NCBI RefSeq assembly: GCF_013408175.1
Contig: NZ_JACBYW010000003.1
Span: 1 to 64,000, forward strand
DNA length: 64,000 bases
Origin: Actinopolyspora biskrensis
Lineage (GTDB): Bacteria > Actinomycetota > Actinomycetes > Mycobacteriales > Pseudonocardiaceae
Direction: 5' to 3'
Each line of letters begins with the position of its first letter. Position 1 is the first letter of the stretch. The notes beneath the pieces are model-generated. The model was not told the DNA's origin. It searched no databases and worked only from the letters and a program-made list of their open reading frames with translations. Below, piece by piece: positions 1-64,000 of this stretch. The position numbers and the translations under genes are program-made.

Positions 1-1
1 G

Positions 2-85
2 TGGGAAACCCGCGACGACATGCACCAAGCCCTCCTCCAACTCGCCCACTGCATGATCCTCGCCCGCAAACACCCCGCATTCTGA
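2..85 (+). pseudogene. C-terminal end of a DDE transposase (partial at window edge)
   Basis: Only the last 27 codons lie in the window. They end ETRDDMHQALLQLAHCMILA then a short basic tail and TGA at 83-85. This resembles the C-terminus of IS5-like DDE transposases of actinomycetes, where the segment after the last catalytic Glu has a similar 'DDMHQALL' helix. The reading frame is the second base of the window, not the one starting with GTG at base 1. The call rests on family resemblance of a short tail, so an insertion sequence immediately left of deoC is likely but the element type is not certain. Confidence 0.5.
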
Positions 86-107
86 AAGCACCCCTTAGAC
101 TGCGGAC

Positions 108-1103
108 ATGGCCGATTCGCCGTCACCAAGCCGAGCCAGGACAACGCCCGGCCCGGCCCGATTGCCTCCCGACCTCGCCGACGCGGCACGCGGTGGGGCC
201 ACCCTGGAGCGCTTTCTGCACGGACTTCCCGGCGTGGACCGTGTCGGGCTGGAGCAGCGCGCGGCTTCGCTGGCCACGCGCAGCGTCAAGAAGGACGCCA
301 AGCTGCGTGCCGTGGACACCGCCATCGGCATGGTCGACCTCACGACTCTCGAAGGGGCCGACACCGCGGGAAAGGTGCGCGCCCTCGCGGCCAAGGCACG
401 CAACCCCGATCCACAGCACGTGGGGGCTCCCCCCGTGGCCGCGCTGTGCGTGTACCCGGATCTCGTGGCGGACGCGGTCGCGGGGCTGGGGGACTCCGGC
501 ATCGGGGTCGCCTCGGTGGCCACCGCCTTCCCCTCCGGCCGGTCCACCCTGCGCGCCAAGCTGGCCGAGGTCGAGCTCGCCGTGGACTCGGGGGCCGACG
601 AGGTCGACATGGTGATCGACAGGGCGGCGTTCCTCTCCGGGCGGTACGCGCAGGTCTTCGACGAGATCAGGGAGGTCAGGGCGGCCTGCGGCGCGGCCCA
701 TCTCAAAGTGATCCTGGAAACCGGGGAGCTCGGCACCTACGACAACGTGCGCCGGGCGAGCTGGCTGGCCCTGCTCGCCGGTGCCGACTTCGTCAAGACC
801 TCCACGGGTAAGGTCGCCCCGGCCGCGACGCTGCCGGTCACCCACGTGCTGCTGCAGGCGGTACGGGACTGGCGTGAGCGCACCGGACAGCTGCGCGGGG
901 TCAAACCAGCCGGTGGCATCCGCACCACGAAGGACGCGATCCGTTATCTCGTCGCGGTGCACGAGGTGGCCGGGCCCGAGTGGTTGAGCCCCCTGCTTTT
1001 CCGGTTCGGCGCGTCCGGCCTGCTCAACGACCTGTTGATGCAGCGAAGAACGCAACTCGACGGCCACTACAGTGGCCCCGACTACGTGGCGGTGGATCTG
1101 TGA
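108..1103 (+). CDS. deoC: Deoxyribose-phosphate aldolase
   Basis: Cytosolic class I aldolase that splits 2-deoxyribose-5-phosphate into glyceraldehyde-3-phosphate and acetaldehyde, the last step of deoxynucleoside breakdown. The protein has 331 residues, with about 50 extra N-terminal residues that are usual for the long actinobacterial form. Diagnostic blocks are KVILETGEL, the Schiff-base lysine block FVKTSTGK and the phosphate-binding block GVKPAGGIR. The stop overlaps the GTG of the next gene (GTGA), so this is the first gene of an operon with two aldehyde dehydrogenase-like proteins, which could dispose of the acetaldehyde. deoA and cdd lie 7 kb away on the other strand. Confidence 0.95.
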   Translation: MADSPSPSRARTTPGPARLPPDLADAARGGATLERFLHGLPGVDRVGLEQRAASLATRSVKKDAKLRAVDTAIGMVDLTTLEGADTAGKVRALAAKARNPDPQHVGAPPVAALCVYPDLVADAVAGLGDSGIGVASVATAFPSGRSTLRAKLAEVELAVDSGADEVDMVIDRAAFLSGRYAQVFDEIREVRAACGAAHLKVILETGELGTYDNVRRASWLALLAGADFVKTSTGKVAPAATLPVTHVLLQAVRDWRERTGQLRGVKPAGGIRTTKDAIRYLVAVHEVAGPEWLSPLLFRFGASGLLNDLLMQRRTQLDGHYSGPDYVAVDL

Positions 1104-2548
1104 CGGAGCCGAGTTCTGACCCCTGGGGCTACGTTCCCGCCCTCGAATCCGCGGAACTGGCCCGGCTGCGGGACGAGTACCTGCTGTTCGTCGGTGGCTC
1201 GTTCTCCGACGGCTCGGGCGAGAGGACCACCGGCGTGAATCCGGCCACCACCGAACGACTCGCCGGAGTGCCGACGACCACCGAATCCGATGTGGACCGG
1301 GCCGTCGCCGCCGCGGAGGAGGCCTTCCGCGACCGCTGGAGCCGTCTGGCGGGCACCGAACGGGCCAAGTACCTGTTCCGCCTGGGCCGGTTGCTCCAGG
1401 AACGCACCCGCGAACTCGCGGTACTGGAAACCCTCGACAGCGGAAAACCGGTGAAGCAGGCCGGTGATTTCGACCTCCCCAACGCGGCCGCGTACTTCCT
1501 GTACTACGCGGGCTGGGCCGACAAACTGGACTACGCGGGTTTCGGTCCCGCCCCGGAACCGCTCGGCGTTTCCGGGCAGGTGCTCGCGTGGAACTTCCCG
1601 CTGCTGACGTTGGCCTGCCAGGTCGCTCCCGCGCTGGCCTGCGGGAACACCGTGGTGATCAAACCTGCCGAAACCACCCCGCTCAGCGCTCTGGTCTTCG
1701 CCGAGCTATGCGAGCAGGCGGGGCTCCCCGCGGGAGTGGTCAACGTGATCACCGGCGGAGCCGAGATCGGCGACAGGCTGCTCACCCATCCCGACGTGGC
1801 CAAACCGGTCTTCACCGGGTCCACCGAGGTCGGCAAGCGGATCCAGCACCGGCTGGCCGGAACGGGCAAGCGCCCCACGCTGGCGCTGGGTGGCAACGGC
1901 ACGAACATCGTCTTCTCCGACGCGGCCCAGGAGCAGGCCGTTCAGGGCGTGGTCGACGGTGCTTTCTTCAACCAGGGCAACGTCTGCGGAGCGGGGTCGA
2001 GGCTCCTGGTCGAGGAGTCGATCGCCGCGGAATTCGTGGAGCGGGTGCGGGACCGGGTGCGCACCCTCCGGGTGGGAGATCCACTGGACCGCAACACCGA
2101 TGTGGGAGCCCTCAACTCCGCGGCCGAGCTGGACCGGATCACCAGACTCGTCGAAGCGGGCGAGGCCGAGGGGGCCGAGAAGTGGACCAGCCCCTGTGCG
2201 CTGCCCGGACGTGGCTACTTCGTCGCCCCCACCGTCTTCTCCGGAGTGCAGCAGTCGATGCGCCTCGCCGGGGAGGAGATCTTCGGACCGGTACTCTCCG
2301 TGCTGACGTTCCGCACGCCGCAGGAGGCCGTCGGCAAGGCCGACAACACACCGTACGGCCTGACGGCCGGGGTGTGGACCGAGAAGGGCTCCCGCGCGCT
2401 GTGGACTGCACGTCAGCTGCGCACGGGTGTGGTCTGGGCGAACGCGTTCAACGGGTTCGATCCCACGGCCCCGTTCGGCGGTAACCGCGAATCGGGCTCC
2501 GCCCGCACGGGCGGACAAGCGGGTCTGGAGGCTTACCTCGATGTCTGA
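1100..2548 (+). CDS. Aldehyde dehydrogenase family protein with altered active site
   Basis: A 482-residue NAD(P)-dependent aldehyde dehydrogenase fold. The GTG at 1100 is chosen because it overlaps the deoC stop (GTGA). The cofactor-binding region (FTGSTEVGKRI) and the catalytic cysteine block (FFNQGNVCGAGSRLLV) are present. The usual LELGGK segment, which carries the general-base glutamate, reads LALGGNG here, so that glutamate is alanine and the lysine is asparagine. Position in the operon suggests acetaldehyde as substrate, but hydrolysis may be impaired or the enzyme may need its partner. The next gene starts 8 bases before this one stops. Confidence 0.85.
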   Translation: MTEPSSDPWGYVPALESAELARLRDEYLLFVGGSFSDGSGERTTGVNPATTERLAGVPTTTESDVDRAVAAAEEAFRDRWSRLAGTERAKYLFRLGRLLQERTRELAVLETLDSGKPVKQAGDFDLPNAAAYFLYYAGWADKLDYAGFGPAPEPLGVSGQVLAWNFPLLTLACQVAPALACGNTVVIKPAETTPLSALVFAELCEQAGLPAGVVNVITGGAEIGDRLLTHPDVAKPVFTGSTEVGKRIQHRLAGTGKRPTLALGGNGTNIVFSDAAQEQAVQGVVDGAFFNQGNVCGAGSRLLVEESIAAEFVERVRDRVRTLRVGDPLDRNTDVGALNSAAELDRITRLVEAGEAEGAEKWTSPCALPGRGYFVAPTVFSGVQQSMRLAGEEIFGPVLSVLTFRTPQEAVGKADNTPYGLTAGVWTEKGSRALWTARQLRTGVVWANAFNGFDPTAPFGGNRESGSARTGGQAGLEAYLDV

Positions 2549-3434
2549 AGGCGAACAACCGGTGAGCGGACGGGAGCGGGTGACGGTGCCCAAAACCTAC
2601 AAGCTCCACATCGGAGGGTCCTTTCCCAGGTCCGAGTCGGGCCGTGTCCGCACCGTCGAGGACGCCGGTGGCCGCTTCCTCGCGAACGCCGCCGTGGCCT
2701 CGCGCAAGGATCTGCGCGACGCCGTGGCCGCCGCGCGGAAGGGGTTCGAGACCTGGTCCGGGGCGACCGCGCGGAATCGTGGCCAGGTGCTGTTCCGCGT
2801 CGCCGAGATGCTGGAGGACAGGCGCGAGCAGTTCACCTCCCTGGTCTCGGACGCCGAGGGCCTCTCCCGCGAACAGGCGGCAGCCACTGTGGACACCGCT
2901 GTCGACCGGATCTTCTGGTACGCGGGCTGGACCGACAAGATCGGAACCGTGCTCGGCGGCGCGAACCAGGTGTCCGGTCCCTACACGTCTCATTCCGCGC
3001 CGGAACCTCTCGGCGTGGTCGGCGTGCTGGCTCCCCGGCACTCCTCGCTGCTGGGGCTGGTCAGCGTGCTCGCCCCGGTGATCGCGGTCGGCAACGGCGC
3101 GGTGGTCCTCGTCGACCGCGAACGACCGTTGCCCGCGGTGACGCTGTGCGAGGTGCTGGCCACCTCCGACGTGCCGGGCGGAGTCGTCAACGTGCTCACC
3201 GGGGACGCCGGGGAGCTGGCTCCGTGGCTGGCCTCGCACGCCGACGTGAACGCCCTGGACCCGACCGGAGCGCCGGAGTCGCTCCGCGCCGAGCTGGAGC
3301 GCAACGCCTCGGGAACGGCGAAGCGAGTGTTCGACGCCCCTGCCGCGGAGCCGGACTGGAACCGAGATCCCGGACTGCGTCGTATGCGCGCGTTCACCGG
3401 GCTGAAAACGGTGTGGCACCCCCTCGGGGCCTGA
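2541..3434 (+). CDS. Short aldehyde dehydrogenase-like protein lacking the catalytic domain
   Basis: A 297-residue protein that matches the N-terminal, coenzyme-binding half of aldehyde dehydrogenases (YKLHIGGSFPRSESG near the start; PEPLGVVGVLAP; PGGVVNVLTGD) and then ends after a short unrelated tail. The region with the catalytic cysteine and glutamate is missing. ATG at 2541 lies inside the end of the preceding gene, so translation is probably coupled. Actinobacteria often carry such a full/half pair after deoC. It may form a heteromer with the upstream protein or act as a structural subunit. There is no internal stop, so it does not look like recent decay. Confidence 0.75.
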   Translation: MSEGEQPVSGRERVTVPKTYKLHIGGSFPRSESGRVRTVEDAGGRFLANAAVASRKDLRDAVAAARKGFETWSGATARNRGQVLFRVAEMLEDRREQFTSLVSDAEGLSREQAAATVDTAVDRIFWYAGWTDKIGTVLGGANQVSGPYTSHSAPEPLGVVGVLAPRHSSLLGLVSVLAPVIAVGNGAVVLVDRERPLPAVTLCEVLATSDVPGGVVNVLTGDAGELAPWLASHADVNALDPTGAPESLRAELERNASGTAKRVFDAPAAEPDWNRDPGLRRMRAFTGLKTVWHPLGA

Positions 3435-3470
3435 TCCACGGCCCGCCCCCTGCTGCGCAGCGGGAACCGG

Positions 3471-3503
3471 CCCCGGCGCGGGGCCCCGGGCCACGCGCCG
3501 GGG
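3471..3503 (+). terminator. Hairpin downstream of the deoC operon
   Basis: CCCCGGCGCG and CGCGCCGGGG form a perfect 10-bp stem around a 13-nt loop, starting 37 bases after the last stop and ahead of a convergent gene. There is no T-tract, as is common in actinobacteria. Confidence 0.6.
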
Positions 3504-3577
3504 AAGTTTCCGGGAAACCCTTCGGGGCGGCACCGCCGAAGCACACCACTCCGCCGACCGAGCCGCCGACTCGAACA

Positions 3578-4168
3578 TCAACGGATCTGCCAGTCGAGCC
3601 TCCCGTCCTCGGTGACCACGGCGCGGCTGTACCCGGCCGAGGCTCCCTCCGTGAGCGCTCGGTGGACATCGGCGAGCAGCGTGGCGAGGTCGGGCCACAC
3701 CGGTGGGCCGACCCGGGCGACTTCCTGCTCCCATTCCAGCACGCACCCCCGCAGCGGCCCCGGGCGCAGGTCGATCACCAGCTCGTCGGCGAAGCCGTCC
3801 CCCGCGATCGGGAGCCAGGCCGGGTGGAAGCTGTTCCCCGCCGACCCCGCGTAGTAGTCGCAGGCGGGACGTTCCCACTTGCCCGTCCAGGTCCTCCTGA
3901 ACCCGGACCAGACCCGCCAAGCCCCCGCGGCGCTGTACGGTGTGTAGAACGGAGGGAACACGTCGATCAACGCGTCCGCCTCCGTTCCGCCGCAGCAGGA
4001 CCACCATTCACGCAACTGCTTGGGCAGACTCAGCGCGAACTCGTCCTCGTAAGCGTCCAGATCCGGCGCCGGGACAGCCTGCTTCAGTTCGGCCGCCGTC
4101 GCCGGGGCGTGCTCGGCGAGCCAAATCGTGATCTTACTCCACAGCAGGGTGACATCCATTCGATTCAT
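3578..4168 (-). CDS. SMI1/KNR4 (SUKH)-like protein
   Basis: A 196-residue soluble protein starting MNRMDVTLLWSKI. The middle, LSLPKQLREWWSCCGG followed by a short acidic segment and PFYTPYS, is the pattern of SUKH/KNR4 proteins, where an initiating 'lP..l..w...ngG' motif leads into a beta-rich domain. The C-terminal half (GNSFHPAWLPIAGDGFAD, then LRPGPLRGCVLEWE) matches the 'WlPia.d..Gd..~D' block of the same fold. SUKH proteins often act as immunity proteins to secreted toxins, but no toxin is adjacent. The frame stays open upstream to a TTG at 4408; I prefer the ATG at 4168 because homology starts there. Confidence 0.7.
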   Translation of the reverse strand: MNRMDVTLLWSKITIWLAEHAPATAAELKQAVPAPDLDAYEDEFALSLPKQLREWWSCCGGTEADALIDVFPPFYTPYSAAGAWRVWSGFRRTWTGKWERPACDYYAGSAGNSFHPAWLPIAGDGFADELVIDLRPGPLRGCVLEWEQEVARVGPPVWPDLATLLADVHRALTEGASAGYSRAVVTEDGRLDWQIR

Positions 4169-4461
4169 GATCGTCCGAACCGCCCCCGCATGGGTACCGC
4201 CAACCGTGACCGGTTGCCGGTCCGTTCGTCCGCTCCTCGACCGCGGAGCCGCCCGGCTGCCGTCACCACCGGGCTCGCGGAGGCCGGGTCCGGCCTGCGC
4301 GAACCCGATGGCCGCCTTCCACGGGTGGCACCGTCGAAGCGGCGCGACGGGCGAAGGTAGCGTAGTGCGGACCGCTTCGACACGGTGCGACACCGTACCG
4401 ATGATCAATTCCCATCCCGTAAGCTTCGGCAGCGTCTGCTTCGGCGACCGGAGGTAGCAAG

Positions 4462-5706
4462 ATGGCGCAGGACATCGTCCCGATCGAGCTCGGGCTGCCG
4501 CAGGGCGATCTGGTCACCCTCTGGGCTCCCCGATGGCGCGAGGAAGGCGAGGAGTGGGAAGCCTTCCTCGGCCACGACGAGAATCTGTACGCGTTCCCCG
4601 ACCCCGCTCATCTCGCCGCGTTCGTCAGGTCCGGCGCGGACAACGACCTGGACGACCACCCCGCGTGGCACGTGGTGCCCGCTCTGTCCGCCGTGGACCT
4701 CAGTCCGGACGAGGACCACCAGTACGACCTGGTCGGGGTTCCCGAGCTCGTGGCCGAGCCACCGGACACCTGGACCATCAACGAGCTCTCGGAGATCGTC
4801 GAGATGGCACGCTCGCTGGCCGAGGTGTGCGAACTCGAGACCGTCACCGAGATCCTCCAGGCCGCCGAAGGGTTCGATCTGCTCGACGAGGGCACTCTCC
4901 CGTTCAGCGGCAAGGAGGGGCAGCGCCGCTGGAAGCGGATCTGCCAGGTCGTGGCCGAGCGGTGGGACGAGCTGCTCGACGCCATCGACGCCGTGGTGAC
5001 CGCTCCCGACGTGGACTCCACCGCCGTGGCGACCGCCGAGAGCGAACTCGCCGAGGCACTGGAAGGCGACGACGAGACGTCCTCGGCCGAGAGCTCCGCG
5101 GGGACCTCCGAGGTTGACGAGGTCGACGGCACCGCGGAGGAAGAGGAGGAGCCCGGTTTCTGGCGGGAGATCGGCATAGACCCGATCCGGATCATCACCG
5201 GTGGCTCGGACTACTACTCGCTGCGTTGCTACCTCGACGACGAGCCGGTCTTCCTGGGTTCGGACGGAAGTATCGACGTCTGCACCTCTCCGCGTGCGCT
5301 GGCGCGCTACCTGGCGGAGGACAAGGTCGACAACTCCGACCTCGCACGCGTGGCCACCTGGTCCCGGGTCAAGAGCAAGGCCACCGCGGGAGAGCTGCAG
5401 GTGGAGGTCGAACCGGACAACACCTATCTCCTGGACGGGCTGGACAACGATCTCGCCGAGGGGCCTTCCGAGGTGGATCCGACCCAGCTCGACCTGGCGG
5501 AGGAGCTGCTCTACGACGCCGCGAGCTGGGCCGGTGACGAGAGCGTGGACGCGGCGTTGCATCCCTCGGAACGTCTCGGCTGGATGGTCTCCTTCGTGCT
5601 GCGTCCGGACCCGAACCGGCTGCCTCCCACCCCGCCGTTCGACGACGAGGTCGCCAAGTGGCGTGAGCTCGTGGAGGGGTTCGAAGCCCGTTTGCGCGTC
5701 CACTGA
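4462..5706 (+). CDS. Acidic conserved protein of the actinobacterial 'primosomal protein' type
   Basis: A 414-residue, strongly acidic soluble protein with two similar halves. Each half has a segment that handles a line of text such as WEAFLGHDENLYAFPDPAHLA or PVFLGSDGSIDVCTSPRALA, so an internal duplication is likely (about residues 20-70 and 245-295). A Glu/Asp/Ser-rich linker (about 195-230) joins them. Homologues in Pseudonocardiales are often labelled primosomal protein, but I see no helicase or DNA-binding motif and do not support that name from sequence. A good ribosome site (CGGAGG) precedes the ATG. Function unknown. Confidence 0.75.
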   Translation: MAQDIVPIELGLPQGDLVTLWAPRWREEGEEWEAFLGHDENLYAFPDPAHLAAFVRSGADNDLDDHPAWHVVPALSAVDLSPDEDHQYDLVGVPELVAEPPDTWTINELSEIVEMARSLAEVCELETVTEILQAAEGFDLLDEGTLPFSGKEGQRRWKRICQVVAERWDELLDAIDAVVTAPDVDSTAVATAESELAEALEGDDETSSAESSAGTSEVDEVDGTAEEEEEPGFWREIGIDPIRIITGGSDYYSLRCYLDDEPVFLGSDGSIDVCTSPRALARYLAEDKVDNSDLARVATWSRVKSKATAGELQVEVEPDNTYLLDGLDNDLAEGPSEVDPTQLDLAEELLYDAASWAGDESVDAALHPSERLGWMVSFVLRPDPNRLPPTPPFDDEVAKWRELVEGFEARLRVH

Positions 5707-6519
5707 CTCGAGGGGTCGGCGGCTCGGTTTGCTCGGGTGGTCCTGTGGCGGAACCTCGGTCGGGGTCTCGCCGCGGGGTCCTCGACATCGAGCGGGCACC
5801 TGCGCCACGTCGGGGCTGTCCTCGCGAGCCCCTTGACCGAGACCCCGCGGCGGTGCCGACCCCGTGGGTGGGTGTTTCGGCGCTGCCGCGCCGAGGGCCC
5901 CGGCGGCGCCGACCGCGCAGGCGGTGTTTCGACCGTCTTCGGCACGAAGCGTTTCTCGATTTTTATTCACGCAGTGTTCTGTTCGAAAGCCCTTTTCCGG
6001 GGCTTCGAATCACCTCTTCCGACGAGTTCCCGGCGCACCGCGAAGCGCCCGAACAGGGAAAAAGCTCCTTCCTGCTCGCCCGCACCCACCACACCGGAAC
6101 CGCGATATCGGTTTCGCACCGTCGCGATCTGGATCACGTACCGGCAAGAGCCCCTCCCCCGAGTGATCGAGAACTAGTACCGTGGGTGGTGTGTGGCTCG
6201 CATCCGAAGGCGTGCACGGGGACGGACGTCCGCCGGACACCGACGAAAGCCCCCCGTTCGGGTCAAGAACACGCTCGCCACGCACCCGGACCGTTCGCCG
6301 GGTCCCCTTGCCATCGAACGCGGCCGGTCCGGACACTTCGGGAAACTTTTCGGGAGCACCAGTGTTGATCAGCGAAAAGGCACAATCCGCTCCCCCGAAA
6401 AGCGGAACGACGACTACCGCATTCGTGAAAAATGCCGGGGGGTGTCTGCCGAAGAGGCGGCCCACTCGCTACGCTCCACTAGTCCTCTCCCGCCCCCTCG
6501 ACGAAGGACGACCTTTGCC
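5707..6519. other. 813-bp intergenic region with a repeat copy
   Basis: No convincing gene. It starts with a full copy of the intergenic repeat described at 5720-5894 and is followed by about 600 bases of lower-GC sequence leading to the coiled-coil gene. The promoter of that gene should lie here, but I cannot assign it with confidence. Confidence 0.6.
5720..5894 (+). repeat. Intergenic repeat family, copy 1 (full, with hairpin)
   Basis: The unit starts near CGGTTTGCTCGGGTGGTCC, passes through GTGGCGGAACCTCGG and TCCTCGACATCGAG, and ends at GAGACCCCGCGGC. It is followed by the hairpin TCGGCGC-TGCC-GCGCCGA (5877-5894). The same order recurs, inverted, at 55958-56265 and in shorter form at 15760-15882 and 50306-50390. 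No open frame is conserved between copies. Confidence 0.75.
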
Positions 6520-7713
6520 GTGAACGAGAACAACCAAGACACGGTGTCGTTCGACCGTATGCGGAACATGCTGACACGGGCCGCGGAGATCCGCGAAAGC
6601 GAACAGCAGCAGATCTTCGACGCTCTCGACGAGATCAACGCCCGGATGTCGCCGCTGGAGTCCCTCGGCTCCGTACGCAAACGGCTGTCCGAGCTGCCCG
6701 ATCGCACCGAAGTCAGCGTGCTCGCCGAACGACTCGACGAGGCATTATCCAAACTGGAGTCCCAGGAAAACGCGATCGCCGGGCTCAACACCCAGGTCGA
6801 AGGACTCGCCGACAAATTATCCAAGCCGTTCGCACAGCTGGACGGCAGGCTCGACGGGATGGCGGGCCGTTTCGACGGTGTCACGGGCCGGATGGACGGC
6901 TTGGAGGACAAGCTCACGCACGTCCACCAGCGACTCGAGGAACTGGGCCAACATCTGGACAAACAGGACACTCGTCTGGACGAGGTCCCCGGTTCGGTCC
7001 AGGAACCGCTGCGGGAACGTCTCGAGCAGATGGAGACCAGCCTGCGCGGCCGGTTCGCCGAGATCGACGAGGGCGTGCACGAACATCTCGACGGCACCAG
7101 GGAATCGTTGCAGCGCTCGGTGACCGAGGCGGCCCAGGAGGTCCGCAACGGCATCGGGGAGAACCTCTCCGAGAGCTCCGAGAAGATCAACGGCAAGTTG
7201 GACTCGCTCGCCGAGCGTCCCGCGGTGGACCCCACCGAACGGTTGCAGCAGCTCGCCGACCGGCTCGAATCGCTGGCGGGCCGCCTGGACGAGGTCTCCG
7301 GCCGGATCGACTCGGTCGAGGAGAACGTCAACAACCGGATCGACTCGGTGGAGAGCGGAGTCACCGAACGGATCGGCGACGTCGGCAGCACGCTGGGCAA
7401 CGACCTGTCGCAGCTGCAGGGCACCCTCGCCGAACGCCCCGACGCGGAATCGCTGGACTCGCTGGTCCGCAATGCCAACGAGGAGAGCGAGCGCAAGCAC
7501 GCCGGGCAGCTCGACGAGGCCATGGCCACCTTCGCCGAACTGATCCTCGGTGGTGGAGCAGCTCCCACGAACAACAGCAACTCCGCGGTCTCCCCGCCGA
7601 CCACGCTGCCACGCCAGCAGCGCCGTGGGCGCTCCAAGAGCGCCAAACGGGAAGCGGACAAGCAGAACGGCGCCGAGGACTCGGACGACGACTACACGGC
7701 CGACACGGCCTGA
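6520..7713 (+). CDS. Long coiled-coil protein of unknown function
   Basis: A 397-residue protein predicted to be mostly heptad-repeat coiled coil from about residue 20 to 320, with runs such as LDGRLDGMAGRFDGV and RLDEVSGRIDSVEENV. A low-complexity Ser/Asn/Pro stretch follows, then a short basic patch (RRGRSKSAKREADK) and an acidic end. GTG at 6520 is chosen because a GAAGGA ribosome site sits upstream and the sequence before it is non-coding in character, although the frame stays open to 6193. There is no signal peptide or membrane segment. The architecture resembles structural or scaffold proteins of the cell pole or division site; no family is recognised. Confidence 0.7.
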   Translation: MNENNQDTVSFDRMRNMLTRAAEIRESEQQQIFDALDEINARMSPLESLGSVRKRLSELPDRTEVSVLAERLDEALSKLESQENAIAGLNTQVEGLADKLSKPFAQLDGRLDGMAGRFDGVTGRMDGLEDKLTHVHQRLEELGQHLDKQDTRLDEVPGSVQEPLRERLEQMETSLRGRFAEIDEGVHEHLDGTRESLQRSVTEAAQEVRNGIGENLSESSEKINGKLDSLAERPAVDPTERLQQLADRLESLAGRLDEVSGRIDSVEENVNNRIDSVESGVTERIGDVGSTLGNDLSQLQGTLAERPDAESLDSLVRNANEESERKHAGQLDEAMATFAELILGGGAAPTNNSNSAVSPPTTLPRQQRRGRSKSAKREADKQNGAEDSDDDYTADTA

Positions 7714-7981
7714 CCGATGTTCTCAGTCCGGGTTGTCGTGGGTGACTTCTCGGCGGGGGAGCCTCTCGTCGGCTCGTGAGCGGGCCGGATCGGGCAGCGC
7801 CGCACCTTGTCGTCACGTGCGGGACGGAATCCCGCCGGAACGGGACCGGCGGGACCACTCCTCGTGGGGTGTTTTCCGCCCCGGTCGTCGTAGGTGCTCG
7901 CCGAGCGGCCCCTCCCGTCGTCTCGTGAGCGGGCGGCCCGGCATCGGTTGGCCGCCCACGCGTACCCGGTCGACTCCCGGC
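7714..7981. repeat. Intergenic region with two imperfect copies of a ~65-bp sequence
   Basis: A block from about 7732 (GTTGTCGTGGGTGACTTCTC ... CTCGTGAGCGGGC) recurs at about 7884 (GTCGTCGTAGGTGCTCGCC ... CTCGTGAGCGGGC), about 150 bases apart. Similarity is clear but imperfect. The region lies between the ends of convergent genes and may contain terminators; CTCGTGAGC is the most conserved core. Confidence 0.45.
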
Positions 7982-9301
7982 TCACGAGCCGTTCCGCGCA
8001 TCGTCGTGCCGGGCGCCCGGGCGGCGCTCGAGCACCACCGGGTCGGGCTCCACCGGCCCATCGGTGATCTCGTGAGCGCCCTCCAGGGCGGCCAGCGCGT
8101 GCTCGAAGCTCTCCGGGGTGTCGGTGTGCAGCTCCAGCAGCGGCTGGCCGGACTCCACCCGTTCGCCGGGTTTGACCAGACAGCGCACCCCGGCCCCGTG
8201 CTGCACCTCGTCCTCCTTGCGGGTGCGCCCCGCCCCCAGGCGGGAAGCAGCCACCCCCACGGCATAGGCGTCCAGCACGGCCAGTCTCCCCGTGGCCGGA
8301 GCGGGAACCGTGCGCACGTGGGCGGCCTCCGGCAACTCCGCGTCCGGGTCCCCGCCCTGAGCCCGCACGATGTCCTTCCACCGGGAATGAGCCCGTCCGG
8401 AACTCAGCACCTCCTCCGGATCCACCCCGGTCAGTCCACAGTGGTCGATCATCTCGCGGGCCAGCGCGATCGTCAGCTCGGTGACGTCCGGTGGGCCCTG
8501 CCCGCGCAGCACCCGCACGGCCTCGGCTACTTCGAGGGCATTTCCCACGTTCTCCCCGAGCGGGGTCGACATGGAGGTCAGCAACGCGCTGGTCCGCAAC
8601 CCGGTGGCCGTTCCGATCGAGATCAGGGTGTCGGCCAGCAGCGCGGCCTCCCCGCGTTCCTTCATGAAGGCGCCCGAACCGCACTTGACGTCGAGCACCA
8701 GTGAGCCGGTGCCCTCCGCCTTCTTCTTGCTCATTATCGAGCTCGCGATCAGCGGTATCGACTCCACGGTCCCGGTCACGTCCCGCAACGCGTACAGCTT
8801 GCGGTCGGCGGGCGCGATGCGCTCGCTGGCCGCGCAGACGACGGCCCCCACCTCGTCGAGATTGCGGCGCAGCTCCGCGGCCGACAGTCGAGCGCGCCAG
8901 CCCGGCAGGGACTCCAGCTTGTCGAGCGTCCCGCCGGTGTGGCCGAGCCCGCGCCCGGACAGCTGGGGCACGGCCGCTCCGCACGCGGCCACCAGCGGGG
9001 TCAACGCCAGAGTGATCTTGTCGCCGACCCCTCCCGTCGAGTGCTTGTCCACCGTCGGGCGTTCCAGACCGGTGAGGTCCACGACCTCACCCGAGTCGAC
9101 CATCGCCCTCGTCCAGTCCGCCGTCTCCCGCTCGTCCAGCCCCCGGAGCAGAACGGCCATCGCCAGGGCCGACATCTGCTCCTCGGCCACCTCGCCCCGG
9201 GTGTAGCCCCCGAGAACCCAGGAGATCTGCTCTTCGGAAAGCCTGTGCCCGTCTCGTTTGGCGCGAATGACCTCGACGGCGGTGTGGGCGATGTGCTGCA
9301 T
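7982..9301 (-). CDS. deoA: Thymidine/pyrimidine-nucleoside phosphorylase
   Basis: Cytosolic enzyme that converts thymidine or uridine plus phosphate to the free base and (deoxy)ribose-1-phosphate. It has 439 residues, the usual DeoA length. The family signature is visible (SGRGLGHTGGTLDKLESLPG), as are the phosphate-binding DKHSTGGVGDKITL and LVLDVKCGSGAFMK. The ATG at 9301 gives the canonical N-terminus; the frame is open further but that part is coding for nothing recognisable. cdd lies upstream on the same strand with a 146-bp gap, so the pair acts in pyrimidine nucleoside salvage or catabolism and feeds DeoC. Confidence 0.95.
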   Translation of the reverse strand: MQHIAHTAVEVIRAKRDGHRLSEEQISWVLGGYTRGEVAEEQMSALAMAVLLRGLDERETADWTRAMVDSGEVVDLTGLERPTVDKHSTGGVGDKITLALTPLVAACGAAVPQLSGRGLGHTGGTLDKLESLPGWRARLSAAELRRNLDEVGAVVCAASERIAPADRKLYALRDVTGTVESIPLIASSIMSKKKAEGTGSLVLDVKCGSGAFMKERGEAALLADTLISIGTATGLRTSALLTSMSTPLGENVGNALEVAEAVRVLRGQGPPDVTELTIALAREMIDHCGLTGVDPEEVLSSGRAHSRWKDIVRAQGGDPDAELPEAAHVRTVPAPATGRLAVLDAYAVGVAASRLGAGRTRKEDEVQHGAGVRCLVKPGERVESGQPLLELHTDTPESFEHALAALEGAHEITDGPVEPDPVVLERRPGARHDDARNGS

Positions 9302-9447
9302 CCGACTGCTCCGTTGGACTCCTCGGGGCTGTGCACCACCGGCTCGGTGAGCCGGGGCACCAACCACTACCCGATGTCGGCCCCCGGCGCGAGAGCCCGC
9401 GGGAGGTCTCGCTCCGGCTCCCCGGGCGACCGGGTCGGCGAACTCCC

Positions 9448-9840
9448 TCAGGAGGGCATGCCGAAAGCGTGCGGCAGCAGTTGCCCCATGGGGAGGACGT
9501 CCTCCGGGGTGTCCACCAGGCACTCCGGCCCGCCCAGCTCGTGGAGAAGCTGCCGGCACCTGCCGCAGGGCATCACCAGGTTCCCCCTCCCGTCCCGGCA
9601 GGAGACGGCGACCAGACTCCCGCCGCCTGTCATGCGGAGCTCTCCCACCAGAGTGCACTCGGCGCACAGCGTCAAACCGTAGGAAGCGTTCTCCACGTTG
9701 CACCCGACGATCACCCGGCCGTCCGTACAGCGCGCCGCTGCCCCCACCGCGAGACCGGAGTAGGGGCAGTACGCGTGTTCGGCCGCGAAAGTCGCCGCGG
9801 CGCGCAACGCGGGCCAATCGATCGAGCTCTCATCAGCCAC
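9448..9840 (-). CDS. cdd: Cytidine deaminase
   Basis: A 130-residue homotetrameric-type cytidine/deoxycytidine deaminase. The zinc ligands and catalytic glutamate are in NASYGLTLCAECTLVGEL (C-A-E) and MPCGRCRQLLHEL (PCxxC). Substrate entry residues NVENASYG are conserved. It starts at ATG 9840 and lies upstream of deoA on the same strand, giving a deamination-then-phosphorolysis pair. It is divergent from the sdh operon, with a 627-bp gap between the two start codons. Confidence 0.95.
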   Translation of the reverse strand: MADESSIDWPALRAAATFAAEHAYCPYSGLAVGAAARCTDGRVIVGCNVENASYGLTLCAECTLVGELRMTGGGSLVAVSCRDGRGNLVMPCGRCRQLLHELGGPECLVDTPEDVLPMGQLLPHAFGMPS

Positions 9841-10467
9841 GTGTTCCTCACCTCCGCGTTCGCTCGGAGAAGCCCTCGAGGTGGCCGCTCACCGGAGCGG
9901 TCGCCCCGCGCTCGGCCCGGTCCGCCGCAGCGGACGCCTGCCGGTCCGGCATCCCCGCCCCCGGGTTGCCCGCAGCGCCTTCGGCGCACACCGACGGCCC
10001 CGGAGCAGGGCGGGCACCGCACCGCGGAGCCGTTCGCTCCGCCCCTCGATCGGGTGTCATTCACCGCGCCCGGAATCGTTCCGCCCCCGCTCGCGCTCCG
10101 CATCTTCCACAGGAGTGAAATATGTCAACTTCCACCAACGACCGGGCTGCACACGGGCACGATCCCGTGCGCGGCTACGACAATGGTGATACGGATCTCG
10201 GAAGAACGGGATTGACGAGCGCGGAACGGAGCTCGCTCCCCCCGTTTTCGGGCATCTACATCGATCAACCCGCCCCGTGTGGTTGTCTGCTCGATCACAG
10301 CGGGCACATGCGAGTAGGACAGGCGAACAGCGCGGGTCTAGCATCCCATGGGTCAAGGGTCCGTTCGGGTAATCGGCACGGGCGTGGACGCTGCGACCAC
10401 GGGCCGATCCGCGCACAGCCGCCGGGACGGATCCAGAGTCCACCAGCGACGTTGGAGGCCTTCCGTC
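9841..10467. other. 627-bp divergent intergenic region between cdd and sdhC
   Basis: It should contain promoters for both directions. An ATG at 10122 has a good AGGAG site 6 bases upstream, but its frame runs through sdhC and its product looks like nothing known, so I do not call a gene. A GC-rich stretch at about 9880-10060 has short inverted repeats, including GCGCCTTCGGCGC near 9980. Confidence 0.5.
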
Positions 10468-10902
10468 ATGGCCAGCACAACCGCCACCGCGGCGGAGGGG
10501 CAACCGCGCGAGAGCAGGCCTCGCGCGAAGGGCACCCTCTACCGCGGCGACCTGGGCATGTGGTCGTGGGTCGCCCACCGGATCACGGGCGTGCTCACCT
10601 TCTTCTTCCTGTTCGTACACGTACTGGACACCGCGCTGGTGCGGGTCTCGCCGAACGCGTACGACACCGTGATCAACACTTACAAACACCCGCTGATGAT
10701 CGTGTTCGAGCTCGGCCTGCTCGCAGCGGTGCTCTTCCACGCCTTCAACGGGATCCGCGTCATGCTCGTCGACTTCTGGGCCGAGGGGCCGAGGTTTCAA
10801 CGGCCGATGCTGTGGACCGTTCTGGTGCTCTGGCTGGTGCTGATCATCCCGGCCGCCATCAGCATGATCACTCGTGCCGTCACGGAAATGTTCGGGGGCT
10901 AG
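10468..10902 (+). CDS. sdhC: Succinate dehydrogenase cytochrome b556 subunit
   Basis: Membrane anchor subunit of complex II, 144 residues with three predicted membrane helices (about 38-58, 78-98 and 116-136). The family motif HRITGVLTFFFLFVHVLD near the start of helix 1 carries the Ser/Arg region and one haem-ligand histidine area; LFHAFNGIRVMLVDF supplies another. GGAGG lies 10 bases before the ATG. It is the first gene of sdhCDAB; the intergenic gap to sdhD is 7 bases. Confidence 0.9.
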   Translation: MASTTATAAEGQPRESRPRAKGTLYRGDLGMWSWVAHRITGVLTFFFLFVHVLDTALVRVSPNAYDTVINTYKHPLMIVFELGLLAAVLFHAFNGIRVMLVDFWAEGPRFQRPMLWTVLVLWLVLIIPAAISMITRAVTEMFGG

Positions 10903-10909
10903 TACCACC

Positions 10910-11329
10910 ATGACCACGACAGAAGCACCACTTTCCGTCGACAAGCCGCGTTCCTCGGCACGTCCGGCCGCCCGCCGCAGCAACTTCGAGCTCTACAGCT
11001 GGATCTTCATGCGGCTGTCCGGCGTCGTGCTGCTGTTCCTCGTCCTCGGGCACATGCTGATCATGCTGTTCCTGGAGGGCGGGGTGCACCGCATCGACTT
11101 CGCCTTCGTGGCAGGCCGCTGGGCCTCCCCGTTCTGGCAGGTCTGGGACCTGCTGATGCTGTGGCTGGCTGGTCTGCACGGCGGCAACGGACTGCGTACG
11201 GTCATCAACGACTACTCGCGTTCTGACCATACCCGCTTCTGGCTGAAGATGCTGCTGTACTGCTCGATCGTGCTGACCGTGGTGTTGGGGACGTACGTGC
11301 TGTTCACCTTCGACCCGAACATCAGCTGA
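10910..11329 (+). CDS. sdhD: Succinate dehydrogenase hydrophobic membrane anchor subunit
   Basis: A 139-residue partner of SdhC with three membrane helices. It is recognised by SWIFMRLSGVVLLFLVLGH followed by LAGLHGGNGLRTVINDYS, the usual haem/quinone side of the anchor. The N-terminal 25 residues are a Ser/Thr/Pro/Arg-rich cytosolic tail. The ATG at 10910 gives the best alignment; a GTG-like longer frame overlaps sdhC and is not used. Confidence 0.9.
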   Translation: MTTTEAPLSVDKPRSSARPAARRSNFELYSWIFMRLSGVVLLFLVLGHMLIMLFLEGGVHRIDFAFVAGRWASPFWQVWDLLMLWLAGLHGGNGLRTVINDYSRSDHTRFWLKMLLYCSIVLTVVLGTYVLFTFDPNIS

Positions 11330-11368
11330 CGGCGCCCGGACAGCAGGCGACGAGCCAAGGAGACCACC

Positions 11369-13158
<1,790 letters not shown>

Positions 13159-13159
<1 letters not shown>

Positions 13160-13950
13160 TGACCGCCCCCACAACGAACGCGAACAGCGAGACCGCCGAC
13201 CTCCCCTCGGACGCCCCCCCGATCCCGGAGGGCGCCACGATGGTCACGGTCAAGATCGAGCGGTACAACCCCGAGGTCGACGACGACCTGCACTGGGAGT
13301 CCTACCGGATTCCGGCGCTGCCGAGCGACCGCGTGCTCAACCTGCTGCACTACATCAAGTGGTACATCGACGGGACGCTGACCTTCCGGCGTTCCTGCGC
13401 CCACGGCGTATGCGGTTCGGACGCCATGCGGATCAACGGCGTCAACCGGCTGGCCTGCAAGGTCCTCATGAAGGACATGTTCGCCAAGAAGGGCGAGACC
13501 AGCATCACCGTGGAGCCGATCAAGGGGCTCCCGGTGGAGAAGGACCTGTTGGTCGACATGGAGCCGTTCTTCGAGGCCTACAAGGCGATCAAGCCCTACA
13601 TGGTCACGACCGGCAACGATCCGACGCGCGAGCGGTTCCAGTCGGTCGCCGAGCGGGAACGCTTCGACGACACGACCAAGTGCATCCTGTGCGCGGCGTG
13701 CACCACCTCGTGCCCGGTGTACTGGTCCGAGGGCTCCTACTTCGGTCCCGCGGCGATCGTCAACGCCCACAGGTTCATCTTCGACAGCAGGGACGAGGCC
13801 GCCGAGGAGCGCCTGGACATCCTCAACGACATCGACGGGGTGTGGCGCTGCCGAACCACTTTCAACTGCACCGACGCCTGTCCGCGTGGCATCCAGGTGA
13901 CCAAGGCGATCCAGGAGGTCAAACGGGCCCTGATGTTCCGCAGGCGCTGA
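13159..13950 (+). CDS. sdhB: Succinate dehydrogenase iron-sulfur subunit
   Basis: A 263-residue electron-transfer subunit. The [2Fe-2S] ligands are in RRSCAHGVCGSDAMRING with the fourth Cys in RLACKVL. The [4Fe-4S] ligands are in CILCAACTTSCPVYW. The last cluster is bound by the NCTDACPRGIQVTKAI region. It is the last gene of the operon and is followed 29 bases later by a strong hairpin. Confidence 0.97.
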
Positions 13951-13979
13951 TCGGAACCTTTCCGCCCGGGGCGTCGCAG

Positions 13980-14026
13980 GCGGCCCCGCGCGGAATCCCC
14001 GCGAGGGGGGTTCCGCGCGGGGCCGC
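13980..14026 (+). terminator. Terminator of the sdhCDAB operon
   Basis: GCGGCCCCGCGCGGAA and TTCCGCGCGGGGCCGC form a perfect 16-bp stem with a 15-nt loop, 29 bases after the sdhB stop. It may also serve the convergent gene ending at 14172. Confidence 0.8.
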
Positions 14027-14171
14027 TCCTCCCGGGAACCGCTCCCGGGGTGCGGACTCGCTCGGAACCGGCTCCCCGCGTCACGCGTCCCCGGAGAGGA
14101 TCACGCGGTCGGGCGCCGCCCGAGGTTCCGCCGAGTGAGCGCCTGCGCGGACCGAGCCGGCCAGAGTCCGG

Positions 14172-14402
14172 TCAATTGCGCGCCGCCGCTCGATAGCCGC
14201 GCCACCCGAGCACACCGATGATCGTGCCCAGTACGAGCGAGACGGTCGCGATCACCAGGTGCACCCACAGGAAAGGCGTCGGTGTCCCTCCCGACCAGGA
14301 GTCCTCGCTGGCGAGGATGTTCTTGAAGAAGGTCGGCCACAGCACCCACGACCAGACCCCGAAGGCGAGCAGGAAAAGCCCCATACCACGTGAGATACGC
14401 AC
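14172..14402 (-). CDS. Small SCO4848-type membrane protein
   Basis: A 76-residue protein with two predicted membrane helices (about 8-27 and 46-67). It starts from GTG as VRISRGMGLFLLAFGVWSWV; SRG-x-x-x-FLLAFGVWSW is the hallmark of the SCO4848 family of actinobacteria. It lies divergent from the D,D-carboxypeptidase gene and next to the sdh operon, the same neighbourhood as in Streptomyces. Function unknown. Confidence 0.8.
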   Translation of the reverse strand: MRISRGMGLFLLAFGVWSWVLWPTFFKNILASEDSWSGGTPTPFLWVHLVIATVSLVLGTIIGVLGWRGYRAAARN

Positions 14403-14493
14403 TCCCCCAGTATCGTGCTGTGCCCTCGGCCACAGCACCGTGGGGCCCGCTCGGCGGATTCGCGTCCACGTGGTGTGACCTACGCTGACTCGC

Positions 14494-15729
14494 GTGCCCC
14501 CAGCATCCGGACGCGTCCCACCGGCTCTCACGTGCCTGCTCGCGACCATGACCGTGCTGTCCGTGCTGGCGCCGCCGTCCGTCGCGGCAGCGGTCTCCCA
14601 GGACCAGCGGCGCGAGCGTGCGGGCTGTTCGAACGCCACCTCGCCCCCGCCGCCCGTGGACAGCTCCGAGGTCCCTCCGCCGGGGATGCCCACCCCGGAT
14701 CCGCTGCCGGTTCCGGACGAGCCGCTCGGCGGGGAGCGGATGGGCGAGTGCGGGCTCGTGGCACCACCGCAGGCACCGCCCCCTCCCCGGGAGGTCGGTG
14801 CGGCCGGCTGGATCGTCGCCGAGCTGGGCAGCGGCGACGTGCTGGCCGCGCGGAACCCGCACGGCAGGCACCGCCCCGCATCGGTGATCAAGATCCTCAC
14901 CGCGCTCGTCGCGGTCCGCGAGCTCGAGATGTCCGACACGGTCACGGCCACCCGCGCCGACGCGGCGACCGAGGGCAGTTCGGTCGGGCTCGAACCGGGA
15001 GTCACCTACACGGTTCGTCAGGTGTTGACCGGGCTGATCCTGCAGTCGGGCAACGACGCCGCGCACGCTCTCGCGCGCGAGCTCGGCGGACGGCGGGAGG
15101 CGGTGCGCCGGATGAACGAGCTGGCCCGAGAGCTCGGCGCCACCGACACCCGGGCAGCCACCGTGTCCGGGCTGGACGGGCCCGGCATGAGCACCTCGGC
15201 CTACGATCTGGCGCTGATCCTGCGCGCCGCCCTGAACGACGCCGAGTTCGCGGAGATCGCGAGCACGCACCGGGCCGAGCTGCCTTCTCCCCCCGGGCAG
15301 CCGCCGCTGCGCATCGCCAGTGACAGCGATGTGGTCCTGAACTACCCGGGGGCCCTGTTCGGGAAGACCGGCTTCACCGACGACGCCAGGCACACCAGGG
15401 TGGTGGCGGCCGAACGCGGCGGGCACCGGTTGGTCGCCGTGCTGCTACGCGGGGAGCACCGCCCGGTCGACATGTCCGAACAGGCCGCGGCGCTGTTGGA
15501 CCACGGGTTCCGGCTGACCGGGCAACGGCGGGTGGGCGAGCTGGTCACGCGCCGAACCACCACACCGACCGCGTCCGCCCCCGGGAGAACCGAGGAACAC
15601 CCGCGGCAGGCCGCGGGCCCCGACGAACCCCGCGGGCTCCCACCGGTCGTCGGGTTCCTCGGCGCACTGCTGCTGGCCGCGCTGGCCGTGCTGACGGCCG
15701 TCGTGCTGCACCGGAGACGGACCCGTTGA
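14494..15729 (+). CDS. Secreted/membrane-anchored D-alanyl-D-alanine carboxypeptidase
   Basis: Penicillin-binding protein of the S11 peptidase family that trims peptidoglycan stem peptides outside the membrane. It has 411 residues: a signal peptide (about 1-33), a Pro-rich linker (about 45-95), the catalytic domain, and a C-terminal membrane helix (about 383-405) followed by basic residues. The active-site motifs are SVIK (SxxK), QSGNDAAHAL (SxN) and FGKTGFTDD (KTG). Starts at GTG 14494; other starts would shorten the signal peptide. Confidence 0.9.
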   Translation: MPPASGRVPPALTCLLATMTVLSVLAPPSVAAAVSQDQRRERAGCSNATSPPPPVDSSEVPPPGMPTPDPLPVPDEPLGGERMGECGLVAPPQAPPPPREVGAAGWIVAELGSGDVLAARNPHGRHRPASVIKILTALVAVRELEMSDTVTATRADAATEGSSVGLEPGVTYTVRQVLTGLILQSGNDAAHALARELGGRREAVRRMNELARELGATDTRAATVSGLDGPGMSTSAYDLALILRAALNDAEFAEIASTHRAELPSPPGQPPLRIASDSDVVLNYPGALFGKTGFTDDARHTRVVAAERGGHRLVAVLLRGEHRPVDMSEQAAALLDHGFRLTGQRRVGELVTRRTTTPTASAPGRTEEHPRQAAGPDEPRGLPPVVGFLGALLLAALAVLTAVVLHRRRTR

Positions 15730-15759
15730 ACGGTTCCCGGTAAGCACGAAGGTCAGCGG

Positions 15760-15882
15760 GTCGGTTCGCGTGGCCGCTCGGTGGCGGAACCTCTCGCGGG
15801 CTCTCGTCCCGGGTGCCCGACGTCGAGCAGTCACCCACGCCACGTCGGGCCTTCCTCGCGAGAGAACCCGCGGCACCGCCAG
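15760..15882 (+). repeat. Intergenic repeat family, copy 2
   Basis: The segment GTGGCGGAACCTCTCGCGGG ... GACGTCGAGC ... CACGTCGGGC ... GAGAACCCGCGGCACCGCC matches copies 1 and 3 in order and spacing. It lies between convergent genes and lacks the trailing TTCGGCGC hairpin. Confidence 0.65.
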
Positions 15883-15894
15883 CACTCCAAAACG

Positions 15895-16932
15895 TCAGCG
15901 GCGCCCTCGGGTCAACCACCCGAGCAGCACGCCGAGGCCGAACATCCCGAGCACGGCACGCGCGCCGCCCCGCTGCCGCGCCACGGGGGTGATCACGGCC
16001 GGAGGAGGCGGTTCCGGGGGGACCATTCGCAGGTTCTCCCCCGCCGAGGCCGTCCACGCGGTCACGAACAGCAGGAACCGGGAGGTCAGGTAGGCGAAGA
16101 CCAGCAGCCCGAGTATCGGCCCGAAGGCCGCTGCCGCCGGGGAGCCGCTCAGGGTGTTCAGGTAGAGCACCCCGACCTGCTTGAGCACCTCGAACCCCAC
16201 GGCCGCGAACAACGCGCCCCACACCGCCGTCCGGAGCACCACGGGTTTTCTGGGCAGTCTGGCCAGCACCCACAGGAACACCAGCCAGCTCGCGGCCAGC
16301 GACAGCAGCAGGGCCAGCACCCACAGCGCGAAGTTGGCCGCCGTCGTGTCCCCCACCCCGGCCATCCGGAACAGCATCCGCCCCACACCGCCGCCGAGGG
16401 CGCTGATGCCGAACGAAACGACCATGGCCAGCCCCAGCCCGAGCAGGGCGGCCAGGTCGGCGAGCATCCGGCGGGGCAGGGACAGCGCGGTGGGGCCCTG
16501 CCCCCACTGCGCGGTCAGCGCCTCACGCAGGTTGGTCATCCAGCCGAGACCGGAGTAGAGGGCGGCCAGCAACCCGATGAGCCCCACGGCCCCGGCCTGG
16601 GCGATCGCTTCCTCCACGATCCCGTTGACCAGCTCGCTCAACTGCGCGCTGGGCACGGACTCCGCGATCGCCGTCTGGAGGCGCTCCAGCAGGGCCGGAT
16701 TGCTGGTGAGCACGAAACCGGCGATCGCGAAGGCGATCATCAGCAGCGGCACGAGCGCGAGCACGCTGAAGTAGGTGATCGCGGCGGCGTAGTAGTCACC
16801 GTAGTTCCGCTGGTAGCGCTGGGCCGCTCTGACGAGGCGGTCGAACCACGGGTACCTGCCGCGCAGCAGTTCGACCCTGCCGGGCGCGGGACTTCGGTGC
16901 GCGGCACGTCCGGGCTGGCTACGGTCGGCCAC
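15895..16932 (-). CDS. YihY/BrkB (YhjD-type) inner membrane protein
   Basis: A 345-residue polytopic membrane protein with about six helices, starting at GTG 16932 with GGAGGTGAGCAG directly upstream. Family blocks are GDYYAAAITYFSVLALVPLL near the N-terminus, and QVGVLYLNTLSGSPAAAAFG and FGPILGLLVFAYLTSRFLL in the second half. Residues 1-30 are cytosolic. It is adjacent to trpS in the same orientation, the same linkage as the YhjD homologue and trpS of mycobacteria. The transported substrate, if any, is unknown. Confidence 0.85.
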   Translation of the reverse strand: MADRSQPGRAAHRSPAPGRVELLRGRYPWFDRLVRAAQRYQRNYGDYYAAAITYFSVLALVPLLMIAFAIAGFVLTSNPALLERLQTAIAESVPSAQLSELVNGIVEEAIAQAGAVGLIGLLAALYSGLGWMTNLREALTAQWGQGPTALSLPRRMLADLAALLGLGLAMVVSFGISALGGGVGRMLFRMAGVGDTTAANFALWVLALLLSLAASWLVFLWVLARLPRKPVVLRTAVWGALFAAVGFEVLKQVGVLYLNTLSGSPAAAAFGPILGLLVFAYLTSRFLLFVTAWTASAGENLRMVPPEPPPPAVITPVARQRGGARAVLGMFGLGVLLGWLTRGRR

Positions 16933-16987
16933 CTGCTCACCTCCGCACCGTCGAACTTCGGTGGAAGGCTACCCCAAAAGGATCAGT

Positions 16988-18383
<1,396 letters not shown>

Positions 18384-18700
18384 GAGCTCTGCCTCCCTGG
18401 TCGGATCTCGCATCTAGAAGCAGCGCGGAGTCGCGAGCACGACCCGCACACGTCACCCAACCCGTGCGCCCCAGGAACGATCCACCGAACCGCCGGAACG
18501 GCAGTGCTCCACGATCGTGTGATGACCGCGCAGATCGTAATCGGTCGTACACACACGGGGCCGCACCGGGGGCGGGCACGTACGACCGCCCCGGAGAGCA
18601 CCGGCCGCCACCCGTGGGACGCCCGGACGGGCGCGGGGGTTGCCCCGCCCCGGCGGAAAATCCAGCAAGAATTCGGCGCGGGGCGAGGACCGGTCCGCGC
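18384..18700. other. 317-bp intergenic region
   Basis: No gene seen. It holds the upstream region of the small exported protein and the tail of the DUF/DcrB-like gene. No clear repeat or terminator. Confidence 0.4.
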
Positions 18701-19213
18701 TCACTCACCGTGCTTCGCCTCGATCGACTCGTCGGGCGCGACCGAGGCGACGAACTGCTGAAAATCATCCATCAACTCGGTGTACTGCTGCTGGTTCGCG
18801 GTGAGAACCAGCCGCAGGATCGCCCGCCGCTCGGGACCGGAGACGTCGACCAGCGCCAGGTAGATCTGACACTGGAACAGCTCGCGCTCGACGCCGTTGA
18901 TCTCGACCGACATGCGCAACACCTGCCCGAGCCCGGGCGAAGCAGGTGTGCCCAGCTCCGAACGATGCGTGACGGTCACCGTCCGAGCCAGCTGCTCGAC
19001 GTTCTGCACGGACTCGTCGGCCGTCCCGGCGAGCGTCTCCGCTTCCGACTGGACGTGCCCGTCGATGGTTATGCTCGCCAGCGAGTGCGGCTGCTGTGAT
19101 TCGGGGTGGACCGCGACGAAAGCCGCTTCGGGAGCACCGATCCGGTCGGGGTCCGCCGCCTGCCACCCGTTCGGGATTTCGAAGGTGATGGGGATGGGCA
19201 ATTCCGTTGCCAA
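18701..19213 (-). CDS. DcrB/LpqN-like domain protein, possible immunity partner
   Basis: A 170-residue soluble protein without a signal peptide, starting MATELPIPITFEIPNGWQAA. The 'p.tfeiPdGWq..dP' start and the beta-alpha pattern ending QQQYTELMDDFQQFVASV are typical of the DUF1795/DcrB-LpqN-type fold found beside type VII or polymorphic-toxin proteins. It follows the broken secreted-protein gene with a 54-bp gap on the same strand, so an immunity or chaperone role is a reasonable guess. No catalytic residues are visible. Confidence 0.6.
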   Translation of the reverse strand: MATELPIPITFEIPNGWQAADPDRIGAPEAAFVAVHPESQQPHSLASITIDGHVQSEAETLAGTADESVQNVEQLARTVTVTHRSELGTPASPGLGQVLRMSVEINGVERELFQCQIYLALVDVSGPERRAILRLVLTANQQQYTELMDDFQQFVASVAPDESIEAKHGE

Positions 19214-19267
19214 CGTTGACTCCGTCCCTGTCGATCGGTTGCACGGGATCGCGTAGCACGCGAGTGA

Positions 19268-20535
19268 TCATTCGAATGCCCCGGTGACGGTGTCCCAGGT
19301 CGAGCTGGCCGTCTCGCCGACGTTCTGAGCCGCGTCCTCGGCGAACTGGGCCGCGTCGGTGGCCGTAGCCGCTACGTCCTTCGGGTCCACGGTGAGCTCT
19401 ACTCCCACCTTGCCTCCCAGTGCCGGGGAAATTCCGGCACTGGCCCCAACATGCCACTTTCCGTTCTGATCCGGCCCGAAGTCCACACCTGCTTCAGCAC
19501 CGGCACCGGCCCAGCCTTCGGCGGTGGCGTTGAGACCGATTCCCCCGACATCCCCACCGACTTTGCCGGTGGCCTTGGCTCCGGCGAACGCACCGGCATT
19601 CGCGTGCAGCCCATCGGCCCCGACGGATCCGCTGGCGCTGGCCTTGGCGCCCACGAACCCTTCGACCTTGCCGTTGCACCCCGTGTACGGGGTTGTACCC
19701 CGTGTACGGGCCGAGTTCGGCCTTGCCCTGCGCGGTCGCCTTACCACCGGCCATGACCTCGGCCTTGGCCGCTATGCCCTCGTTGGTCACCGCACCGGAC
19801 AGCGATGCCTCCGCGGCGACGGTCGCGGCCGCCTTGCCCGAGAGCTTGAACGGCCCGTTGCTGAGCGATCCCTCGGCACTGGCTTTGGCGAGTTGAGCGA
19901 AGGCTTTGAGCTCACCCATCTTCTCGCCCTTCGGCCAGGAGGCCGACCAGCCGGCATCCGGGCCGCTGGCAGAGGTTTTGCCCTTCGCTGACCAACCTTC
20001 GGTGATCGCCTCGACCATGCTGTCCAAGGCTCCCGGGGACTGCGCACCACCACGGATCTTCGCGACCGCACGAGTTCCGGCGGCATCCAGCTCGCGACGC
20101 GCGTGTGACAGCAGTTCACGAGCTTGTTCGCGATACTGGTCACCAGCCTGAGCGGCGGAGCTCGAAGCGTTCGCCGCGTGTGTCCGGGAGGGGGACCGCT
20201 GAGCTTCCGCCTCGCCCTTCTCCCACAGGGTGACGGCCTCTCCCGCTTTGTTCTGCGCCCAACGCAAGGTCTCCGCGTAGTCGAGCAATGCGCCGGAAGC
20301 GGAGTTCAGCGAATCCCGCACCGCCATCCACTTCGGAGGCTCCTTGGAGAAACTCGCCCGAAAGGAATCGGCGGCCCCTCCCTCCCAATCACCGACGTCC
20401 ATCTTTCCGAGATCGTCGCGCACCGTCACATACTGCTCGCCCTTCTTGCGAAGGGCGGAAACTTTTTGATCCAGACCGTCCGGGTCCCGGGAACGAGCTC
20501 CTTGGGGCCTTGGACTCCCCCAGCTCCGCCGTCAT
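19268..20535 (-). pseudogene. Type VII-type secreted protein gene broken by frameshifts
   Basis: The gene starts at ATG 20535, which overlaps the stop of the preceding small gene (ATGA), and reads MTAELGESKA. The frame then changes twice within 50 bases. The pieces KELVPG and DPDGLDQKVSALRKKGEQY are in different frames, consistent with one missing base near each of two homopolymer runs (about 20504-20507 and 20486-20488). A long helical WXG-like part follows (GKMDVGDWEGGAADSFRA, DYAETLRWAQNKAGEAV). At 19673-19710 a 19-bp tandem duplication shifts the frame again; after it the Gly/Ala-rich C-terminal part (GAKASASGSVGADG ... WDTVTGAFE) continues. Intact, it would be a putative type VII-secreted protein of about 410 residues. 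Confidence 0.7.
19673..19710 (-). repeat. 19-bp tandem duplication inside the secreted-protein gene
   Basis: Two head-to-tail 19-base units, 19673-19691 (GTTGCACCCCGTGTACGGG on the top strand) and 19692-19710 (GTTGTACCCCGTGTACGGG), differ at one base. Removing one unit restores a continuous frame reading GPYTGCNGKVEGFVG. Each unit also contains the palindrome-like CCCCGTGTACGGGG. Confidence 0.85.
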
Positions 20536-20852
20536 TGCCCCCCGGGCACACGCGCCTGCAGGGCGTCCATTATCCCCGCCAGCTCGGAGGAAGCGGCCTC
20601 GTCGCTGTCCTCGTAGTTCTTCGCCGATTCGGCGAGCGCGGTGCCGATGTATTCCACGTTGCCCTTCAAGACCTCGGTTCCCGTGAGCACCGCGGAACAG
20701 AATTCGTCCACAGCTCCGAAAAGTTCGTCATGGCCGTACTCACCCGCACCGCCACAAACCGAACGAACCTCGCCCTCTCTTACATCACTTACGATTTCCC
20801 CGAGGCGTGATCCGAATTTCCTCAAAGATTCCGGGTCCACAAGGACAGTCAC
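20532..20852 (-). CDS. EspC/WXG100-like type VII secretion target
   Basis: A 106-residue helical-hairpin protein, first gene of the locus. It starts MTVLVDPESLRKFGSRLGEI and ends with a helical segment containing NYEDSDEAA, which fits the C-terminal YxxxD/E export signal of ESX substrates. The TGA overlaps the ATG of the next gene, so the small and large proteins would be made together, as for paired type VII substrates. No ESX ATPase or membrane genes are in the window. Confidence 0.7.
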   Translation of the reverse strand: MTVLVDPESLRKFGSRLGEIVSDVREGEVRSVCGGAGEYGHDELFGAVDEFCSAVLTGTEVLKGNVEYIGTALAESAKNYEDSDEAASSELAGIMDALQARVPGGQ

Positions 20853-20931
20853 GTAAACCTCTCAGTGTTCTCGCAACGACCGGACAGCGACATCCCCGAA
20901 AAGAACGGATGTTTCTGCGCTGCCGCACCGG

Positions 20932-21444
20932 TCACAGTTTGCCGAAGGCGACGCCGCGCCAGGTCCAGCCGTGCGCGAGGACAGCCTTCCTGAGCGGGGC
21001 CTTCATGTCCTCGGAGGAGAAAGTGGTCTGCCGGTACGCGCGTAACTTGCCGTTCTCGTCCCGTTCTATCTTCCAGGAGGCTTGGGACTTCTTCTGCGGC
21101 CCGCGTTCGTACTCCAGCCCGTGGACGAGCTCGGGGTAGCCGCGCGTCCAGTCCACGGTCCACGTTCGGTCCGTGGAGCGGACCTCGCGCTTCTCGGGGT
21201 TCAGCCGCATCAGGATGCTGTAGAACTCACGCTGGCTGAACGTCCTGAAGTGCTCGTACCAGGCCGGGTTCATGACCCGCCACTCGGAAACCAGGTCGAC
21301 CCCCTCGGGAGAGCCGTCCCGCACGACGAAAGAAGCATCCGGTCTGTTCACCCCCATCAGAGCCTGGTAGACCTCCTGCGGTGAACGCTGCGGCACGTTC
21401 TTGTCCGGCCGCTCGGTGCCGATTAGCCAGTCGAAAATTCCCAT
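20932..21444 (-). CDS. Conserved hypothetical protein
   Basis: A 170-residue soluble protein beginning MGIFDWLIGTERPDKN. The ATG at 21444 is chosen because GGAG lies 6 bases upstream; a GTG at 21456 would add four residues. It has several Trp/Tyr-rich beta segments (EWRVMNPAWYEHFRTFSQ; TWTVDWTRGYPELVHGLE). No known motif, signal peptide or membrane segment. It is upstream of the type VII-like genes on the same strand, with a 79-bp gap, and may belong to that locus. Confidence 0.55.
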   Translation of the reverse strand: MGIFDWLIGTERPDKNVPQRSPQEVYQALMGVNRPDASFVVRDGSPEGVDLVSEWRVMNPAWYEHFRTFSQREFYSILMRLNPEKREVRSTDRTWTVDWTRGYPELVHGLEYERGPQKKSQASWKIERDENGKLRAYRQTTFSSEDMKAPLRKAVLAHGWTWRGVAFGKL

Positions 21445-21600
21445 GTCCAGCTCCACGACGATCGGCGCGGTGCGAGCGTACTAGCGGTCACGCACCGGAC
21501 CCCCGTGGGCTCGAGCACGGTCCGCACAGGACGAACCGTGCTCGTGGCGGACTCGCAGGCAACGGTCGAACGGCCGCGTGCGCATCACTCCGCTCCCGGC

Positions 21601-22227
21601 TCAGTCGTTGCCCGAACCGCCCGTACCCGCCCCGCCGCCCGGGGCGTCTCCACCCCGAGCCGGGCCACCGTCGGCCTCCTCGCGGACAACGGTGCTCGCG
21701 GTGGCGGACCCCCCGGACTGCGCTGCCACGACTGTCACGGTTTCCCCACTGCTCAGCGCGTCGATCGTGGAGTCACCGCCGTCGACGACCGTGGAGGAGT
21801 CCACCGCGTACTCGCGGCTGTAGCCGTCGTCGCTCTCCACGGTGAGGCTCTCCGCGCTCACCTCCGTCACGTCTCCGGTCTGCAGCTTCCTCGTGGCGTA
21901 CTCGCCCTGCCCGGTCCGCACGGCGAACTCCCCGTGCAACGCGTCGGACAGCGCGGAAGCACCACCGGCGCCGCCGACGCCCCGGCCGTCGCCACGCGCC
22001 TGGAATCCTCCTCCCGGCCCACCCATCGCGCTGTCACCGCCGGACCCCCCGGAAGTGGCGGCGAACACGACCACGCCGCCCACCACCGCGATTCCGCAGG
22101 CGATCAGCACTGCCGCGACGGTGCGGTTCCTCCCCCCGGTTCTCCGCTCCCCGCCGGACTCGCTCGCGGGGCCGCTCGCGGCCTCCTCCCGGGGGATTTC
22201 CGTGGTGTTCTCGGGTTCTTCCTTCAT
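21601..22227 (-). CDS. Membrane-anchored protein with DUF5666-like domain
   Basis: A 208-residue protein: an acidic cytosolic N-terminus (about 1-35), one membrane helix (TVAAVLIACGIAVVGGVVVF, about 36-56), a Gly-rich linker, then an extracytoplasmic beta domain (FAVRTGQGEYATRKLQTGDV ... TVVAAQSGGSATASTVV) of the DUF5666/OB-like kind, and a Gly-rich tail. It is divergently placed from the glycosyltransferase gene at 22471, whose product is also membrane-bound with a Gly-rich tract, so the two may share regulation. Function unknown. Confidence 0.65.
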   Translation of the reverse strand: MKEEPENTTEIPREEAASGPASESGGERRTGGRNRTVAAVLIACGIAVVGGVVVFAATSGGSGGDSAMGGPGGGFQARGDGRGVGGAGGASALSDALHGEFAVRTGQGEYATRKLQTGDVTEVSAESLTVESDDGYSREYAVDSSTVVDGGDSTIDALSSGETVTVVAAQSGGSATASTVVREEADGGPARGGDAPGGGAGTGGSGND

Positions 22228-22470
22228 GGCCGTACTCCGCACTCCTACGAGGCGTTCCTCTCCCACGGAACCCACGCTGGCAGGAGAAGCTGGACGTTCG
22301 CCGGGAACGAGGTAACGATTCGCCGGGAGAACGGCGGGGATGTCGGGGCCGCGGTGCGGCGACCGATCCCGGCTCCGGCGCTCGAGCCGGAGCAGTCCGG
22401 CGTGGACTCCCGGCCGGCAGTCAGCCGACGTCCAGGAAACACTCAGTTCCCGGTGGCACGCTCGCCGAAC

Positions 22471-24435
22471 ATGGACACCCTCACCCGACGGCGGGAGCCG
22501 AGCACACCCGAGGGGCGAGCACCGGCGAACCGGCTCGCGCGGATGCTGCGCGGCGGGCCGAACGACCCCGCCCGGGTACGCCCCGCGCTGCTGGTGCTGC
22601 TCGCGCTGACCGCCCTGCTGCACCTGTGGGCGTTGAACGCCTCCGGCTGGGCCAACGGTTTCTACTCGGCGGCCGTGCAGGCCGGGACACAGAGCTGGAA
22701 GGCGTGGCTGTTCGGCTCCAGCGACGCCTCCAACGCGATCACCGTGGACAAACCGCCCGCGGCGCTGTGGCTGATGGTGCTGTCGGCGCGGGTCCTCGGT
22801 TTCGGTTCCTGGAGCGTGCTCCTGCCACAGGCCCTCGCCGGCGTGGCCACCGTGGGACTGCTGTACGCGACGGTACGGCGCTGCTCGGGTCCGACCGCGG
22901 GCCTGATCGCCGGGACCGTGCAGGCCCTGACGCCGGTGGCGGTGTTGATGTTCCGGTTCAACAACCCGGACGCCCTGCTGGTGCTGCTGCTGGTCGCCGC
23001 GGCCTACTGCGCGGTGCGGGCCACCGAGCGGGCGAGCCCGTGGTGGCTGGCCCTGGCCGGAGTCGCGGTCGGGTTCGGTTTCCTGACCAAGATGTTCCAG
23101 GCGTTCGCGGTGCTGCCCGTTCTCGCTCTGGTGTACCTGCTGGCCGCACCCACCACACCGTGGCGACGGCTGTGGCACCTGCTGACGGCCGGAGCCGCCG
23201 TGACGCTGTCCGCTGGCTGGTACATCGCGCTGGTCGAACTGTGGCCGGCTCCGGCACGCCCCTACATCGGAGGATCCCAGCACAACAGTCTGCTGGAGCT
23301 CACCTTCGGCTACAACGGGTTCGGCAGGCTGACCGGGGAGGAGACCGGCGGGCTCGGCAACACCAACTCCGACGCCGGTTGGAACCGCCTGCTCGGCGGC
23401 GAGATGGGGGACCAGATCGGCTGGTTGCTCCCCGCGGCGCTGATCGCCCTGGCGGTCGGACTCCGGTCGGTCCGCAAGGCGCCGCGCACCGACCTCACCC
23501 GTGTGGGGCTGCTGCTGTGGGGCGGCTGGCTGCTGCTGACCGGAACGGTGTTCAGCTACGCGAACGGGATCATCCACTCCTACTACACCGTTGCCCTGGC
23601 ACCGGCCGTCGCCGCGCTCTTCGGTTCGGGGGCGGTGCTGCTCTGGCAGCGCCGCGCCGACCCGCGAGCCCGAACCGCCCTGGCGGGGACGGTTGTGCTC
23701 ACCGTCGTTCTGACGGCCCTGCTGCTGGCGCGGGCCCCGGACTGGAACCCGTGGCTGCGTTTCCTCACCGCCGGAGCGGGACTCGGCAGCGCGTTCCTGC
23801 TGCTGTTCGCCGACCGGCTGCCCCGTCCGGTGGCCAGGACCGGTGCCGTGCTGGCCCTGGTGGCCTGCCTCGCGGCTCCGGCCTCCTACTCACTGGCCAC
23901 CGCCGCCACCCCGCACACCGGGGTGATGCCCACCGCGGGCCCGAGCGGGTCCGGCGGCCCCGGAGGAGCACCCGCGGGCACCGGTCGCGGTGGCCGCCCC
24001 ACCGGCCCGACCACCGCGACCGGCGGGGGACCCGGTGGCCCCTCCGGGAACGGAGGACCGTTCTCCGTCGAGCTCCCGAGCGAACAGGTCGAGGAGCTGC
24101 TGCGCCGGGACGCGAGCTCCTACACCTGGGTGGCCGCCGTGACCGGTTCCAGCAACGCGGCGGGCTACCAGCTCGCCGCCCGCGAACCCGTCATGGCGAT
24201 CGGCGGTTTCAACGGGACGGACCCGTTCCCGACACCGGAACGCTTCCGCGAGCTGGTCGCGAACGGACGGATCCACTACTACGTCGCGGGCTCCGTCACG
24301 GGCGGACGCACCGAGTCCACGACGGACACGACGGCCTCCCGGATCGAGAGCTGGGTGCAGCGCAACTACACCGCCACCGCCGTCGGCGATACCACGGTCT
24401 ACGACCTGACCGACATTTCCGGAAAACCTCGGTGA
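22471..24435 (+). CDS. ArnT/PMT-like glycosyltransferase, family 39
   Basis: A 654-residue integral membrane GT-C glycosyltransferase with about 11-12 helices that would move a sugar from a polyprenyl-phosphate carrier to an extracellular acceptor. The first loop holds the usual NGFYSAAVQAG ... DKPPAALWLM motif, with catalytic-type Asp and the DKPP signature of ArnT/PMT proteins; FRFNNPDALLVLLLVAAAY follows. From about residue 485 there is a Gly/Pro/Thr-rich tract, then a soluble extracytoplasmic C-terminal domain (about 530-650) with SSYTWVAAVTGSSNAAGYQL and IGGFNGTDPFPT. ATG 22471 is the best start; upstream in-frame sequence is not protein-like. Confidence 0.85.
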   Translation: MDTLTRRREPSTPEGRAPANRLARMLRGGPNDPARVRPALLVLLALTALLHLWALNASGWANGFYSAAVQAGTQSWKAWLFGSSDASNAITVDKPPAALWLMVLSARVLGFGSWSVLLPQALAGVATVGLLYATVRRCSGPTAGLIAGTVQALTPVAVLMFRFNNPDALLVLLLVAAAYCAVRATERASPWWLALAGVAVGFGFLTKMFQAFAVLPVLALVYLLAAPTTPWRRLWHLLTAGAAVTLSAGWYIALVELWPAPARPYIGGSQHNSLLELTFGYNGFGRLTGEETGGLGNTNSDAGWNRLLGGEMGDQIGWLLPAALIALAVGLRSVRKAPRTDLTRVGLLLWGGWLLLTGTVFSYANGIIHSYYTVALAPAVAALFGSGAVLLWQRRADPRARTALAGTVVLTVVLTALLLARAPDWNPWLRFLTAGAGLGSAFLLLFADRLPRPVARTGAVLALVACLAAPASYSLATAATPHTGVMPTAGPSGSGGPGGAPAGTGRGGRPTGPTTATGGGPGGPSGNGGPFSVELPSEQVEELLRRDASSYTWVAAVTGSSNAAGYQLAAREPVMAIGGFNGTDPFPTPERFRELVANGRIHYYVAGSVTGGRTESTTDTTASRIESWVQRNYTATAVGDTTVYDLTDISGKPR

Positions 24436-24474
24436 ACCGGCATCCGGAACGGAACCGGAACCAGCACGAAGTAC

Positions 24475-24520
24475 GCGCGGACGTTTCCGGCCCTCCGCGG
24501 AGGGCCGGAAACGTCCGCGC
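24475..24520. terminator. 46-bp perfect palindrome between convergent genes
   Basis: The arms run GCGCGGACGTTTCCGGCCC... and its exact complement; all 46 bases are self-complementary around CCGCGG. It lies 40 bases after the glycosyltransferase stop and 20 before the fbiC stop, so it fits a bidirectional terminator. Confidence 0.85.
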
Positions 24521-24539
24521 ACCGTTCGACTCACACCGT

Positions 24540-27128
24540 TCACACCGGCTGCTCGGAAATCCCGAGCTGCACCACCGGCGCCGGTCCGTAGGCGGTATCC
24601 CGCTGCCGGGCCCTCCTGCCCGCGCGCCGCGAAACCCCGTCGAGCTGCTCGATCGTGCGCTGCGACCCGTGCTCGGAGCCGGCCATCCTGCTGATGGTCT
24701 CCTCCATCAGCGTGCCGCCGAGGTCGTTGGCCCCGCCGCACAGCACTTCGGCCGTTTCCTCGTCACCCAGCTTGACCCAGGAGCACTGGATGTTGTCCAC
24801 CCGACCGTGCAGGGCCAGCCGCGCCATCGCGTGCACCGCCCGGTTGTCCCTGCGGGTGGGACCGGGCCTGGCCAGCCCCGCGAGGTAGATCGGGGCGTTG
24901 CGGTGCACGAAGGGCAACGCGACGAACTCGGTGAATCCCGCGCTGCCGTTCTCGCGCGCGGTGTCCTGCACACCGGCCAAGGTGCGCAGGTGGCCGAGCC
25001 AGTGCTCCGGGGTGTCCACGTGCCCGTACATCATCGTGGAGGAGGAGCGGATCCCGAGCCGGTGGGCGGTGCTGACGACGTCGATCCACTCCGCGGCCGG
25101 GAGCTTGCCCTTGGTCAGCACCCAGCGCACGTCGTCGTCGAGGATCTCGGCCGCGGTCCCCGGGATCGTGTCCAGCCCCGCGTCCCGCAGCTCGGTCAAC
25201 CACTCCTCGACGCTGCTCCCCGCCTTGGCGGCAGCGCTGACGATCTCCATCGGGCTGAAGGCGTGCACGTGCATGTCGGGCACCCGGTTCTTGACCGCGC
25301 GCACGAGCTCCGCATAGGCGCCGACGGGCAGCTTCGGGTCGATACCGCCCTGCATGCACACCTCGGTGGCACCCTCACGGCGTGCTTCCTCGGCCCGGTC
25401 GGCCACGTCCTCCGGGGAGAGCCGGAAGGCGTCCGCGTCCCGCTCGCGCTGAGCGAAGGCGCAGAACCGGCAGCCCACGTAGCACACATTGGAAAAGTTG
25501 ATGTTGCGGTTGATCACGTAGGTGACGTCCGGACCCACCACATCGGCCCGCAGCTGGTCCGCCAACCGCGCCATCTCGTCCAGCGCGGTTCCCTCGCAGG
25601 TCAGCAGCGCCATGGCCGCGTCGTTGTTGGCCTCGTCCAACAGCGCCGCCGGGTTCCGCTCGGCCAGCCGGAGCCCCTCGGCCACCTCGGAGTCGAGCCT
25701 CTCCGGCTGCCGGGTCCCGGGAAGCTTGCCGCGCAGCTCCTCCCAGTCACCGTAGACGCTGTCGAAGTCCCCACGGCGTTCCGCGCTGCGCCCCTCGGTG
25801 TCGATGCTGCTGTTCAGATCGGTGCGTCCGACCGATTCGAGCCCGCCGTCCGGCTCCTGCCACGGCAGGCCCTCCGGCCGGGCGTCCGCCCGCGCCATGC
25901 CGTCCGGATCGGCCAGCTCGGCCACGTGGGTGGCCACCCTCGGGTCCAGCCAGGGAGTGCTGTCACCGGACAGTCCGGCGCGCACGTACTTCGGGTAGGC
26001 CGTCAACCGCTCGCGGAGCTCGAAACCGCCCGCCTCGGTCTGTTCGGCGAGTTCGTCGATGCGCGGCCAGGGACGTTCCGGGTTCACGTGGTCCGGGGTG
26101 ACCGGTGAGACCCCGCCCCAGTCGTCGATGCCCGCACGCAGCATCAGGGTGTGCTCCTCGCCGACCAGGTTCGGCGGGGCCTGCACGCTCACGCCCGAGG
26201 GCATCAGCAGCCGCGCCACGGCGATGGTCGCGGCCAGGTCCTGCAGATCGGCGTCGGGCATCCCGCGCATGGCCGTGTCCGGCTTGGCGCGGAAGTTCTG
26301 CACGATGATCTCCTGGATGTGCCCGTACTGGCGGGCGCTGGCCCGCAGCTCCAGCAGGGAGTCGGCGCGCTCGGCCGTGGTTTCGCCGATTCCGATGAGG
26401 ATCCCGCTGGTGAACGGCACGCCCACCCGCCCCGAGTCGGCCAGCACCCGCAGCCGAACCGAGGGCTCCTTGTCCGGGCTGGCGTAGTGCGGGTTCCCGG
26501 GCCGGCTCCACAGGCGTTCCGAAGTGGTCTCCAGCATCATCCCCATGCTCGGGGCGACGGGTTTGAGCCTGGTGAGCTCGGACCATCCGAGCACACCGGG
26601 GTTGAGGTGGGGCAGCAGCCCGGTCTCCTCGAGCACCGCGATGGCGCAGGACCGCACGTAGTCGATCGTCGAGGAGTAGCCGCGCTCGTGCAGCCACTCG
26701 GAGGCGACCGACCACCTGTCCTCCGGGCGATCCCCGAGGGTGAACAGCGCTTCCTTGCAGCCCGCCTCGGCGCCCTGCCTGGCGATCTCCAGGACTTCCT
26801 CCCGTTCCAGGAAGGGGGCCTCCACCTTGTGCGGAACGGTCGCGAACGTGCAGTAGTGGCAGCGGTCCCTGCACAGCCGGGTGAGCGGGACGAACACCTT
26901 GCGGCTGTAGCTGACGACCCCGAGCCGCCCCTCGGCACGCAGGTGGGCGTCCCGGACCTTTCCCGCTGCTTCGAGCAACGTGTCCAGATCGGCGCCACGC
27001 GCGTGCAGCAGCACGGATGCCTCGGTGGCGTCCAGGGTCACGCCCTCGGAGGCTCTGCGTAGCGCGCGGCGCATGGCCGAGGCGCTCGGTGTGGGTTCTG
27101 GCGGCGGTACTTCCGAATCGACCGACAC
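24540..27128 (-). CDS. fbiC: Bifunctional 7,8-didemethyl-8-hydroxy-5-deazariboflavin (FO) synthase
   Basis: An 862-residue fusion of CofG and CofH, which makes the F420 precursor FO from tyrosine and a ribityl-aminouracil. Both radical SAM clusters are visible: [10 protein letters not shown] (about residue 86) in the CofG half and [10 protein letters not shown] (about 540) in the CofH half. The CofH substrate blocks [14 protein letters not shown] and [12 protein letters not shown] are intact. It starts at GTG 27128. Fusion into one protein is normal for actinobacteria. It shows that this organism makes deazaflavin cofactors. Confidence 0.95.
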
Positions 27129-27297
27129 GCCAAGACCCTAACGCCGAACCGGAGCCGGCAACACGGATCAACACGCGGCATGCATCACGCCACGCGATCA
27201 GTCCACGGCACGATTACTCCATTGTGACCTATCGAACGGCGCCATTCGGGCCCAAACTTCCACATTCAGTAATGTGTCGAGCCCTTTGGGAGATTCG

Positions 27298-28788
27298 GTG
27301 TCATCCAAACAACTGGGACTGAGACCACTCAGAATGGTCGGTTCAGCTCTCGCGCTGACCATGCTCGTGCCCGCGGCCGCTGCCGCGGCGCCCGAAACCG
27401 CCCCCGCTGACTCGACCCCGGCGCACTTCATCGTGGTGGGACCGTCCGAGGGCGGGTTGGAACGAACGGCCGAGTCGGTACGCGAGTCCGACGGGACGGT
27501 GATGCGGAGCTGGCCGGAGATAGGGGTGCTGCTGGCCGGCTCGGCCTCCCCCGAGTTCGCCGCGCGGGTGCGCGGGGAACCCGGCGTGCGCGCCGCGGGA
27601 GCCAGCCGCGACCTCGCCGAGAAGTTACCGGACGGGCGAAAGACCTCCCCCGCGGGCGTGGGCCGGGAGCAGACGGTCGAAATCGCCGACGCCCCGGACG
27701 ACTCGACGGGACGGGACCCGCTCGCGGCCCAGCAGTGGGACATGCGCTTGATCGACGCTCCCGAGGCCCACGAGGTCGGACGAGGCTCCGGGGCCACGGT
27801 CGGCGTCCTGGATTCCGGGATCGACCCCGATCACCCCGACCTCGCCCCCAACGTCGACGCCGAGCGCTCGGTCGGCTGCACCGACGACGGGGCCCCCGAC
27901 CGTTCCAGGGAGGCGTGGACGCCGAGCACGAGCTACCACGGGACGCACGTGGCGGGCAGCGTGGCGGCCGCGCGCAACGACGTCGGCATCGCCGGAGTGG
28001 CTCCCGAGGCGGACCTCGTCTCGATCAAGGTCGTCAACGACGACGGGTTCATCTACCCGTCGGCGGCCATCTGCGGTTTCATGTGGGCCGCCGAGCACGG
28101 CGTGGACGTGACCAACAGCTCCTACTTCGTCGACCCCTGGTACCTGTGGTGCGCGAACGACCCGGACCAGGCGGCGGTCTCCGAAGCCGTCCGCCGTGCG
28201 GTCGGCTACGCGAGCGGTCACGACGTGGTCAACACTGTGGCCGCGGGCAACAGCGGCTGGAACCTGTCCCAGCCGATCCACGACACCAACAGCCCCAACA
28301 ACGGCGGCCCCACACAGGACCGGTGGGCCGGTCCCGGCTGCGACGTGCTCCCCGCCGAGCTTCCCGGGACCGTGTCCGTGTCGTCCGTGGGGCCAGAGCG
28401 GAGCAAGTCCTTCTACTCGAACCACGGGATCAACGCGATCGACGTGACCGCTCCCGGTGGGGACAGCAGGCAGGACGCGGACACCCCCTCCGGCAACGGC
28501 GCGGTGCTGTCCACGCTGCCCGACGGCGAGTGGGGCTACGCCCAGGGCACCTCGATGGCCTCCCCGCACGCCGCCGGGGTGGCCGCGTTGATCCGGGCCG
28601 AGCACCCGGGCTGGAGCTCCGCGCGCGTGGTCTCCGCACTGGGCGAGCAGGCCGACACGATCCCGTGCCCGAAGCACTACGACACCGACGGCGACGGGGT
28701 CAGGGACGCGAAGTGCCGGGGCGGCGCAACCGGGGCCGGCTTCTACGGCGCCGGTCTCGTCGATGCCCTGGAGGCCGTGCGCGGCTGA
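27298..28788 (+). CDS. Secreted subtilisin-like serine protease (S8)
   Basis: A 496-residue secreted protease. GTG 27298 has GGGAG 6 bases upstream and gives a signal peptide ending near VPAAAAAAPE. A propeptide/I9-like region (about 40-140) precedes the catalytic domain with Asp in VGVLDSGIDPDHPDL, His in YHGTHVAGSVAA, Asn in VNTVAAGNSGWN and Ser in AQGTSMASPHAAG. Cysteines in the middle and near the C-terminus suggest disulfides. It is divergent from fbiC and followed by a strong hairpin. Role: extracellular protein breakdown. Confidence 0.93.
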   Translation: MSSKQLGLRPLRMVGSALALTMLVPAAAAAAPETAPADSTPAHFIVVGPSEGGLERTAESVRESDGTVMRSWPEIGVLLAGSASPEFAARVRGEPGVRAAGASRDLAEKLPDGRKTSPAGVGREQTVEIADAPDDSTGRDPLAAQQWDMRLIDAPEAHEVGRGSGATVGVLDSGIDPDHPDLAPNVDAERSVGCTDDGAPDRSREAWTPSTSYHGTHVAGSVAAARNDVGIAGVAPEADLVSIKVVNDDGFIYPSAAICGFMWAAEHGVDVTNSSYFVDPWYLWCANDPDQAAVSEAVRRAVGYASGHDVVNTVAAGNSGWNLSQPIHDTNSPNNGGPTQDRWAGPGCDVLPAELPGTVSVSSVGPERSKSFYSNHGINAIDVTAPGGDSRQDADTPSGNGAVLSTLPDGEWGYAQGTSMASPHAAGVAALIRAEHPGWSSARVVSALGEQADTIPCPKHYDTDGDGVRDAKCRGGATGAGFYGAGLVDALEAVRG

Positions 28789-28799
28789 CTCCGAAGGCG

Positions 28800-28836
28800 G
28801 GGCGGTCGAGCGGCGGGCCACACCGCTCGACCGCCC
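28800..28836 (+). terminator. Terminator after the S8 protease gene
   Basis: GGGCGGTCGAGCGG and CCGCTCGACCGCCC form a perfect 14-bp stem with a 9-nt loop, starting 12 bases after the stop and ending just before the convergent small gene's stop. Confidence 0.8.
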
Positions 28837-28838
28837 GC

Positions 28839-28970
28839 TCAGGAACGTGAGCCCGGCGGTCCGGCGGGTCTCGGAGCGGCCCCTGGGGTCGGCCGGGTGC
28901 TCTTGTCCGGACAGATGCAGAAGTGCAGCCCGCAGACCGGGCATTTCGGCGGGGTCTTGTGCGGCAGCAT
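28839..28970 (-). CDS. 43-residue Cys-rich small protein
   Basis: A short frame with a strong GGAGG site 7 bases before ATG 28970. It starts MLPHKTPPKCPVCGLHFCIC: a CPxC pair, then CxC with a Phe before it, followed by a Pro-rich tail. The cysteine pattern could bind a metal. The frame is open further upstream, but the ribosome site supports this start. No family recognised. Confidence 0.55.
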   Translation of the reverse strand: MLPHKTPPKCPVCGLHFCICPDKSTRPTPGAAPRPAGPPGSRS

Positions 28971-29186
28971 GCGAACGCCTCCAGAGGCAGCGACACGGTT
29001 TTGTGTATCGGACGACGCACCCCGTTCAATGGTGGGTTGCACTTCCGACAAAACCACCGGACAGGTGAGGCCGACCCCTCGATTATCACCCGTTCGGGCG
29101 GGTACGCACTCCACGATGTGGAGTCCGTGCCGTCGTGGTCCACAGCGCTCGCCGCTGCAGGCAAGGGGATTCGCCGGTGCGGGCTC

Positions 29187-29594
29187 TCACGTCACCGGCG
29201 TGTTCTGCCCGATCCTGATTCGCCACTCGCCGTCGACCAGCTCGGCGATGACCATGAACATCGCCTCCACGGGATCTCCGCTCCACTCGGCACCGCCCGC
29301 CTCGGAACGGGCTGTGCGCTGTCGAGCGTGGACCGCGGCGAGCCCTGGTGCGAGGTGCGTGACGCTCTCGACCGTGTAATCGACGCTGACGTCCTCGAGC
29401 GGCCCGCCGGGGCCGAACACGGCGGACTGGGACCGGTACAGCGATTCCTTGCCGCGCACCAGCTTGCCACCGAAGTTGACGAAGACCGGGTCGTTCGCGA
29501 ACAGGTCGTTCATGGCCCCGGCCTCGTTCGCGTTGAACGCGTGCTCGTAGCTCTCGACGAGATCCGCCAGGGCGCGGTCGGTTTCGTTCCGCAA
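29187..29594 (-). CDS. SgcJ/EcaC-type SnoaL-like protein
   Basis: A 135-residue NTF2/SnoaL-fold protein. TTG at 29594 is the start, supported by AGGAGG 5-6 bases upstream. Family pattern: LADLVESYEHAFNANEAGAM, then LFANDPVFVNFGGKLVRG (the 'l...D..~~~~~G....G' loop) and DGEWRIRIGQNTPV at the end. Such proteins are small cofactor-free enzymes or binding proteins; substrate unknown. It lies just outside the left end of the island at 29.8 kb. Confidence 0.75.
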   Translation of the reverse strand: MRNETDRALADLVESYEHAFNANEAGAMNDLFANDPVFVNFGGKLVRGKESLYRSQSAVFGPGGPLEDVSVDYTVESVTHLAPGLAAVHARQRTARSEAGGAEWSGDPVEAMFMVIAELVDGEWRIRIGQNTPVT

Positions 29595-29707
29595 GGTCTC
29601 CTCCTGTCATCGTGGACAGGACCGAAACTGCTACTTCGAGTCAACTCGATGTCAAGGGCGCCTGGCCCTACCGCGACAGCGCGCGGAACGATCTTCCGCT
29701 CCGGCGC

Positions 29708-29827
29708 TCAGAAGTCGTAGCAGACGGTCACCGGAGCGTGGTCGCTCCACCGCTTGTCGTAGGACGGCGCGCGCTCCACCACCGCCTCGGCGGCGCGCCC
29801 GGCCAGCCCACCGGTGGCCACGTGGTA
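29708..29827 (-). pseudogene. Displaced original 3' end of xthA
   Basis: This strand reads HVATGGLAGRAAEAVVERA, then PSYDKRWSDHAPVTVCYDF and TGA at 29708-29710. It is the end of exonuclease III, matching the C-terminus of the full gene at 33.4 kb except that the full gene ends VTVSFDWPAS. It has no start. It is best read as the chromosome's own xthA tail, cut off when the 3.7-kb island inserted. Confidence 0.85.
29751..29827. repeat. Left 77-bp direct repeat, attL-like
   Basis: From CGCTTGTCGTAGGACGGC to CACGTGGTA, identical to 33474-33550 except one base (C here, T there, in CCTCGGYGGCGCG). Flanks differ immediately outside on the island side, and diverge by scattered changes on the xthA 3' side. 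This is the pattern left by site-specific insertion into a coding sequence. Confidence 0.85.
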
Positions 29828-29944
29828 ACGGTCTTGTGTCCCCGGATACTCCTCCGGTGACCGTGAAGACCCGGAAGTGGCATTTGTTGGTCAGGGCCGG
29901 GCGATAATGTCCGGCCCCTTCTTTCCGCAAAGCAAGGCGACCAA

Positions 29945-30198
29945 ATGAGACGCTGCCGCGATCGCCAGGACGAGATTCGACCTGGCACCGGTTCACGGTG
30001 CCCCGAATGCAGAGCGAGACTTTCGAAGTGTGCGTTAACGGACACGATAATTTCCACGCGGAGAACCGACCCGATGGCGCACGGGTGTGCATGAAGTGCC
30101 GGAATATGTACCACGAGAGAGGCCGGATCAACGGTCGTAGTGCTAACTCCGCCCCACCGCCGCCATCAAGCGGCGCGACGACCGAAAGGCGAATAACC
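29945..30198 (+). pseudogene. Remnant of a small phage-type zinc-binding protein
   Basis: Two overlapping frames carry parts of a Cys-rich protein. From ATG 29945: a piece with MRRCRDRQDEIRPGTGSRCP and then ECRARLSK. From 30007, the next frame: VCVNGHDNFHAENRPDGARV then CMKC. The latter is the CxxGHd...N...RPDG.r.C..C pattern of small zinc-finger or HNH-like proteins of actinophages. A frameshift between the pieces, or two tiny overlapping genes, would explain this. It is the first coding-like sequence after the left end. Confidence 0.4.
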
Positions 30199-30523
30199 GT
30201 GACCGAGAACGACGCTAACAACGGGCGCGAAGTTCGAGCGCCCAAGACTCAGAACGAGCACCTTTGGTGCATCGTGAACATGAAGGAACTGATCCACGCT
30301 GAACGCTCTACGGCGTTCACGCTGCACGCGCTGTGCTACGTCAACGGTGGCGAACGAGAGGCAGCCAAGGAAATACCTCTCGCACAAGACCGGTGTCTCT
30401 CAAGGGAAGATTCCGGGTATCGCTACCAAGCTGGTCGGGCTTGGCTTGTTCGATCGAACGGACAACCGGAAGGGCGGCCGGAACAGCTTAGGACCCGCAA
30501 CCCCCGGGACCCCCTCCGGATGA
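30199..30523 (+). pseudogene. Helix-turn-helix gene with a +1 frameshift
   Basis: From GTG 30199 the frame reads VTENDANNGREVRAPK then NEHLWCIVNMKELIHAERS and FTLHALCYVNGGER. The natural continuation is in the next frame, RQPRKYLSHKTGVSQGKIPG and IATKLVGLGLFDRTDNRKG, stopping at 30521-30523. Together this is a winged-helix protein of about 107 residues, of a type common in actinomycete mobile elements. One extra base near GAACGAGAGGCAGCC (about 30352-30366) separates the halves. It could be a mutation or a programmed shift. Confidence 0.5.
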
Positions 30524-30587
30524 GGACCCAGACACCGGGGGGAGAGCGCCTGACTTTCTGTGCAAAACTCAAATCCCTCAGACACGA

Positions 30588-30632
30588 AACCCCTGGTCAT
30601 GACTTCGATCAGTAAAGCCATGACCAGGGGTT
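30588..30632. terminator. Hairpin between convergent island transcripts
   Basis: AACCCCTGGTCATG and CATGACCAGGGGTT form a perfect 14-bp stem around a 17-nt loop. It lies between the top-strand remnant gene and the end of the bottom-strand operon. Confidence 0.75.
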
Positions 30633-30690
30633 CTATGTTCAGGGGCGCTGATTTGCGCTGTGAGAGCTTGAGAAGGCTTCCCCGGACCCA

Positions 30691-31107
30691 TCACCCTAGC
30701 GGCCGGATGATGACCGGCTGTGGAAGGTCGTCCGGCAGGAAGCACGGAACGTCCGGAGCTTCGAGCGCCATCGGTGCGCCCGGCTCCCCTGGCTCGGGAA
30801 GTCCGAGGATCGCTCGCAGCGCCCACAGCGCGCTTGAGTGGTACTGGTACGAGACCCGTTCCGGGTTGAACACTCCGGTGTCGTCCATCGTCGGCACGCG
30901 GTAGCCGGTCGCCCGGTGCTCGTCCCGCAGGATGAGGACATCCGCGCACGACTGGCGTTTGAACATCGCTGCCATGAGCTGAGGCTGACGCTCCGGCCCC
31001 CAGCGGATGAGCGTCCACCGTCGCCGCCGTAGCTCCTTGAGCAAGTCCTCAAGTTCGAGCGAGAACCTCTCCGCGGGCTTGTCCAGCTTTCCCGTCACCG
31101 TCGGCAT
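30691..31107 (-). CDS. Conserved hypothetical protein linked to XRE-DUF5753 regulators
   Basis: A 138-residue soluble protein starting MPTVTGKLDKPAERFSLELE. The centre, LIRWGPERQPQLMAAMF and SYQYHSSALWALRAILGLPE, then a Pro-rich C-terminus, is a pattern I associate with small hypothetical proteins found beside XRE/DUF5753 genes in Pseudonocardiales. No motif indicates a reaction. It is the last gene of the bottom-strand island operon, 39 bases after the regulator. Confidence 0.6.
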   Translation of the reverse strand: MPTVTGKLDKPAERFSLELEDLLKELRRRRWTLIRWGPERQPQLMAAMFKRQSCADVLILRDEHRATGYRVPTMDDTGVFNPERVSYQYHSSALWALRAILGLPEPGEPGAPMALEAPDVPCFLPDDLPQPVIIRPLG

Positions 31108-31146
31108 ACACCGACACTAAGACGGCAGGTCATCCCGTTTCGAGTT

Positions 31147-32004
31147 TTAGTCACGTGCTGGCATAAATTCCTCGGCAACCGTGCCGAGAAGGGTCTTCGC
31201 GTTCTCTCCGGTAAGGGATCGTTCGCGGAAGTAGTCAAACACGTTCAGGTGATAGGTAATGTCCCGATAGTCGCGTAAAGCGACGGTCCCGGAAAACATT
31301 TCGACGGTCACGAGCCGTTCATCATAGACAATGAAGATGTTCAACGGTGGAGAGCTGACCTGAGCCGAGTTCGGCAGGATAGCTAGGTCAACGTTCGGCC
31401 GTTGGGCTACCTCGCTCATGTGCCGTAACTGATCAGCCATAACCGGCGCTGGTGCTTGCTTGAGCCTGATCGCTTGCTCTGTCAGCAGGAAGTGGAACGA
31501 GCGTGATTCATCGTTCAACACGTCCTGAGCGTCTAGCCGCGCGTTTACGGCCCGATCAATATCGCGGGCGGTATCACCTTCGATGACCGGCGTTAGGACG
31601 CTACGCGCGTATTCAGGGGTTTGAATCAGACCGGATGGTATGACCGGCAAGAAATGCCGGACCGTCGAAGACGACTCGCAAAGAGCTTTGATCTCGGCTT
31701 GCCGTCGCCAGATTCCCATACGGGCCGACGAACGGACGGACACGTATTCGACGTTCGCCGTACGAGCGAGCGCGAGAAGGTCGTTCGCGACGTCGGACGG
31801 TACCGATTCGAGCCCTTGAAGAATCCGCTCCACGTCGGCAACGGACGGCAAGACACGACCGGACTCAATACGGCTGATCTTGGACTGAGACATAGCAGTA
31901 CGAGCGGCTAGCCTCTCCCCGGAGAGTCCAGCCGCTTTCCGTAGCTGCTTGAGCGTGTCCGCTAGGTTCTTACGGTCTCGCTTCTCGGTATCAGGTTCGA
32001 GCAT
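31147..32004 (-). CDS. XRE-family regulator with DUF5753 (Scr1/WhiJ-like)
   Basis: A 285-residue DNA-binding protein. The N-terminal HTH spans about residues 10-65 (LKQLRKAAGLSGERLAART, then MSQSKISRIESGRVLPS). The C-terminal DUF5753 region (about 100-280) includes FLPVIPSGLIQTPEYARSVL and LDAQDVLNDESRSFHFLLTE. The ATG at 32004 is preferred to an upstream one at 32034; it overlaps the end of the preceding gene by 14 bases. Such regulators usually act with a small partner protein from a neighbouring gene, as in the WhiJ-type developmental systems. Confidence 0.9.
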   Translation of the reverse strand: MLEPDTEKRDRKNLADTLKQLRKAAGLSGERLAARTAMSQSKISRIESGRVLPSVADVERILQGLESVPSDVANDLLALARTANVEYVSVRSSARMGIWRRQAEIKALCESSSTVRHFLPVIPSGLIQTPEYARSVLTPVIEGDTARDIDRAVNARLDAQDVLNDESRSFHFLLTEQAIRLKQAPAPVMADQLRHMSEVAQRPNVDLAILPNSAQVSSPPLNIFIVYDERLVTVEMFSGTVALRDYRDITYHLNVFDYFRERSLTGENAKTLLGTVAEEFMPARD

Positions 32005-32500
32005 TAAACTCACTGAACGGCACCGCGTAGGCAAGTGCCGTGTCTCGCCACTTCCGGTACATCAACAGATCCGGGTTTTCCCGCTGATCAAGGTTGATCA
32101 ACGTCCCGTCCGGGTTGAAGTTGAGATCAACCACGGTTTCGTCATCGAACAACCAGAAGTCATGTGCCGGAAGGTCAAGCTCAAGTTCGGTCGCGTCAAG
32201 GATGCGGATATCCTCCCCGGCTTCGATGTTGCCGGGTATCGACCAATCGAACTGGTGACGCTGGTACTCGGTGAAGGGCCGACGCACGACCCGGACACGG
32301 CCGATGGTCTTACCGGCCGCGAGGTAGCCGCGTACGCGTTCGTGCCACGCGGAGTTGTACCCCTCGGGCATCGGTTCCCCAGCACGCCAGAGTTCTAGCT
32401 CTTCTTGCTCCCCCGGCATGGTGTACGTCGGCTGAGTCTCGAAACGCCAGGCGGACCGCTGACACTCCGCGAACCGTTCGCGCAGGTTCGACAGGATCAC
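31991..32500 (-). CDS. DUF6879-type protein
   Basis: A 169-residue soluble protein from GTG 32500, which overlaps the preceding stop (GTGA). Recognised by the run ERFAECQRSAWRFETQPTYT at the start, and by IGRVRVVRRPFTEYQRHQFD, HDFWLFDDETVVDLNFNPDG and the final YRKWRDTALAYAVPFSEF. It is typically encoded beside XRE-DUF5753 regulators. Overlaps on both sides imply coupled translation of the three proteins. Biochemical role unknown. Confidence 0.85.
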   Translation of the reverse strand: MILSNLRERFAECQRSAWRFETQPTYTMPGEQEELELWRAGEPMPEGYNSAWHERVRGYLAAGKTIGRVRVVRRPFTEYQRHQFDWSIPGNIEAGEDIRILDATELELDLPAHDFWLFDDETVVDLNFNPDGTLINLDQRENPDLLMYRKWRDTALAYAVPFSEFNART

Positions 32501-32700
32501 TGCTTGACCCCCTGAAGGGCTTCCACGGCGGCTAGGACAACTTCCGGGGGCAGCTCTACGGCTGTTTCCCCGTCACCAAGGGTGAGCCCTTCTGTACCGG
32601 TCTCAACCGGGACCCCCTGGACTACGGCCGTGCCACGGTCGGAGACGTAGACGGCCGGACAGTTGTCGTCTTTGCACTCGGTGACCTTGTGAAGTCTCAT
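32497..32700 (-). CDS. Small acidic protein, first gene of the island operon
   Basis: A 67-residue protein from ATG 32700: MRLHKVTECKDDNCPAVYVS, with CxxxxC, then an acidic, beta-rich rest (VVQGVPVETGTEGLTLGDGE). A longer frame to 32781 exists but adds only a basic, unconserved-looking stretch. Small acidic partners like this often sit next to XRE-DUF5753 regulators and modulate them; that role is inferred from position. Confidence 0.65.
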   Translation of the reverse strand: MRLHKVTECKDDNCPAVYVSDRGTAVVQGVPVETGTEGLTLGDGETAVELPPEVVLAAVEALQGVKQ

Positions 32701-32801
32701 GGTCACAGCTTCGGCCACCTGATCAGCACGGACAAGGGCTACCCGCGTTCTCGCATAAGACGGCCGGTCACGGGGAGGCAACCCCCGGAGATACGAGAAG
32801 C

Positions 32802-32821
32802 CCCCCGGCCGAAACCGGGGG
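32802..32821. terminator. Short strong hairpin upstream of the island operon
   Basis: CCCCCGG-CCGAAA-CCGGGGG, a perfect 7-bp GC stem, separating the bottom-strand operon from the non-coding right arm. It could insulate the two or end a leftward transcript from the arm. Confidence 0.6.
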
Positions 32822-33420
32822 TCAACCGTGCTACTTTACTTCCGCCAAGGTTCAAATAGCAGGGACGAGTGTACTCCCGGAAGGCACTCCCGGCGCTACC
32901 ACCCCAGGCAGGTAGCGGAGCAGACCGGTTGAGTCCTGGTGACGGTTCACGGCCGTTGAGTGCCCGGTTAGAGCGGGTGAACCTCGCGTGTCAGGCAGAG
33001 CGGGATCTAGGCGGACCCGGCCCCGTACTTGGTAAGCCCTGGCACTCATGCTCAGCGAGCATGCCCTTCATCGCAGTCTCGCTGCAACCCCCGGACCGGT
33101 GTAGGCGTAGCAACCTGCACGGGGTGACGTCCGAAGTCAACAACTCCCGACGGCAGATGTCACCTTCCCTTGATCTCGGGTGAACTGTGTCTGTTTCACG
33201 GCTCATGCGAGATCAGGAGGATCGAGCCTTACCGGGTCCCCCGCTCCGGCAGGCCGGGGGTTGGGACCGGGGTTACTTCGGACTCGGGACCACAAGCAGG
33301 CTTGGAGCAAGCAAGGCGACGGCAGGGCAGCCCGTAGGAACTGGCAAGCCGCCAGGGACGCCAGGGCAACCACAGCGCCGCGTGACTCACCCCAGCCGCG
33401 CGACGCGCTCCGGTAGCGTG
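32822..33420. other. 600-bp non-coding right arm of the island with many inverted repeats
   Basis: No credible frame on either strand. Inverted repeats include GGTTCAC...GTGAACC (about 32945-32985), CATGCTC-AGC-GAGCATG (about 33048-33064) and CCGGGTCCC...GGGACCGG (about 33228-33270). The density of stems and the motif GACGTCCGAAGTCAAC (about 33126-33141) suggest a structured RNA. A group II intron 5' domain that has lost its maturase is one idea; I cannot find a domain V, so this stays tentative. Confidence 0.4.
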
Positions 33421-33421
33421 A

Positions 33422-34228
33422 TCACGACGCAGGCCAGTCGAACGACACGGTTACGGGCGCGTGGTCACTCCATCGCTTGTCGTAGGACGGCGCGCGCTCC
33501 ACCACCGCCTCGGTGGCGCGCCCGGCCAGCCCACCGGTGGCCACGTGGTAGTCGATCCGCCAGCCGGAGTCGTTGTCGAAGGCCTTCCCCCGGTAGGACC
33601 ACCAGGAGTACGGCCCCGGCCCCTCGGGGAACAGGCCCCGGACCACATCGGTGTAGCCCGCCTCGTCGAACACCCTGCTCAGCCAGGCGCGTTCCTCGGG
33701 AAGGAAACCGGCCGACTTGCGGTTGTTCTTCCAGTTCTTCAGGTCGATCTCCTGGTGCGCGATGTTCCAGTCACCGCAGACCAGCACCTCCTTGCCCGCC
33801 CTCTCGGCCCGGGCCCGGAGCTCGTGCAGGTACGGCAGGAACTCATCCATGAAGCGTTCCTTCTCGTCCTGCTTCGGAGTCCCGGCCTCCCCGCTGGGCA
33901 GGTAGAGACTGCCGATGACCAGGCCGTCCAGCTCGATCTCGGCGTACCGGCCGCTGGTGTCGAACTCCTCGGAACCGAAGCCGATCCTGCTGTTCACCGG
34001 GGTGACGCGGCTGTAAACGGCGACTCCGCTGCGTCCCTTGTCCGCACTCGGGGCGAGCAGGGTGTGCCACCCCTCGGGAGCGCGCACCGCGTCCGAGAGC
34101 TGGTCGTACTCGGCACGCGTCTCCTGCATGCACACCACGTCGGCTCCGGTGGCGGCGAGCCACTCGACGAAGCCCTTCTTGGCCGCGGCGCGCAGGCCGT
34201 TCACATTCACCGTCGAGACAGTCAGCAC
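33422..34228 (-). CDS. xthA: Exonuclease III (xthA), with island-supplied C-terminus
   Basis: A 268-residue AP endonuclease/3'-5' exonuclease in base-excision repair. It starts at GTG 34228 (VLTVSTVNVNGLRAAAKKGF). The catalytic blocks are MQETRAEYDQL, GRSGVAVYSRV, CGDWNIAHQEIDLKN (Asp and Asn), WRIDYHVAT and WSDHAPVTV (Asp-His). The last about 40 residues lie inside the right 77-bp repeat and beyond, so they come from the island; they end SFDWPAS rather than CYDF. All active-site residues are kept, so the enzyme should be functional. Confidence 0.95.
   Translation of the reverse strand: MLTVSTVNVNGLRAAAKKGFVEWLAATGADVVCMQETRAEYDQLSDAVRAPEGWHTLLAPSADKGRSGVAVYSRVTPVNSRIGFGSEEFDTSGRYAEIELDGLVIGSLYLPSGEAGTPKQDEKERFMDEFLPYLHELRARAERAGKEVLVCGDWNIAHQEIDLKNWKNNRKSAGFLPEERAWLSRVFDEAGYTDVVRGLFPEGPGPYSWWSYRGKAFDNDSGWRIDYHVATGGLAGRATEAVVERAPSYDKRWSDHAPVTVSFDWPAS
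33474..33550. repeat. Right 77-bp direct repeat, attR-like
   Basis: Within the xthA coding region, encoding YHVATGGLAGRATEAVVERA plus about six more residues. Identical to 29751-29827 but for one base that changes Ala to Thr. The strand exchange must have taken place inside this stretch. Confidence 0.85.
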
Positions 34229-34409
34229 GCCCCGAGGATAACCATGCCCGTCGAGCGCACCGGCCGCACACCCGAACCTCCGGTCCGCGCGGGTTCCCCG
34301 AGTGGGTGAACATCGCCATACCTTCTGGCGCGGCGGATCATCTCGCGCGAAGGTGATCGACTCGGATGGTCGCGAAACACCGACCTTCGAGCACACCGGA
34401 GGAACACGC

Positions 34410-36032
34410 ATGAACCCGACCGGCCGACTTCCACGGCCCCACCTCCCCCGCGGCAGGCACAAGTACGGCAAAGCGGCCGGAATCGCGGTGGCCGCGCTCG
34501 TCACCGCCACCTCGCTGCCCGCGATGTCGGCGCAGGCGCAGCCACAGCCGGGCTGTGCCCCGTGGGACCGCGAGTGCCGGGTGAACCAGCACCTGGACGA
34601 GATCCGCTCCCAGCCCGAACGGCTGGCCGGGTTCGCCCGTGACATGCCCAAGGGCGGGGATCTGCACAACCACCTGTCCGGGGCGGTCTCCACGGAGTCG
34701 CTGATCCGCTACGCGGCCGAGGACGGCCGCTGCATCGACACCGAAACGCTGGCCGCCTCGAACGCCCCCTGCACCACGGGACAGCGCCCGGCCTCCGACG
34801 CGGTGAACGATCGGGGGTTCCGCCGGGAGGTCATGGAGGCCTGGTCCATGGAGGGCTTCGAACCGGGCGGCGCCGAGTCCGGCCACGACCACTTCTTCGC
34901 CACCTTCGGCAAGTTCGGCGCGGCCACCGAAGGCCGGGACGGCGACATGCTCGCCGAGGTGGCCGGAGACCTCGCCGAGCAGAACCAGTTCTACCTCGAG
35001 ACCCTGCTGTCCAAGCAGTCCGCGGAGCTCGGCGAGCTCGTGGACCGCGTCGGTTTCGCCCCGAAAACCACCGGGGACTTCCAACGGCTGCGGAAGACGC
35101 TGCTGAGCGAGGGGCTCGGCAACCTCGAACGGGCCGCGCGCACCGACACCGAGCGGGACTTCGCCCGCTACCGGGACCTGTTGAACTGCGGGACCCGCAC
35201 CGCCCTGCCCGGCTGCGATGTGGAGGTGCGGCTGGACTACCAGGTCTCCCGGGCACGTCCCCCGGCCAACGTGTTCGCACAGCTGCTGCTCGGCTTCGAA
35301 CTCGCCCAGAGCGATCCGCGCTTCGTCGGGCTCAACATGGTCCAGCCCGAGGACGCCGAGATCTCGCTGCGGGACTACACGCTGCACATGCGCATGATCG
35401 AATACCTGAGTGCGCACCACCCCGAGGTCTCGGTGACGCTGCACGCCGGCGAACTGGTCCCGGGGCTGGTCAAACCCGAGGACCTGAGCTTCCACATCAA
35501 CCAGGCCGTCAACATCGCCGGGGCCGACCGGATCGGGCACGGTGTCGACCTGCGCCACGAGGACGACTGGCGCGCGCTGGCCGCGCGCATGGCCGAACGC
35601 GACATCGCGGTGGAAGCCCCGTTGACGAGCAACTGCCAGATACTCCGGGTGTGCGGGCCGAAGGAGCACCCGCTGCCGACGTATCTGAAACACGACGTTC
35701 CGGTGGCGCTGTCCACCGACGACCCCGGTGTGTCCCGCAGCGACATCACGGCCGAGTACCGGCGTGCGGCAGCCGACTTCGGGCTCAGCTACTCGCAGCT
35801 CAAGGACAGCGCGCGCACCTCGCTGGAGCACGGCTTCCTTCCCGGTGAGAGCCTGTGGGCCGATGCGGACTCCCACCGGATGAAACCCGGGTGCACCGTG
35901 GCCGCACCGGGCGGGGGCAACCTGACCGCCTCCTGCGCCGGGCTGCTGAAATCCAGCCCGAAGGCCGAGTTGCAGTGGCGCCAGGAGAAGGCGTTCCACG
36001 CTTTCGAGGCCCGCTACGCGGCACGCGCCTGA
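34410..36032 (+). CDS. Secreted adenosine deaminase
   Basis: A 540-residue extracellular enzyme that converts adenosine to inosine. The ATG has GGAGGAAC upstream. A Sec signal peptide (about 1-45, ending near MSAQAQPQPG) leads into the metal-dependent deaminase barrel. Zinc ligands are in GGDLHNHLSGA (HxH), the catalytic block is VTLHAGELVPG, and GADRIGHGVDLRHED and LSTDDPGVSRSD carry the remaining His and Asp. Cysteine pairs (GCAPWDREC; NCGTRTALPGC) fit an oxidising location. It is longer than cytosolic Add (about 340) because of an N-terminal region like that of secreted deaminases. It supplies inosine for uptake. Confidence 0.9.
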   Translation: MNPTGRLPRPHLPRGRHKYGKAAGIAVAALVTATSLPAMSAQAQPQPGCAPWDRECRVNQHLDEIRSQPERLAGFARDMPKGGDLHNHLSGAVSTESLIRYAAEDGRCIDTETLAASNAPCTTGQRPASDAVNDRGFRREVMEAWSMEGFEPGGAESGHDHFFATFGKFGAATEGRDGDMLAEVAGDLAEQNQFYLETLLSKQSAELGELVDRVGFAPKTTGDFQRLRKTLLSEGLGNLERAARTDTERDFARYRDLLNCGTRTALPGCDVEVRLDYQVSRARPPANVFAQLLLGFELAQSDPRFVGLNMVQPEDAEISLRDYTLHMRMIEYLSAHHPEVSVTLHAGELVPGLVKPEDLSFHINQAVNIAGADRIGHGVDLRHEDDWRALAARMAERDIAVEAPLTSNCQILRVCGPKEHPLPTYLKHDVPVALSTDDPGVSRSDITAEYRRAAADFGLSYSQLKDSARTSLEHGFLPGESLWADADSHRMKPGCTVAAPGGGNLTASCAGLLKSSPKAELQWRQEKAFHAFEARYAARA

Positions 36033-36060
36033 GCGTCCGCCCCGCGGGAGCCCCCGCGAA

Positions 36061-36097
36061 CCGGTGCGGTGGACGCCTCCGAGCTCCGCCGCACCGG
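36061..36097. terminator. Hairpin between convergent genes
   Basis: CCGGTGCGGTGG and CCGCCGCACCGG form a 12-bp stem (one G-T pair) with a 13-nt loop, 28 bases after the deaminase stop and just before the next gene's stop. Confidence 0.7.
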
Positions 36098-36101
36098 CCG
36101 C

Positions 36102-36635
36102 TCACGGCATCCGCCAGTCCCCGTCGTAAACCAGCAGGCCGTCCGTGCGCAGCCGCGCCGCCCCCATCGGGGAGTGCTCCTGCAGGCTGCCGTCGGGCAT
36201 GAGGTGGGCGGCCTCGACACCGTGGACCAGCATCACGTGGTCGGCGATCAAGCGCCGGTGGCAGCGCCACCACACGCTCTCCGCGCACATGACCGCCGTG
36301 CTGGTCCGCGCGGCCTCCTCCAGCAGCTCATCGAGCGCGGCGAGGAACTGCTCGGTGCGCATGTGCGCCGCGTAGGCGCGGAACGAGCTGTTCTCCCAGA
36401 CCACGTCCGGCGAGTTCTCCGGCAGCCTGCGGAACCCGCCGAGGCGCTTCTCCCAGCGGTAGTCGACGCCCGTTTCGGGCAGCCAGTTCCGGATTTCCGA
36501 GCGGTTGAAGTCGGGGACGCGCCTGCTGCCCGGCGCGCTGCGCACATCCACGACGGACGAGACACCGGCCTCGTCCAGCGACCGCGCGAACTCCTCGCGG
36601 GTGGCCGTGCCGTGCCCGACCGTGATCAGCCGCAT
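36102..36635 (-). CDS. DUF488 family protein
   Basis: A 177-residue soluble protein. ATG 36635 has GGGAG 5 bases upstream. The DUF488 signature is complete: LITVGHGTATREEFARSL, VVDVRSAPGSRRVPDFN, YRWEKRLGGFRR and the late VMCAESVWWRCHRRLIADHV with Cys, Cys and His that may bind metal. Function of the family is unknown. Confidence 0.9.
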   Translation of the reverse strand: MRLITVGHGTATREEFARSLDEAGVSSVVDVRSAPGSRRVPDFNRSEIRNWLPETGVDYRWEKRLGGFRRLPENSPDVVWENSSFRAYAAHMRTEQFLAALDELLEEAARTSTAVMCAESVWWRCHRRLIADHVMLVHGVEAAHLMPDGSLQEHSPMGAARLRTDGLLVYDGDWRMP

Positions 36636-36850
36636 CACCGCTCCCATCTCGCTCGGTGACGAGCACGAGACATCTCGGGGAGAGACTATCCGGTGGAGAG
36701 GTGTTCGGCCGGGCGCTGAGCACGATGTGGGGACCGTCCGCGCGAGAGCGCCACGAGACCCCCGCGGCGGCACGAGTCTCCCGGTGAGACTTTCGGCGCC
36801 GCCGGCGCCGAAGCACCGCGCCGGCCATCAACACGACGAGAAAGAGCCAG
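36636..36850. repeat. Intergenic repeat family, copy 5 (3' part with hairpin)
   Basis: CGCGCGAGAG...GAGACCCCCGCGGCGGCACGAG, then the perfect hairpin TTCGGCGCC-GCC-GGCGCCGAA (36792-36812) followed by GCACC. The same order (GCGGCGGCRCGAG, hairpin, GCRCC) is at 52900-52985, so these two are the closest pair. Confidence 0.65.
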
Positions 36851-37768
<918 letters not shown>

Positions 37769-37956
37769 GCGTGTCGTCACGACCACGACGATAAGCTACC
37801 GCGTCCGCCACGGGCCGCCCGGTCACTTGTTGATTGCGAGTGCTCACTCATGGGAACCGGGGCCTGCGGACACACCAACGAAACTCCGTAGTGTCGTAAA
37901 ACCGGGTTGATCCGGGATACTGGTCGGAGCGGCCACATTTCGCGGAAGGAACACGG

Positions 37957-38751
37957 ATGCCACTGTCCTACGTCAACGGACGCGACCTGTACTTCGCGGA
38001 CACCGGGGGCGACGAACGCCCCGCTGTGCTGCTGGGACACGGCTTCTTCATGGACCACACCATGTTCACCGCACAGGCCGAGGCTCTCTCGGCCCGCGGA
38101 TACCGGGTGGTGACCTGGGACGCACGCGGGCACGGCGACACCCCGGCCGGGGACGCGCCGTTTACCTATTGGGACACCGCGCACGACTTGATCGGCCTGA
38201 TGGACCACCTGGGCATCCGGCATGCGGTCGTCGGCGGCCTGTCGCAGGGCGGGTTCACCGCGCTGCGCACGGCGCTGCTCGCACCGCACCGAGTCACCGG
38301 CCTCCTGCTCCTGGACACCGAGGCGCACCCACTGTCCGATGAGGACCGCCGCGACTACACCGCCCTGTTCGGCGGACTGGCCGAACACGGCCCCGTGGAC
38401 GAGCTGCTCGTTCCGCTGTCACAGCAAATCATCGGGGACCACCCGCAAGCGGCCCACTGGCGGCAACGCTGGAAAACTCGCCCGCTCCCCCTCGGTTCTC
38501 CCGCGCGGTGCCTGCTCGAACGCGACGACATCACCGCGCGCGCCGGTGAGGTCGCGTGCCCCACACTGCTGATGCGCGGCTCGAAGGACGTTTCCATCCC
38601 CCGTGAACGCATGGAGTTCCTGAACACGGCCATCCCGCAGGCGAGCCCTCTGCACGAGGTGGACGGGGCAGCCCACGCCCCACCCGTGACGCACCCCGAG
38701 GAAAGCACCTCGCTGCTGGTGTCCTTCTTGGATGCCCTGGACCGCCGGTAA
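37957..38751 (+). CDS. Alpha/beta hydrolase
   Basis: A 264-residue soluble hydrolase. The catalytic triad is Ser in GGLSQGGFTALR, Asp in MRGSKDVSIPRERM and His in EVDGAAHAPPVTHP. The oxyanion loop is LLGHGFFMDHTMF. The substrate is unknown. GGAAGG precedes the ATG. It ends 7 bases from the convergent MmyB-like regulator gene, which might control it. Confidence 0.85.
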   Translation: MPLSYVNGRDLYFADTGGDERPAVLLGHGFFMDHTMFTAQAEALSARGYRVVTWDARGHGDTPAGDAPFTYWDTAHDLIGLMDHLGIRHAVVGGLSQGGFTALRTALLAPHRVTGLLLLDTEAHPLSDEDRRDYTALFGGLAEHGPVDELLVPLSQQIIGDHPQAAHWRQRWKTRPLPLGSPARCLLERDDITARAGEVACPTLLMRGSKDVSIPRERMEFLNTAIPQASPLHEVDGAAHAPPVTHPEESTSLLVSFLDALDRR

Positions 38752-38758
38752 CTCCCCA

Positions 38759-39535
38759 TCACGCCGGAATCCCCAGGTAGAGCTGCATCTCCTGGTTCGG
38801 GTCCGGAATCGGGTAGACCTGTGCCAGCAGCTCGACTTCCCGACCACGATCGAGGTCGTGGACCAGGAAATGCGGCTTGTGGCGCCCCAGGATCACCTCC
38901 TGCAGCTCCCACATCCGCACGAACTCCGTCGACCGCGAGAGCATGTCCAGGATCTCGGTGAACATGGGATTACCGGGCCTGCGCGCCATGAGAGCACGCA
39001 ACCAGGCCACCGTCAGCCGCGCCTCGTGCTCCCACTCGACCATGACGGCCTTGGACTCCGGCATGTAGAAGAACCAGGTCAACACGTTGCCGACCTCGGT
39101 GATGCGCCGGAACACCCGACGGTACTCGGCGTTGGAGTACAACACGTTCCAGGACTCGTCGACGTAGGCGGCCAAACTCGGATGCAGTCCGTCCGCCGCC
39201 TCGCGCTGCACCGGCGTCACCTCCTGTCGCCACGCCGGTTCCACTTGGTCACCGCGTTGGGCACTGGCCAGGTCGTGGAGGTGCTGCCGTTCCACCGAGA
39301 TGCTCCCGAGAGCATCGGCCAGTCGATCCACCACTGCCGGGGAGGGGTTGTCCGCGTGGCCCTGCTCCAGCTTCTGGACGTACCCCACGCTGGCCCGTGC
39401 CGCCGTTGCCAGCTCCGCCCGGTTCATCGCCGGGCGCGGTGTCCGATAGCTCGGGTCGGGCGCGAACGCGGCCGGCGGGGCACCTGACCGCAGGTGGCGT
39501 AAATAACTACCGAAAGTCGGCGGTTCGAGGATCAC
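38759..39535 (-). CDS. XRE-family regulator with MmyB-like ligand-binding domain
   Basis: A 258-residue transcriptional regulator from GTG 39535. HTH at about residues 35-85 (MNRAELATAARASVGYVQKL EQG region), followed by the MmyB/MLTR ligand domain (about 110-255) with ESWNVLYSNAEYRRVFRR and NVLTWFFYMPESKAVMVEWE. The paired Trp/Phe stretch is typical; family members bind fatty acid-like ligands. A double palindrome 175-200 bases upstream is a candidate operator. Confidence 0.88.
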   Translation of the reverse strand: MILEPPTFGSYLRHLRSGAPPAAFAPDPSYRTPRPAMNRAELATAARASVGYVQKLEQGHADNPSPAVVDRLADALGSISVERQHLHDLASAQRGDQVEPAWRQEVTPVQREAADGLHPSLAAYVDESWNVLYSNAEYRRVFRRITEVGNVLTWFFYMPESKAVMVEWEHEARLTVAWLRALMARRPGNPMFTEILDMLSRSTEFVRMWELQEVILGRHKPHFLVHDLDRGREVELLAQVYPIPDPNQEMQLYLGIPA

Positions 39536-40681
39536 ATCACGATTCTATGTCGAGACGCCGACTCCCAACGTAGCAGGTTGAACACGAAAAGTGCTCCAAG
39601 CGACGAACGTGACCACGTGACGCCCCGCGACTGGAGCGCCCATCCCCACGGCAGCCGAACACGGACCCGCGTGACCACCCGAATACGCACCGTAATAGGT
39701 GTCCCTGACAGGGATATCCCCGCGGGGGATATCCCTGGCGGTCACAGTTGTCCGCCGACGCCGCCGACGCACAGAATCCGATGTGGTACGCGCTCACAAC
39801 ACCGAATGATCCCCGACCGCCACGACCTCGCCGCCCGAACCGGCCTCCCCGCGAGGCCCTCCGACCGGGTCCGCGACGGCTTTCCGAGAACCTGCCCCTG
39901 GGGGAAAGCCTCGACACCACATCGGCGTCGAGGCGGGGCCGGGGAGCTGAGGCTCCCCGGCCCGCAGGGGACGACGGAACCCAGCCGGGCGCGCCACCGG
40001 CACCCGTTGGAACCGGTGCCGACTGTCCGGTTCGGCGTCCCGGCCCTCCGGGCCACCACATGGACTCACCGATGTCCGGGGACGGCGCGGGGACCGGCGA
40101 CGAACGCACGATCAGCGTATCCGGCGGCACCCCGAACGCCACTATGAACGCCGGCAGGGTCAGGAACGGGATCGGCAGCACGGCCGGTGCCGCGAGCACC
40201 ACTCCGGCGGAGGTGCTCGGTGAGCCGCACCAGGACGCCGACGCGGACGAGCTCTGGCGCTGTCCCGGCAACCGGGGCTGGCCCTCGAGGGCAGCACGGA
40301 GATCTTGACCCGAGTGCGCTCCCGCGCCGCCGTCCGGGCAGTTCCGCGGGAGGAGCTCGATCCGGTGGGGCCGGCCGCGCACGGACCGCGCAACGCCGTG
40401 GACGAGGCGCTCGAGGTAGCCCGGATGCATCCGTGAGTCCGCTCGGAACGACGTGCGAAACGTTCCGGAGAGCCGGACAGGGCGCGTATGCCGTGCTGCT
40501 TCTTCCGGTTCAGCTACTGTCCGAAAAAGACACCGGGGACGAACCCCTCGCCAGGGTGATTCCGCATGGGGCCGAAGGCTCACCGAGACGGCGCACGCGG
40601 TGGACGGACCAGCTGGTGGTGGGTCGGCGGCGAATCACGCCCACAACGTGATCGGGCCGTGCTCCCCGAAAGAAGAACGAG
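39536..40681. other. 1.15-kb intergenic region with gene remnants
   Basis: No confident gene. The first 200 bases contain the palindrome at 39710-39736. From about 40200 to 40436 the top strand has coding-like pieces in two frames, such as LALEGSTEILTRVRSRAAV then VPREELDPVGPAAHGPRNA and VDEALEVARMHP with a stop at 40434-40436. These could be the end of a decayed gene, but I cannot name it. Confidence 0.4.
39710..39736. promoter_or_regulatory. 27-bp palindrome made of two GGGATATCCC sites
   Basis: AGGGATATCCCC-GCG-GGGGATATCCCT. The arms are perfectly complementary and each arm contains the self-complementary 10-mer GGGATATCCC, so two identical dyad sites lie 15 bases apart centre to centre, about 1.5 helical turns. 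It lies upstream of the MmyB-like regulator gene and has no coding neighbour to the right for 900 bases. Confidence 0.6.
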
Positions 40682-40753
40682 TGCGCGATGCTGGGATCGA
40701 ACCAGCGACCTCTACCGTGTCAAGGTAGCGCTCTCCCGCTGAGCTAATCGCGC
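40682..40753 (-). tRNA. tRNA-Val (GAC)
   Basis: Cloverleaf on the bottom strand: acceptor GCGCGAT/ATCGCGC with discriminator A; D arm AGCTCAGCGGGAGAGC; anticodon stem CTACC/GGTAG around TTGACAC (anticodon GAC); T arm GCTGGTTCGATCCCAGC. 72 nt; CCA is not encoded. Confidence 0.95.
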
Positions 40754-40848
40754 CCGTCCGGCCTCCGCCGAACACGAAACATCTTACCGGCCGTGACGAT
40801 CATCCTTGACACGGGGGTGGGCACTGCCGGGCACGTTAGGCTCCCCGC

Positions 40849-41283
40849 GTGTCCGACTTTGCCGATCCTCCTCCCAAGCGTAGCGATTTCGGTGTGCTGT
40901 GGCCGATAACCACCCGCTGGTCCGACAACGACGCCTACGGCCACGTCAACAACGTGACCCACTACTCGTGGTTCGACACGGCCGTGAACGGCTGGCTGAT
41001 GCGGGCCACGGGAGCCGACATCCGCAGGCTCTCCGCGATCGGCGTGGTCGCCGAGACCGGCTGCCGCTACCTGTCCGAACTGAGCTTTCCCGACGAGGTC
41101 GAGGTCGGCATCGGACTGCGCAGGCTGGGCAACTCCAGCGTCACCTACGGGCTGGCCGTGTTCGGCAACGGCAGTGAACAGCCCGCCTCGCTGGGCAGGT
41201 TCGTGCACGTCTACGTGGACCGCGAAACGCGCATCACCGTTCCCGTGCCGGAGGAGATCCGCGCGGCGCTGCGGCAGCTGTAG
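40849..41283 (+). CDS. Acyl-CoA thioesterase (4HBT hot-dog fold)
   Basis: A 144-residue protein, start GTG 40849. The 4-hydroxybenzoyl-CoA thioesterase signature TRWSDNDAYGHVNNVTHYSW is complete, with the catalytic Asp and the GHVNN turn; the rest follows the single hot-dog pattern (SYVTYGLAVFGNG-like strands). It would hydrolyse an acyl-CoA in the cytosol; chain length cannot be told. It is next to tRNA-Val, in the opposite direction. Confidence 0.85.
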   Translation: MSDFADPPPKRSDFGVLWPITTRWSDNDAYGHVNNVTHYSWFDTAVNGWLMRATGADIRRLSAIGVVAETGCRYLSELSFPDEVEVGIGLRRLGNSSVTYGLAVFGNGSEQPASLGRFVHVYVDRETRITVPVPEEIRAALRQL

Positions 41284-41303
41284 CGGCCGGTTCCCCGGTG
41301 CTT

Positions 41304-41402
41304 CCCGGTTATAGGCGAAACCGGGCGGTCCGCCGCTCCCGGTTTCCCTCTCCCCGTGGAAGAATTCGGGGAGTGGGGACAACGCCCGGTTATAGGCGAA
41401 AC
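41304..41402 (+). repeat. 18-bp direct repeat with overlapping, mutually exclusive hairpins
   Basis: CCCGGTTATAGGCGAAAC occurs at 41304-41321 and 41385-41402. In the first copy CCCGGTT pairs with AACCGGG (41304-41325, 7-bp stem). The segment GAAACCGGG can instead pair with CCCGGTTTC (about 41317-41346, 9-bp stem), so only one hairpin can form. It lies between the thioesterase stop and the convergent membrane protein. Confidence 0.6.
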
Positions 41403-41424
41403 TGCGGGGACCACGCGGGGGAGT

Positions 41425-42411
41425 TCAGCCGGCCAGGACTCCCGAGCGGAGCACCAGCGGGGGGAGCACCCCGCCGAGGATGACCACCGGCGCCACGGCC
41501 GCGAGCACTGCCAGCACCCCGGTCCGCCGTGCCAACCGCGCCGTCACGCCGAACCCCGCGGCGCCCAGCAGCGCGAACAGGACAACGTCGAACCCGTATC
41601 CGATGCGCAGCTCCTGCTGCTTCCACAGCGCCCACAGCGCCATGCCGACGAGGGTCCCCAGCGCGGCCGAGACACCGACCGCCAACAGCAGCATCGGCAC
41701 GGGTCTGGTGATCCCGCTCAGCCGCATCATGCGGACCAGGAACCACGCCTGCACCACCAGGACGGCGGCGACGACGCAGTAGAGGGAAACCACGAGGGTC
41801 CAGGACTCCTGCTGGGGTGACATGGCCATGCCGAGCACGGCAAGCCCCCCGAACCTCAGCACCGCCCAAACCACCAGCACGAAATTGACCCCCAGCATCA
41901 CGGCGCTCACGACCGCTCCCGTGGAAGCGCGCAGGGGTGCTCGTGGAGCCTCGGAAACGCGCGGCGCGAAGCGCGCGACCAGGGCGTGCCCCGCGGCGGC
42001 CGCCAGCGGGTACACCAGGACCTCCGCCAGCACGACCGGGTTCGGCCCCACCAGCGAACGCAGCAGCACGCCCGCGAGCGGAATCAGCACCGCGGACACA
42101 CCGACACCCACCAGCAGTGTCGGCCCCGGCCTGCCGAGTCCGCACAACCTCATCGCGCGAGCCGTGAACCACAGGTGTCCCACCGCTACGGCGGCTGCGA
42201 AGCAGTAGAGCAGGATCCGGAAGAGCACCTCGCCCGCACCGGGCTGCGCCGACGCGGCCACCGTGCCGAAGACGTCCTGCTGCGTGATCCGGCGCAGTGC
42301 CCGGACGAGCAGTACGAGGTTGAACCCCAGCAGTGCCGCGGTGCCCACCGCCCCCGGTGCGACGGTTCCGGGTCTCTCCGGGTCGTCGTCGGCGACATCG
42401 TGATCGTTCAT
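41425..42411 (-). CDS. Polytopic membrane protein with internal duplication
   Basis: A 328-residue membrane protein with about eight helices in two similar halves. Half 1 starts LLGFNLVLLVRALRRI and half 2 LGVNFVLVVWAVLRFG; each then has WFTARAMRLCGLGRPGP or WFLVRMMRLSGITRPVP, with GVGVSAVLIPLAGVLL or AVGVSAALGTLVGMAL. This shows a fused duplication. An acidic N-terminal tail precedes helix 1. ATG at 42420 is a possible alternative start. No family is recognised; a transporter or scaffold role is possible. Confidence 0.65.
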   Translation of the reverse strand: MNDHDVADDDPERPGTVAPGAVGTAALLGFNLVLLVRALRRITQQDVFGTVAASAQPGAGEVLFRILLYCFAAAVAVGHLWFTARAMRLCGLGRPGPTLLVGVGVSAVLIPLAGVLLRSLVGPNPVVLAEVLVYPLAAAAGHALVARFAPRVSEAPRAPLRASTGAVVSAVMLGVNFVLVVWAVLRFGGLAVLGMAMSPQQESWTLVVSLYCVVAAVLVVQAWFLVRMMRLSGITRPVPMLLLAVGVSAALGTLVGMALWALWKQQELRIGYGFDVVLFALLGAAGFGVTARLARRTGVLAVLAAVAPVVILGGVLPPLVLRSGVLAG

Positions 42412-42715
42412 GCCCCCCACTTCACCAGTGGCCGGACCGAGCCGAGCAGAGCGAAACTACTCATCACCGCCCGATTCGTCCCCGGAAATCCTGATCAGCT
42501 CTTCCGCGGGGTGGTGGTGCCGGCTCCCGGTCATGGGCGGACCCGGGAAGCCCGGACCGCCCCGCGGTCCGCCCGGAGGACGCGTGACCTCCGGCCCGGG
42601 GCGATCCCGTTTCCGGGGACGAGTTCCGCGCGTTCGCCCCGGTTCCGGGGAGTGTCCGGGGTGCGCAGCTGGCCCCGGCCCCCGGAATCGGCCGCGCTCG
42701 CCCCTCGAACGCGAA

Positions 42716-42757
42716 GGTGGCCCGGCACCGAAGGAGTCTCCTCGGCGCCGGGCCACC
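42716..42757 (-). terminator. Terminator of the TetR-MMPL operon
   Basis: GGTGGCCCGGC and GCCGGGCCACC form a perfect 11-bp stem, with a nested CCGA-GGAG/CTCC-CGG extension inside. It lies 28 bases beyond the MMPL stop. Confidence 0.8.
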
Positions 42758-42784
42758 GGTCCACTCACGGATCGGACTCGGCGG

Positions 42785-45013
42785 TCACGAGCCGATTTCC
42801 GCCCGCTTCCGCTCGTCGGAACCGGTCTCGCCGTGCGTCCCGTCCCCCTCGGTGATCGCGTTGCCCTCCACGTCGAGGGCGGGCAACCACCGCAGCCAGC
42901 TGGGCAACCACCACGCGGCCCTGCCGAGCAGCGCCAGCGCCGCGGGCATGAGGACCATGCGGACCACGAAGGCGTCCACCAGGATGCCGATCGCCAGCGC
43001 GAAGGCGATCGACTTGATGGTGGCGTTGCCCGCGGGAACGAATCCGGCGAACACCGAGAACATGATCAGCGCCGCCGCGACCACGACCGGGGCGGCCTGC
43101 CGGAAGCCGTTCACGATCGCGTCGCGGGGCGCGTGTCCCTTGTGGTACGCCTCGTGCATACGGGACACCAGGAAGATCTGGTAGTCCATCGCCAGTCCGA
43201 ACAGGATGCCGATCATCAGGATCGGGGTGAGGCTGATCAGCGGTCCGGTGTCGTCGAGGTTGACCACGTTGCTCAACCAGCCCCACTGGAACACCGCCAC
43301 GGTCGCGCCGAGCGCGGCCCCCAGGGTCAGCAGGAAGCCGAGCACGCCGACCAGCGGAACCAGGACGGAGCGGAACACCAGCACCAGCAGGATCAGCGCC
43401 AACCCCACGACCAGCACGAGGTAGACCGGCATGGCCTGGTCCAAGGACTTGGCGACGTCGACGCTGACGGCGGTGGTGCCGGTCACGTAGCTGTCGGCCC
43501 CGTTGATGCCGTCCAGCTGGTCCCGCATATCACCGACCAGCTGCTCGGTCTCCGCGCTGGCGGGCCCGGATTCGGGGATGACGGTGAGCATCGCGGCGTC
43601 ACCGTCGGCGTTGGGCGTGGGTGGCGTGACGGTGGCGACGTCGTCGAGTCCCGCTATCGCACCGCCGGCCCGCTGCGCGGTCCGCGGCGCGTCGCTGCCC
43701 TCGAAGTAGGCCACGAGGGGACCGTTGACGCCCTCACCGAAGCCGTCCGCCAGCATCTGCTGCGCCCTGGCCTGCGTGGTGCCCTCCGACGGGGTTTGCA
43801 CCAGGGTGGTCTGCATGGAGGCGGCGGGGATCGCCACGACTCCGAGCGCGACGAGTGAGAGCAGCAACGCGGGCACTCGAGCGCGGGTGATCGCGGTGAT
43901 CCACCTCCGGTGGAAGCTCCGGTCGTTCGCGGAGCCCCTCTCGGCGCCGGTCCCGGAGTCGGCAGCGGAGCCGGTTCCGGCTGCCGGGGCGGTGCGCTGC
44001 TTGCGGGGCAGCACGCGGTGACCGAGGAAACCGAGCACGGCCGGCACCAGGGTGAGGGCCACGAGCACGGCCACGACGATGGTCGCCGCCGCCGCGAGCC
44101 CCATCTGGGTGAGGAAGGGGATCCCCACGACCGAGAGCCCGGCCAGGGCGATGAACACGGTGATTCCGGCCGTGAGCACCGCCGATCCCGCCGTGCCCAC
44201 GGCGGTGGCGATGGAGGTCCTGATGTCGGTGCCCTGTCGCAGTTCCTGCCGGTGGCGATTGATGATGAACAGGGCGTAGTCGATCCCGACCGCCAGCCCC
44301 AGCATCGTCGCCAGGATCGAGGTGGTGGACTGCAACTCCATGAAGCCGGTGGCGATGCTGACGCCCAGCGCACCGATGCCCACACCGACACCAGCGGTGA
44401 TCAGGTTCATCCCTGCGGTGACCAGCGAACCGTAGGTCAGCGCGAGGATCACCAGGGCGACGATGACACCGACCGCCTCCGCGGGACCCCCGACCGAGGG
44501 GGTGGCCATGACGGCCTGGCCGCTCACCTCGACGGTGAACCGACCGTCGTCGGCCTGCTCGACGACGTCCAGTATCGCGTTGCGTTGCTCCTCGGGGATC
44601 CCGCCGACGCTGCCGTCGTAGGTGACCGTGCTGTACGCCGTGGTCCGATCGGGGCTGACCGTCGGCGACCGCGGGTTCAGCGGGTCGCTGGCCGAGACCA
44701 CTCCGGGCTGTTCGGCCAGTTCGCCGACGATGCCCTTGACCTCGGCGGCGTTGGCGGGGCTGGTCAGCTGCTGCCCGTCCGGGGCCCGCATCACCACCTT
44801 GGCGGTGGCACCACCTCCCGAGTCGAACTCCTCCTGGATCTTGTCCTGGGCGATCGTGGATTCCTGGCCGGGGATGGAGAAGCTGTCCGATGTGGGCCCG
44901 GACAGTGTCGCCGCACCCACGCCCGCACCGGCGAGGGCCACCAACCACACCAGGACGACGAGTAACCGGTGCCGCTGGGCACCGGCTCCCAGCCGGTATA
45001 ACAGACGTGCCAT
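42785..45013 (-). CDS. MMPL/RND-family exporter
   Basis: A 742-residue inner membrane exporter with 12 predicted helices and two large extracytoplasmic loops. MMPL features: LLVVLVWLVALAGAGVGAAT at helix 1; the conserved GIDYALFIINRHRQELRQG after helix 5, and GLAMDYQIFLVSRMHEAYH in the second half, both with the proton-relay Asp-Tyr pair. It starts 6 bases after the TetR stop, so the two are co-transcribed. It likely exports a lipid or drug, with expression released by the regulator's ligand. Confidence 0.93.
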   Translation of the reverse strand: MARLLYRLGAGAQRHRLLVVLVWLVALAGAGVGAATLSGPTSDSFSIPGQESTIAQDKIQEEFDSGGGATAKVVMRAPDGQQLTSPANAAEVKGIVGELAEQPGVVSASDPLNPRSPTVSPDRTTAYSTVTYDGSVGGIPEEQRNAILDVVEQADDGRFTVEVSGQAVMATPSVGGPAEAVGVIVALVILALTYGSLVTAGMNLITAGVGVGIGALGVSIATGFMELQSTTSILATMLGLAVGIDYALFIINRHRQELRQGTDIRTSIATAVGTAGSAVLTAGITVFIALAGLSVVGIPFLTQMGLAAAATIVVAVLVALTLVPAVLGFLGHRVLPRKQRTAPAAGTGSAADSGTGAERGSANDRSFHRRWITAITRARVPALLLSLVALGVVAIPAASMQTTLVQTPSEGTTQARAQQMLADGFGEGVNGPLVAYFEGSDAPRTAQRAGGAIAGLDDVATVTPPTPNADGDAAMLTVIPESGPASAETEQLVGDMRDQLDGINGADSYVTGTTAVSVDVAKSLDQAMPVYLVLVVGLALILLVLVFRSVLVPLVGVLGFLLTLGAALGATVAVFQWGWLSNVVNLDDTGPLISLTPILMIGILFGLAMDYQIFLVSRMHEAYHKGHAPRDAIVNGFRQAAPVVVAAALIMFSVFAGFVPAGNATIKSIAFALAIGILVDAFVVRMVLMPAALALLGRAAWWLPSWLRWLPALDVEGNAITEGDGTHGETGSDERKRAEIGS

Positions 45014-45019
45014 GTGAAG

Positions 45020-45613
45020 TCAGTCCTCCAGCAGGTCGGAACCGTACGAAGAAGCGTCGGCGCCGGCGTGGCCGAGCGCGTCGAAGCAGGTGGCGATGAT
45101 CCGGGGCCGCCACGTGGTCTTGTCGCCCTCGCGGTTGGCGGTCAACGTGAGCACGGCCAGCGCGCTCAGCGCACCGACGACCCGGATGAGTCGTTCCGTG
45201 CCCTGCTCCTCCGGGTCGAGGACGAAGATCTCGTGGATGAGCATGTCCTCCCCGTCGAGCATCACGGGGTGGTCACCCGGCGCCGTGATCGGCCGGAAGG
45301 CCAGGGAGACCAGCCCGGGTCTTTCCAGGGCCACGTCGGTCAGCAGTTCCAGCGCGCGCCGGTCCCGTCCAGGACCGGACGGCAGCCGGGCGACGTCGTC
45401 GAAGACCAGGCGGGCCTGCGCGCGTCCCATCTCCAGCGCGGCCTCGTGGATCGCTTCCTTGCTGGGATAGTGGTGCAGCAGGCCTGCCTTGGACAGGCCG
45501 ACCGCCTCGGCCAGCGCCTTCAGCGATGTCTGGGCGAACCCGTGCTGGGAGAACAGCTCGGCCGCGCGGTCGAGGATCTGTTCGTCCACCTGCTCCCGGA
45601 ACGGTCTTGTCAC
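45020..45613 (-). CDS. TetR-family regulator of the MMPL exporter
   Basis: A 197-residue repressor from GTG 45613. The HTH is LFSQHGFAQTSLKALAEAVG then LSKAGLLHHYPSKEAI (about residues 15-60); the rest is a helical ligand domain. It is the first gene of the operon with the exporter. A perfect dyad just upstream (45633-45655) is the probable operator, so it should repress itself and the exporter. Confidence 0.92.
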   Translation of the reverse strand: MTRPFREQVDEQILDRAAELFSQHGFAQTSLKALAEAVGLSKAGLLHHYPSKEAIHEAALEMGRAQARLVFDDVARLPSGPGRDRRALELLTDVALERPGLVSLAFRPITAPGDHPVMLDGEDMLIHEIFVLDPEEQGTERLIRVVGALSALAVLTLTANREGDKTTWRPRIIATCFDALGHAGADASSYGSDLLED

Positions 45614-45632
45614 GTCTTCGACACTACAAGAG

Positions 45633-45655
45633 TTACCGACCGGTTCGGTCGGTAA
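45633..45655. promoter_or_regulatory. TetR operator candidate
   Basis: TTACCGACCG-GTT-CGGTCGGTAA: a perfect 10-bp inverted repeat around 3 bases, starting 20 bases upstream of the TetR start. A shorter second dyad, ACCGAATCGGT, follows at about 45660-45670. The ACCGACCG/CGGTCGGT half-sites are typical of TetR boxes. Confidence 0.8.
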
Positions 45656-45822
45656 AGCGACCGAATCGGTTTGTGATGCTCCTCCCAGTTGCAGGAAGAA
45701 CCGGACGACCACGAGCCGGGGATCCCCTCCCGGTCCTCCGGTAACGGGCGAAAACGGGAGGCAGCGAGAAAAGCGCCGCCCCACCGTGCGGGGATCCGCA
45801 CGACGGGACGGCGCGGCTGCGC

Positions 45823-45844
45823 TTCCGACGCACCCGCGTCGGAA
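45823..45844 (-). terminator. Possible icd terminator
   Basis: TTCCGACG-CACCCG-CGTCGGAA, a perfect 8-bp stem with 6-nt loop, about 80 bases downstream of the icd stop on the bottom strand. A second inverted repeat CCCTGCCG/CGGCAGGG lies closer, at about 45853-45902. Confidence 0.55.
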
Positions 45845-45924
45845 ACGACCACCCTGCCGAGCCGATCACCGGCGGGAGGTTCCGCCAGGAGAACGGCAGG
45901 GCCGGACGGCCCCGAGGACGGACC

Positions 45925-47145
45925 TCAGCGCTGGGCCATCTTCTTCTGCAGGTTCTCGTCCAGCGCGTTCAGGAAGTCCTGGGTGTTCAGGTGCCCCTGG
46001 TCACCGCCGACCAGCAGCGCGAGGTCCTTGGTCATCTTTCCGCTCTCGACGGTCTCGATGACGACCTGCTCCAGCGTCTTGGCGAACTCGACGACCTCGG
46101 GGGTCGAGTCCAGCTTGCCGCGCTGCTGCAGCCCGCGGGTCCAGGCGAAGATGGACGCGATCGGGTTGGTGGAGGTCTCCTGACCCTGCTGGTGCCTGCG
46201 GTAGTGCCTGGTGACCGTGCCGTGCGCGGCCTCGGCCTCGACGGTGCCGCTCTCGGTCATCAGCACCGAGGTCATCAGACCGAGGGACCCGAAGCCCTGG
46301 GCGACCGTGTCGGACTGGACGTCACCGTCGTAGTTCTTGCAGGCCCAGACGTAGCCACCCTCCCACTTCAGCGCGGTGGCGACCATGTCGTCGATCAGCC
46401 GGTGCTCGTACTCGAGCCCGTTGGCCTCGAAGTCCGCCTTGAACTCGTTCTCGTAGACCTCCTCGAACACGTCCTTGAACAGGCCGTCGTAGGACTTGAG
46501 GATCGTGTTCTTGGTGGACATGTAGACCGGGTAGCCCCGCTCGAGACCGTAGCGGAACGAGGCCCGCGCGAACTCCTCGATGGAGCGCCGGTAGTTGTAC
46601 ATGGCCATCGCCACACCACCCTCTTCGGGGAAGTTGGCGACCTCGAGCTCCATCGGCTCGGAACCGTCGGCCGGCGTGTAGGTGACGGTCACGGTGCCCG
46701 CGCCGGGGACCTTGAAGTCGGTGGCCTTGTACTGGTCGGCGTGCGCGTGCCTGCCGATGACGATCGGCTTGGTCCAGGTCGGCACGTACCGCGGGATGTT
46801 GGAGATGACGATCGGCTCGCGGAAGATCACGCCGCCGAGGATGTTGCGGATCGTGCCGTTCGGGCTGCGCCACATCTTCTTCAGCCCGAACTCGTCCACG
46901 CGGGCCTCGTCCGGGGTGATGGTGGCGCACTTGACGCCGACACCGTGCTTGGAGATCGCGTTGGCGGCGTCGACGGTCACCTGGTCATCGGTGGCGTCCC
47001 TGTTCTCGATGCCCAGGTCGTAGTAGTCGAGGTTGATGTCCAGGTAGGGGTGGATCAGCTTGTCCTTGATGAAGGACCAGATGATGCGGGTCATCTCGTC
47101 GCCGTCGAGTTCGGCGACGGTTCCCAGTACCTTGATCTTGCTCAT
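45925..47145 (-). CDS. icd: NADP-dependent isocitrate dehydrogenase
   Basis: A 406-residue homodimeric IDH of the eukaryote-like (IDH1/2) type. Isocitrate binding: [19 protein letters not shown]; metal/active-site: [20 protein letters not shown] and [24 protein letters not shown] region: [18 protein letters not shown]. It converts isocitrate to 2-oxoglutarate with NADPH release in the TCA cycle. ATG 47145. Confidence 0.95.
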
Positions 47146-47433
47146 GGTGGCGGGGTGCTCCTCTCACGCGAGAAACGCAAACGGTACAAGCGTACTGCTA
47201 AACCGGCCGCCTGTGAGCCCCACCCGCCACCGCACCCGCTTCCGGGGTGAAACCCTCCGCTCAGCGCGACCCAGCACAGCAGGCCGCGCACTTCCGCGGC
47301 ACCGCGAAACGAGTGAGCAACGACACAACAACGTCGCCGGGCCCCCACCGCGATCGGTGTTCCGGCGCGGGTCCCCCGGTGGCGACCGCCGGGAAGCTAC
47401 GCTCGACACAGCACGTGATCTTGGAGGGAACTC

Positions 47434-48264
47434 GTGGCGACCGGACCCACCCACGCGATGAGCGGACTCGCCGCCTGGGCCGCCGTGACGGCGGCGGCGG
47501 GTACGCACACCATCGGCCAGCTCACCCCCAAGACCTGGGTGGTGGGGGCGACCCTGGCGACCGGCGCCGCACTGCTGCCGGACATCGACCATCCGAAGTC
47601 GACCGTGGCCCGCACCTTCGGCGGAATGTCGCGCGGGGTCTCGGCCGCCCTGAGCGGATTCAGCGGCTTTCTGTACCGCCTGACCAGAACCCAGCACGAC
47701 AGCGACCGCTCGGGGACTCACCGGGGCTTCACCCACACCATCGTGTTCGCGATACTGGCCGGCCTGATCACCACGGCCATAGTGCAGAGCAGCAACGGCA
47801 CCGCGCTCGGCGTGCTGATGTTCGTCTTCGCCGGACTCACCGTCCGGGGGCTGATGAACAACTGGTCCCCGCAGAGCGACGCACTGCTGATCGCGGCCGT
47901 TTCGCTGACCCTGACCATCGTGTGCTGGGCCTGGACCGGCAACCAGCCGCACGACGCTGCCGCGTTCGGGGTCGCGGTCATGATCGGGTGCGTCGCCCAC
48001 TTCATCGGCGACGCCATCACCGAACAGGGCTGTCCGATGCTCTGGCCCATCCCCCTCAGCAGCCGGACCTGGTACCCGGTGGCACCTCCCAAGGCGTTGC
48101 GGATGAAGACCGGGGGGAAGGTCGAGCTGGCGATCATCGGGCCGGGACTCACCATCGCCGCCACGATCCTGTCCGCCGTGGTGCTCTACCGGGTCGGCGC
48201 CGTCCCGTGGCTCGCCGAACTGGGGCTCCCGCCGAAGGTGATGGCCTGGATAACGCCGAGCTGA
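47434..48264 (+). CDS. YdjM-type membrane-bound metal-dependent hydrolase
   Basis: A 276-residue membrane protein, GTG start. The motif order MATGPTHAMSGLAAWA (His), ALLPDIDHPKSTVAR (DIDHP), GTHRGFTHTIVF (HRGxTH) and VAHFIGDAITEQGCPMLWP (H..GD) is the YdjM/DUF457 metal-binding set. Five or so helices. Enzymatic target unknown. Confidence 0.88.
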   Translation: MATGPTHAMSGLAAWAAVTAAAGTHTIGQLTPKTWVVGATLATGAALLPDIDHPKSTVARTFGGMSRGVSAALSGFSGFLYRLTRTQHDSDRSGTHRGFTHTIVFAILAGLITTAIVQSSNGTALGVLMFVFAGLTVRGLMNNWSPQSDALLIAAVSLTLTIVCWAWTGNQPHDAAAFGVAVMIGCVAHFIGDAITEQGCPMLWPIPLSSRTWYPVAPPKALRMKTGGKVELAIIGPGLTIAATILSAVVLYRVGAVPWLAELGLPPKVMAWITPS

Positions 48265-48385
48265 CCACCTCCCCACCGTCCCCGCACCGGAGCCGGGACG
48301 CGCGAAAGCACCTCCCCGGGTTCGTGGAGTCGGTAGGCTGCACGGGGCGGGAGAACGGAGAACCCGCGCCGACGACGGAGGACCC

Positions 48386-48886
48386 ATGCGTATCCGCAGC
48401 AAGCTCGTGATGCTCGTTCTGGCCCTTCCCATGCTGACGGCCACAGCGGCGTGTGGCGAGTTGCAGGAGGCCCAGCAGGGCGTGCAGAACGCCCAGGAGG
48501 GCATCGACAAGGCCCAGAAGAACCTGGACACCGCCCAGAGCTGCGCCAAGGCCACCGGAGCAGTGCAGTTCATGCCGAACTTCTCCGATCCGCAGCAGGC
48601 CCAGGAGAAGGCCCGGAACAAGGCGGCGGAGCTCGGCAACCTCGCGGACCAGACCAGCGACCGGGCACTGCAGGAGGCCCTGCGCGACATGCAGAGCTCC
48701 GCCGAGCGGGTGGCGTCCGGAGAAGTGACCATCGACAACAGCGCCGAGTGGACCCAGCAGAAGCTCGCGCACGCTCAGCGGGTGCTCGACATCTGCTCCG
48801 GCAACTCCGGCGGTTCGGGAGGCTCCGGCGAGTCCGGCGACTCCGGAGGCTCGGAAGGCGGCGAGGGAGCCGAGGAGGCCGGCTGA
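48386..48886 (+). CDS. Small lipoprotein with helical core
   Basis: A 166-residue lipoprotein. Signal peptide MRIRSKLVMLVLALPMLTAT with lipobox TAAC at about residues 20-23. The mature part is helical and Gln/Ala-rich (QEAQQGVQNAQEGIDKAQKN), and ends in a Gly/Ser/Glu-rich low-complexity tail after about residue 138. One further Cys pair (SCAK; DICSG) might form a disulfide. No family is recognised. Confidence 0.75.
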   Translation: MRIRSKLVMLVLALPMLTATAACGELQEAQQGVQNAQEGIDKAQKNLDTAQSCAKATGAVQFMPNFSDPQQAQEKARNKAAELGNLADQTSDRALQEALRDMQSSAERVASGEVTIDNSAEWTQQKLAHAQRVLDICSGNSGGSGGSGESGDSGGSEGGEGAEEAG

Positions 48887-49008
48887 GCCGTTCCGCTGAC
48901 CGCTCGAGGATCACCCGCCGGATATACGCGGCTCACCCGGCACACACCTGCGAAATGTGGCGCCGGTCACCTAACCTGGAGGCACGACTCACTAGGAGGT
49001 GACTACTC

Positions 49009-49203
49009 ATGAAGGCCACCACAGGAGAACGGTTGTACGTGCACAGCCGCACGGTCGAACAACCGGATCGTGCCGGGGTGATCCTCGAAGTCCGCGGGGA
49101 GAACGGGGAACCTCCGTACCTGGTCCGTTTCGACGACGGGCACGAACGACTCGTCTATCCCGGGGGCGACTGCGAGGTGGAAGGACATCCGGCGGGAGCC
49201 TGA
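49009..49203 (+). CDS. DUF1918 protein
   Basis: A 64-residue protein with the DUF1918 SH3-like pattern: MKATTGERLYVHSRTVEQPD, GVILEVRGENGEPPYLVRFD, DDGHERLVYPGGD. AGGAGGTGA precedes the ATG by 7 bases. Small cytosolic protein of unknown function, widespread in actinobacteria. Confidence 0.9.
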   Translation: MKATTGERLYVHSRTVEQPDRAGVILEVRGENGEPPYLVRFDDGHERLVYPGGDCEVEGHPAGA

Positions 49204-49423
49204 GCCGTGTCCTCCGAGCGGGTCCCCGGACCTCCCGGAAGCACCTCAGGCACCCCCGGACGAGTGACATTCATTCCTTCGGAGGAGGAAAGGGCGTATC
49301 CCACTCATCGAATCACCGTCCTGCGTTCGGAGTTCGACCCACCGGAATGGCACACTGATCGCCAAAGCGATGATCCCAACCCGCCGCTCGCGGCGTGTGG
49401 CCGCTTGGTGAGGAGGCGGTGCA

Positions 49424-50269
49424 GTGCCATGGGAACCCCCGAAGGGCGAAACCGCGGCGGATCCGTTCGCAACGCTGCGGATCGGCTTCGCCGGCCGAGT
49501 CGAACTGCCGACCGGTGAACTACTGGCCGAGCAGTCCACCAGGATCGACGGTAACCACGATCCCGGTCCGCTCTGCTGGATAAGTAAGGAGCCCCCCTCC
49601 GCACAGCTGTTGGCGACACTGCGCGCCGAAAGCGGCTCCAACGGGCTGTGGCCGCTGTTGCTGGTGGACGACACCGAGCTGTACGGCGACCGCTGCACCG
49701 TCGGTGTGGTCACACCGGAACCGCGGGCCCACATCGACAAATGGCAACCGGGACAGGTGATGAGCAGGATCTGGGACGGCCTGTGCCAGATCGACTCCGA
49801 GCTCGGCCCGGCCTACGACGAGGACAGCCTCGCCCCGTTCGGGCACTCCTGTCCCGGACTCGCCCCGACCGGTGACCTGCTGGCCGACTCGACCGTGCTC
49901 GCCAATCAGCTGACCCAGCGGCTGCTGGACGAGCAGACCCGACTCGGCCTGGTGCCGGTCCCCCGCGGAGCCGACGCGCTCACCGTGCTCGGGTGGTCGG
50001 GAGCCACGAACCACGTCTCCCGCTCAGCCGGTCTGTCCGCGATGCTGCGCAGCTGGGAGGAACGCTTCGGGGCCCGCGTGCTGCGTCTCGGACCCGACCG
50101 GCTGGACCTCAGCGTGGCGGCCCCGCCCATCCGCGCGGAGCACGCCGCGGCCGTGGCGGCGGAGCACTGGACGTTCGCACCCGACCGGATCATGCAGGAC
50201 ACGGGCAGCATATCCGCGTACGCCGAGGAGATACGGGGCCGCAGGCAGTGGACCTTCTGGTGGGACTGA
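49424..50269 (+). CDS. DUF4253 protein
   Basis: A 281-residue soluble protein from GTG 49424 (GGAGG upstream). The C-terminal half has the DUF4253 motifs VLGWSGATNHVSRSAGLSAM, LRSWEERFGARVLRLG, AAEHWTFAPDRIMQ and the last block IRGRRQWTFWWD. The N-terminal part (about 1-80) is less conserved. Function unknown; related proteins sit in toxin-immunity contexts, but none is adjacent. Confidence 0.85.
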   Translation: MPWEPPKGETAADPFATLRIGFAGRVELPTGELLAEQSTRIDGNHDPGPLCWISKEPPSAQLLATLRAESGSNGLWPLLLVDDTELYGDRCTVGVVTPEPRAHIDKWQPGQVMSRIWDGLCQIDSELGPAYDEDSLAPFGHSCPGLAPTGDLLADSTVLANQLTQRLLDEQTRLGLVPVPRGADALTVLGWSGATNHVSRSAGLSAMLRSWEERFGARVLRLGPDRLDLSVAAPPIRAEHAAAVAAEHWTFAPDRIMQDTGSISAYAEEIRGRRQWTFWWD

Positions 50270-50305
50270 CCGGAAGTTCGCCAGCCCGACAGGCGCAGGT
50301 GGTTC

Positions 50306-50390
50306 CGTGGCGGACCCCCGGGCGGCGCCCCGAGAACCCGCGACGGCGCCGGCTGCATAGCGGGACGTTTCGGCGCTGGGAGCGCCGAAA
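50306..50390 (+). repeat. Intergenic repeat family, copy 4 (short) with perfect hairpin
   Basis: GGTTCCGTGGCGGAC...GAGAACCCGCGACGG, an internally deleted version of copies 1-3, then TTTCGGCGCT-GGG-AGCGCCGAAA (50368-50390), a perfect 10-bp stem. It lies between convergent genes. Confidence 0.65.
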
Positions 50391-50407
50391 GGCCAAGCCC
50401 GCTCTCA

Positions 50408-50701
50408 TCAGCCTGCCAGGGGGCCGCCCTTGATCGTGATGGCCACGAACACGATGACCGCTCCGAGCGCCCCGTAGAGCACCACGTCCACCGGGCGGCT
50501 CCGGATGGCCAGCAGACCGACCCGTTCCGTGGACAGCCCCGCCCGGAACACCGCGGCGAGCAGGAAAGCACCGCCGAGCAGGGTCGCGCCGTCCCGCCAG
50601 TGCGACATCGCCACGCGCAGAATCCCGAGCAGCGCGACCAGCACCACGAGCGCGAACCACAGGTGCACCGAGCCGCGTCCACCAACGAAGCGGTCGAACA
50701 T
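50408..50701 (-). CDS. DUF3017 membrane protein
   Basis: A 97-residue protein from ATG 50701 (GAGAGGGG upstream). Three short membrane helices (VHLWFALVVLVALLGILRVA; TLLGGAFLLAAVFRAGL; VVLYGALGAVIVFVAITIKG). It follows folD on the same strand, the usual DUF3017 context. Function unknown. Confidence 0.8.
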   Translation of the reverse strand: MFDRFVGGRGSVHLWFALVVLVALLGILRVAMSHWRDGATLLGGAFLLAAVFRAGLSTERVGLLAIRSRPVDVVLYGALGAVIVFVAITIKGGPLAG

Positions 50702-50873
50702 CGCCCCTCTCAGAAACTGTTCGCAGAACTTGATCAGTGGCTCGGGGAACCGACGGCTCGCTCGAGCCGAGCGCTCGACCCCGGAGCACGGGTTCCGGAA
50801 CAAGCGCTCAGAACCCGTGGAACGCGGGACTCGACTGCGGAAACCCCCGCGTCCCACGAACGGGCCCGGTCGT

Positions 50874-51725
50874 TCACTCCGCCGCGCGCTCCGCGGCCTC
50901 GACCACGTTGTTCAACAGCATCGCGCGGGTCATCGGACCGATACCGCCCGGGTTCGGCGAGAGGAAGCCGGCCACCTCGGCCACGTCCGGGTGAACGTCA
51001 CCCATCGGGCCGGACTCGCCGCGGGTCACTCCCACATCGAGAACGGCGGCCCCGGGCTTGATCATGTCCGGCGTGACCAGATTCGGCTTGCCCGCCGCGG
51101 CCACCACGACATCGGCCCTGGACAGCTCGGCGGCGACGTCCTTGGTCCCCGTGTGGCACAACGTGACGGTCGCGTTCTCGCTGCGCCGGGTCAGCAGCAG
51201 CCCCAAGGGCCTGCCGACGGTGATCCCGCGACCGAGGACCGCGACGTGGGCTCCGTTGAGTTCGACCCCGTAACGCCGCAGCAGCTCGACGATCCCGCGC
51301 GGAGTGCACGGCAGCGGGGCGGGCTCGCCCAGGACCAGCCTTCCGAGGCTGACCGGGTTGAGCCCGTCGGCGTCCTTGCGCACATCGACCCGCTGCAGCA
51401 GAGCCCCGGTGTCGAGGTGGTCGGGAACCGGCAGCTGGACGATGTAGCCCGTGCACGCCGGGTCGGCGTTGAGCTCGTCGATCACGCCCTCGAGCTCGGC
51501 CTGGCCGACGTCGGCGGGGAGCTCCCTGCGGATCGACTCGATCCCGACCTGCGCACAGTCGTTGTGCTTGCCGCGCACGTAGGAGTGCGAGGCGGGGTCG
51601 TCACCCACCAGCACCGTGGCCAGCCCCGGCGTGCGGCCCTGTTCCGCGAGCGCGGCCACCCTGGGCCGCAGCTCGTCGTAGATGGCGTTCTTGGTGGCCT
51701 TACCGTCAAGAATCGTGGCGCTCAC
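50874..51725 (-). CDS. folD: Methylenetetrahydrofolate dehydrogenase/cyclohydrolase
   Basis: A 283-residue bifunctional one-carbon enzyme. Active-site Lys in [18 protein letters not shown]; cofactor fold [18 protein letters not shown]; other blocks [25 protein letters not shown] and [15 protein letters not shown]. The ATG lies 20 bases inside the end of the upstream transporter gene, so translation may be coupled. Confidence 0.95.
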
Positions 51726-52731
51726 GGTTGGCTATCCTCGCAGATCTCGCGCGGGAGGACACTCCACCCCTTTCCACGGAGGCCACGGCGACCGCGAACA
51801 GCGCCAGACAGATCCCCACCACGGTGCCCACGTCCACGTGCGAACCGCTCACGGGCAGCAGGAGGTCCAGCGCCAGCGCGCCGATCAACTGCCCGGAGAC
51901 GATGCCCATGCTCAACAGCAGCACCCCGGTGTAGTGCACCAGGACCGCCGAGCCCGACACGACGAATATTCCGAGCAGCCCGCCGATGTACAACCAGGGT
52001 GTGGCGGGCCAGTCGGCGGGGAAACCGTGCAGCACGACCTCCGCTCCGAAGGCCACCAGCAGCGCGACCGTCCCCGTCCCGAAGTTCAGCGTGGCAGCCG
52101 ACACGGCGGAGTCCGCCGTCTGCTTGACGAGGCCGTTCATGGCCTGCTGCCAGGCCACCCCCGTCCCGGCGAGCACGGGAAGCAGCACCAACCAGCTCAC
52201 ATGGGCCGCGCCCAGCCGGGCCGAGACGGCGACGACCACGGCCACCAGGGCCAGCACCGCACCGAGCACCCGGGGAACGGTCAGGTGACGGGCGACTCCC
52301 GAACCGAGTCCCAGGCGGTCCACCACGAGTCCGCTGGCCACCTGCCCGCCGACCGCACCGACGGTGAACAGCGCGACGCCGAGCAGGCTGGCAGCCACGC
52401 TCTGACTGAACACGAGGAAGGCGCCGCAGACGCCGCCGACGCACTGCCAGGGTCTGATCCCCGTGCCGGCGCGGACGGTGCGTGCGAGCCTGCCGAAGCC
52501 GCGGCGCGCGCTCGGGGTCACGGCCACCACGACGAGCAGCACCGTCAACCCGCCCCCGAAGGAGACCACCGAAGCGGCCAACGGGTCCCGCAGCTGGGTC
52601 CCCAGAGCACCGTTCACACGGGACTGCAGAGCCAGCAGGAACCCCACGGCGGCTGCCCCCAGCACACCGAAACCGCGAGCGAGCAGTTCGGAACCGTGAC
52701 TGTGGGAGCGAAGAACGGTCTCGGCACTCAC
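51706..52731 (-). CDS. DMT-superfamily (DUF606-type) transporter
   Basis: A 341-residue membrane protein with ten helices, made of two DUF606-like halves: [20 protein letters not shown] and [19 protein letters not shown] each open a half, with [18 protein letters not shown] in the second. GTG at 52731 gives 14 cytosolic residues before helix 1. It overlaps folD by 20 bases. Substrate unknown. Confidence 0.8.
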
Positions 52732-53130
52732 GCGACGACCGTAACGGCTCACGCCCCCTCCGACCGCGCTGTTGTGACGGATCTGCCAACCGTTCCGCGC
52801 AGCGGTTCCCCGCTCGACTCGTGCGACTCCCCGATCGAGCGATAACGACCGCGGAGGGGTGTCCCGCCGAGCCGGCACTGGGCAGAGTGTGCGCACGAAA
52901 CCTCGTCCGGCCCGCGCGAGATCCCGCGGCGGCGCGAGTCGCTCGGATGGAAGCTTCGGCGCTGCCTGCGCCGGAGCGCCGCACCAGTCGTCGACGCGAC
53001 AGGAAAACACCAGCGGTTCGTTTCGACCAGCGGAAACCCGAAAGCCGGGCGACGTCTCCGGGCGTCGATCGAGTAACGTCAATGTGGGGTGGAGTCGGAG
53101 GGCCCGGTTGAGAGGGGGAGGATGACACCC
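52732..53130. repeat. 399-bp intergenic region with repeat copy 6
   Basis: Contains CGCGCGAGATCCCGCGGCGGCGCGAG then the near-perfect hairpin TTCGGCGC-TGCCT-GCGCCGGA (52955-52974) and GCGCCGCACC. Closest to copy 5 at 36.8 kb. The promoter of the TNT gene should lie in the last 100 bases, but I cannot define it. Confidence 0.55.
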
Positions 53131-55899
53131 ATGTCGCGCCCGACAGCGATCAGCCCGGAAGAGCAGGAACAGATAGCACGCAGGATCGGGGTCCTGCTGC
53201 TGCAGGAGGCCCCCGAGGACTGGCAACAGGTTACCGTGGAGTACCGCGCCACGGGTGAGTATCACGACCTGCTCGCGGAAGTGACCCTGCAGGACGGCGA
53301 TAGCCGAGCATGGGAGCCGCCGGAGGAGCTGAACGGAATCTTCGAGCACCTCCGTGAGGGCATGTACAGGCCCGACGTCGGCACATGGCTCAGCGCGCTG
53401 TACACAGTGGAGCGCCCGTCGAGCTACCGAATCGACATCAACTTCGACGAGGAGCCGCAGTGGCAGCAGCCGCTGCCTCCCGAGGCCTACGCCGAGGAGT
53501 TGCGCCGCTACCCGCGTTCCGAGGACAACGTCCCGGACTGGATGAGCGCGCGGTTGACGAGCACGCAGTCGTCGGACGCCCTGCCGGTTCGGGAACCCCG
53601 CCGTCCGGACGCCGAGCTGCCGGGACGGCCCGAACCGCACGAGGACGTCCCCGCCGGCGAGGAAGCCGCTGTTCCCCGGCTGACCACGGCGCGCGTGTTC
53701 GACGACGCGGACGAGCGGGGACGCCCGCTCGTCCAGAGCCGTCCTCCGCTCTCCCCGCAGGAGAGCGAACCGCTGCTGCGCTACCTCGAAAGCGCCCCCG
53801 TGGTGCTTCCCGCGGAGAGTTACGGGCCGGATCGACTGGATCCGAATCGGCCCGAGGCCGTCCCGGACAGCTGGCACAGTGACGGAACCTGGCTTTGGCC
53901 GGGCGCCGTGCCCTACTACCTGGCGCAGTACGGCATGCCGCCGCAGCCCGAGCTGGTCCAGCACGTCCGCTCCGCGAGTTTCACGGTCGTCGAACTCGAC
54001 CCCGCCGTGCACGAGGCCGCCGAAAGAGCCGCTCGTGCCGCGGAGACCGCGGCCGAGGCCGAGGCCGAACACTCCGCGGACATCCCGGACACCCCCGAGG
54101 GGCTTCCCCTCGGGGACGCCGCCCTCGGCGAGACCGAAGCCGTCACGACGACCATGGCGACCACTTCGGAGGAAGCCGTTCCACATTTCGCCGAGCGACC
54201 GGACGAGGACGTTCCGGAGCACTCGGAGGAAGGCTTCCGGCAGGACTCGCCTTCCGAAGCACCGGCGCGTTCGTACGACGCTCCCGCGGACGCCCCGGAG
54301 GGCCCCCGGTTCACCGCGGAGGAGCCCCTCGCGCCGGAACCGTCCGCTCCGGGCACCGAGGACTCGGCCACGGCCCAGGAGGAACCGCGCTCCTTCGACG
54401 AAGTCGTCGCGGCGTCCCGCCACGGCCGCTCCGACGAGCAGGAGGAGGACGCGGAAACGATCTTCGCGCAGCTGCGTGAGCGGTTCGACGAGCTCGGGGT
54501 TCATCCTTCCGAGTACAGTCTCGGCCTCCGTTCGGAAGCGGTCAGGTCGCTGTTCGAGGAGGGGATCGACTGGGTCGTCACGACCCCGGACGACGACGAG
54601 GTGATGCGCTTCGTCCGCCCCGACCAGGCCTGCGCCTATCTGCTCGGCAGCCTGCTGCTCGACGGCTCCGAGGACTCCGGAAACGTTCCTCCCCCGTCCG
54701 ATTCGGACATCGTCGAAGAACCCCTCGTCCAGGACGAGGACCGTCCCCTTCCTCCGGAGGAACCGCTCGAAACTCCCGGGATCGCCACCGAGGCGCGGGA
54801 GGCGGATCCCATCGAGGGCAGCGGACGAGAAGCGGAGGCTCCCCCCACCGAGTCCCCCCTGGGAGAGCTGCCCAAGCGGCGCGGTGCCACCGGCGCGGAC
54901 CCCGCCAACGACTCCGGGGGGAACTTCCTGTTCGCGGCCACCGAGAGCCGTGACGACGCACCGGAGGACTCCGGCGGGCCGGAACCGTCCCCCGCCGCTG
55001 CCGGAAACGATCCCGGAGTTCCCGCGAGCCCTTCCGCCGAGGAGGTCTCGCCCGAGGAGCAGCAGTCCCCCGCGTCCGAGCCGGACCCGCTGTCGGAGCT
55101 GACTCCCGAGCAGGACCCCGAGCAGGAGATCGATTCGGCGGGCACTCCCCCGCCCGGACAGATGCCCCCTCCGTTGCCGAAGCGGCCTCCTCGTTCCGAG
55201 CAGCCGGGGGATTCCGAGCAGCCCGCTCCCGGTCAGGCCGCTCAGCAGCCCCCGGCTGCCCCGCCGCACGCCGCTCCCGGTTCGGACGGTCAGCAGCACC
55301 CGGGTGTTCCCCCGGCCGCACGGCCGGGAGGGGCCGCTCCACCGCCGCCTCCGCGGCCGCCGCACCCGAACGCGCCAGGAGCTCCCGGACAGCCACAGCC
55401 GGGTCCGGGCATGCAGGGACCCGCTCCGGGACCGGTCCAACCACCGCAGAACGGGCAGCAGCCCCCGATGGGTGGTCAACAACCCCCGCAGCAGGGGGCT
55501 CCCTCCGCACCACAGCCGCCTCGTCCCGGCGGGGAGCAACCCATTCAGCCGCTCCGGGGCGAACCACCGCTGACGTTGTACCGCAGCAGGCAGAACATGA
55601 TGTTGCAGCCGGGCGCCGAGGTGGACCGCTTCGGCGATCCGGACGGCAACGTCATGTACGCCCTCCGCACTCCGTACAACCAGCGCTCGCTGCCACCGCA
55701 GTGGGCGAGCCGGAACTACTTCGCCTACCGCGTGCAGCGTCCCGTCCAAGTGCTGTGCGGCACGGCGGTTCCGTGGTTCGAACAGCCCGGGGGCGGCACC
55801 GCCTACGTGCTGCCCGCATCGGTCAACGAACTGCTCGCCGACGGCACTCTGGTGGCGTTGAACGGCAACGAGGCGATGCGGCCTCCGATGGAGGGCTGA
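53131..55899 (+). CDS. TNT-domain NAD+ glycohydrolase-type toxin
   Basis: A 922-residue protein. GGGGGAGG lies 9 bases before the ATG at 53131 and rules out an ATG at 53122, which would have no spacing. Residues about 5-115 form a YezG/immunity-like domain (ISPEEQEQIARRIGVLLLQE; WLSALYTVERPSSYRI). A second globular part is near 440-510 (FDELGVHPSEYSLGLRSEAV). Long acidic and Pro/Gln-rich disordered regions fill the rest. The last about 120 residues are a TNT domain: AEVDRFGDPDGNVMYALRTP, NQRSLPP, AYRVQRPVQVLCGTAVPWF, EQPGGGTAYVLPASV. The Gln of EQPGGG matches the catalytic glutamine of the mycobacterial toxin. No signal peptide or separate immunity gene is seen. Confidence 0.8.
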   Translation: MSRPTAISPEEQEQIARRIGVLLLQEAPEDWQQVTVEYRATGEYHDLLAEVTLQDGDSRAWEPPEELNGIFEHLREGMYRPDVGTWLSALYTVERPSSYRIDINFDEEPQWQQPLPPEAYAEELRRYPRSEDNVPDWMSARLTSTQSSDALPVREPRRPDAELPGRPEPHEDVPAGEEAAVPRLTTARVFDDADERGRPLVQSRPPLSPQESEPLLRYLESAPVVLPAESYGPDRLDPNRPEAVPDSWHSDGTWLWPGAVPYYLAQYGMPPQPELVQHVRSASFTVVELDPAVHEAAERAARAAETAAEAEAEHSADIPDTPEGLPLGDAALGETEAVTTTMATTSEEAVPHFAERPDEDVPEHSEEGFRQDSPSEAPARSYDAPADAPEGPRFTAEEPLAPEPSAPGTEDSATAQEEPRSFDEVVAASRHGRSDEQEEDAETIFAQLRERFDELGVHPSEYSLGLRSEAVRSLFEEGIDWVVTTPDDDEVMRFVRPDQACAYLLGSLLLDGSEDSGNVPPPSDSDIVEEPLVQDEDRPLPPEEPLETPGIATEAREADPIEGSGREAEAPPTESPLGELPKRRGATGADPANDSGGNFLFAATESRDDAPEDSGGPEPSPAAAGNDPGVPASPSAEEVSPEEQQSPASEPDPLSELTPEQDPEQEIDSAGTPPPGQMPPPLPKRPPRSEQPGDSEQPAPGQAAQQPPAAPPHAAPGSDGQQHPGVPPAARPGGAAPPPPPRPPHPNAPGAPGQPQPGPGMQGPAPGPVQPPQNGQQPPMGGQQPPQQGAPSAPQPPRPGGEQPIQPLRGEPPLTLYRSRQNMMLQPGAEVDRFGDPDGNVMYALRTPYNQRSLPPQWASRNYFAYRVQRPVQVLCGTAVPWFEQPGGGTAYVLPASVNELLADGTLVALNGNEAMRPPMEG

Positions 55900-55957
55900 C
55901 CAAGCGACCGGTGGCGCGCGGTCGCGGGACGGGCTTCCGCCCCGCGACCGCGCGCAG

Positions 55958-56265
55958 CGGGTTCTCGGACCGCGCACCGGGCGTTTCGCGCGGAACCTCC
56001 GAAGCGCTCCGCCCCGGAGCGGGCGCTCTGAGCCCGAGCAGTCGGCACCGCCGCGGGGTTCCGCTCATCAGAACCCACCGAGCAAACCGAGTCCCCGAAA
56101 AATCCGTCACTCCAAAGCGAGCGCTTACGAGCCTGAGCAGCCCGACCGACCGCGGGTTCTCAGTCCCGGGTCTCGCGAGGACGGCCTCGACGTTGTGCAG
56201 GCCGCTACCCGATGTCGAGGATCCCGCAGCGAGACCCCGACCGAGGTTCCGCCACGGAACCCACC
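55958..56265 (-). repeat. Intergenic repeat family, copy 3 (inverted, full) plus a partial copy
   Basis: On the bottom strand, GCTTGGTGGGTTCCGTGGCG then GAACCTCGGTCGGGGTCTCG, GATCCTCGACATCG and GAGAACCCGCGG (about 56265 to 56148) match copy 1 closely. A second fragment with GGTTTGCTCGGTGGGTTC and GCGGAACCCC is next to it (about 56085 to 56040), so two units are side by side. The region 55900-56296 has no gene. Confidence 0.7.
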
Positions 56266-56296
56266 AAGCAAAAGGCACCGCCGACTCTCTTCCCCT

Positions 56297-56824
56297 TCAG
56301 GGGACGACAACCACCGGTCGCACCGCCTCGACCACCAGCGTCGCGGGGACGGTTCCGAGCAGCCCGCCGCGTCTGCGGGAACGGCCGACGACGATGAGAT
56401 CGGAACGGTACTCCTCGGCCACCTGTTCCAGTCCCACGGCCGGATCGCCCCGGTGGTGGACGAAGTCCCAGTCGATGTCGACCCATTTCAGGTGGGTGAC
56501 CAGTTCCTGTTTCAGATCGGCCACGAGGCTTTCGGCGGCCTCACTGGCCACCGCCACCCCCATCGGTGACCAGTAGGCCACTCCCCCGACGGCTTCGACG
56601 TAGACGAGCACCAGACGAGACCGCTCGCGCCGAGCGAGGCCCGCCGCCCATGCCGCGGCATGAAAACTGGCCGGGCTACCGTCCATCCCTACGACGATAC
56701 CGCCCAGCCCGTCTTTGCCGATCTCGAAACTCGGCTCCGTGTGATCCATGGAGTCGTTTTCGGCCACGCCCGGATGGTAATCCTCGCCCACAGCCGAATC
56801 GTGCCGGTACGACATATTCGACAT
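56297..56824 (-). CDS. Universal stress protein (UspA family)
   Basis: A single-domain USP of up to 175 residues. The domain starts GGIVVGMDGSPASFHAAAWA and ends with the ATP-type loop LIVVGRSRRRGGLLGTVPAT, then VVEAVRPVVVVP. The N-terminal 40-50 residues are polar and not conserved. The start is uncertain: ATGs at 56824, 56815 and 56749 have no clear ribosome site. It lies alone, after a repeat region. Confidence 0.8.
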   Translation of the reverse strand: MSNMSYRHDSAVGEDYHPGVAENDSMDHTEPSFEIGKDGLGGIVVGMDGSPASFHAAAWAAGLARRERSRLVLVYVEAVGGVAYWSPMGVAVASEAAESLVADLKQELVTHLKWVDIDWDFVHHRGDPAVGLEQVAEEYRSDLIVVGRSRRRGGLLGTVPATLVVEAVRPVVVVP

Positions 56825-57274
56825 TCGCCACGTCGGCGACATCGACAGCCCGACGTGAACGCCCTGAGCGCTGGGAACGGGGCGGCCACGCACACCCCGT
56901 GAAGCCGTGGCCGCCCCGTGCGGTGTTCGAAGACGACACCACCGACGTGCCTCCGTGTTCCCCGGACGGGTGCCGGAACCCCGAACTTCCGGCACCCGCC
57001 ACCACGGAGACGACCGTCGTCCACGCGCCGCACCCGGCACGGCGCGCTCCCCGCGAGGGTGGCCGACCCCCGACGTCGGCCACCGACTCGTTCGAACTCC
57101 TGTTCGAACGACTCCAGTAAACCGCACCCGAATTCCCGGGTCAAGGCGATCACTCGAACTGGTGATCGAATACCGCGAGCTCCGCTCCGAACATCACGAA
57201 ACGACAACGAACCCTTCGGTCCGCTGTCCACATCTGACTGAATCGTGGAGGCCGCACCGACAGGAGGACATCGA
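56825..57274. other. 450-bp intergenic region
   Basis: No confident gene. It contains the hairpin at 56879-56917 and a top-strand frame ending SATDSFELLFERLQ at 57118, which might be the end of a small gene but has no convincing start. Confidence 0.4.
56879..56917. terminator. Strong hairpin upstream of the universal stress gene
   Basis: GGGGCGGCCACG and CGTGGCCGCCCC, a perfect 12-bp stem with a 15-nt loop. It precedes the USP start by about 55 bases, so it may end a leftward transcript from beyond it or be part of the leader. Confidence 0.5.
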
Positions 57275-58189
57275 GTGCCCGAAAAGGACGAACACCTGGT
57301 GATCGGCTCGAACGGCTTCCAGGGGGCCGCGGTGGCCCGCGCCCTGAAAGCGGGCGGCCACGAGGTCAGGGGGTTCACCCGGGGAAACGGCGCGACGAAC
57401 CGGAAAACCCGCGACCTCGCGACGAGACACGGCGACCTGGCCGACCCGGACGCGGTACGCGAGGCGTTCGACGGGGTCACCCACGCTTCGGTCGTACTTC
57501 CGCTGGTGTTCGACGCGGAAACGATCGAGGCCTACGCGAACAACATCGTCACCGCGGCCCGCGCGGCGGGAGTGAAACGACTCGTCTACAACACGAACAC
57601 ACCGGTCCCCGAGCCGACCACCCGCCACGCCGCCTACGAGACCAGACGAGTCGCGGAACGGGTGTTCCTCGCCGGTGATCCTCCCGCCGTCGTGCTGCGC
57701 CCTCCGGTGTACCTGGACAACCTCTTCAGCCCCTGGAACGGACCGGACCTGGTGAACAACGGCGTGCTGGCCTACCCGTTCTCCGCGGACCGACGAGTGT
57801 CCTGGTTGTCGCACGACGACCTCGCCGCGGCCACGGTGGCCGCGCTGCACGCGGAAGGGGTGGAGAACACGGTGCTGCCGCTGGGAGGCCCCGAAGCGAT
57901 CAGCGGGGACGAACTGGCCGCCGTCCTCGCCGGCGAACTCGGCGGGAACGTCACCTTCCGCCCGCTGACGGCATCAGGGTTCGAGAGCATGCTGCGGGGA
58001 CCGCTCGGAGCCACCACCGCGGCCGGAATCGCGGGCATCTACCGCTGGCTGGACGACGACCCCGGCTCCGAACTGTTCCACGTCGACAACGGCCCGGCCG
58101 AACGCCTGCTGGGATTCGAACCCGCCCCCATCGCGGATTGGGTCCGCGCCCAGCCGTGGGAAGTCTGGAAGCACACCTCCACGGGATGA
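57275..58189 (+). CDS. NmrA/SDR-type NAD(P)-binding protein
   Basis: A 304-residue atypical short-chain dehydrogenase. GTG 57275 with AGGAGG 7 bases upstream. The N-terminal fold is LVIGSNGFQGAAVARALKAG (GxxGxxG), and the catalytic-type YETRRVAERVF region has Tyr but the usual Lys is Arg. C-terminal part DDLAAATVAALHAEGVENTV and GGPEAISGDELAAVLAGEL is typical of NmrA proteins that sense redox state or isomerise small molecules. Role unknown. Confidence 0.85.
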   Translation: MPEKDEHLVIGSNGFQGAAVARALKAGGHEVRGFTRGNGATNRKTRDLATRHGDLADPDAVREAFDGVTHASVVLPLVFDAETIEAYANNIVTAARAAGVKRLVYNTNTPVPEPTTRHAAYETRRVAERVFLAGDPPAVVLRPPVYLDNLFSPWNGPDLVNNGVLAYPFSADRRVSWLSHDDLAAATVAALHAEGVENTVLPLGGPEAISGDELAAVLAGELGGNVTFRPLTASGFESMLRGPLGATTAAGIAGIYRWLDDDPGSELFHVDNGPAERLLGFEPAPIADWVRAQPWEVWKHTSTG

Positions 58190-58336
58190 CCGGAAGCGGT
58201 GCGGAACCGCCGCCGCTCGAGGCGCCCCGCGGCGCGGCGGGGACCGGCCCCGCCACCCGTGTTCCGGCACCCGGAGCGCGGGCCGGCCGGAGGTCCGCCG
58301 GCCGAGCCCGCACGAGACCCGAACGGAAAAGCTCTG

Positions 58337-60556
58337 TCAGTGGGCGAAGTGCCTGGTTCCGGTCAGGTAGAGCGGGACGCCCGCGGCGGCCGCCGCCGCG
58401 CTCACTTCCTCGTCCCGCACCGAACCACCGGGCTGCACCACAGCGCGCACCCCGGCGTCCAGCAGCACCTGCAGACCGTCCGGGAACGGGAAGAAGGCGT
58501 CCGAAGCGGCAACAGCACCGCGCACCCGGTCCCCGGAACGGGAGACCGCGAGCCTGGCCGCGTCGACGCGGTTGACCTGTCCCATCCCGACACCGACCGT
58601 GGCGCCGTCGTCCGCGAGCAGAATCGCGTTCGACTTCACCGCGCGGCAGGTGTGCCAGGCGAAGGCCAGATCCCGCAGCGTGGCCTCGTCCACGGGTTCT
58701 CCCGCGGCCAGCGTCCAGTTGGCCGGGTCGTCCCCGGAGGCGTCGATCGCGTCGGCCCCCTGGACCAGCAGGCCGCCAGAGATCGCGCGCATCTCGACCC
58801 GCCCCCCGTGCGGTGGCTGCGCGGTCAGGATGCGCACGTTCTTCTTGCGCGTGAGCACGTCCAGAGCGCCCTCGGCATAGCTCGGAGCGACCACGACCTC
58901 GGTGAACACCTCGGCGATCTGCTCCGCCATCGGAACCGAGACCTCGCTGTTCGTGGCGATCACGCCCCCGAAGGCGCTGACCGGGTCGCACTCGTGCGCC
59001 TTGCGGTGCGCCTCGGCGACGTCGCCGTCCGACACCGCGATTCCGCAGGGATTGGCGTGCTTGACCACCGCGACGCAGGTCCGCTCGTGGTCGTGCGCGG
59101 CTCGCCAGGCCGCGTCGGCGTCCACGTAGTTGTTGTAGGACATCTCCTTGCCGTGCAGCTGCGCCGCCGCGGCGAGACCGGTGGCGTCCCCACCCGAGAC
59201 GTACAACGCGGCGGGCTGGTGCGGGTTCTCGCCGTAGCGCAGCGCACTGCGCCGCTGCCAGGTCTCCCCCATCCAGCCGGGGAAGCTCTCCTCCTCCGGA
59301 CTGTTGTTCCTGGTCATCCAGCTCGCGACGGCCACGTCGTAGGAGGCGGTGTGCCGGAACGCCTCCGCGGCCAGCTCGGCCCGCTCGGTGAGGTCGAAAC
59401 CGCCCTCGCGGACTCGCTCAGCCACCCAGTCGTACTTGTTCGGTTCCACCACGACGGCCGTGTTCGCGTGGTTCTTGGCCGCCGCGCGCACCATGGCCGG
59501 ACCACCGATGTCGATGTTCTCCACGATCTCGTCCGCACCGGCTCCGGACTCGACCGTCCGCGTGAACGGGTACAGGTTGACCACGAGCAGGTCGAAGGCG
59601 GGAATGTCGAGCTCGCTCAGCTGATCGACGTGTTCCCGCTTGCGCTGGTCCGCCAGCAGCCCGGCGTGCACCCGAGGGTGGAGGGTCTTGACCCGACCGT
59701 CCAGCGCCTCGGGGAACCCCGTGACCTCCTCGACGGGGGTCACGGGGACGCCTGCTTCCGAGATCGTCCGGGCCGTGCCGCCGGTGGAGACGATCTCCAC
59801 ACCGGCCGCGTGCAGACCGGTGGCCAGTTCAAGCAGACCCGCCTTGTCCGAAACGCCGATCAACGCGCGCCGCACCGGCCGCCGTTGTTGCGAGTTCGTG
59901 GTCACGCCGATACTCACCTTTCGTCCCCGCACGGTCCAGCCGTGCTCTGCCAGCCGTTCCAGCGTTCGCACCAGCGTCCGCCGTTCCTCGGCCTTGATTC
60001 GTTCGTGCAGAGTCCGCTCGTCGTCATCGGGAAGCACCTCGACCGCCTGCTGAGCCAGGATCGGTCCGGTGTCCACCCCTTCGTCGACGACGAACAAGGT
60101 ACAGCCGGTCACCCGGACGCCGTATTCCAGCGCGTCGCGGACGCCGCGCATACCGGGGAACGAGGGCAGCAGCGCGGGATGGCTGTTCAGGTAACGCCCC
60201 CCGAAGCGGGCGAGGAAGTCGGTGCCGACGAGCTTCATGAAGCCCGCCGAGACCACCAGGTCCGGCTGGTGGGCAGCACACTCCTCGGCAAGGGCCCGGT
60301 CCCATTCCCGCCTGCTCGAATGGTCCTTCAACCGGCAGGTGAACGTGGGAACACCCGCGCGTTCGGCCCGTTCCGTACCGGCCGTACCCGTGCGGTCCGC
60401 GCCCACCGCGACCACTCGCACCGGGTAGTTCGGGTCTTCGACGGCGTCCAACAGCGCCTGCAGCAGGCTGCCGGAACCGGACACCAGGACGACCACCCGC
60501 ACTGGGCTGGACGGTCGAAAACTCCGGACGCCGGATTCCGCTTCCTCCGGCGACAC
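58337..60556 (-). CDS. purNH: Fused PurN-PurH purine synthesis protein
   Basis: One open frame of 739 residues holding two pathway enzymes. Residues 1-212 are phosphoribosylglycinamide formyltransferase ([51 protein letters not shown]). Residues about 218-739 are AICAR formyltransferase/IMP cyclohydrolase ([68 protein letters not shown]). The join is [17 protein letters not shown] with no stop. In most relatives these are two genes that overlap; an internal GTG at 59905 could still give separate PurH. Start GTG 60556. Confidence 0.9.
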
Positions 60557-60728
60557 GCTCTGTTGCTCCGCGGCGGTGGGGAGTGGGGCGCTCAGTGTGC
60601 ACTCCTGACGACGGCCTGAGGGTTCCGCTTGATGTCACACGCAGACTAAGCGCCCTGTTCACGATCATCACAGGCAGGTCCCCACCCGAGTGGTATGCCC
60701 CTCACCGAGATTCTCCGCTCTCGCCCGT

Positions 60729-60769
60729 CGCAGGTGCTCGGGGCCGTTTCGGCACCAGGAGCACCTGCG
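60729..60769 (-). terminator. Hairpin between perM and purN-purH
   Basis: CGCAGGTGCTC and GAGCACCTGCG, a perfect 11-bp stem with a 19-nt loop, about 90 bases beyond the perM stop on the bottom strand. It would separate perM from the purine gene. Confidence 0.7.
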
Positions 60770-60857
60770 GGGAAGACCCGGCTCCAACCGACGACTCGAC
60801 CGGAAAAGCTCTGCCTGCGAATGCGCTGCCCCCGCGTTCCGGTGTCCGCTGGGCCTC

Positions 60858-62399
60858 TCAGCCGGAGCGGGGTTCCGGAGCGGCAGCCACACTGTACGAA
60901 TCTTTTTCGTTTTCTTGGCTGGAAACTTCCTCGTCCGCGCCCGGCGGAGCGGTCTCCCCGGAGTCCGGGGAGACCGCTCCGCCGGTTTCCTCCGCAGCCC
61001 GCTCCGGCCCCGGGTCCTCCACTTCGGCCGGTTCCGCTCCGGCCGATTCCACTTCTGCAGGATCCTCGGCCTCCACCTGCTCCGGTTCCTCCGCCGTGTC
61101 CGGCTCCTCGGCGGGCTCCGGGGCGGAATCCCACTCGGCGGACTCGGCCCACCCGGGCTCCGCTCCGGCCCGCTCCTCCTCCGAACCGGCTCGAAGGGAC
61201 CCGGCCGCGCCTTCCTCCCGGTCCTCGGCACGCCACACCCCGAGCAACCACGCGGTCGAGAAGGCACCAACCATCAACCATCCGGCCGTGGCCAGGGCGG
61301 CGGGCACGGGCCGTGGTGCGAAGGGGCCGTGAACCCCGCCCAGGCCGCCCCCGGCCAGCAGGGCCAGCGACAGCACGAACAACGCCACCGGAACCGTCGC
61401 GAGAGCGAGCACGCGCATTCGTCCGTCCTCCCGCGCGGTGACCCGCCGACAGTGCGCCCCGAGCGCCACCCCGACGAGCACGGGCACCGCGAGCACCCCG
61501 ACCAACCACCCCGGCGGGCTCTCCTCTGGCAGCACGCCGAACAGCGGCAGCACCGGAAGCGGGTGCGACAACGCCCCTCCGAACGGGGTGAACGTGGTAT
61601 CGCCCATCGAGAAGCCCACTCCGGTGGCGAAGGCCCAACCACCGACGACCACGTTCGGCACGTACAGCACCGAGACCAGGGACGCACCCGCGCCTGCTCC
61701 CGCACTGCCCAGCTCGACCGAGCGCGCCTGCAGTTCGGGCAGACTCGCGCAGAAGGCGCCCAGGAACACGATCGCTCCCGCGGCGACCACACCGGCGGAG
61801 GCCAGCACCCCCTCGCGCAGGGCCAGCCACATCGGGCGGGACAGACGCTGCCACAGCAGGTAGAGAACCCCGCACCTGTCCACAGTGCCCACGAAAGCCG
61901 CGAAAGCGGCCGTCGAACCGCAGTGGACGAAGGCCCGCCACGGGGCGGCGCGCACCGGTGAACCGTCGGTGCCGAGCAGCAGGGCGAACAGCGTTCCGAG
62001 CAACGCGTGGGACAGCCCCATCACGAGGATCACGGGGAGCAGCTGCTCCGGCTTGCGCAGCCGCGCCCGCCGCGCCACCTTCGCCGAGGCCCACGCGATC
62101 AGCGTCGCCGCCAGAGCGGTGGGCAGCAGCGGCAGAGCCGTCAGGGGCGCACCCTGGACGTGCAGGGGGACCTGGAAAACGGTCAGCCACCCCGGCACGG
62201 CGGCCACGAGCACACCGGACCAGGCGAACTCGGCGCGCGGGGAACTTCCCACGACGCAGGAGAGCAACACGGCCACGCCAAGGTAGCCGGACACCAGCAC
62301 CAGCACGGACGCCAACAGCGTCTCGCGCGTCGCGCGTACCCACTGCCGGGTGGTGCAGGACTCGGCAGCGTCGATCTGAGCGGAATCGAGTGCCGTCAC
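60858..62399 (-). CDS. perM: DUF6350/PerM cell-division membrane protein
   Basis: A 513-residue membrane protein with about ten helices, beginning VTALDSAQIDAAESCTTRQW from GTG 62399. PerM/DUF6350 features: WSGVLVAAVPGWLTVFQVPL, LPTALAATLIAWASAKVARR, VGGWAFATGVGFSMGDTTFT, FGVLPEESPPGWLVGV. The C-terminal 110 residues are a very acidic tail. Its position between DUF5336 and purN-purH matches mycobacteria. Start not certain; GTG/ATG options upstream also exist. Confidence 0.85.
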   Translation of the reverse strand: MTALDSAQIDAAESCTTRQWVRATRETLLASVLVLVSGYLGVAVLLSCVVGSSPRAEFAWSGVLVAAVPGWLTVFQVPLHVQGAPLTALPLLPTALAATLIAWASAKVARRARLRKPEQLLPVILVMGLSHALLGTLFALLLGTDGSPVRAAPWRAFVHCGSTAAFAAFVGTVDRCGVLYLLWQRLSRPMWLALREGVLASAGVVAAGAIVFLGAFCASLPELQARSVELGSAGAGAGASLVSVLYVPNVVVGGWAFATGVGFSMGDTTFTPFGGALSHPLPVLPLFGVLPEESPPGWLVGVLAVPVLVGVALGAHCRRVTAREDGRMRVLALATVPVALFVLSLALLAGGGLGGVHGPFAPRPVPAALATAGWLMVGAFSTAWLLGVWRAEDREEGAAGSLRAGSEEERAGAEPGWAESAEWDSAPEPAEEPDTAEEPEQVEAEDPAEVESAGAEPAEVEDPGPERAAEETGGAVSPDSGETAPPGADEEVSSQENEKDSYSVAAAPEPRSG

Positions 62400-62532
62400 A
62401 CGATCGAAGGTGTCAGCCACACACCGAGCGCTGGCGACGACGCGCCGCCGCACCCCCCGAAAGGGTGATCACGAGCTCGTGCGGGAACGGGGCCCGCTCA
62501 CCGGTGTTCTCCGATCGAGCCGTCGGACGGGA

Positions 62533-62570
62533 CGGGGCTTCCTCCGGCGCGGGCAGCGCCGAAAGCACCA
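62533..62570 (-). repeat. Intergenic repeat family, copy 8 (hairpin only)
   Basis: On the bottom strand GTGCTTTCGGCGCTGCCCGC then GCCGGAGG: hairpin TTCGGCGCTGCCCGCGCCGGA (62543-62564) with GTGCT before it, matching the 3' module of copies 5 and 6. A ninth, weaker example is at 3521-3545 (TTCGGGGCGGCACCGCCGAA). Confidence 0.5.
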
Positions 62571-62619
62571 CCCGTGCGACGACCACGAGCGGTCGCCGCA
62601 CGGCACGAGCACGGGGTCT

Positions 62620-63486
62620 TCAGCCCGGAGGCCGCTGACCGGGGTGGGGCATCTGCTGAGTGCCCTGCGGGCCTCCCGAGGGATCACCCTGCTGTCCCTG
62701 CTGCTCCTGGGAGGGCTGCTGCTCGTAGGGGTTCGGCCTGGCGTAGGGGTTCTGCTGGCCACCCTGGTAGGGCTGTTGAGCGAACGAGCCGGGCTGGGCG
62801 TACTCCTGCGGTTGGCCCTGTGGTTGCGCGGGCTGGGGCTGGCCGAACTGCCCGGGCTGGGCCGCGCCCTGGCCGGTTCCCGGAACGAAACCGCCCGACT
62901 GGGGGTTCCAGCCGCCCTGTTGCTGCGGTGCTCCCTGCTGCGGGGCACCGGGCTGGGCCGGGTACGGGCCGCTCTGCGGATTCCAACCCCCCTGCTGGGG
63001 CTGTCCCTGCTGCCCGGCCGGACCGGGATGTGCCACCTGCTGGGTGGCTCCTCCGCCCGCCGCTGGAGGTGTGAGGATCCGGTACTCGAACAGCAGCAGC
63101 CCCACCACGGCCACCGCCTGCAACAGGACCAGCAGCATCAGCACGATGGAGGAGGCCCCGCTGGTCGCGCCCGGGACGTCGGAGGTCCCCACGAGAACGA
63201 CCTGCTGCAACATCGACAACGCCGCGTACACCGCGAGCGGAACCATCGCGACGGTCGAGCTCGGGACCCGTGGAAGCAACCACATCCCGGCCAGCACGGC
63301 AGTGGCGATCACGGCGAGTCCGGACACGCCGGTCATCGCGTTGGCCGCCGAACCGAAGAATCCGACGAACCAGCTGACCAGACCGAGTGCGGCCGTGGCG
63401 AGCGCGAGGATCGACTTCGCGTCCAGCTCGAATTTCGCCCGCTCCGCCGCGGCGGGTTGCTGGGGTGGTGGGTAGGGCGCGGGCAT
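62620..63486 (-). CDS. DUF5336 membrane protein with Gln/Pro/Gly-rich tail
   Basis: A 288-residue protein with four helices in the first half (LALATAALGLVSWFVGFFGS; AVIATAVLAGMWLL; PLAVYAALSMLQQVVLVG; IVLMLLVLLQAVAVVGLLLF) and a long cytosolic tail rich in Gln, Pro and Gly (QQGGWNPQSGPYPAQPGA and similar). Two copies of GGWNPQSG show an internal repeat. GGAG lies before the ATG. Homologue of the protein encoded next to perM in mycobacteria. Confidence 0.85.
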   Translation of the reverse strand: MPAPYPPPQQPAAAERAKFELDAKSILALATAALGLVSWFVGFFGSAANAMTGVSGLAVIATAVLAGMWLLPRVPSSTVAMVPLAVYAALSMLQQVVLVGTSDVPGATSGASSIVLMLLVLLQAVAVVGLLLFEYRILTPPAAGGGATQQVAHPGPAGQQGQPQQGGWNPQSGPYPAQPGAPQQGAPQQQGGWNPQSGGFVPGTGQGAAQPGQFGQPQPAQPQGQPQEYAQPGSFAQQPYQGGQQNPYARPNPYEQQPSQEQQGQQGDPSGGPQGTQQMPHPGQRPPG

Positions 63487-63711
63487 GGGAACTCCATCCT
63501 GACCGGAGAATCGTTTGACAGCGGTTCGGCGGTCATTCGTTCGAGGGGTGCGCCGGAACCTCGATCACGACGCTACCGAACCCGCGGGGACCGCGTCACA
63601 GGAACGCGAGGACCGGAGGACGCCCGGCGCACGGCCCCGCGACACGGAAACGCCGCCCGTCACACCCGCGTGCGGGCCGACGGACGGCGCATCCGTGCTA
63701 CGGCGCGGTGA

Positions 63712-64000
63712 TCAGCCGTTGATGATCGAACGCATCAACTTGGCGGTCGCGCTCGGCGTCTTGCCGACCTTGACCCCGGCTTCCTCCAGCGCCTCCTTCT
63801 TCGCGTCCGCGGTACCGGCGGAACCGGAGACGATCGCACCGGCGTGCCCCATCGTCTTGCCCTCGGGGGCGGTGAAGCCCGCGACGTAGCCGACGACCGG
63901 TTTGCTGACGTTGGCCTTGATGTACTCGGCAGCGCGTTCCTCGGCGTCACCACCGATCTCACCGATCATGACGATCGCCTCGGTCTCCGGGTCCTGCTCG
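63712..64000 (-). CDS. sucD: Succinyl-CoA synthetase alpha subunit, C-terminal part (cut by window end)
   Basis: The last 96 residues of SucD, continuing off the right edge. Visible blocks: [60 protein letters not shown] (the phosphorylated-histidine side) and the end [13 protein letters not shown]. The enzyme makes succinate, the substrate of the Sdh complex. Confidence 0.93.

Follow-up and report, generated by a model that had tools for sequence, protein, structure and literature searches.

The locus discussed here raises two linked questions: which of the two 3' ends of the exonuclease III gene of Actinopolyspora biskrensis is its own, and how did the other one arrive? In the window, that is, the whole 64,000-nucleotide stretch of DNA that was analyzed, full-length xthA (33425-34228, minus strand; TIGR00633, E = 7.5e-72; PF03372) encodes exodeoxyribonuclease III with the C-terminus SFDWPAS. 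The tail of this gene recurs in its own downstream DNA (BLAST, E = 5e-36), and a repeat search of the window delineates direct repeats of 115 bp with 91% identity at 29713-29827 and 33436-33550, the sole pair in a self-comparison of the window that meets the thresholds (same strand, E <= 1e-5, >75% identity, spacing 0.2-10 kb). The right copy (33436-33550, minus strand) is the terminus of full xthA, reading ...HAPVTVSFDWPAS, whereas the left copy, part of an orphan 3' end at 29708-29827 (minus strand), reads ...HAPVTVCYDF-stop; it lacks a gene body, and island sequence comes before it.

The repeat is a mosaic. As an earlier, sequence-only reading of this DNA had it, both copies lie in xthA sequence and 29751-29827 agrees with 33474-33550 at 76 of 77 positions; the copies match as far as GACAAGCG and diverge beyond it, with only 29 of the adjoining 39 nt identical. 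In the right copy, 33474-33550 is host-type and the remainder, to the stop, is a different, foreign tail. No matching flank accompanies the TACCACG junction.

Comparison with relatives, denoted here by our genome numbers, points to the left copy as the native end. The 39-nt left tail matches G001 and G005 at 35 and 34 positions, respectively, compared with 31 and 28 for the right tail; because G002 scores 35/39 against the left tail, no less than G001, these 39 nt alone are weak evidence of origin. The DNA beyond the left copy is syntenic with that behind xthA in Actinopolyspora G005 (89.5% over 875 bp; 90.9% over the 121 bp of the tail), including a SnoaL/DUF4440-like gene (29187-29594, minus strand; Pfam) that is the native neighbor beyond the xthA end. 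A blastn match of the left flank to G001 (68% over 1 kb) was dropped since G001 has no SnoaL match there. Judging from these comparisons, the left copy is the host's own xthA end, the gene now bears another end, SFDWPAS, and the evidence supports a foreign block at the xthA 3' end as the source of the present C-terminus. The claim of the sequence-only reading that the island brought its own xthA tail thus holds up.

Neither of the two nearest relatives, G001 and G005, is the predicted island-free locus with a CYDF end. Their xthA gene bodies are 95.5-95.8% identical to that of the window at the DNA level, the ends are SYDF and SYDL, respectively, and an MNT gene follows xthA directly in both. 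G003 and G007 have a decayed MNT/HepT after xthA, and the search for an empty site among nine other Actinopolyspora genomes found MNT, decayed MNT/HepT or a DUF6879 module in seven, and none of these in G004 and G009. The latter two count in part against the sequence-only reading, which would give way if island-free relatives had SFDWPAS as their sole xthA tail: their only ends are SFDWPKP and SFDWPKS, with no recognized module behind them. Such ends thus exist without the island, but the G004/G009 clade is a different one (85.7% gene-body identity), so that they do not overturn the inference of a foreign tail.

What did the foreign block bring? The 3.6-kb island has a G+C content of 61.1%, against 68.9% in the window, and carries, behind xthA, a candidate structured non-coding RNA of ~465 nt (32788-33252, minus strand), recognized by covariation and with a terminal hairpin at about 32801-32822. 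This candidate is present in 1-7 copies per Actinopolyspora genome, when copies from about 190 bp upward are counted; no Rfam 15 covariance model matched it at gathering thresholds, and a permissive search yielded just a chance-level miRNA match (E 0.049, 23 bits vs 77). Next comes a module on the minus strand: a 94-aa small conserved protein, or a shorter one from an internal start (32497-32781; ORF list, module comparison), with a single weak match (E 0.015) in the PADLOC and PHROGs searches; a DUF6879 protein (31991-32500; PF21806, E 9e-50); an XRE-type HTH regulator with DUF5753 (31147-32034; PF19054, E 7.9e-29; PF13560, E 4.7e-17); and a conserved 138-aa protein (30691-31107; Pfam, module comparison) that matches no family and for which an AlphaFold model from four sequences, with pLDDT 53, is too poor for use. 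In PADLOC and PHROGs the XRE protein matches regulator or HTH families, along with a very weak methyltransferase match in PADLOC, and NCBIfam gives weak matches of its helix-turn-helix part to several HTH models; reading it as a MobT relaxase would rest on a match confined to the HTH, which scored 17 bits where the cut-off is 600, and was not counted. An inverted repeat with 18-nt arms (30588-30632, 94%) is a probable terminator after the module, and the distal part of the island holds a low-G+C ORF (29998-30615, plus strand) of no Pfam or PHROGs family that looks decayed. The same 94aa-DUF6879-XRE-138aa module directly follows xthA in G002, G006 and G008, and partially in G010. No intact displaced tail lies near these loci, which we counted against the sequence-only reading; G008 has a decayed tail 14 kb off.

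Scans of the ORFs between the repeats (six with Pfam, four with PADLOC, four with NCBIfam, five with PHROGs) found no recombinase, replication or transfer family, in agreement with the initial claim that no recombinase is present, and the only tRNA in the window (40681-40753) is ~6.5 kb from xthA and was rejected as an att site. A wider recombinase search covered 2.2 Mb in 131 loci that overlap in part and, with few exceptions, surround xthA genes; its method recovered 18 of 20 Y domains in leave-one-out trials. Tyrosine and serine recombinases gave one borderline distant match and none that is convincing. Neither PF00589 nor PF00239 occurs near xthA among the matches listed, a general domain search showed no tyrosine recombinase domain nearby, and the only DNA-joining enzyme seen, found by Pfam in the island of G022, is a transposase with an rve core; a fragment in G060 was also read as a transposase. 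A search for mobile carriers of the xthA tail gave xthA-like matches in three plasmid records and in one from a phage collection, with none confirmed in viral contigs, and no circular carrier turned up in the plasmid, phage and viral-contig collections searched. Literature searches found nothing relevant on xthA or exonuclease III as an integration site, and none on DUF6879, an Actinopolyspora structured RNA, HEPN/MNT with exonuclease III, or integrase-less islands.

Xth genes with displaced tails are not confined to the window. That xthA is a recurrent insertion site is borne out by displaced xthA tails after xthA in two named Saccharopolyspora and in 9 of 112 genomes from the family, compared with 1/128 for the control gene ychF and 0/99 for fbiC; the enrichment over the two controls suggests a site preference. 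The islands range from 0.6 to 3.6 kb, with one 14-kb case that has a decayed tail, and the cargo varies (MNT/HepT pairs, PF01909 and PF01934; XRE/DUF397 or DUF6879 modules; others). HepT of this type lies directly after xthA in 15 of the 18 family genomes that have it, and the MNT match starts 16-51 bp past the xthA stop in 13 of 15 (91 bp in G024, 170 bp in G021); 13 of the 17 loci with MNT after xthA have no displaced tail. Tandem pairs of displaced tails are seen in G019 and S. rosea. Behind ychF, G008 has a module of the same kind with a 165-bp repeat (98.8%) and G127 a 102-bp repeat (96%). Weak DNA matches at L172, L174, L177 and L182 (66-71%) and one ~9 kb past xthA at L128 (Streptomyces triculaminicus) were not counted as displaced tails, and second genome matches at 40-47% identity were read as paralogues, as is probably the sole match in G011.

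The starts of the displaced tails, given relative to W, the tryptophan codon of WRID, come from gapped alignment, except that two S. rosea tails keep exact ungapped starts, the gapped ends overrunning. Five of 13 tails (S. rosea first, G128, G021, G019 second, G060) start between W-3 and W+4, in different genera; their cargo is of two kinds or more, MNT in four. Others start at W-11, +12, +31, +39, +80 and +80, and the G068 and G008 tails are weak or decayed. The recent-looking tails differ in start (window, W+12; G022, W+31, 98/102; S. elongata, W+39, 77/86), as against about W-3 to W-1 in others, and the tails of G063 and S. rosea (second) share the start base CGACCAGCG at W+80. In S. rosea, G128 and G060 the displaced tails match the host gene at 97-100%, so that the donors would be conspecific or the repeats homogenized.

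The observations to be explained are, then, the repeat and its mosaic switch, a stranded native tail with another tail on the gene, recurrence with varied cargo, and no tyrosine or serine recombinase found. We narrowly prefer, with somewhat less than even confidence, a scenario in which recombination anchored in xthA brought in an accessory cassette after the gene and the far joint was non-homologous. Donor DNA consisting of an xthA 3' end and a cassette, from a strain or relative, would pair with the recipient xthA and recombine within its conserved 3' part, and the far end would be joined non-homologously inside the recipient tail, so that an intact gene would end in the incoming C-terminus while the native tail would lie stranded past the cassette. 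The pathway might be homology-facilitated illegitimate recombination (HFIR), or else a RecA-dependent process close to it. From the start of the displaced tail to the switch point, both copies carry 77 bp of host type (76/77), which looks like a doubling of recipient DNA. The closeness of the left tail to G001 and G005, the synteny of its flank with G005, the lack of a convincing recombinase in the 131 loci, the differing starts of the recent-looking tails and the ychF repeats of G008 and G127 argue for anchored recombination; the xthA enrichment, the clustered starts, the shared W+80 base and the near-identity of the S. rosea, G128 and G060 tails to the host gene argue against it. Experimental HFIR, according to sections of PMC3240628, is rare, mostly yields deletions and is known chiefly from competent bacteria, which we count against it here; in its favor, the same sections describe E. 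coli conjugation experiments in which 56 of 60 clones showed not HFIR deletions but duplications, of 109-950 bp in the 14 sequenced, with single crossovers held responsible. HFIR has been proposed for the displacement of T6SS modules (parts of PMC5361080).

A serious contender, though one we consider rather less than evenly probable, is that the xthA 3' end is the attachment site of a recombinase supplied in trans, as with satellite- or integron-like cassettes that carry their own copy of the gene end, restore xthA and accrete in tandem. Once gapped alignment had clustered five of the 13 starts, this reading rose from unlikely to its present standing and anchored recombination fell from an even chance. 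The enrichment at xthA, the cluster at W-3 to W+4 across genera, the tandem tails, the varied cargo at a single site and the similar use of ychF 3' ends all speak for it. It has to contend with islands and surroundings in which no convincing tyrosine or serine recombinase was found, the only DNA-joining enzyme seen being the G022 transposase; with phage, plasmid and viral collections lacking an xthA tail save for the four records; with the other recent tails, which begin elsewhere; and with the MNT loci that have no displaced tail. The suggestion of the sequence-only reading that the island is decayed or mobilized in trans presumes an integrase, but none was found, and recent-looking tails start at different points, the cluster notwithstanding.

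A broader reading, doubtful but slightly less so since the gapped alignment, is that xthA and, less so, ychF 3' ends are attachment sites of an undescribed recombinase-less mini-cassette system in Pseudonocardiaceae and relatives. Its unit would be a gene end plus one accessory module, toxin-antitoxin-like or regulatory and, in Actinopolyspora, with a new large structured RNA, and a trans-acting or host activity would favor the region of the WRID codon. Quite unlikely is that circular cassettes bearing part of the host xthA integrated by a single RecA crossover (Campbell) and that the repeats then underwent gene conversion: this yields direct repeats of the shared segment and fits the near-identical tails in S. 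rosea, G060 and G128 and the near-identical 165-bp ychF repeat, but the displaced copy in the window begins with 77 bp of host type despite a different incoming tail, so that an extra conversion step is needed, and no circular carrier appeared in the collections searched. It is extremely improbable that an assembly artefact or a separate gene accounts for the left copy: we found no evidence for either, the copy has no gene body, the contig spans 596,905 bp with zero N in the stretch read, duplicated reads would not give a 91% mosaic repeat, and relatives have the same architecture.

Displacement of a 3' end by incoming DNA is already known from toxin genes; here it affects a housekeeping repair gene, in several genera. 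Rhs, CDI (cdiA-CT) and T6SS effector-immunity loci likewise combine a constant 5' gene part, an incoming 3' end with cargo, a stranded old 3' end, as past the incoming end and cargo in the window, and tandem build-up, and illegitimate joining has been proposed for Rhs and T6SS (parts of PMC5361080 and PMC4927057). In those genes, changing the end is the purpose, whereas xthA encodes a DNA-repair enzyme, what has been displaced is the C-terminus of exonuclease III rather than a toxin domain with its immunity gene, and the same architecture comes with unrelated small cargo and no visible integrase. Orphan CDI regions are reported typically to have integrase and transposase genes (parts of PMC4927057), compared with the transposase and the fragment mentioned above. 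The locus offers a testable case of small accessory modules that reach set places in the chromosome without an integrase, and stranded tails can be read as marks by which to count such insertions across genomes.

Integrase-bearing islands and AICEs in gene 3' ends also show direct repeats, a restored gene end, as at xthA in the window, and accretion at a single site (portions of PMC9513070 and PMC3218068), but, unlike these and IMEs, the window island has no int, rep or tra family. The terms 'xth' and 'exonuclease' are absent from the main text of both papers, portions of which describe one Frankia AICE with a serine recombinase that interrupts a putative endonuclease gene, without stating whether it is xthA. 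Integron cassettes, too, are small units added after a fixed gene, with older ones displaced outward, but here no intI-type recombinase was found and what is repeated is the coding 3' end of the gene itself. The MNT/HepT pairs after xthA in relatives occupy the same position as the window island, with different cargo.

The 77-bp repeat described in the sequence-only reading (29751-29827 and 33474-33550, with one mismatch) is present as stated and is nested within a 115-bp repeat with 91% identity (29713-29827 and 33436-33550). Self-comparison of the window yielded no second repeat pair of the xthA-tail kind. The right copy forms the 3' end of an intact xthA gene (33425-34228, minus strand; TIGR00633, E 7.5e-72), and the gene body is missing from the left copy. 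The G+C content of the island is 61.1%, versus 68.9% for the window. In the orientation of xthA, the island consists of a spacer of ~170 bp, ~465 nt of non-coding sequence, a module encoding a 94-aa protein, DUF6879, XRE/DUF5753 and a 138-aa protein, a probable terminator, and a final stretch of about 830 bp holding a decayed-looking, low-G+C ORF on the opposite strand.

Comparison of ten Actinopolyspora genomes, the window genome counted, points to the left copy as the most likely native xthA end, the present gene carrying another. The 77 bp before GACAAGCG are host-type in both copies (76/77 mutual identity), with 70-73 of 77 positions identical to the genomes G001 and G005 and 58-64 to other Actinopolyspora. 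Over the 39 nt after GACAAGCG, where the two copies share 29 positions, the left copy matches G001 at 35 and G005 at 34, and the right copy at 31 and 28, respectively; taken alone, this stretch is weak evidence because the left copy is equally close to G002 (35/39). The left flank also aligns to G005 downstream of its xthA, with 90.9% identity across 121 bp of tail and 89.5% across 875 bp, and it is the tail identities combined with this alignment that point to the left copy, in agreement with the earlier proposal of a stranded native end and a replaced gene end. The empty sites expected under that proposal did not materialize in G001 and G005, where an MNT gene lies directly behind xthA. Moreover, G004 and G009, relatives without the island and without a recognised module behind xthA, have SFDWPKP and SFDWPKS, respectively, as sole ends resembling the SFDWPAS of the window, which counts against the proposal in its simple form; their xthA gene bodies are 85.7% identical to that of the window, and those of G001 and G005 95.5 and 95.8%.

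Displaced tails, that is, second xthA 3' ends without a gene body downstream of the full gene, recur in the family Pseudonocardiaceae. An xthA-tail match was found in 112 of 130 family genomes (the one in G011 is probably a paralogue), and 9 of these 112 have a displaced tail near the first: the window genome (G000), G008 (decayed, 14 kb away), G019 (two tails), G021, G022, G060, G063, G068 (weak) and G128. Among control tails of equal length, that of ychF is displaced in 1 of 128 genomes (G127; a second match in G085 is on a different contig), or in at least two cases at the DNA level because the case in G008 is undetectable by protein search, and that of fbiC, a weaker control owing to its less conserved tail, in 0 of 99. 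Fisher p values are 0.005 against ychF, 0.003 against fbiC and 0.0003 against both, or, without the window genome, 0.010 for ychF and 0.0007 for the two controls together. In a set of 80 named xthA loci, predominantly from Streptomyces and covered up to 10 kb downstream (less where contigs stop), displaced tails are present in Saccharopolyspora rosea (two) and S. elongata; one further weak match was left out of the count. In the G127 locus (L219, G127:C40:140000-146500) the ychF 3' end is directly repeated (102 bp, 96%, starts about 1.4 kb apart), and a reading of the ORFs of this locus brought no recombinase to notice. In the G060 locus (L140, G060:C19:17500-32000), a run of Ns lies within the xthA tail at about 2150-2300 with the tail repeated on either side, possibly a cassette tandem collapsed in the assembly.

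The cargo between the tails varies from locus to locus (Pfam): MNT (PF01909) and HepT (PF01934) in S. rosea, MNT and HepT in G128 (tblastn), a decayed MNT/HepT pair in G021, MNT in G060, XRE/DUF5753 and DUF397 in G063, a family-3 solute-binding protein and a 178-aa ORF without a family in G019, a transposase with an rve core and HTH_38, by our reading IS30-like, in G022, and a 128-aa ORF without a family in S. elongata. Of the 130 family genomes, 18 encode an S. rosea-type HepT, directly behind xthA in 15 and away from it in G042 and G058; G125 gave no xthA-tail match. A displaced tail accompanies 4 of 17 loci with MNT behind xthA, and in G001, G005 and G014 MNT is present and no clear displaced tail was found. 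Judging from these counts, the MNT/HepT neighbourhood of xthA is widespread and usually lacks a stranded tail; it repeatedly places a toxin-antitoxin-like pair next to a repair exonuclease. A weak 70% DNA match 4 kb away in G001 was rejected as a displaced tail. MNT, often with HepT, is close behind xthA in many Pseudonocardiaceae, mostly at 16-60 bp and with several copies decayed (loci L166-L177, L145, L033, L034 and L042).

The module of the window is also found directly behind xthA in G002, G006 and G008, and partially in G010, and DUF6879 relatives lie behind xthA in G091 and, 3.3 kb off, in G076. G008 has a second module of this kind behind ychF (named by PF06071), with 70% DNA identity to the G002 module; it lies between 165-bp repeats (98.8%; 2858-3022 and 6615-6779 of locus L160, G008:C14:410000-422000) that take in the last ~20 bp of ychF.

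Homologous recombination at one end, within xthA, combined with a non-homologous joint at the far end would yield this architecture without a dedicated enzyme; we tentatively favor this route, at slightly under even chances. The same one-ended recombination has been put forward for the displacement of T6SS modules (PMC5361080), and displaced ends have been described for CDI (PMC4927057). In E. coli conjugation, according to PMC3240628, duplications accounted for 56 of 60 candidate clones, measured 109-950 bp in the 14 sequenced and were attributed to single crossovers, and 4 clones were products of homology-facilitated illegitimate recombination; the repeats described here, 102-165 bp, are of similar order.

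Alternatively, a recombinase acting in trans could have been responsible, a possibility that we consider only slightly less likely. The positions of 13 displaced tails relative to the tryptophan codon of WRID argue for a preferred junction point, with five starts inside eight bases (first S. rosea tail and G021, -3; G128, -2; G060, -1 or +4; second G019 tail, 0), although four of these five tails have MNT cargo and so may not be independent. The other tails start at -11 (first of G019), +12 (window), +31 (G022), about +34 (G068, weak), +39 (S. elongata), +57 (G008, decayed) and +80 (G063 and second of S. rosea). The recent-looking tails of the window, G022 and S. elongata start outside the cluster, a scatter that a fixed crossover does not predict, barring later loss of some tail sequence. 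Searches for PF00589 were positive in 15 of 15 genomes and those for PF00239 in 11 of 12, with none of the matches listed lying within islands. Profiles of Y-recombinase domains (20 sequences; leave-one-out recovery, 18/20) and S-recombinase domains (10 sequences) were run at E 0.01 against 131 loci totaling 2.2 Mb. Almost all of these loci surround xthA genes, the set contains the window and L160, and there is some overlap where the same genome is covered twice; there was no match save a borderline one in L121 (E 0.005), which spans 57 residues and lies ~7 kb upstream of xthA. AICEs, according to PMC3218068 and PMC9513070, use mainly tRNA sites (36 tRNA and 14 protein-coding in one set) and have repeats that reach hundreds of nucleotides; 'xth' and 'exonuclease' are absent from the main text of both.

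The ~465-nt structured RNA candidate of the island (32788-33252, minus strand) recurs in 10 of 10 Actinopolyspora genomes (also loci L146-L165), with no fewer than 39 copies that reach ~190 bp or more, and 1-7 copies in each genome among the candidates scored (up to 30 per genome). Outside this genus, the best five candidates scored in each of the 130 family genomes include one partial match (G093) and three of 27-45 bp; no match was found in plasmids, phages or Rfam, nor, with one exact pattern, in viral contigs. An alignment of 20 copies (404 columns, covering the 3' ~370 nt) gave a predicted structure of 81 pairs in 16 helices. Paired cells amount to 97.7%, versus 89.3% when shuffled and 28-52% when slid, and two-sided changes affect 26 pairs versus 16.7 in shuffles, part of the covariation margin being built in because the structure was drawn from the same alignment; further pair types (48 versus 45.4, reached by 67 of 500 shuffles) are not clearly above. 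At several loci, the copies lie beside XRE/DUF397 or DUF6879 genes, by our reading, or downstream of either ychF or a yciO-like gene. Loci L158 and L159 (G002:C1:4095000-4132000) contain CRISPR-like arrays in which the repeat unit measures about 60 bp.
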